Assembly: GCA_947628525.1 (NCBI GenBank)
Contig: CANRAE010000006.1
Span: forward strand, 1 to 32,363
DNA length: 32,363 bases
Direction: 5' to 3'
Source of the DNA: an uncultured Bacilli bacterium
GTDB taxonomy: Bacteria; Bacillota_I; Bacilli_A; RF39; UBA660
In this document: positions 1 through 32,363 of the stretch, in pieces
How the letters are laid out: each line of letters starts with the position of its first letter
How positions within the stretch are numbered: the stretch's first letter is position 1
Notes under the pieces: model-generated
What the model was told of the DNA's origin: nothing
The model's database searches: none
Seen by the model: only the letters and a program-made list of their open reading frames with translations
Made by a program: the position numbers and the translations under genes

Positions 1-1848
<1,848 letters not shown>

Positions 1849-1858
1849 TAATAAAATA

Positions 1859-1886
1859 AAGAGTTCTAGAAATGCCTAGAACTCTT
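1859..1886 (+). other. Intergenic hairpin between dnaK and the pepF-like gene, without a clear U-tract
   Basis: AAGAGTTCTAG-aaatgc-CTAGAACTCTT, perfect 11-bp stem; no T-run follows. Confidence 0.7.
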
Positions 1887-1904
1887 CTGTGATAAGGAGA
1901 CGAA

Positions 1905-3716
1905 ATGGCTAAAAAGCAAAAATTACGTAGTGAAATTGATGATAAGTATAAATGGGATCTTACAACTATATATCAAACAATTGATGATTTTGAAAAAGAT
2001 TATAACAAAGTTAGTAAATTAATTGAAAAATATTCCGATAATGAAAAAACGATGATGGATAGTGGTCAAAATTTATTAAAAGCAATTAACGATGATATCG
2101 AAATATCTAGGATAATTAATAAATTATATATGTATGCTCATTTAAATAACGATAGTGATACTAGCAATACAACATATCAAGAGTTAGTAGGAAGAGTATC
2201 TAATTTGGATAATTTTTATAGTAAAGTGTCTGCCTTTATGATACCTTTATTATTAAAAGATGATTATGCTAAAATTGAAAAGTTTTATCAGGAAGAGCCT
2301 AAATTATTAGAACATAAATTTAATTTAGAAAATATTTTTAGATATAAAGATCATGTATTGACCGATAAAGAAGAAAAAATTATATCTTCGTTTGCTCAAA
2401 TATTAGGTAATAGTGAAGAAATATATGATGTATTTACTAACTCTGATATGGAATTTGGATTTATTAAAGATGAAAATGGCGAAGAAATAGAACTTACTAA
2501 TGCTAGCTATTCTAAATTATTAAAATCTAATGATAGGCAAACAAGGAAAAATGCGTTCAAAAGATTATATGAAGTTTATGCTAGTTATAAAAATACTATA
2601 GCTAAAATTTTATCAGGAGATGTTAAAGCTAATGTTGCCACTAGCGAAGTTAAACATTATGCTAGTGCCTTAGAAGCTTCTCTTTTTGCTGATAATATTA
2701 ACAAAGAAGTTTATGATAATCTAATTGATACTATTCATCGTAATTTTGAACCATTATATCATTATTTTGAATTAAAACGTAAAATGTTAGGATTAGATGA
2801 ATTACATTTATATGATACTTATGCATCAGTGGTTAACGAAAGTAATAAAGAATATACTTTTGATGAAGCTAAGGACTTAGTTATTAAAGCATTAAGTGTC
2901 TTAGGTGATAAATATATTGAAGATTTAAATAAAGCTTTTGATGAACGTTGGATTGATATATATCCTAATAAAGGTAAAGTATCAGGAGCATATTCATCTG
3001 GTTCTTATGATACGAATCCGTTTGTATTATTAAACTTTAATGGAACCCTTGATCAAGTTTCAACTCTTGCTCATGAATTAGGTCATTCAATGCACAGTTA
3101 TTATTCAAGACAAGCTAATCCGTATCAATATTCTAATTATAAAATATTTGTAGCGGAAGTAGCGTCTACTGTAAACGAATTATTACTTGCTAATTATTTA
3201 TTAAATAATAGTGATGACGATCATCTAAAATTAGTTGTTTTAAATGATTTATTAGATATGTTTAAAGCTACTATTTATCGTCAAGTAATGTTTGCTGAAT
3301 TTGAAAAGAAAATATATGAATGTGAAGAAAATAAACAGGTGTTGACTCATGAGTTATTATCTAATATTTATTATGATTTGAATAAAGAATATTTTGGCAA
3401 TAAAGTCATAATAGATGATGAAATACGTTATGAATGGATGAGAATCCCACACTTTTATTACAATTTTTATGTCTATAAATATGCAACAGGTTTAAGTGCA
3501 GCTTGTCATATCGTCAATGGAATTTTAAATAAAAAAGAAAATGCTGTATCTAATTACTTGCAATTTTTAAGTAGTGGTGGTAAGGATTATCCTCTTGAAG
3601 AATTAAAAATTGCAGGCGTTGATATGACAAAGAAAGAAGTAGTAGAAAGTGCTATTTCGATGTTTAAAGATTATTTAAACGAGTTTGAAGAACTATATAA
3701 TAAAATCAATAAGTAG
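1905..3716 (+). CDS. pepF: Oligoendopeptidase F family M3 metallopeptidase
   Basis: HELGHSMHSYYSRQ (HExxH zinc site), FVAEVASTVNELLL, C-terminal YATGLSAACHIVNGIL; RBS ataaggaga. Confidence 0.95.
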   Translation: MAKKQKLRSEIDDKYKWDLTTIYQTIDDFEKDYNKVSKLIEKYSDNEKTMMDSGQNLLKAINDDIEISRIINKLYMYAHLNNDSDTSNTTYQELVGRVSNLDNFYSKVSAFMIPLLLKDDYAKIEKFYQEEPKLLEHKFNLENIFRYKDHVLTDKEEKIISSFAQILGNSEEIYDVFTNSDMEFGFIKDENGEEIELTNASYSKLLKSNDRQTRKNAFKRLYEVYASYKNTIAKILSGDVKANVATSEVKHYASALEASLFADNINKEVYDNLIDTIHRNFEPLYHYFELKRKMLGLDELHLYDTYASVVNESNKEYTFDEAKDLVIKALSVLGDKYIEDLNKAFDERWIDIYPNKGKVSGAYSSGSYDTNPFVLLNFNGTLDQVSTLAHELGHSMHSYYSRQANPYQYSNYKIFVAEVASTVNELLLANYLLNNSDDDHLKLVVLNDLLDMFKATIYRQVMFAEFEKKIYECEENKQVLTHELLSNIYYDLNKEYFGNKVIIDDEIRYEWMRIPHFYYNFYVYKYATGLSAACHIVNGILNKKENAVSNYLQFLSSGGKDYPLEELKIAGVDMTKKEVVESAISMFKDYLNEFEELYNKINK

Positions 3717-3725
3717 GTGAATGAA

Positions 3726-4835
3726 GTGAATAAAAGAGATTATTATGAGGTTCTAGGGGTAGATAAAAGCGCTACTGATGCGGAGATTAAAAGTGCATTT
3801 AGGCGTCTTGCAAAACAATATCATCCCGATGTAAATAAAGAACCGGATGCTGAGGCAAAATTTAAGGAAATTCAAGAAGCTTATGCTGTTTTATCTGATG
3901 AGACCCGTAGGAAGCAATATGATCAATTTGGGCATGCTGCTTTTGATGGTAGTGCTGGCGGAGGATTCTCTGGATTTGATCCATCAGGATTTGATTTCAG
4001 TGATATATTTGATAGTATTTTTGGTAATAGTTTTGGCTTTGGAGGAGCAAGTAGAAAAGGTAATAGAAGTACGCGTGGTAACGATAAATTAATGCGCATT
4101 CGCCTATCATTTGAAGAAGCTATATACGGTTGTGAAAAGGAAATTAATATTGATATTGATGATGAATGCCCTGAGTGTGATGGCAAAGGTGGTTTCCATG
4201 AAAAAACATGTAGTAAATGTCATGGTAGTGGTACTATTACTGCTGAACAACGAACCTTATTTGGTACATTCATGACTAAAACCACTTGTCCAGAATGTAA
4301 TGGTAAAGGGCGCTCTTTTGAAGAAAAATGCAGTCGTTGCCGTGGTAGAGGGACGGTGAGAATGAACAAAACTTTATCAGTTAATATTCCCAAAGGAGTC
4401 GATAACGGTTATCGTTTAAAATTAACTGGTAAAGGTGATGCTGGGACTAATGGTGGCCCTAATGGTGATTTATATTTAGAGTTCATTGTTGCACCGCATA
4501 AATTATTTATGCGCGAACAAGATGATATTTATCTAGAAGTTCCGATCACAATTACAGAGGCTGTTTTAGGATGTAAAAAAGAAATACCAACCTTGTATGG
4601 TAATGTTAAACTTACTATTCCTAGTGGTTCTAATAGTGGTGATAAGCAACGTTTAAAAGGCAAAGGTGTTGATAATGCCAATAGTTATCGTAATGGTGAT
4701 ATGTATGTTATTCTAAAAGTAAAAACGCCTAAAAAGTTGTCCAGAACGCAAAAAGAATTACTTACTAAATTAGATGAAACTGATTTAGAAGACGATGAAA
4801 TTATAGCATTTAATAAATTTGTTTCAAGAAATTAA
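3726..4835 (+). CDS. dnaJ: Chaperone DnaJ (Hsp40); likely GTG start at 3726 (the ORF track extends to 3717)
   Basis: J-domain KRDYYEVLGVDKSATDAEIKSAFRRLAKQYHPDVN; CxxCxGxG zinc-finger repeats; Gly/Phe region; RBS aggtga at 3715-3720. Confidence 0.97.
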   Translation: MNKRDYYEVLGVDKSATDAEIKSAFRRLAKQYHPDVNKEPDAEAKFKEIQEAYAVLSDETRRKQYDQFGHAAFDGSAGGGFSGFDPSGFDFSDIFDSIFGNSFGFGGASRKGNRSTRGNDKLMRIRLSFEEAIYGCEKEINIDIDDECPECDGKGGFHEKTCSKCHGSGTITAEQRTLFGTFMTKTTCPECNGKGRSFEEKCSRCRGRGTVRMNKTLSVNIPKGVDNGYRLKLTGKGDAGTNGGPNGDLYLEFIVAPHKLFMREQDDIYLEVPITITEAVLGCKKEIPTLYGNVKLTIPSGSNSGDKQRLKGKGVDNANSYRNGDMYVILKVKTPKKLSRTQKELLTKLDETDLEDDEIIAFNKFVSRN

Positions 4836-4865
4836 AAAGGTAATAAAAAAGTTACCTTTTTTTGT
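4835..4865 (+). terminator. Rho-independent terminator after dnaJ
   Basis: AAAAAGGTAA-taaaaaa-GTTACCTTTTTTT. Confidence 0.8.
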
Positions 4866-4910
4866 TCATTTGTGATATAATCAAATTGTTTATAAGATAT
4901 GGAGTGTATT

Positions 4911-6167
4911 ATGAAAAAAGGTTCAAAAAAGAAAATTATTATTTTTGTTGTTTTAATAATGTTAATCGGTGGTGGAGTAGGTGGCTACTTTGGTTATAAT
5001 TATTATTTAAAACAAAAAGCATTAGAAGATGCTAGACTAAAACAAGAAGAAGAAGATCGCGTTGCCTTACAAAAAATCAAAGAGAATTATAATACTTTTG
5101 TTAAATCTAATGATGATATTAATATTTATATTTTAGATAATGATAAATATCAAAAAATGGGTACTATAAGCAAAGATACTAGTCTACAACTAGAACCAAT
5201 TGAAAATATTACCTTAAATAACAAATATTTAAAACTTGCTAATAGCGATTACTTTGTCAATTATTTAGATATATCTCCTAGCGAAGAAGTAAAATATGAT
5301 ACTAATTATAAACATTATGTACCTTTTGATAATGACATTGTTACTAAGAATCCTACTAATTTTTATAAAAATAACCAAATTATTTATACTATCAATGATA
5401 GCTTTACTTTACCAATTATAATTAATGATAATGATTATTATTATGTTGAATTTGATGATCAACTATTTGGCATTAAAAAAGACAATGTAGAAAAAACAGT
5501 TGAAAATAAAAGGAATATAAGTGTCGCTAGTGAGATAGGTGTTATTAATTACCATTTCTTTAACGATAGTAGTAAAGGTGAAATTTGTCCTGAAATTATT
5601 TGTTTAGATACGGCAAAATTTGAAGAACAATTAAAATATTTAAAAGATAATGGTTTTTATACAGCTACAATGCAAGATATGAATTTATGGATTCATAAGA
5701 AAATTAGATTACCAAAGAAAACAGCTGTTTTAACAATTGATGATGGTGCTATGGGTACTGATACTCATTTACCAAGATTGTTAGAAAAATATGATTTACA
5801 TGGAACTTTATTTTTAATAACGGCTTGGTGGAGTAAAGATAAATATATATCACCAAATTTGGAAATACAATCCCATGGTGATAATATTCATAATTATACA
5901 GCCGAAGCTTTGTACAAAACTAAAGCTCAACTATTAGAAGATTTTCAAAAGTCGATTAAGGCTTTAGATGGTGAAAAAACCGCCTTTTGTTATCCATTCT
6001 ATGCTCATAATGAAACAGTTAGAAGCGCTGTACAAGAATCAGAATTTCAAATAGCTTTTGTTGGAGGTAATGTTAAAGCTAATCAAAACAATAATCCATA
6101 TCAAATTAGTCGTTATGTAATGTATAGTTATACAACATTAGATCAATTTATTAGTATGGTAAATTAA
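4911..6167 (+). CDS. Membrane-anchored polysaccharide deacetylase (NodB-like) family protein; likely start at 4911 rather than 4899
   Basis: N-terminal TM segment; KTAVLTIDDGAMGTDTHLPRLLEKYDLHGTLFLI and SHGDNIHNYT NodB-like motifs; RBS ggag at 4901. Confidence 0.85.
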   Translation: MKKGSKKKIIIFVVLIMLIGGGVGGYFGYNYYLKQKALEDARLKQEEEDRVALQKIKENYNTFVKSNDDINIYILDNDKYQKMGTISKDTSLQLEPIENITLNNKYLKLANSDYFVNYLDISPSEEVKYDTNYKHYVPFDNDIVTKNPTNFYKNNQIIYTINDSFTLPIIINDNDYYYVEFDDQLFGIKKDNVEKTVENKRNISVASEIGVINYHFFNDSSKGEICPEIICLDTAKFEEQLKYLKDNGFYTATMQDMNLWIHKKIRLPKKTAVLTIDDGAMGTDTHLPRLLEKYDLHGTLFLITAWWSKDKYISPNLEIQSHGDNIHNYTAEALYKTKAQLLEDFQKSIKALDGEKTAFCYPFYAHNETVRSAVQESEFQIAFVGGNVKANQNNNPYQISRYVMYSYTTLDQFISMVN

Positions 6168-6191
6168 AAAATAAGGGCAACCTTATTTTTT
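6166..6191. terminator. Bidirectional terminator between convergent genes
   Basis: AAAAAATAAGG-GCAA-CCTTATTTTTT perfect stem. Confidence 0.85.
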
Positions 6192-6914
6192 TTCTTTAAT
6201 AATCATACTTTTTAATTTTTCTAATAATTGATGATAGGGGATAGATTTAAAGTTAGGAAAATTACTTAAAATACGATGTTGTTGTCGCGTAATTCTTTTA
6301 TTAAAACTCTCATATATAGATTTGGCTGTTTTAACAGATGATTTAACTTGGTTTTTAATATTTTTATTAGCTTTTTCAATGTTATTGGCTAATTCTTCTA
6401 ATAGTTTATTTAGTCCTAATATACCTTTTAAAGTAATTGTACAATCAATAATAAAAATAATAAAAAATAAAATAGTTAAACTATGAAATAAAAAGTTTGG
6501 AATTAAAGAGGTAAGAGTAATTATAAAAGGATGGATATAAAGCTTTAATAAAACGGAAAAAATACCAAAAACAATAGCGCCAAGTAAACAGATACGTCCT
6601 TTAATATTAAATTTTCTATTTGAATAATCCCACCAACGGGCATGAAATATTTTTTCTAATAAATATGAAGTAATATATTCCAAGGAACAGTTTAAACACG
6701 TGCCTAATATAAATACTAAAAATATATTATTTACTTTATTGAGAGCTAATATATTTAAAATTGCACCAGCACCATATATAGGACAATAAGGACCATTTAA
6801 AAAACCACGATTTATAAATTTTTTAGCTTTGATAGAACAAATGATAACCTCATAAATCCAACCCAATAAACTATATAAAATAAACCAAAAAAAGTATTTT
6901 TCTATTAATAACAT
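6183..6914 (-). CDS. Putative ABC-transporter type IV (CmpB-like) multi-pass membrane protein
   Basis: FFWFILYSLLGWIYEVIICSIKAKKFINRGFLNGPYCPIYGAGA resembles the ABC_trans_CmpB family; C-terminal soluble extension. Confidence 0.75.
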   Translation of the reverse strand: MLLIEKYFFWFILYSLLGWIYEVIICSIKAKKFINRGFLNGPYCPIYGAGAILNILALNKVNNIFLVFILGTCLNCSLEYITSYLLEKIFHARWWDYSNRKFNIKGRICLLGAIVFGIFSVLLKLYIHPFIITLTSLIPNFLFHSLTILFFIIFIIDCTITLKGILGLNKLLEELANNIEKANKNIKNQVKSSVKTAKSIYESFNKRITRQQHRILSNFPNFKSIPYHQLLEKLKSMIIKEKK

Positions 6915-6938
6915 ACTTAAATTACACTCCTTACATTT

Positions 6939-7394
6939 TTATTTTCCTTTAATAAATATCTCTTGAACTGCACATATCTTATCAGCTAGACATAAAATAA
7001 CACTTTCACGATATCTAGGAGGGCAAATATTCAAAGGAAACATATGACGTTTAATCATATTTCTTTCAATTTTGGTAAGTTGAAAATCTTGTTCAGCATT
7101 TTGCAAAGACTTTTTAGCGTGCGTAAAACCATGGAGACGATGACTTTTACTGGCAACATGCCAATCATATAAAAAATAATCATGAAGCAAGGCTCCTCTT
7201 ATTAAAGAAGAAATATCAGTCTTAATATGTAAATAATGAACTATGATTAAGCACATCTGGGCAACCGCTAAGGAATGGTCATAAACACTAGTACTACCAT
7301 GTTGAGTATTATGCTTAGATAATTCCATCCCTTTTGAACAAAGAATATCACCGCCATAAATATTAATTGTATCTAAATAATTTATCTTATTCAT
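6939..7394 (-). CDS. HD-domain phosphohydrolase-like protein
   Basis: YDHSLAVAQMC...LIRGALLHDYFLYDWH; HD motif. Confidence 0.75.
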   Translation of the reverse strand: MNKINYLDTINIYGGDILCSKGMELSKHNTQHGSTSVYDHSLAVAQMCLIIVHYLHIKTDISSLIRGALLHDYFLYDWHVASKSHRLHGFTHAKKSLQNAEQDFQLTKIERNMIKRHMFPLNICPPRYRESVILCLADKICAVQEIFIKGK

Positions 7395-7479
7395 TTGCTA
7401 CTCCTTAAATCATTAAGCCTATATTATTATAATATAGACTATCTTTTTTTAGCAACTAATTCATCAATTTATTAAAATA

Positions 7480-8697
7480 TTATTCCCTTTTTAATTTATC
7501 AAGTTTTTCTTTAATTTGTTTTAAAATTAACTCATTTTTTGAAGTTTCACATGGTATATAATATTTTTTATTTTTTAAATTATCAGGTAAATACTGTTGC
7601 GGTACAAAATGATTAGGATAATTATGCGGATATTTATAATCAGGAGATGTTGTTTTAATATGATTAGGAACGCTTCCACATCTTCCTGTACTAATATCAT
7701 CTAATACTTTATCAATTGCTAAGCAAGCAGAGTTCGATTTAGGTGATAAGGCTAATTCGATAACTACTTCGGATAAAGGGATTCTAGCTTCTGGTAATCC
7801 CAATATTTCACTAGCATGAATTGCCGCCATTACATGTGGTCCTAATGTAGGATTAGCAAGGCCGATATCTTCGTAACAAATAACGCTCATACGGCGATAA
7901 ATACTTTCTAAATCACCTGACTCAATTAATCTTCCTAAATAATGAAGAGCAGCATCCACATCACTACCACGGATAGACTTTTGAAAAGCACTTAATACAT
8001 CATAATGACCATCACCATCTTTATCGTGGAAAAAGGCCGGTTTATTATTGATTGCTTGTACATCTTTAATTCTAATTTTTTTATTACTAACAGAGTAATA
8101 AGCTACTTCTAATAAATTATACGCATATCGTAAATCATTACCACTTATATTAGCTATATAATTAATTGAATCTTCATCTATATCTATTCCTTTTAAATAC
8201 TCTGTTTTACAAGCTCGATGTAACCCTTCAATAATATCAGCATTATCAAGAGGTAATAATTCAAATAATTGACATCTACTTCTAATAGCAGGATTAATTG
8301 AATGATATGGATTACTAGTAGTAAGACCAATTAAGGTAATAAGACCACTTTCTAATTGTGGTAATAATAAATCTTGTTTATCTTTATTTAAACGATGGAT
8401 CTCATCCATAATTAAAACCATACCGTCATACATTTTAGCTTCGGCAACAACCGTGTCAAAATCTTGTTTATTATTAATTGTAGCATTTAAAAAGCGAAAA
8501 CGAACTCCTAATTGTCTAACCATAGCATTAGCAATCGAAGTCTTACCAATTCCTGGTTTACCATATAAAATCATTGAAAAAATCTTTTTATTATTAACTA
8601 AATTAGTTAAAATTTTATTTTTACCAATTAAATGTTTCTGTCCTAATACTTCATCAAGCGAATTAGGGGCTAATTTTAAAGCTAATGGTTTATCCAT
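7480..8697 (-). CDS. rarA: Replication-associated recombination protein RarA/MgsA (AAA+ ATPase); start trimmed to MDKPLALK
   Basis: LAPNSLDEVLGQKHLIG, LYGKPGIGKTSIA Walker A, LIMDEIHRLNKDKQDLLLPQLESG, RRMSVICYEDIGLANP. Confidence 0.95.
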   Translation of the reverse strand: MDKPLALKLAPNSLDEVLGQKHLIGKNKILTNLVNNKKIFSMILYGKPGIGKTSIANAMVRQLGVRFRFLNATINNKQDFDTVVAEAKMYDGMVLIMDEIHRLNKDKQDLLLPQLESGLITLIGLTTSNPYHSINPAIRSRCQLFELLPLDNADIIEGLHRACKTEYLKGIDIDEDSINYIANISGNDLRYAYNLLEVAYYSVSNKKIRIKDVQAINNKPAFFHDKDGDGHYDVLSAFQKSIRGSDVDAALHYLGRLIESGDLESIYRRMSVICYEDIGLANPTLGPHVMAAIHASEILGLPEARIPLSEVVIELALSPKSNSACLAIDKVLDDISTGRCGSVPNHIKTTSPDYKYPHNYPNHFVPQQYLPDNLKNKKYYIPCETSKNELILKQIKEKLDKLKRE

Positions 8698-8912
8698 ATA
8701 CATCATCTCTTTCATATAATAGTTTAACATATCGAAAATATGTTTGCAACGATAAAGACTTATTATCACTTAAAAATTAAACTTATTTACTTATAATAGT
8801 TAATATTATTATTCTTTACATACCCATTAGTTAATATTATGTAAACAATAGTTATATCAGCTTTCATTTTTTAGCTATTTATGATATTTTGTTAATATAG
8901 AGGTTGTTGTAA

Positions 8913-11207
8913 ATGGAAAAAAAGTTAAAACTAGCTATTTTAAATAATAATATTCGTCAATTAAATTTATTTATAAAAGAATATAACCAAATATTTAATA
9001 ATGATGAATTTATTGAAGAAGATGCTGTGATAAAACTTTATAATAAATATGAGTATCTACGATGTATACATTTTTCTTTACCTCTAAATTATAAAATAAT
9101 TGTTGCTTATTTTAAACAATTCCAATTATATAAGATTTTTCAAAAAAATATCCATAATATGCATAATAATGCTAAAATTCACAATGATACATTAGCACAT
9201 ACCAGAATTAATAATTTTAATGAATTATGTGGCAAGATAGAAGGAAAAGAGCTAGATTTGCAACAAAAAGATGCCGTTGTTAGGATTTATAATAACCAAT
9301 TAGTTATTGCTGGTGCTGGTAGTGGTAAAACTACCGTTATAATAGGTAAAGTTAAATATCTAATTAAAAATAATTATGCTAAAGCTAATGAAATATTAGT
9401 ATTATCATTTACTAATGCTACTGCAACAGAAATGCGCCAACGTTTATATAAAGAAATTGGCAAAAATATAGATGTCTTTACTTTTCATAAATTAGGGGTA
9501 AATATTTTGGAAAAAGCATCTTCATCAGTACCTAAAATATATGATAAAGATTTATTAGATTTTGTTGAAAAGCAATTAATTAAATTATCTACGATAGATA
9601 TATATTTAGAAATATTAATTGACTTTATATCTGATGGTCGTTATAAAGAAAATGATTATAATATGTTTAATAATCCCGAAGAATATCAAAATTACTTACA
9701 ATATAATCCCCCTACAACTTTAAAAGGGGAAAGAGTAAAAAGTTATGGTGAAATGGAAATAGCCAATTTTTTATTTAAAAATAATATCAATTATTATTAT
9801 GAACCGAATTATAAGTATAACAATAATATGAAAACAAATCCTAAATATAAACCAGACTTTTATTTGCCAGAATATAATATATACATAGAATATTTTGGTA
9901 TTGATGAAAATGGAAATGTGCCATCTTTTTTTAAAAGTGATAATGAAATAAGTGCCAAAGATAAATACATGAACTCTATTATTTGGAAAAGAAAAACTCA
10001 TGAACTTAACCATACTAATTTAATCGAATGTTATGCTTATGAAAAAAAGAAAAATTTATTAATTAAAAACTTAAAAGCACATTTAAAAGAATATAAAGTT
10101 AATTTTAAGCCTAAAACTGAAAAAGAAATATGGCAAGCAATTCAAAATAATAATACTGGCATATTTCATGAAGTTGCAAAACCATTAACAACTATAATTA
10201 ATTTAATAAAGAATAATAATTATACTTTTAATGATGTATTATTACTTAATCAGAAATCAGACAATTTTCAAAATAATATGTTAGCTCTTGCTTTAGTAAG
10301 GCCTATATATGATATATATAATCAATATTTATTAGATAATAATCAAATTGACTTCAATGATATGATTAATAAAGCTATTATGTATTTAAAGTTAAATAAA
10401 TATCAACATAATTATAAATATGTAATAGTAGATGAATATCAAGATATTTCTAAATCTAGGTACAATCTTCTTGTAGCACTTAGAAAAAACAATTATTATA
10501 AGCTTTTTTGCGTAGGAGACGATTGGCAAAGTATTTATAAATTTTCTGGAAGTGATATTAGCTTAATTACTGATTTTGTAAAATATTGGGGAAAAACTTT
10601 CTTTAATAAAATTGAAAAAACATATCGATTTAGTTCCGAAGTAGCTAAAATAAGTGGTAATTTTATTATGCAAAATGAAAGACAAATAAAAAAGAATATT
10701 AATGGTAACGGTGATGAAAATAGTTACATAAAGATAATAGAAAGAAATAGTGATGAAGATCTTATTTATGCTTTACAAGAACAATTAATGCAACTTGACG
10801 ATAATACTTCGGTATTTCTTTTAGGAAGATATTCTTTTGATATAGATATATTAAAAAACAATAAACATTTTGCATTTAAATATGATAATACTAAGCAACT
10901 GCAAAAAGTTGTATTTGTTGATAAACCATCTTTAAAAATTAATTTTCTTACTATTCATAAAGCAAAAGGATTACAAGCTGACTACGTTATACTACTTAAT
11001 AATAAAAACGAAATAAAAGGTTTTCCTAGCAAAATAACCGATATTGCAGCAATTGATTTGTTACTTGAAAATAGTGATCGTTTTCCTTATTCAGAAGAAA
11101 GAAGATTATTTTACGTTGCTATTACAAGAGCTAGAAAAGGGACTATATTGTTTGTTAATAAAAATAATAAATCTTGTTTTATTAAAGAAATTGAATCAAG
11201 TATTTAA
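8913..11207 (+). CDS. UvrD/Rep superfamily 1 helicase (helicase IV-like) with an inserted PD-(D/E)xK-like nuclease segment
   Basis: VIAGAGSGKTTVI, YVIVDEYQDISKSRYNLL, VGDDWQSIYKFSGSD, TIHKAKGLQADYVILL, ERRLFYVAITRARK; inserted GEMEIANFLFKNNINYYYEPNY...YKPDFYLPEYNIYIEYFGI. Confidence 0.92.
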   Translation: MEKKLKLAILNNNIRQLNLFIKEYNQIFNNDEFIEEDAVIKLYNKYEYLRCIHFSLPLNYKIIVAYFKQFQLYKIFQKNIHNMHNNAKIHNDTLAHTRINNFNELCGKIEGKELDLQQKDAVVRIYNNQLVIAGAGSGKTTVIIGKVKYLIKNNYAKANEILVLSFTNATATEMRQRLYKEIGKNIDVFTFHKLGVNILEKASSSVPKIYDKDLLDFVEKQLIKLSTIDIYLEILIDFISDGRYKENDYNMFNNPEEYQNYLQYNPPTTLKGERVKSYGEMEIANFLFKNNINYYYEPNYKYNNNMKTNPKYKPDFYLPEYNIYIEYFGIDENGNVPSFFKSDNEISAKDKYMNSIIWKRKTHELNHTNLIECYAYEKKKNLLIKNLKAHLKEYKVNFKPKTEKEIWQAIQNNNTGIFHEVAKPLTTIINLIKNNNYTFNDVLLLNQKSDNFQNNMLALALVRPIYDIYNQYLLDNNQIDFNDMINKAIMYLKLNKYQHNYKYVIVDEYQDISKSRYNLLVALRKNNYYKLFCVGDDWQSIYKFSGSDISLITDFVKYWGKTFFNKIEKTYRFSSEVAKISGNFIMQNERQIKKNINGNGDENSYIKIIERNSDEDLIYALQEQLMQLDDNTSVFLLGRYSFDIDILKNNKHFAFKYDNTKQLQKVVFVDKPSLKINFLTIHKAKGLQADYVILLNNKNEIKGFPSKITDIAAIDLLLENSDRFPYSEERRLFYVAITRARKGTILFVNKNNKSCFIKEIESSI

Positions 11208-11285
11208 AACAGTTATTTTCAAATTGTCTAATATGGCTTATAATAATATATGAATTATAGAAATGTCTTTTGGAAGTGAAAAAAG

Positions 11286-12335
11286 ATGAACACAAAATTA
11301 TACAATCAAAACGTTAAAGTTATATTAAATGATGGTCAAATAATTAAAGGCAAATATATAAATAGTGGTGATGATAATAAATTATTAATTGATACTACTT
11401 TTATTGATCGAGCTAATGTCAAAGAAATTATACCATTAGATAACATTGAAGAATATATTCTTTTATATAAAAGTTATACGCAATTTGAAAGAAGATTATC
11501 ACTAAATACCGTTACCTCATATGATAAAGATCTTGAAAAATATCATGATTATTTAACTAGTAAACATATAACTGATATTAACAATATAAAAAAAGATGAT
11601 ATCGCTAATTATTTATCTTACTTATATAATGATTGTCATTTAACAACTACATCAATCGCAAGAAAACTAACAACAATTAAAAACTTTCATGCCTTTTTAT
11701 ATCTGCATGAATATATCCAATATGATGTATCTTCATCTATTGAAAGGCCAAAATTAAGAAAAACTTTACCAAAGGTATTAACAGTTGAGGAAGTAAGTAG
11801 ATTATTAGATATTAAATTAGAGACGATATTTGACTATCGCGATAAAGCTATGTTAGAATTAATGTATGCAACAGGATTAAGAATCAGTGAATTATTAAAT
11901 TTGACTATGAATGATATTGATTTAGAAAATTGTATTGTTCGATGTATAGGAAAAGGGCGTAAAGAGAGAATGATTCCAATTGGTGAATATGTACTTTCAT
12001 CAATGAATGAATATTTAGAAAGACGACCAAAACTATATAATATGAAAAAAAGTGAATATTTATTTCTAAATAATCATGGCAATGCAATGAGTCGCAGTGG
12101 CTTTTTTAAAATGCTAAATCATCGTTTAGAACAATGTGATATTCATACCAAAGTATCGCCCCATTCATTAAGACATAGTTTTGCAACCCATATGTTAGAA
12201 AATGGTGCCGATTTAAGGACAGTACAAGAATTATTAGGACATGCTGATATTAGTACAACCAGAATATATACTCATATATCAAATCAGAAAGTCAAACAAG
12301 ATTATGAAACATATCATCCTAGAAGCAAAAAATAG
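11286..12335 (+). CDS. Xer-type tyrosine recombinase with an N-terminal Sm-like extension
   Basis: Catalytic R (YATGLRISELLNL), HSLRHSFATHMLENGADLRTVQELLGHADISTTRIYTHIS; ~50-aa N-terminal extension NVKVILNDGQIIKGKYINSGDDNKLLID. Confidence 0.95.
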   Translation: MNTKLYNQNVKVILNDGQIIKGKYINSGDDNKLLIDTTFIDRANVKEIIPLDNIEEYILLYKSYTQFERRLSLNTVTSYDKDLEKYHDYLTSKHITDINNIKKDDIANYLSYLYNDCHLTTTSIARKLTTIKNFHAFLYLHEYIQYDVSSSIERPKLRKTLPKVLTVEEVSRLLDIKLETIFDYRDKAMLELMYATGLRISELLNLTMNDIDLENCIVRCIGKGRKERMIPIGEYVLSSMNEYLERRPKLYNMKKSEYLFLNNHGNAMSRSGFFKMLNHRLEQCDIHTKVSPHSLRHSFATHMLENGADLRTVQELLGHADISTTRIYTHISNQKVKQDYETYHPRSKK

Positions 12336-12346
12336 GGAGTGATTTT

Positions 12347-13516
12347 ATGCGATTTAAAAGAATATTTGTTTTAATATTAGATTCATTAGGAGTAGGGGAG
12401 GCAAGTGATGCTAACAACTATGGTGATAATGGAGCTAATACTTTAAAACATATAATTGATAATTGTGATATCTTTATTCCAAATCTTAAAAAATTAGGCT
12501 TTTTAAATACTATAAATATGGATGATAATCCTAATGTTGAAGCGTATTATACTATTGCTAAGCCTATTAATATTGGAAAAGACAGTATATCTGGACATTA
12601 TGAATTAATTGGTTTAGAATCTAAAATTCCTTTTAAAAATTTTACTACTACAGCGTTTCCTCGTGAATTAATTGATTTAATTGAAAGAACTATTGGTAAA
12701 AGAATTATTGGTAATAAAGTTACTAGTGGCGAAAATATATTAAATGAACTAGGTGATAGACATTTAAATTATGGTTCTTTAATACTATATACATCAGGTA
12801 ATTCTACATTAGAAATAGCAGCCCATGAGGATATAGTACCTATTTCTAAACTATATAGTTATTGTGAAAAAATAAGGCAAATTACCGAACAAGATGAATG
12901 GCGGGTAGCAAGAGTTATTGCTAGACCATTTTCGGGTAAAAATGGTAAATATAAATTTACTAATGATCGTAAAGATTATACTTTAAAACCTACTACTAAA
13001 AGTGTATTAAATTATTTAAAAGATAATAATTATAGTGTCATTTCTATTGGTAAAATAAATGATATTGTCGATGGGGAAGGAATAACTAAGGTAATTAAGT
13101 CTTCTAGTACTAATATTGATACAATTAATAAATTAAGCGATATAATAAGCAAAAATTTTACAGGAGTATGTATTACCGATCTAAGTGAATTTGATAGCGA
13201 ATTTGGGCATAAAAAAGACATTAAAGGCTATGCAGCTGCAATAGAAGAGTTAGATGTTGAAATACCTTTAATATTAAATCGTTTAAATACCGATGATTTA
13301 TTAATTATTACTGCTGATCATGGTAATGATCCTACTTTTGAATATAGTGATTACACCAGAGAAAACGTTCCTGTTATTGTATATGGACGTAACTTAAAAG
13401 CCCCAAAAAAACTTCCTATATTAGAAACAATGGCTGATATTGGGGCGACCATTGCTGATAATTTTGAAGTAAATAATACAGGAATAGGTCATAGTTTTTT
13501 AGATCAATTAAAATAG
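12347..13516 (+). CDS. deoB: Phosphopentomutase
   Basis: RFKRIFVLILDSLGVGEASDANNYGDNGANTLKHI; DSISGHYELIG; LLIITADHGNDPTF; RBS gggagtga. Confidence 0.97.
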   Translation: MRFKRIFVLILDSLGVGEASDANNYGDNGANTLKHIIDNCDIFIPNLKKLGFLNTINMDDNPNVEAYYTIAKPINIGKDSISGHYELIGLESKIPFKNFTTTAFPRELIDLIERTIGKRIIGNKVTSGENILNELGDRHLNYGSLILYTSGNSTLEIAAHEDIVPISKLYSYCEKIRQITEQDEWRVARVIARPFSGKNGKYKFTNDRKDYTLKPTTKSVLNYLKDNNYSVISIGKINDIVDGEGITKVIKSSSTNIDTINKLSDIISKNFTGVCITDLSEFDSEFGHKKDIKGYAAAIEELDVEIPLILNRLNTDDLLIITADHGNDPTFEYSDYTRENVPVIVYGRNLKAPKKLPILETMADIGATIADNFEVNNTGIGHSFLDQLK

Positions 13517-13533
13517 GGGAGGACCCCTATTTT
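13510..13533. terminator. Bidirectional terminator between deoB and the DUF1540-like gene
   Basis: AAAATAGGGG-AGGA-CCCCTATTTT perfect 10-bp stem followed by ATTTTTT. Confidence 0.9.
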
Positions 13534-13705
13534 ATTTTTTAGCTTCAACAAAACTACCACATATAGTATCACTTTTACAAGATACATTATCACTAGAACA
13601 TTTTTCATGCGATACTTTAATTTCTTTTAAAGTACATTCATTATTATAACAATTATTAAAACGACAACTTTCTACATCACACATAATCTTTTGATTAGCT
13701 TTCAT
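13532..13705 (-). CDS. DUF1540-like Cys-rich small protein (57 aa), not in the supplied ORF track
   Basis: Hand translation: MKANQKIMCDVESCRFNNCYNNECTLKEIKVSHEKCSSDNVSCKSDTICGSFVEAKK*; strong RBS aggagg upstream of ATG; Cys spacing CDVxxCxFNxxxxxxC and SDTxCxSF typical of DUF1540. Confidence 0.88.
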   Translation of the reverse strand: MKANQKIMCDVESCRFNNCYNNECTLKEIKVSHEKCSSDNVSCKSDTICGSFVEAKK

Positions 13706-14112
13706 TTGTCCTCCTTTTAATAATATTATTTGCTTTTTTAAATCTATTATTCCCCTCTTCTATTTTTTTATTAATAAAAGGGGAGGCTTCTAAAACAAAA
13801 TGAAATTAAAAAAGGTGGGTAATTTGTTTTACTCATTTCGTTTTAAATAAGTTTTGAATAACATTATATATAATGTATAATATAGATATTATTGAAATTT
13901 ATAATAAAATTATGTAATTATAGATTTGTAAAATTTTTTAAATTTAATAATATATAATATAAATAAATATAATATATGATGTATAATATAAGTATATATA
14001 GTAATAATACTTAAATATAATTAGTTAAAAATGCAATTTAATATAATAGAATATATAGAAGTCAACATAATATTAATTATCGGAACTTGATAAAAATACA
14101 ATTAAATATGAA

Positions 14113-14135
14113 AAAAAGAGAAAAATTCTCTTTTT
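14113..14135 (-). terminator. Terminator of the XRE regulator gene
   Basis: AAAAAGAGAA-AAA-TTCTCTTTTT perfect 10-bp stem. Confidence 0.8.
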
Positions 14136-14137
14136 AT

Positions 14138-14905
14138 TTAAACTTTCCTCGATTGTATTTCTGCTATTTTTTCTAATACTTCTTTGGCATTTTCTTCATT
14201 TATTTCAGTATAACCTAATTCTCTTAAAGCTTGTACTTTTGCTGTATTTAATTCTTGCGTTCTACTTAATTTTTCTTCGTTTTTATGTTCAATGTCTTGG
14301 ACAAATCTCTTATGAGATTCAGCTAATTTTACTTTGGAAGCACTACCATTATTATATAAAGTTAAACCAGAAAATAAAATACTTTCAAAAATAAATTGTT
14401 GATCAGGATTAAATACAAATTCCATGGGATCAGTAAATCCCATTGATTTAGACATATATGCTAAAATATATTTTAATTCCTTTGATGTTTCCATTGATTG
14501 TAAATAATGATATAAATATACATATGCATTATACGTATCTTTGGTTGTATCCTCTTGTAACTTTTCTTTTAATAAATTAATAATATCAGTTAATAATTCT
14601 TGTTCTTTTTTATTGAAACCTTTTAAATCAGCTAAAATTTCACGATCAGAAGAATCTTTAACACCTTCATTTAATCTACCTTCAACATCAATGATATAAG
14701 CACCATCAACGTTAATATTATGAATATCTTTTTCTTCCTTTATATTTAATAAACTCATTAATTTAGTTGCTTTTTCTTTTGGCCAATCATTTAATGATTT
14801 TAATGCTAAATAATTATAGAGCATTTGCCTTGAAACACCTAAATATTTTGCTAATCTTACTTTTGAAACCCCTAATTCATTTAATAAATCATTTAAGTTT
14901 GTCAT
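14138..14905 (-). CDS. XRE-family HTH protein with a conserved-looking C-terminal domain; likely start MTNLNDLL
   Basis: LLNELGVSKVRLAKYLGVSRQMLYNYLALKSLNDWPKEKATKLMSLL helix-turn-helix; RBS ggaggg upstream of 14905. Confidence 0.8.
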   Translation of the reverse strand: MTNLNDLLNELGVSKVRLAKYLGVSRQMLYNYLALKSLNDWPKEKATKLMSLLNIKEEKDIHNINVDGAYIIDVEGRLNEGVKDSSDREILADLKGFNKKEQELLTDIINLLKEKLQEDTTKDTYNAYVYLYHYLQSMETSKELKYILAYMSKSMGFTDPMEFVFNPDQQFIFESILFSGLTLYNNGSASKVKLAESHKRFVQDIEHKNEEKLSRTQELNTAKVQALRELGYTEINEENAKEVLEKIAEIQSRKV

Positions 14906-14925
14906 AACTTCTACCCTCCATATTA

Positions 14926-14953
14926 ATTGTATCATAGATGTTGACATTGTCAA
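14926..14953 (-). promoter_or_regulatory. Promoter of the XRE gene with a palindromic -35/operator-like site
   Basis: Minus strand TTGACA-N16-TACAAT; the -35 lies inside the palindrome TTGACA-A-TGTCAA. Confidence 0.65.
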
Positions 14954-14972
14954 GTGTAAAGTAAAATTTATG

Positions 14973-15977
14973 TTAAAATTGATTATTAATTATATTTATT
15001 ATTTCTTGTCCATTATATTTCAATTTAGTATCATTTAGGATATGTAATGCTTTTAATTCTTCTAATGTTTTAGGCTTATTTTTGATAATTAAAGCCATTT
15101 CTTTATTATTAAAAACACAATATGCTGGAATATTTTTATCTTTGCTTTTTGCCATACGATATTCTCTTAATTTGTTTTCCAGCTCTATATCGCTATTTAT
15201 AATGCTTACATCATTATTATTCGTATTTTCTATACTTTTTAAAGTATATTTATTAATGATATTGTTATTTTCTTTAACAATATTTTTCTCTAATAAACTT
15301 TGAGCATTTTCTAGCATTTGTCTTTGCGAATAATATGATAGGCTATCAGTATTATCATAATCTTTTTTTAAATAAGCATTTAATTGATCAATTTTAACAA
15401 TATGATTTTTTATTTCACTAGGAGCATCGTTAATGTTTAATATACCTTGGGGATTACTAAATACAACTAACGGTTTATAGCTTTTATTAAAAGCTTTTTC
15501 AAACAATAATCTATCAATAATATTATGTGCTTCTAGCCATCTTTTCTTTAATAGTTCAACATGCCTTAAAGCTTGACGATATGGCGAATAAAAAGCTTCT
15601 TTTATTTTTTTATCATTAATATAATATTCTCTAATGAATTCTCCTTTATTATCAACGGTAACATTACCAATAAGATTTTTACATTCAATAACATACATAC
15701 ATGCTGGTGTTATAACAAAATAATCTATTTGCGCTGTTAAATCTTGATATGGAATGGTTATATCCCTTAAAACATACATACCCAAGTCGCTTGTTTTAAG
15801 CTCATAAGCAATTTGATTTTCTCCTTGTAGGCCCATTTGTAACTTCTTTATATCAATATCAATTTTGTCTTTTTCTACAACTTGGTCTCTAATATTAATT
15901 AACATATTTAAATCTTTTTCTAAGTTACTATCTTCTTTTAAAAACACAGTATCTCTAAACTTATCAAAGAATCCCAT
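14973..15977 (-). CDS. NERD (nuclease-related) domain protein; start trimmed to MGFFDKFRD
   Basis: GLQGENQIAYELKTSDLGMYVLRDITIPYQDLTAQIDYFVITPACMYVIECKNLIGNVTVDNKGEF is typical of NERD; RBS aaaggagt. Confidence 0.88.
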   Translation of the reverse strand: MGFFDKFRDTVFLKEDSNLEKDLNMLINIRDQVVEKDKIDIDIKKLQMGLQGENQIAYELKTSDLGMYVLRDITIPYQDLTAQIDYFVITPACMYVIECKNLIGNVTVDNKGEFIREYYINDKKIKEAFYSPYRQALRHVELLKKRWLEAHNIIDRLLFEKAFNKSYKPLVVFSNPQGILNINDAPSEIKNHIVKIDQLNAYLKKDYDNTDSLSYYSQRQMLENAQSLLEKNIVKENNNIINKYTLKSIENTNNNDVSIINSDIELENKLREYRMAKSKDKNIPAYCVFNNKEMALIIKNKPKTLEELKALHILNDTKLKYNGQEIINIINNQF

Positions 15978-15987
15978 TTTTACTCCT

Positions 15988-17103
15988 TTATAATAAATAC
16001 CAAAGTTTTGTATCATTTTTTCTTACTTCTTTAATAATTCCGCCACCAATACATTTTTCGTTTAAATAGAACACACATGCTTGTCCAGGTGTTACTGATT
16101 TAATATCGTCATATCTAACCAATATTTCACCATTTTCTAAATATTCAAGCCTAACAGGGTAATCTTTGGCTCGATATCTAAATTTAGCCGTACATTCCTT
16201 AGGCCTTAATTCACAATTAAAATTAACTGAATCAATAAGACAACTATCAGAATATAAATACTTATTATCATCACCGAGAGCTACATATAATATATTTTGA
16301 TCAAGATTTTTACCTACTACAAATAAACGTTGATCATTACCACCAATATCTAATCCCCTTCTCTGTCCAATAGTATAATACATAAGCCCAATATGTTCAC
16401 CTAATACTTCATTAGTATCAATATTTACTATTTTACCTTTTTGATTTGGTAAATAATTCTTTAAAAATTCTTTAAAATTTCTCTCACCAATAAAACAAAT
16501 ACCCGTAGAATCCTTCTTATCAGCGGTAATTAAATCATATTTTTTAGCTATTGATCTTACTTCATCTTTTTCGATATCGCCAAGAGGAAAGATAACATTA
16601 TTTAATTGCTCTTTACTTAATTGTGATAAAAAATAAGTTTGGTCTTTATTAGTATCTTTACTACGGCACAAATAACCATCTTTAATTTTAGCATAATGTC
16701 CTGTAGCAATATAAGAAGCCCCTAGTTTTTTAGCTTCTTTGATAAAATAGTCAAATTTTATATATTTATTACACATAATATCCGGATTAGGGGTCCTCCC
16801 CTTTTTTAATTCGTCTAAGAAATAAGTAAAAACAAAATCCCAATACTCTTTAATAAAATCAATACGATGTAGGGGAATATTTATTTTGTTACATACCTCA
16901 ACCGCATCATTATAATCTTGTTCCTGAGGACATATATTATTTTGCAAATTAGGATTACCCAAATAATCATTATTTATAGTGCTATCCCAATTACGCATAA
17001 ATAAGCCTTCTACCTCATATCCTTGCTCTTTTAAAAGTATGGCAGCAACCGAAGAATCAACGCCACCACTCATTCCAATTATTACTTTTCCCTTTTTTTC
17101 CAT
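15988..17103 (-). CDS. mnmA: tRNA 2-thiouridine(34) synthase MnmA
   Basis: [75 protein letters not shown]. Confidence 0.97.
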
Positions 17104-17151
17104 ACGTTTCACCACTAATTTATTATATATTATTTTTAGGTAAAAGTAAAT

Positions 17152-17790
17152 TTAAACTAATGATGACAAAAGACCCATTAAATATGTTGCTACAAAAGTT
17201 TCATAAATTGACAATATTAAAGACACTATACAACATAATAATAGTATTTTGATATATTTACGCATAACAAATTTAAAATTAATATTTTCTTTTAAAAACA
17301 AATAACGAAATAATTTAATGCAAAAAGATAATGCATAAAATCCTATTAAAACAAGTAATAATAGAAATAAAGGTTGATGAGGAAATAAATAGACGATCAT
17401 AATTGGTATACTCTTAAACCCTAAACTAGCTATTAATGACGAAATTGAAAAGCCAAAAATAAAACTTTTAATACCAATTAATAAAATAATAAAAGGAAAA
17501 CCAATAATAGACATTCCTAATAACCAAATCAATAAAATATAACCTAAATTAGTGATCAAAGAATTATTTAATGCTACGACATAATTCAAATTATCTTTAT
17601 TACTAATATTCGTAAAAAAAGTAGTTAAATGTTCTTTTACCATAATAGTATCATTATTACTAATAATAAACCAAAACATAATGCCTAATAATATACTTAA
17701 ACCAACTAAGATAGTTAATAATAAATAACGTTTTTTTTGACGTATTATATGTTTCTTGGCTTTATTAATTCCTAAATTCATATCAATCAC
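17152..17790 (-). CDS. SpoIIM-like multi-pass membrane protein
   Basis: Multiple TM segments; GIKSFIFGFSISSLIASLGFKSIPIMIVYLFPHQPLFLLLLVLIG resembles stage II sporulation protein M. Confidence 0.6.
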   Translation of the reverse strand: MIDMNLGINKAKKHIIRQKKRYLLLTILVGLSILLGIMFWFIISNNDTIMVKEHLTTFFTNISNKDNLNYVVALNNSLITNLGYILLIWLLGMSIIGFPFIILLIGIKSFIFGFSISSLIASLGFKSIPIMIVYLFPHQPLFLLLLVLIGFYALSFCIKLFRYLFLKENINFKFVMRKYIKILLLCCIVSLILSIYETFVATYLMGLLSSLV

Positions 17791-17856
17791 CCATTAAAAT
17801 CATATTAAGTATTTTCTTATTTATGATTATTTATTGGTATTTTACTTAATTCATGC

Positions 17857-17862
17857 TATAAT
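17857..17862 (+). promoter_or_regulatory. -10 box upstream of the 29-aa microprotein ORF
   Basis: TTGGTA-N17-TATAAT, followed by RBS gaggtg. Confidence 0.55.
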
Positions 17863-17882
17863 GGTAACGAGGTGTTATAAAA

Positions 17883-17972
17883 ATGAATCAGAAAGTTGTT
17901 AAAGTTGTATCGATTATTTTATTAATGATAATGATCTTATCTTTTATTGCAAGTATTGTAGTATATATTTAA
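17883..17972 (+). CDS. 29-aa single-TM microprotein (Prli42/DUF4044-like), not in the supplied ORF track
   Basis: Hand translation: MNQKVVKVVSIILLMIMILSFIASIVVYI*; RBS gaggtg, upstream TATAAT, immediately followed by a terminator. Confidence 0.75.
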   Translation: MNQKVVKVVSIILLMIMILSFIASIVVYI

Positions 17973-17977
17973 ATAAT

Positions 17978-17998
17978 ACCTATTTCATAGGTTTTTTT
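17978..17998 (+). terminator. Terminator after the microprotein ORF
   Basis: ACCTAT-TTC-ATAGGTTTTTTT. Confidence 0.85.
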
Positions 17999-18033
17999 GT
18001 TATATTTCTTTTTTTTATGCATATATTTTTGAT

Positions 18034-19329
18034 ATGAATAAAGAAAAGTTTATTACATCAGCAATTATACTTATGTTAGGTGGCTTTATAACTAAAATAT
18101 TAGGAATGGTTATTAAGATAGTTATGAATAGAATTGTTGGGGTAGATGGTATTGGATTATATATGTTAATCTTCCCTACTTTTTCGCTTTTTACGACTTT
18201 ATCACAGTTAGGCTTTCCAGTAGCTATAAGTAAATTAGTATCTGAGGATAAGCACAATAATAAAAATATAGTTTTTACAGTTGTACCTATATCTTTGATA
18301 ATAAATGTTTTTTTAATGCTCTTAATTATTGTTTTAGCACCTACTTTAGCTAATAATTTATTAAAAGATCCTAGGTGCTATTATCCTATTTTAGCTATTG
18401 GTGTAGTTCTTCCTTTTGATAGTTTATCAAGTATTTTACGAGGATACTTTTTTGGTAAACAAAAAATGATCCCTCATGTTTTATCTAATATTACTGAGCA
18501 AATTATAAGATTAATATTAATTATTATAACTATTCCTAAACTTCTTAATAAAAGCTTAATTTACGCCGTTAGTGGTCTGATATTAGTTAACGTTATAAGT
18601 GAATTTATATCGTTTATCGTTTTATTTTTGCATCTTCCTAAAAAGGCCAAAATAAAGAAAAAAGATATCATCATAGATCCTCTTAATTTAAAAGCTATTC
18701 TTAATATTTCCCTACCTACTACTGGGGGAAGAATCATCGGTTCTATCGGTTATTTTTTAGAACCAATTATCTTAACTTTTGTTTTATTAAAATCAGGTTT
18801 TTCTAATGATTATATTGTAAGAGAATATGGTATTATTAATGGTTACGTTATGCCTTTACTTTTATTACCTTCTTTTTTTACTAATGCTATTTCCCAAGCT
18901 TTACTACCAGTAGTAAGTAAAGCATACGCTAATAATAATTATTCATATATTAAAAGAAAAATAAAACAAGCAATTATGTTTTCTTTAATAATAGGCATTC
19001 CCGTTACTCTTTTTTTTGAACTAATACCTAGTGTACCATTAAAATTAATATATGGAACTAGTGAAGGGATCAATTATATTCGTTTTCTTGCTCCTATTTG
19101 TTTAATACAATATATACAAGCACCTTTATCGTCAAGTCTAGATGCTGTTGGTAAAAGCAAAATAAATATGCATACAACTATAATAGGCATGAGTATAAGA
19201 GCTTTATCATTAATTAGTTTTTCGTTATTTGGTATTGGTATTTGGAGCCTTATATTAGGTATTAGTATTAGTTGTATATATATAACCTTTTATAATTATA
19301 AAAAAGTAAAAGAAATACTTACTATTTAG
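18034..19329 (+). CDS. SpoVB/MATE-type polysaccharide flippase family protein
   Basis: FITSAIILMLGGFITKILGMVIKIVMNRIVGVDGIGLYMLIFPTFSLFTTLSQLGFPVAISKLVSE typical of the SpoVB/Wzx clade; multi-TM. Confidence 0.88.
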   Translation: MNKEKFITSAIILMLGGFITKILGMVIKIVMNRIVGVDGIGLYMLIFPTFSLFTTLSQLGFPVAISKLVSEDKHNNKNIVFTVVPISLIINVFLMLLIIVLAPTLANNLLKDPRCYYPILAIGVVLPFDSLSSILRGYFFGKQKMIPHVLSNITEQIIRLILIIITIPKLLNKSLIYAVSGLILVNVISEFISFIVLFLHLPKKAKIKKKDIIIDPLNLKAILNISLPTTGGRIIGSIGYFLEPIILTFVLLKSGFSNDYIVREYGIINGYVMPLLLLPSFFTNAISQALLPVVSKAYANNNYSYIKRKIKQAIMFSLIIGIPVTLFFELIPSVPLKLIYGTSEGINYIRFLAPICLIQYIQAPLSSSLDAVGKSKINMHTTIIGMSIRALSLISFSLFGIGIWSLILGISISCIYITFYNYKKVKEILTI

Positions 19330-20017
19330 TATTTCTTTTCATATCAATGATTATTTTTCGATCATGATCCGTTATTTTCCTAGATTCTAATATTTTTTGT
19401 AACGTTTTATTATAAGTAAAATTATCTAACTTATTATTGTTAAGATAATTCAAAGTTTTATGACGATATTTACAAAAGCAAATACTTAATAACCAAGCTT
19501 TAGCCATTTGACTATAATAAAAGGTAGATGGATTATTATCAATCAAAGTAAAGATTTTATCAATATGATTATCATCTAAAAAATGATCCATTATCATTAT
19601 ATAGCCGATTCGTTCAATAAACTCTTGATTACTACTAAGATATGAAGTAGCTAAATCAAAATATTTCTCATTTTTAGCTAAACTTTTCATGTTAGCTATA
19701 CATATATCACACGTTGCCCAATTATCTACTTTATGAATGAATTTGTCAAAATACAAATCAAAAAGTCTTTGATCCTTGATATTAGCAATAATTAATCCTT
19801 CAATAATACTTTCTTCAAAATATGTATTTTTCAAATATTTAAGTATTTTTTCGTACGTATTGGCATCCACTTTATTAATAAGTTTTCTTAATATTGGTAT
19901 TTTAACCCCAATAATTTCTTTATTAGTATTAATTATTTTTTGATTGAAAATAGCATATTTTTGATCACTTATAGATTTTAAATATGTTATTAACTCATTA
20001 TAATTATTAAAATTCAT
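19322..20017 (-). CDS. DNA alkylation repair (AlkD-like HEAT repeat) protein; start trimmed to MNFNNYNELI
   Basis: GVKIPILRKLINKVD, VDNWATCDICIANM, ERIGYIMIMDHFLDDNHIDKIF; RBS cctcct (minus AGGAGG) at 20021. Confidence 0.85.
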   Translation of the reverse strand: MNFNNYNELITYLKSISDQKYAIFNQKIINTNKEIIGVKIPILRKLINKVDANTYEKILKYLKNTYFEESIIEGLIIANIKDQRLFDLYFDKFIHKVDNWATCDICIANMKSLAKNEKYFDLATSYLSSNQEFIERIGYIMIMDHFLDDNHIDKIFTLIDNNPSTFYYSQMAKAWLLSICFCKYRHKTLNYLNNNKLDNFTYNKTLQKILESRKITDHDRKIIIDMKRNTK

Positions 20018-20035
20018 AAACCTCCTGTATAATAA

Positions 20036-20057
20036 AAAAAGAGAACATTCTCTTTTT
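20036..20057. terminator. Terminator at the end of the C-D surface-protein operon
   Basis: AAAAAGAGAA-CA-TTCTCTTTTT hairpin flanked by A and T runs. Confidence 0.8.
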
Positions 20058-20066
20058 AATAGTATA

Positions 20067-20603
20067 TCAAGCACAACTTGCAGCTTGTTTATAGTTTGGT
20101 GTAACTGTTATTGTTTGTGATGCTGGTTTAGCAGTAACTCCTGATTTATATTCAACAGAAACTGTAAATGAGCCAGTTCCATTAGTAGTACCACTTTTAG
20201 CTTTAATACAAGTTCCACTACCTCCTGTTACTGTAAAATAATCATTACTTGTTGGACTTACAGAAAACGTTGGTACTGCTGCATGTAATGTACCAGCATT
20301 AACTGTATTAAATGTACAAGTTACTTTGTCTCCTGGTGAAATCATTGTTGCTGTAATAGTCCCCGTTGTATCCGTTGTTGTACCTTCTGTTGTTGGTGTA
20401 CATGTTGCACTTGATGGATGCGCAGAATCTTTAGCCGTTGTAGATGCACAACTACAACTTGATATATATATTGGCCCCCATGTAGAGGAAATTGTACCCG
20501 TTCCGTTTACTGTTAAATTTTGCGAAAATGCTGCATAGGCAACTCCTACGATGATTAACGTTACAGCTAAAACAGAAATCGTAAAACCTTTCATATTCTT
20601 CAT
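20067..20603 (-). CDS. Paralogue D: small secreted/anchored Thr/Ser-rich Cys-containing protein
   Basis: MKNMKGFTISVLAVTLIIVGVAYAAFSQNLTVNGTGTISSTWGPIYISSCSC...; SPGDKVTCTFNTVNAGTL; RBS aaggaga 5' of ATG. Confidence 0.9.
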   Translation of the reverse strand: MKNMKGFTISVLAVTLIIVGVAYAAFSQNLTVNGTGTISSTWGPIYISSCSCASTTAKDSAHPSSATCTPTTEGTTTDTTGTITATMISPGDKVTCTFNTVNAGTLHAAVPTFSVSPTSNDYFTVTGGSGTCIKAKSGTTNGTGSFTVSVEYKSGVTAKPASQTITVTPNYKQAASCA

Positions 20604-20623
20604 AATAAATCTCCTTTCCTAAA

Positions 20624-21139
20624 TTATGCTGCTTGTACCCAAGTCATTGTACATGTAAGTGTTTTGCTCGTTGTTGTAGTTGGTTGACTAGTTATGCTAG
20701 TTAAATATCCAATATTTACTGTCCACTCTTTCTTTCCTCCAACAGCAACTGCTGCATCAGAAGTAGTTGGTCCGCCACTTACACTACTACTAAATGGTGT
20801 TGCAAGAGCATCACCGCATGTGAAAGCTGTACCTACTTTAACAGCAAATCCACTATTATTAGTTGCTGTTATCTTACAAGCTACATTATCCGCTGGCTGA
20901 TGTAAAGTAGCACTAATAGTAATACTAAGCTTGTTAGAAGCGACTGAACAAGTTCCAGTCGGAACGGTTGCTCCTGAAAGGCCAGCTGTACCAGTACAAG
21001 TACATGCATATCCTACATCAATTCCAGCACCTGTTGCTGTAACGGTAACCTTTAAATTAGTACTAAAAGCCGCATATACTATTGCCATAACTGCTAAAGA
21101 TACAACAAGAACTGTCATAACAATTGTTTTTCTTTCCAT
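20624..21139 (-). CDS. Paralogue C: small secreted/anchored Thr/Ser-rich Cys-containing protein, first gene after the poly-G promoter
   Basis: MERKTIVMTVLVVSLAVMAIVYAAFSTNLKVTVTATGAGIDVGYACTCTGTAG...; signal/TM followed by YAAFS. Confidence 0.9.
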   Translation of the reverse strand: MERKTIVMTVLVVSLAVMAIVYAAFSTNLKVTVTATGAGIDVGYACTCTGTAGLSGATVPTGTCSVASNKLSITISATLHQPADNVACKITATNNSGFAVKVGTAFTCGDALATPFSSSVSGGPTTSDAAVAVGGKKEWTVNIGYLTSITSQPTTTTSKTLTCTMTWVQAA

Positions 21140-21174
21140 AATTTTATTTCATCCTTTCCTACCTTATATCAATA

Positions 21175-21204
21175 ATTATAGATCACCCCCCCCCCCTGTG
21201 TCAA
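21175..21204 (-). promoter_or_regulatory. Consensus promoter with an 11-G homopolymer in its 18-bp spacer (candidate phase-variable promoter)
   Basis: Minus strand TTGACA (21204-21199), CA-G11-TGATC spacer, TATAAT (21180-21175), 36 bp upstream of the ATG of paralogue C. Confidence 0.88.
21186..21196 (+). repeat. Homopolymeric C11 tract (G11 on the coding strand)
   Basis: Direct count: gatca-ccccccccccc-tgtg. Confidence 0.97.
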
Positions 21205-21316
21205 CGACATAGGGCTCTATTGGCACATTTTTGTCATAATTTTACGTATGTAAATTATTTATTTAATGCGATGTTTCTCTTTGCCAAATAGCTTTTAACT
21301 TCTCGTTTCTTTTAGC

Positions 21317-21344
21317 AAAAAAAAATAAGTGTAATACTTATTTT
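21317..21344 (-). terminator. Terminator separating the A-B and C-D units
   Basis: Minus strand AAAATAAGT-ATTAC-ACTTATTTT followed by TTTTT. Confidence 0.85.
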
Positions 21345-21354
21345 AGATAGAAAA

Positions 21355-21942
21355 TTATTGAGTAGCCTTAGTTGTAGTAGTAAAAGTACATGTACCAGCA
21401 GCAGTAGTTGCGGTAGAACTATATGTAAATTTGAAAGTAAAGATAGCATAATTACCATGAGTTACTGTTAATGTTCCCACTGTTACGCCTGATGCAGTTA
21501 TGGTAACTGGTGATGCAGGTACTTTGGTTCCAGCTGTTGTTCCTGTATATGGAGTACCTTGGGCAGTAGCTGTTACATTGGCACAAGCTGTTGACGTTGA
21601 TGATGTCGTATAAAGTTTAACGCCAGTCATAGCTACCTTAGCATCAAGCGTACCTGAATTTTTAACTCTTACATCACATGTGACAACATCGCCAGGTGAA
21701 GCCCACTTAATTGTTGTCGAAAAAGTAGTTGTTGTTTTAGAGACACTAGCAACAGTGGCTAAGCTAGAATCTTTACTTGTAACACTACAACTTGAATTAG
21801 TGGTATCTATTTCTACTTTCCATGTCGAGGCAATATTACCTGTACCGTTAACTGTTAAATTTTGGGAAAAAGCGGCATAAGATATTCCTAATAAACAAAC
21901 CATCCCTAAAAATACTACTAAAATTATTTTATTATTTTTCAT
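21355..21942 (-). CDS. Paralogue B: small secreted/anchored Thr/Ser-rich protein; start trimmed to MKNNKIILVV
   Basis: MKNNKIILVVFLGMVCLLGISYAAFSQNLTVNGTGNIASTWKVEIDTTNSSCSV...SPGDVVTCDVRVKNSGTLDAKVAMTGV. Confidence 0.9.
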   Translation of the reverse strand: MKNNKIILVVFLGMVCLLGISYAAFSQNLTVNGTGNIASTWKVEIDTTNSSCSVTSKDSSLATVASVSKTTTTFSTTIKWASPGDVVTCDVRVKNSGTLDAKVAMTGVKLYTTSSTSTACANVTATAQGTPYTGTTAGTKVPASPVTITASGVTVGTLTVTHGNYAIFTFKFTYSSTATTAAGTCTFTTTTKATQ

Positions 21943-21959
21943 CAACTCTTCACCTATCC

Positions 21960-22487
21960 TTAAATATCCTGTGTATATGGTAAAGTACAAGTAATTTCAG
22001 CACTAGTTGTTGTCGGTTGTTGTGTAATACTAGATGAATAAGTCACACCAATTGTCAATTCAGTGTCACCAGTTGCACCAGCAGCTAATTTAGACTTCTT
22101 CCATGAAACTGTATAATACATAGGTTTATCTAAACTAGTGCTACTTTCAGCATCAGTAATACCCCCTTTTATTGTACAATTTGGGCTGGTCGCATTGGGT
22201 TTAATTTTTAAGTTACCATCATTGATAACATTAAAACTGCAGGATGCTACGTTACCAGATAACTTTAAATCAGCAGTCATTGATGCTGTATTACTCTTGG
22301 TAGTTCCCGCTGGGGTACAAGTAGCATTGCCAGTTACACAAACACAACCAGTAATTTTAACGCTAAAATTACCTAATTGCTGGGTTGTTCCATTAATAGA
22401 AAAACTTTGTTGGAATGCTGCATACGCAATAGATATAACAAAAACCATAACACATAAAGAAAAAATTAACATCTTTTTTTTATTCAT
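21960..22487 (-). CDS. Paralogue A: small secreted/anchored Cys-containing protein
   Basis: MNKKKMLIFSLCVMVFVISIAYAAFQQSFSINGTTQQLGNFSVKITGCVCVTGNATCTPAGT...VASCSFNVINDGNLKIKP. Confidence 0.9.
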   Translation of the reverse strand: MNKKKMLIFSLCVMVFVISIAYAAFQQSFSINGTTQQLGNFSVKITGCVCVTGNATCTPAGTTKSNTASMTADLKLSGNVASCSFNVINDGNLKIKPNATSPNCTIKGGITDAESSTSLDKPMYYTVSWKKSKLAAGATGDTELTIGVTYSSSITQQPTTTSAEITCTLPYTQDI

Positions 22488-22518
22488 TATCTACACCCTC
22501 TTAATATCATTCAATTTA

Positions 22519-22547
22519 ATTATACTTCCCTTTTTTTATTCAGTCAA
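22519..22547 (-). promoter_or_regulatory. Promoter of the A-B unit
   Basis: Minus strand TTGACT (22547-22542)-N17-TATAAT (22524-22519); the -35 overlaps the mtaB stop codon region. Confidence 0.75.
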
Positions 22548-23820
22548 TTTTTTTTATCAAAATACCTATACAATATGGATATTCTATTTGTTCTATAACA
22601 ACCTTAACAAATTGATTAGATATTAATTTTTGATTAATCTTAACTTGTAAATAATTGGTTGTATGACCAATACTATAATCATCTGTTACTTTCTCTATAA
22701 GTACTTCAACTTCTCTATTTAAAAAACTATTCATATAATTTATCTCTAATTGCCTAGATAATTGTAATAAAGTCTTTGTACGTTCCTTTTTAATAATATC
22801 ATCCACTTGGGGCATAGCACTAGATTTAGTACCTTTTCTTTTAGAATATGGAAAGACATGTAATTTACTAAAACCAATATCTTTTATCTCTTGTAAACTT
22901 TGATTAAAAGCATCATCATCTTCATAAGGATGTCCTACAATTATATCCGTAGTAATAGATACATCTTTTTTTATTTCTTTAATGCGTTTTATTTTTTCTT
23001 TGAAATATTCCAAATTATATTTACGATTCATTACTTTTAATACTTTATCATTGGCAGCTTGAATAGGTATATGTAAATGATTTACAATTATATCGTTTTG
23101 ACTAATAACTTCTAAGATATCATCATTTAATTCGGTTACTTCGATCGACGATATACGTAATCTTTTTAAATCTTTTATTTTAACTAATTCTTTTAATAAA
23201 TGACATAAATTAGTATTAATATCTGTTCCATAATTACCAGTATGAATGCCAGTTAATACAATTTCATGAAAGCCATGCGATACAAGATCATTTACTTCTT
23301 TAATAACTGTATTAAAATCTTTTGATCGACATTTACCTCTTACATAGGGAATAATACAATAACTACAAAAATTTTCACATCCATCTTGAATTTTTACAAA
23401 AGCTCTCGTTCTTGATACAAAGTGATCAATATACATATCTTCGAATTTATTATCTAAATTATCGACTTTATTAATAGTTTTTTTATCTTGTAAATACTTT
23501 TGAATAATCGTTACAATTTTACTTTTATCCTTATTACCTAATATAATATCAATATCTTTTGGTAAATTACTAGGTTTTGCTTGAATATAACATCCCAAAG
23601 CTATAACAATAGCACTTGGATTACGTCTTTTAGCTTGGGATATCATTTTTCTACTTTTAACATCGCTAGCATTAGTTACGGTACAAGTATTAATTATATA
23701 TATATCACAAATATCTGTAAAATTACCAATTTCATAGTTATTCTTTTGTAATTCATTAATGATATATTCACTTTCATAGGTATTTACTTTACAACCTAAG
23801 GTACATATTCCAACTTTCAT
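22540..23820 (-). CDS. mtaB: tRNA (N6-L-threonylcarbamoyladenosine(37)-C2)-methylthiotransferase MtaB
   Basis: MKVGICTLGCKVNTYESEYI, CENFCSYCIIPYVRGKCRS radical SAM CxxxCxxC, LTGIHTGNYG. Confidence 0.95.
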   Translation of the reverse strand: MKVGICTLGCKVNTYESEYIINELQKNNYEIGNFTDICDIYIINTCTVTNASDVKSRKMISQAKRRNPSAIVIALGCYIQAKPSNLPKDIDIILGNKDKSKIVTIIQKYLQDKKTINKVDNLDNKFEDMYIDHFVSRTRAFVKIQDGCENFCSYCIIPYVRGKCRSKDFNTVIKEVNDLVSHGFHEIVLTGIHTGNYGTDINTNLCHLLKELVKIKDLKRLRISSIEVTELNDDILEVISQNDIIVNHLHIPIQAANDKVLKVMNRKYNLEYFKEKIKRIKEIKKDVSITTDIIVGHPYEDDDAFNQSLQEIKDIGFSKLHVFPYSKRKGTKSSAMPQVDDIIKKERTKTLLQLSRQLEINYMNSFLNREVEVLIEKVTDDYSIGHTTNYLQVKINQKLISNQFVKVVIEQIEYPYCIGILIKKID

Positions 23821-23877
23821 CCTACTACTCTCCTCAAAATAAAAAGCTATAATTATGTATTATAGCATATTTTTTAT

Positions 23878-24822
23878 TTATTCTAAATTTTTTCGCAATT
23901 CTTTTAAAGCATTTAAAAATTCATTAGTTTTTTTAAGCTCTTCATTAAGTTTATCTAAATTAGCAGTATTTTCTAATTCAATATTAGAAGATGCATAACC
24001 ATATACTGGTGATATGACCGGAGTTGTTTTAAAATCTTTATCTTCATATAAGTTAACTTTTTCTTGTAATGTTGGTACTTCTTCATTAATATTATCAATC
24101 GATTTATAGAGATCTTCTAATTCTTTAATAGAAATAGGTTCATTACCATCATCTTCATATTTAGCTATTTCTTCATCAGTTATAATTTGCTTTTTTTCTT
24201 CTAATTCACTGACACTAATAATGGCATTTTCTTCTTGATCACTTTCAAATTGGTCAACTTCTTCTTCCATACTTATACGATCATCATGGGTAGGTTCTAT
24301 ATTAACCAAAGGTGTATCAACACCATTTACTGGTGAATCTTCTGTTATATTATTATTTTCTTCTTTCTTTTCTAATTCTTTGGATTCTTCCGCTCCTTGC
24401 GATTCTGCATGGAGATCGTTATTTTCTATTAAATCTTCTTGTTCTATTTTAGCTAACTCTTCTTTTAAAGTTTGCAATTCTATTTGCGCTTTGGTTTTTT
24501 CCAATTCTTCGTTTTCTTCGACATATTTTATTTCATCAATCTCAGCTGTTTTTTCTAAATTTTTAGTTACTTTATCGACATCAATTTCTTCTAAAATTTT
24601 TTGATTAGCAGAAATACCTAATTCCCCTGTATCTTCGATATTAGATGGGTAATACACTTCATGATGCAAGTTATCTTCTTGATCGTTTAACTCTTCCTTG
24701 GCCTCTTTTTTAGCTTTTAAATCAATAAAAATGATACACAAAACCAAGATAAAAATTAAAACCATAAGACCTATGACAATTGTCAATTCATTATTTGCTA
24801 GAAATTCTATAAATTCTGTCAT
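23878..24822 (-). CDS. Single-TM, highly acidic coiled-coil-like membrane protein of unknown function
   Basis: N-terminal ELTIVIGLMVLIFILVLCIIFIDLKAKKEAKEE, then a long Glu-rich region and a TPVISPVYGYASS motif. Confidence 0.75.
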   Translation of the reverse strand: MTEFIEFLANNELTIVIGLMVLIFILVLCIIFIDLKAKKEAKEELNDQEDNLHHEVYYPSNIEDTGELGISANQKILEEIDVDKVTKNLEKTAEIDEIKYVEENEELEKTKAQIELQTLKEELAKIEQEDLIENNDLHAESQGAEESKELEKKEENNNITEDSPVNGVDTPLVNIEPTHDDRISMEEEVDQFESDQEENAIISVSELEEKKQIITDEEIAKYEDDGNEPISIKELEDLYKSIDNINEEVPTLQEKVNLYEDKDFKTTPVISPVYGYASSNIELENTANLDKLNEELKKTNEFLNALKELRKNLE

Positions 24823-24826
24823 TTTC

Positions 24827-25537
24827 TCACCCCATAAATATATAATTAATTATACTTAGAACAAAAGTTGATGCTGTTTCACACCTTAATACGCGGTTCC
24901 CAAATGATGCCATAATAAAATTGTTCTTCACTAAAATATCTTCTTCCGAAGGAGTAAATCCTCCTTCTGGTCCTATTACAAATAATATTTTATCACTTTG
25001 TTTAATGTTTGATAAGACTGTTTTAATACTTTTTGATATCTCATTGACACTACATAAAATTTTTATATCATAATCTTCTTTAATTAAATCAGCAATGGTA
25101 TGGATATCCATAATTTGCGGAATATCCGTACGTTTACATTGTTCGCTAGCTTCTTTAACTACTCTTTTCCAACGATCAATACGACTATCTTTTTTATGAT
25201 CTAACTTGACAACGCTTCTGGAAACATTAAGGGGAATAATTTCCTTAACTCCTAGTTCAGTACTTTTTTGTAAAATATAATCCATTTTCTTTTCTTGAAC
25301 AATACTTTGAGCAATAGTAACATGAAACTTTTCTTGTAAAGTATCTATTTTTTTTACTATTTTAGCACGGACATTATTACTTATTTCGATAATTTTAGCA
25401 ATAAATAATTCCTTATCATATACTATTTCAATTTCAGTATCAACTTTATAACGCATAACTGTTTTAATATGATAACTATCTTCATTAGATAAGATAAAAA
25501 GATCATTTTCTTTATTATTACAAAAATATCTTTGCAT
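24827..25537 (-). CDS. rsmE: 16S rRNA (uracil(1498)-N(3))-methyltransferase
   Basis: HVTIAQSIVQEKKMDYILQKSTELGVKEIIPL, FVIGPEGGFTPSEED, FGNRVLRCETASTFVLSIINY. Confidence 0.96.
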   Translation of the reverse strand: MQRYFCNNKENDLFILSNEDSYHIKTVMRYKVDTEIEIVYDKELFIAKIIEISNNVRAKIVKKIDTLQEKFHVTIAQSIVQEKKMDYILQKSTELGVKEIIPLNVSRSVVKLDHKKDSRIDRWKRVVKEASEQCKRTDIPQIMDIHTIADLIKEDYDIKILCSVNEISKSIKTVLSNIKQSDKILFVIGPEGGFTPSEEDILVKNNFIMASFGNRVLRCETASTFVLSIINYIFMG

Positions 25538-26409
25538 TACTCCTCCTTGTTAACAAATTCATAAACTTCATTAATTGTTTGATTAAAATCATCATAATTG
25601 ACATTAAACCAATGAACTGATAGTTGATTATTAAAAAAAGTATATTGTCGTTTAGCATAATGACGTGAATTTTTCTTAATTAAAGCAATAGCTTCATCTT
25701 TGGTAATTGTTCCATCAAAATATTGATACAATTCTTTATAACCAATACAAGTTTTAATCGCTTTACTATGAATATTTCTTTGATAAAAATCATAAGCCTC
25801 TTCAATTAAACCATCACAAACCATTTTGTCAACACGATCATCAATTCTCTTATATAATAAATCTCTATTAGTAGACAATCCTACTATCATAAAGTCATAA
25901 AGAGGTTTATTTCCTTCATTAGTATTAACTGTATTATTATATATTTGACTAAGTTTTCGTTCTAACCTAGGACGATTATTAACATGAATATTGCTATTAG
26001 GTACTTTTTCTTTTATTAAAGCCAGTAATTCGGTATTAGTAAATTGAGAAAAATCATATTTTTCTTTTTCTTTTGCAAACTTATAATCATAAAGAGCTGC
26101 TTTAATATAAAGTCCTGTCCCCCCTACTATAATTATATTTTTCTTTTGTAATGATATTTCTTGGATTTCCTTACGACAATCTTTTTGATAATCACAAACA
26201 GTATATAAGGTGTTAATATCAACAAAATCAATTAAATGATGAGGAATATTATCCATTTCTGTTTTTCTTACTTTAGCTGTGGCAATATTTAATTCTTTAT
26301 ATACTTGCATACTATCAGCATTTATTATTTCCGCATTCATTCTTTTAGCTAATTCGATTGATAACTTAGTTTTACCAACTCCTGTGGGTCCAACAATTAC
26401 TACTATCAC
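25537..26409 (-). CDS. miaA: tRNA dimethylallyltransferase; likely GTG start at 26409
   Basis: VIVGPTGVGKTKLSIELAKRMNAEIINADSMQVYKELNIATAKV; GGTGLYIKAALY; RBS ggaagtga just upstream of GTG. Confidence 0.95.
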   Translation of the reverse strand: MIVVIVGPTGVGKTKLSIELAKRMNAEIINADSMQVYKELNIATAKVRKTEMDNIPHHLIDFVDINTLYTVCDYQKDCRKEIQEISLQKKNIIIVGGTGLYIKAALYDYKFAKEKEKYDFSQFTNTELLALIKEKVPNSNIHVNNRPRLERKLSQIYNNTVNTNEGNKPLYDFMIVGLSTNRDLLYKRIDDRVDKMVCDGLIEEAYDFYQRNIHSKAIKTCIGYKELYQYFDGTITKDEAIALIKKNSRHYAKRQYTFFNNQLSVHWFNVNYDDFNQTINEVYEFVNKEE

Positions 26410-26413
26410 TATA

Positions 26414-26977
26414 TCACTTCCTTTTAGCACGATATGATAACAAATAAACTTTATAATCTTGATGAAGAGTTTCTTCATATTGATTAATATTATAACCAGC
26501 ATTAATTAATTGATTTTTTAATTGTTTATAATAAGTACATATTTCTTTATAAAAAGATTTATGTTTAGAAGAAGATATACCGATATTAAAACTACCTTGA
26601 TCTAATACTTGATTAATTCTAGATAAAGTATCATTATAATAACCATTACATATATAACAAAAAGAAGCTTTTTTAGAATTATTAACATTTGCTTCTGGTA
26701 CTTTAAATTCATTAGAGCAACGAATAATCATAGCATTATTTAAATAATTACTGACATTATATTCCTTAGTTAAAACAGATTCAACAATCACGTCATCAGT
26801 AGCTATACAATTACTATCAATAATAAGATCAGCAAATAACTTATTTCTAATATCTAATTCATTTAACCAATTACTATAATCATTATAATTAATAAAAAAT
26901 TTTTCTAATAAATAATCATAATAAATATTAGGGTTTTGATATGTTTCTTCTATAAAACGTTTAACACAATAATCCAT
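26414..26977 (-). CDS. Hypothetical protein; start trimmed to MDYCVKRFIEETY
   Basis: Open frame with RBS aaaggaa, placed between mutL and miaA in the same orientation; no family recognised. Confidence 0.65.
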   Translation of the reverse strand: MDYCVKRFIEETYQNPNIYYDYLLEKFFINYNDYSNWLNELDIRNKLFADLIIDSNCIATDDVIVESVLTKEYNVSNYLNNAMIIRCSNEFKVPEANVNNSKKASFCYICNGYYNDTLSRINQVLDQGSFNIGISSSKHKSFYKEICTYYKQLKNQLINAGYNINQYEETLHQDYKVYLLSYRAKRK

Positions 26978-27019
26978 AATATGCTCTTTCCTTTTATATG
27001 TTATACTAACACGGATCGA

Positions 27020-27042
27020 AAAAAAGTACAAGATAAGTACTT
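27020..27042 (-). terminator. Terminator after mutL
   Basis: Minus strand AAGTAC-TTATCTT-GTACTTTTTTT hairpin. Confidence 0.65.
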
Positions 27043-27043
27043 C

Positions 27044-28828
27044 TTAATTCATAGCTCTTTTAAACATTTTTTCTAATTCATAATTAGAATATGTAATAAT
27101 AGTTGGTCGTCCATGAGGACAAGTAAAAGGATTTTCACATTTGCGTAACGTATCAAGTAAATATTCCATTGTTTCTAAGGTAATATGATCATTAGCTTTA
27201 ATACTCATTTTACAAGCTAAAGTAATAGCTATTTTTTCAGTAAATTTATAACTATCAAAATTTTCTTTCATAATGATGATCTCTATTATTTTACGAATTG
27301 CTTCCTCAGTATTAAAAGTTGGAAGCCAATAAGGATGACTTCTAATTAAAATAGTATTAATTCCAAATTCTTCAAAAGTAAAATTTAATTCTTCTAATAA
27401 ATGCATATTTTCTTTAAAAATAATATAATCATTGTTAGATAGTTCTATTTTAATAGGAATAAGAAGATCAATTACTTTATTATCGTGGGTACCTAAAGCT
27501 TTTAAATATTTTTCATAATTAATTCTTTCATTAGCAGCATGTTGATCAATAATAAACATACCATCTTCATTTTCAGCAATTATATATGTACCATGAACTA
27601 AGCCAACAGGATACATTTTTTTGATCCTCTCTACTCCTTCAACCTCTACATCAGTTGAACTAGTAGATAAATTAGCTGGTTCTTCACTAATTGCAAAATC
27701 AAGAGTCATTTCTTGAATGTTATCATATTCTTTCTCTTCTTTACTATTTTCTTTATTATTAATGACATAATTATCAATTATATTTTTTAAATTGATCGTT
27801 TTTTCTTTTTCTTCATTGTCTTTAACTTCTAAGGTAGGAATTAAAGTACGTTTGGATAATTTATTAGAAATAACTTCTGTAATTAAAGCTTTTAAATTAT
27901 CAAAATTAGAAAACTTAATATCCATTTTAGTCGGATGAATATTAATATCTATTAAATAAGGATCAGCTTCAATATTTAAAACGACAATAGGAAATTTACA
28001 TTCTGGTACATAAGTATGGTAACTATCAAGAATAGTTTTAGTTAAATCACTATTTCTTATAATACGTCCATTAACTAAGGTTGTTATAACATTACGATTA
28101 GTTCTAGCCATTTCAGGATATGATATATATCCAGAGATTTTATAATCTTTATTGTCTCCATTTATAGCTATCATTTTTTTGGTTACATCTAATCCGTAAA
28201 TAGCATGAATTACTTTTAATAAATTACCTTTTCCATCGGTATTTAAAAGTTCTTTATCATTATTAATTAAAACAAATTTAATATTAGGAAAAGATAAAGC
28301 CATTTTATTAACATAATCTACTATATTAGCAAGTTCGGTATATAAATTTTTTAAATATTTTAATCTAACAGGAGTATTATAAAATAGATCTCTTACCGTA
28401 ATTTTAGTTCCTTGTTTCAAATCACTATTATTAACGCTTTCTATTTTCCCACCATTAATAATTACTTCGGTACCACTAGTACCATCTGATGTTTTTAAAT
28501 TAACTCTGCTAACAGAAGCAATGGAAGGCAGTGCTTCACCTCTAAAACCTAAACTCTCAATATTAAATAAATCTTCTAAACTTTTTAATTTACTAGTAGC
28601 ATGTCTTGAAAAAGCCATAACCGCATCTTCCTTATCCATTCCTATTCCATCATCAGTTACAACAATTTCTTTAACACCACTATCAACTAATTCTATCTTA
28701 ATAAAACTACTGTTGGCATCAATAGCGTTTTCAACTAACTCTTTAACGACATTCATGGTTTTTTCAACTACTTCACCAGCAGCAATTTTATTAGCTAAAT
28801 CTTCACTCATTAATTGAATATTACTCAT
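27044..28828 (-). CDS. mutL: DNA mismatch repair protein MutL
   Basis: IAAGEVVEKTMNVVKELVENAIDANSSFIKIELVDSG, DDGIGMD, SLGFRGEALPSIASVS; C-terminal CPHGRPTI. Confidence 0.97.
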   Translation of the reverse strand: MSNIQLMSEDLANKIAAGEVVEKTMNVVKELVENAIDANSSFIKIELVDSGVKEIVVTDDGIGMDKEDAVMAFSRHATSKLKSLEDLFNIESLGFRGEALPSIASVSRVNLKTSDGTSGTEVIINGGKIESVNNSDLKQGTKITVRDLFYNTPVRLKYLKNLYTELANIVDYVNKMALSFPNIKFVLINNDKELLNTDGKGNLLKVIHAIYGLDVTKKMIAINGDNKDYKISGYISYPEMARTNRNVITTLVNGRIIRNSDLTKTILDSYHTYVPECKFPIVVLNIEADPYLIDINIHPTKMDIKFSNFDNLKALITEVISNKLSKRTLIPTLEVKDNEEKEKTINLKNIIDNYVINNKENSKEEKEYDNIQEMTLDFAISEEPANLSTSSTDVEVEGVERIKKMYPVGLVHGTYIIAENEDGMFIIDQHAANERINYEKYLKALGTHDNKVIDLLIPIKIELSNNDYIIFKENMHLLEELNFTFEEFGINTILIRSHPYWLPTFNTEEAIRKIIEIIIMKENFDSYKFTEKIAITLACKMSIKANDHITLETMEYLLDTLRKCENPFTCPHGRPTIITYSNYELEKMFKRAMN

Positions 28829-28838
28829 ATTTTACTTC

Positions 28839-29201
28839 CTATCTTTCATCTTTACTATCAATATCTATATATACTTTACTATTTGTCGGATCTACATAAT
28901 ATATATTTTCTTTGTTATCATAAGACGTCAATACGACTATCTTGTATAAATTATCGGTTGTAGCTTCTACTGTATATGTATAATTAGCTTCATCTAACAT
29001 AGGTTTAATTAATTCAAAAGCATCTATCTTACTCATTCCTGATATTTCCAATAATTGTTGCTCTAATACTTGTTGGGAAGTAATAGTGCTATTTAAAGTA
29101 TCATTTTGATTTCTTTTTAAATAAATTATGCTAGCTATAATAATGATAATTGCCAAGGTAAGAGGAATAATAAATCGTAAATTTGTTTTTATTTTTTTCA
29201 T
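28839..29201 (-). CDS. Small membrane-anchored protein of unknown function; start trimmed to MKKIKTNLRF
   Basis: N-terminal TM followed by an extracytoplasmic ~80-aa domain. Confidence 0.6.
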   Translation of the reverse strand: MKKIKTNLRFIIPLTLAIIIIIASIIYLKRNQNDTLNSTITSQQVLEQQLLEISGMSKIDAFELIKPMLDEANYTYTVEATTDNLYKIVVLTSYDNKENIYYVDPTNSKVYIDIDSKDER

Positions 29202-29214
29202 ATCAAATACCACT

Positions 29215-31002
29215 CTAACTTTCTAAATTTTGTAAATAATGATATAGATTATCTGCTACATCTTTATTGACAACTTTTTCCAAATCTTCTTTGGAAGCTT
29301 CCTTCATTTTCTTTAACGATCCAAAATGTCGTAATAAATCTTTCTTCCGTTTCTCACCTATCCCTGGGACAAAGTCTAAAAGACTAGATAACATACCTTT
29401 ACTTTTGATATTACGATGGTAAGTTATAGCAAAACGATGGACTTCATCTTGAATTTTACTTAAAAACAAGAATAAATTGCTTTTACTATCGATCTGAATT
29501 GTATGAAGATCTTGATCAACTATGGAACTAGTACGATGCTTATCATCCTTTTTTAAGCCTATAATAGGTATATTTAAATGTAAAGAACTAAGTATTTCTT
29601 TGGCTACTTTTACTTGTAACTCACCCCCATCAATAACAATTAAACTAGGGGCTTCATCTTCTTCCATTAGAACTTTATAATACCGGCGATATAAAACTTC
29701 GCGCATAGCATTTAAATCATCTTTAACATCAACACTAATTTTATATTTACGATATAAATCTTTGTTAGGTAAAAAGTCATCAAATACAATCATCGCACCA
29801 ACGTAAAAAGTACCAAATAAATGCGAATTATCAAAAGATTCTATTCTACTGATATTAGGAATATTAAGAAGTTTTTCTAACTCTTTTTTAGCATTTAAAC
29901 GTTCCATATCATTTTTCTTTAATATTTCTTCTTCTTCCTTTAATGCCACCATAGCATTATCTTGGGCCATTCTTAAAAGATTTTTAAGATCACCTCTTTG
30001 AGGAGTTAATACTTTAACTTGTAAATATTCTTCTAATAATTTACTATCAACTTCATCACTTATGACAATTTCTTTGGGTAACAAATGATCTTTTTCATAA
30101 AATTTAATAATATATTCTATAATTTCTTCTTGTTCACTATCGACAATATTAAATATGTCTTTATGTCTTCCAAATAAAAGACCATCTCTTATAAAAAAGA
30201 CTTGAATGGATAAATAATTATTATTTTTCCAATAAGCAAACATATCAAAATTATATTTACGGTTTAGATCGATCTTTTGACGTTTTAAAGTAATATTGAT
30301 ATCATTAAGCATACTTTTTAATTCATTAGCTTTTTCAAAATTCAAAGCTTCACTAGCCTTATACATATCTTCTTCAATTTTTTTGGTAATAATTGAAGCA
30401 TCACCTTTTAAAAAAGAAGTAATTTCTAAGCGCATTTGATTAATTAATTTACTATCAATATTATTATATTTGCAATAACCTAAACATTCACCTAAATGAT
30501 AATATAAACAAACATCTTTTTTTAAAGTAGCACATTTTCGTAAAGGATAAACACGATTAATTATTTCAACGGTACGTCTTGCAGCATTAACATTAGGAAA
30601 AGGTCCAAATAAATGACTTTTATGACGTTTTCTATTAATATTTCTTACTACTTTAACTTGGGGATATTTATCATTAGTAAGTTCAATATAAGGATAACTT
30701 TTATCATCTTTTAATAAAATATTATACTTAGGATTATATTTCTTGATTAAAGTAATTTCTAAGATCAAAGATTCTAATTCTGATGAAGTAACAATATATT
30801 CAAAAGTTGCTATATCATTTACTAACATGGCTGTTTTACCAGTAACTGTTCCAGTAAAATAACTTTTTAAACGATTCTTTAAATTTTTAGCTTTACCTAC
30901 ATAAATGATAATACCATCTTTATTTTTCATTTGATAACTACCAGGTAAATTAGGTACTAAAGCCAATTTCTCTTTAATATGTTCTTTAACGTCCTTTTCC
31001 AT
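29215..31002 (-). CDS. uvrC: Excinuclease ABC subunit C
   Basis: LVPNLPGSYQMKNKDGIIIYVGKAKNLKNRLKSYF (GIY-YIG), FDNSHLFGTFYVGAMIVF, FVPGIGEKRKKDLLRHFGSLKKM. Confidence 0.97.
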   Translation of the reverse strand: MEKDVKEHIKEKLALVPNLPGSYQMKNKDGIIIYVGKAKNLKNRLKSYFTGTVTGKTAMLVNDIATFEYIVTSSELESLILEITLIKKYNPKYNILLKDDKSYPYIELTNDKYPQVKVVRNINRKRHKSHLFGPFPNVNAARRTVEIINRVYPLRKCATLKKDVCLYYHLGECLGYCKYNNIDSKLINQMRLEITSFLKGDASIITKKIEEDMYKASEALNFEKANELKSMLNDINITLKRQKIDLNRKYNFDMFAYWKNNNYLSIQVFFIRDGLLFGRHKDIFNIVDSEQEEIIEYIIKFYEKDHLLPKEIVISDEVDSKLLEEYLQVKVLTPQRGDLKNLLRMAQDNAMVALKEEEEILKKNDMERLNAKKELEKLLNIPNISRIESFDNSHLFGTFYVGAMIVFDDFLPNKDLYRKYKISVDVKDDLNAMREVLYRRYYKVLMEEDEAPSLIVIDGGELQVKVAKEILSSLHLNIPIIGLKKDDKHRTSSIVDQDLHTIQIDSKSNLFLFLSKIQDEVHRFAITYHRNIKSKGMLSSLLDFVPGIGEKRKKDLLRHFGSLKKMKEASKEDLEKVVNKDVADNLYHYLQNLES

Positions 31003-31131
31003 TTCCTTCACCAAAAAAATTATAACACAAAAAAATACAACCATGTGCATATTTATCGTTTTTTTGCTTTTTTACAGGTAAAATATATTTATATTAAATA
31101 TTAATTAAGATATAATATAGATGGTGATTAT

Positions 31132-31689
31132 ATGTATACAATTCAAGAAAATAATACCTATACATTAGAAGTTAAAAGATCTAAATTTATTGCCAAAACA
31201 TATAAAGTAAATAATGTCTTAGATGTTAATTCAATATTATTAGCAATTAAAGAAGAATATTATGATGCCACTCATTATTGTTATGCTTATATCATAAATG
31301 ATCAAAAAAAATGTAGTGATGATAATGAACCTAGCGGAACAGCTGGTCTTCCTATTTTGCAAGTATTAGAAAAAAATCATTTAAATATGGTTTTATGTGT
31401 TGTCGTCCGTTATTTTGGCGGTATAAAACTAGGAGCTGGTGGCCTTTTACGTGCTTATACTAAAGCTAGCAGTAATGTCGTTAAAGCAAGCAAATTAATC
31501 GAAATCATTCCTTCTTTAACCATTGAGATAACTACTACATATGAAGATCAAAAAACACTAGACTATATTATTAAAAACTATAAATATCAAAAAATATATA
31601 ATGAAGATATTAAATATATCATCACTTTACCTAAAAAAGATATTGATAAACTTAGTTCTTATCACTATACCATAATAAATGAAGAATAA
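31132..31689 (+). CDS. YigZ/IMPACT family protein
   Basis: VKRSKFIAKTYKV, DATHYCYAYIIN, SDDNEPSGTAGLPILQVL, VVRYFGGIKLGAGGLLRAYTKAS. Confidence 0.95.
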   Translation: MYTIQENNTYTLEVKRSKFIAKTYKVNNVLDVNSILLAIKEEYYDATHYCYAYIINDQKKCSDDNEPSGTAGLPILQVLEKNHLNMVLCVVVRYFGGIKLGAGGLLRAYTKASSNVVKASKLIEIIPSLTIEITTTYEDQKTLDYIIKNYKYQKIYNEDIKYIITLPKKDIDKLSSYHYTIINEE

Positions 31690-31703
31690 TAATTATTATT
31701 TGA

Positions 31704-32174
31704 TTATCGAGAACTAATTTTATCATTTGACAATTGTTTACAACAGATTTCATCAAATGTTACACAAAAATTTTTACAAAGTACATATAAATTAGATAAA
31801 GAAATAGTAATTAAACCTTTTTCATAACGATAAATACAAGCTTGACTAACATCTAATAGTTGAGCAATATTTTCTTGGGAAAGTCCTTGTTTTATTCTAA
31901 GATAATGAATATTATTACCTAGTAATTGTCTATCTAACTGGTGATTATAATATTTGGCTTTTTTATTATTAGATAAACCTAAAATATAATCTATACTATA
32001 ACCAAAATAATAAGCAAAATTGTATAAATCATTAATAGGAATAATATTAATTCCTAGTTCCCATAAAGAATATGTTGAACGTTTAACATTTAAAATAATT
32101 GCCAGTTGATCTTGACTTAGATCATGATCTTCTCTAATATCTCTTAATCTTTGAAAATTTAGCACTATTATCAC
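31704..32174 (-). CDS. Transcriptional regulator with two tandem XRE-type HTH domains
   Basis: LRDIREDHDLSQDQLAIILNVKRSTYSLWELG and IHYLRIKQGLSQENIAQLLDVSQACIYRYEKG. Confidence 0.88.
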   Translation of the reverse strand: MIIVLNFQRLRDIREDHDLSQDQLAIILNVKRSTYSLWELGINIIPINDLYNFAYYFGYSIDYILGLSNNKKAKYYNHQLDRQLLGNNIHYLRIKQGLSQENIAQLLDVSQACIYRYEKGLITISLSNLYVLCKNFCVTFDEICCKQLSNDKISSR

Positions 32175-32363
32175 CTATACTAATTCTCCCATTAAGTATT
32201 AAAAATGTAGGCAAATTGCTAGTTAGTGTAAAGAGTTTTGGGGGAAAAAGGAAAGAAAGTTGAATTTATAATAAATTTGATTTTCTTTTTTTTTATATAA
32301 AATGAATTAAATTATCTTTATATAGGAAGTTAAAGATTTGAGAAGAATCATAAAGTTCATAAT

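Follow-up and report, generated by a model that had tools for sequence, protein, structure and literature searches.

The window analyzed here, a stretch of 32,363 nucleotides, corresponds to contig C6 in the 1.26-Mb assembly of an uncultured Bacilli bacterium. Its minus strand carries two consecutive units of paralogous genes. The upstream unit comprises gene A (21960..22487) and gene B (21355..21948), the latter with a possible alternative TTG start at 21990. In the consensus scan, this unit was preceded by an ordinary promoter, TTGACT-17-TATAAT (22519..22547), which has no homopolymer tract and provides a fixed-spacer comparison within the same window. Gene B, which is not located behind a tract, is followed by a weak terminator-like fold, an A+T-only hairpin with a T-run (21317..21344, minus strand), that falls short of the G+C requirement in the consensus scan and probably divides unit A-B from unit C-D. 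The latter begins with gene C (20624..21139, 171 aa), a predicted surface protein with a signal helix (VYAAFS) and a predicted beta-sandwich, followed by its paralogue gene D (20067..20603, 178 aa), the second gene of a duplicated operon. The end of gene D is overlapped by an AlkD-like DNA alkylation repair gene (19322..20074; PF08713, E=4.9e-12), and we infer that this gene may be co-transcribed with C and D from the candidate switch described below. Profile searches gave no family match for gene C, its predicted structure had no confident match in PDB, and no close homologue was found in named genomes. Assignment of gene D to camelysin (Peptidase_M73; score 15.5, cut-off 22.5) and of gene B to the BsaA family (TIGR04090; 19.3 bits, cut-off 60) was rejected. 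Taken together, the VYAAFS signal of gene C and these weak scores of B and D amount to no more than a resemblance to SipW-dependent/camelysin (TasA, BsaA) proteins.

Upstream of gene C, both sequence reading and the consensus scan identified perfect -35 (TTGACA, 21199..21204) and -10 (TATAAT, 21175..21180) boxes, separated by an 18-bp spacer (21181-21198) consisting of CA-G11-TGATC. The minus strand from 21204 to 21175 reads TTGACACAGGGGGGGGGGGTGATCTATAAT, which agrees exactly with the boxes and the G11 spacer reported in a preliminary description of this DNA. This promoter was the sole 12/12 match to the sigma-70 consensus within 19300-22700. The G11 tract itself occupies 21186..21196, and the C-run seen on the plus strand means that the downstream genes have a run of G on their coding strand. 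A likely ribosome binding site, AGGAAAGGA, was read from the sequence at 21152..21160 (minus strand), and the start codon of gene C (21139) is 35 nt downstream of the -10 box. No Rfam element reached the gathering score in the Rfam scan. The preliminary description had also considered the tract to be improbable by chance and without a comparable G/C run in the window, and both statements were borne out: approximately 1e-4 G/C runs of 11 nt or longer are expected per window and 0.004 per genome, and no other G/C run in the window exceeds 6 nt.

Such tracts are repeated in the source genome. We found 18 G-runs of at least 8 nt in the 1.26-Mb genome, compared with about 1 expected. Fifteen of these lead into TATAAT, in two the contig stops after TA, and the last, also at a contig end, has the usual upstream motif and no TATAAT. 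The 15 include a G8 tract on contig C73 for which no -35 box was present at working distance. The commonest form of these promoters in the genome is TTGCCAAAACCGTA-Gn-TATAAT, often located behind a terminator-like hairpin and T-run. Nine copies sharing the identical 14-nt flank TTGCCAAAACCGTA were observed to have tracts of different lengths (n = 9, 10, 11, 11, 11, 11, 12, 12 and 13). The window copy and one copy on contig C10 represent a second form, in which TTGACA is combined with a TGATC or TGAGC linker. The C10 copy stands at the head of a diverged duplicate of the entire C-D operon. Homology between the two starts at the -35 box, the DNA upstream of it in the C10 paralogue is unrelated to that in the window, and the ribosome binding site is conserved. 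At the same position, the C10 paralogue has G10 and a 17-bp spacer, compared with G11 and 18 bp in the window. It is likely that the source genome holds at least 15 such switches. The gene C family itself had 19 matches in this genome (on C2, C10, C20, C42 and other contigs), of which few were behind a tract, and thus switched and unswitched paralogues coexist. Within the genus, the nearest homologues of gene C outside the source genome were 36-39% identical, and most of the genus homologues had no tract, with promoters that were ordinary or unclear.

G8-TATAAT promoters were present in all five of the five genomes of the genus, with 13 in the source genome and 15, 2, 29 and 6 in the others. 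At the family level, 57 of 294 genomes matched G8-N0-6-TATAAT, some with dozens of raw matches; the reversed pattern was nearly absent from the 294 genomes, which indicates that the arrangement is directional. At the class level, a sample yielded only 10 matching genomes besides the source, with few copies each. A cross-phylum scan of one genome per species, whose results are a lower bound and give no frequencies, detected the TTGACA form, among the matches listed, in metagenome-assembled genomes of Bacilli, Clostridia, Saccharibacteria, Selenomonadaceae and Spirochaetes, as well as in cultured isolates, for example Streptobacillus notomytis. At least 21 TTGACA-N-Gn-TATAAT promoters, mostly with 17-19 bp spacers, were seen in S. 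notomytis AHL 370-1 (G451; loci L160 and L235), and no report of phase variation in this species was found in the openly licensed literature. A non-pathogenic isolate, Hydrogenoanaerobacterium saccharovorans An564, had at least 7 matches. Poly-C replaced poly-G in only 2 of 18 genomes, and the arrangement is thus strand biased. In G188 and G118, a few promoters are of this poly-C type; those of G188 share the linker GTTTATAAT. A separate origin of the G188 promoters is possible. The patchy distribution suggests repeated gain or loss. Among the fetched loci, we found 11 pairs with near-identical flanks, 5 of which differed in n; most were paralogues within a genome, not strains. Tract length was nearly constant in G146 (n=9 in 9 of 10 listed copies) and likewise in G327.

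Contig ends within approximately 70 nt of G-tract promoters were numerous in the source genome (G000) and in G001, G003, G146 and G267. Repeats of these promoters probably break short-read assemblies and thereby hide the downstream genes.

The first genes behind these promoters were strongly biased towards secreted-like products. In the family, 44 of 57 non-redundant first genes were secreted-like, compared with 35 of 156 background genes (p=4e-13), and in the cross-phylum set the proportions were 63 of 100 and 61 of 478 (p=3e-24). Here, secreted-like was defined by a simple rule of N-terminal hydrophobicity and not by a trained signal-peptide predictor, and the background consisted of other genes on the same fetched stretches, not of whole genomes. 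Within the limits of prediction, this bias upholds the earlier claim that surface proteins are the targets downstream. Family scans of the targets identified Ig-like and choice-of-anchor domains, Listeria-Bacteroides repeats, type IV prepilins and PARCEL surface lipoproteins, together with dockerin and lectin domains and polysaccharide-synthesis transferases. Type IV prepilin-like genes (KGFTLVELLAVIVILAVI) were located behind G-tract promoters at L077, L097, L102, L258, L274 and L319. Such switching may therefore extend to pili elsewhere in the family.

We also analyzed the distribution of spacer lengths. In 1.15 Mb of fetched DNA, ordinary TTGACA/TATAAT pairs peaked at 17 bp (6, 16 and 5 pairs at 16, 17 and 18 bp, respectively); the G-tract promoters in the same DNA numbered 23, 5, 35, 48 and 16 at 16, 17, 18, 19 and 20 bp. 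Family totals formed a single peak at 19 bp (3, 25, 52 and 16 promoters at 17, 18, 19 and 20 bp), and other genomes had a second group at 15-16 bp. Across several sets, partly pattern-selected, 14 of 225 G-tract promoters had a 17-bp spacing. The dip at 17 bp was first spotted in a pattern-selected set and then re-tested. By re-pairing of tracts and flanks, 2 family promoters were seen at 17 bp compared with 6.7 expected (p=0.018); with the family set collapsed by genome and flank length, totals of 18-20 bp exceeded the re-pairing expectation (p=0.006). In the family, tracts were shorter where the rest of the spacer was longer (rho -0.57 over promoters; rho -0.27, p=0.09, when collapsed by genome and flank length). 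Such compensation was not seen in the Clostridia-type set, in which the dip by re-pairing was not significant (4 seen, 6.1 expected, p=0.21) and a genome bootstrap gave a ratio of 17 bp to the mean of 16 and 18 bp of 0.47 (0.17-0.85). No clear dip was found in Streptobacillus, where 4 of 21 promoters were at 17 bp. Tract lengths from short-read assemblies are uncertain by a base or more. Avoidance of 17 bp among G-tract promoters is therefore no more than suggestive. The two possible readings are that the alleles captured in assembled genomes are mainly OFF or weak, or that the optimal length of a G-rich spacer is closer to 18-19 bp.

In our view, the G11 promoter is probably a slipped-strand transcriptional phase-variation switch of the porA/fetA type and one copy of a multi-locus system, with slippage and length-dependent transcription being inferred. 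Slippage of the tract during DNA copying would shift the distance between the -35 and -10 boxes by 1 bp at a time, the changed spacing would turn the two predicted surface-protein genes C and D up or down, and independent slippage at many loci would make the set of surface proteins differ from cell to cell. The ON state is inferred to be at or near 17 bp. Poly-G spacer promoters of tp0126 in Treponema pallidum and porA in Neisseria meningitidis work best at 17 nt (PMC7864442), which would place G11 one step off the optimum and the C10 paralogue at the optimum. The preliminary description had proposed the same 17-bp optimum, with G10 as the stronger allele; this part is in line with published examples, but in assemblies the majority of G-tract promoters have spacers of other lengths than 17 bp. 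It had further likened the layout to porA and fetA, and here the observed anatomy agreed: a homopolymer lies between the -35 and -10 boxes, its length differs among like promoters, and the predicted targets are surface or secreted proteins. Support for this reading also comes from the many tracts in the source genome, the duplicated operon with G10, and the directionality and tract-flank compensation in the family. Three observations weigh against reading the promoter as a switch, namely the scarcity of 17-bp G-tract promoters, which needs explaining, the near-constant tract length in some genomes such as G146, and the lack of tract-flank compensation in the Clostridia-type set.

Alternatively, the tract could be a fixed structural element, that is, a constant G-tract which forms stiff A-like DNA or is part of a binding site with the ACCGTA motif, works best at 18-19 bp and has been selected for its length without any switching. 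The single family peak at 19 bp, the near-constant tracts of G146 and G327 and the conservation of the tract-adjoining motif within a genome are all consistent with this explanation. However, copies with identical flanks in the source genome range from 9 to 13, other genomes have the second group at 15-16 bp, the optimum of published poly-G spacers is 17 nt (PMC7864442), and G-runs of such length are known mutation hot spots (PMC5953494). We consider a fixed element unlikely, without dismissing it. There is very little room for the view that the promoter is ordinary and constitutive and that its G-run arose by chance without a regulatory role: the boxes are perfect and 18 bp is inside the working range, but hardly any run of this length is expected genome-wide, whereas almost all of the 18 runs of at least 8 nt are in promoter spacers, and secreted-protein genes are strongly preferred downstream.

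G-runs may also be produced by two-color sequencing chemistry or by misassembly at repeated promoters, and many of the tracts are indeed less than 70 nt from contig ends. Variable-length repeats would, however, themselves cause contigs to end at tracts. Contig-internal tracts, including that of the window, have unique sequence on both sides and boxes at a defined spacing, the architecture recurs across many independent assemblies and cultured isolates, and the coding strand carries G and not C, all of which make an artefact highly improbable. Finally, the operon might be switched by DNA inversion and not by slippage. One pair of 16-nt, A+T-rich arms with 81% complementarity (21169-21184 and 21346-21361) could be cited for an invertible promoter; yet these arms are imperfect and of low complexity, one of them overlaps the -10 box, and the DNA upstream of the -35 box in the C10 paralogue is unrelated, which leaves inversion with almost no support.

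If slipped-strand switching is accepted, a broader hypothesis can be considered, although only tentatively, and it may well prove wrong: host-associated, mostly uncultured bacteria of several phyla would repeatedly expand poly-G switches to dozens per genome, with the common allele tuned 1-2 bp off a 17-bp optimum, which would result in default-OFF loci, rare ON cells and a sparse combinatorial repertoire of surface proteins in gut commensals. Random switching of multiple genes is known mostly from pathogens, and the present case is a candidate system in an uncultured gut bacterium. With at least 15 candidate switches in one small genome and 29 G8-TATAAT promoters in a relative, switching of this kind is testable from existing metagenome reads, and the spacer-length distribution also provides a quantitative prediction of the dominant alleles. 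Searches of the openly licensed literature found no account of promoters like these, either in gut Bacilli or in Streptobacillus.

In concept, the nearest known system is vlp of Mycoplasma hyorhinis, in which the -35 and -10 boxes upstream of several paralogous surface-protein genes are separated by a poly-A spacer. There too, a small genome has a family of promoters in multiple copies, but the tract is poly-A and not poly-G, and the targets are lipoproteins. In porA, fetA and tp0126, poly-G or poly-C spacers control transcription via spacing (PMC5320596, PMC7864442); for the porA and fetA switches, PMC7864442 and PMC5320596 cite van der Ende 1995 and Carson 2000. The Neisseria promoters resemble those described here in having a G or C homopolymer between the -35 and -10 boxes, whose length alters the spacing, and in their surface-protein targets. 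However, only three transcriptional phase-variable genes have been reported in N. gonorrhoeae, where most switches are frameshifts in coding sequences (PMC5320596), whereas nearly all tracts found here are borne by promoters that are copies of one type, in an uncultured Gram-positive-related lineage, with 13 to 29 G8-TATAAT promoters in the better-covered genomes of the source genus. Similarly, tp0126 and tpr of T. pallidum have promoter poly-G tracts, that of tp0126 between the -35 and -10 boxes and best at 17 nt (PMC7864442), but these are a handful of loci in one pathogen, with other sigma-70 boxes and outer-membrane targets. Gut Bacteroidales also have many promoter switches per genome that control surface structures (PhaseFinder; PMC11868660), but these depend on recombinase-mediated inversion between inverted repeats, which were not convincingly present at the window promoter. 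The mechanism is thus known, and on testable features our finding belongs with the porA/fetA kind, with length variation within a population and expression that follows length both being inferred. Within the openly licensed literature, the novelty appears to lie in the scale, in the copy-type promoters and in the hosts being uncultured gut bacteria.
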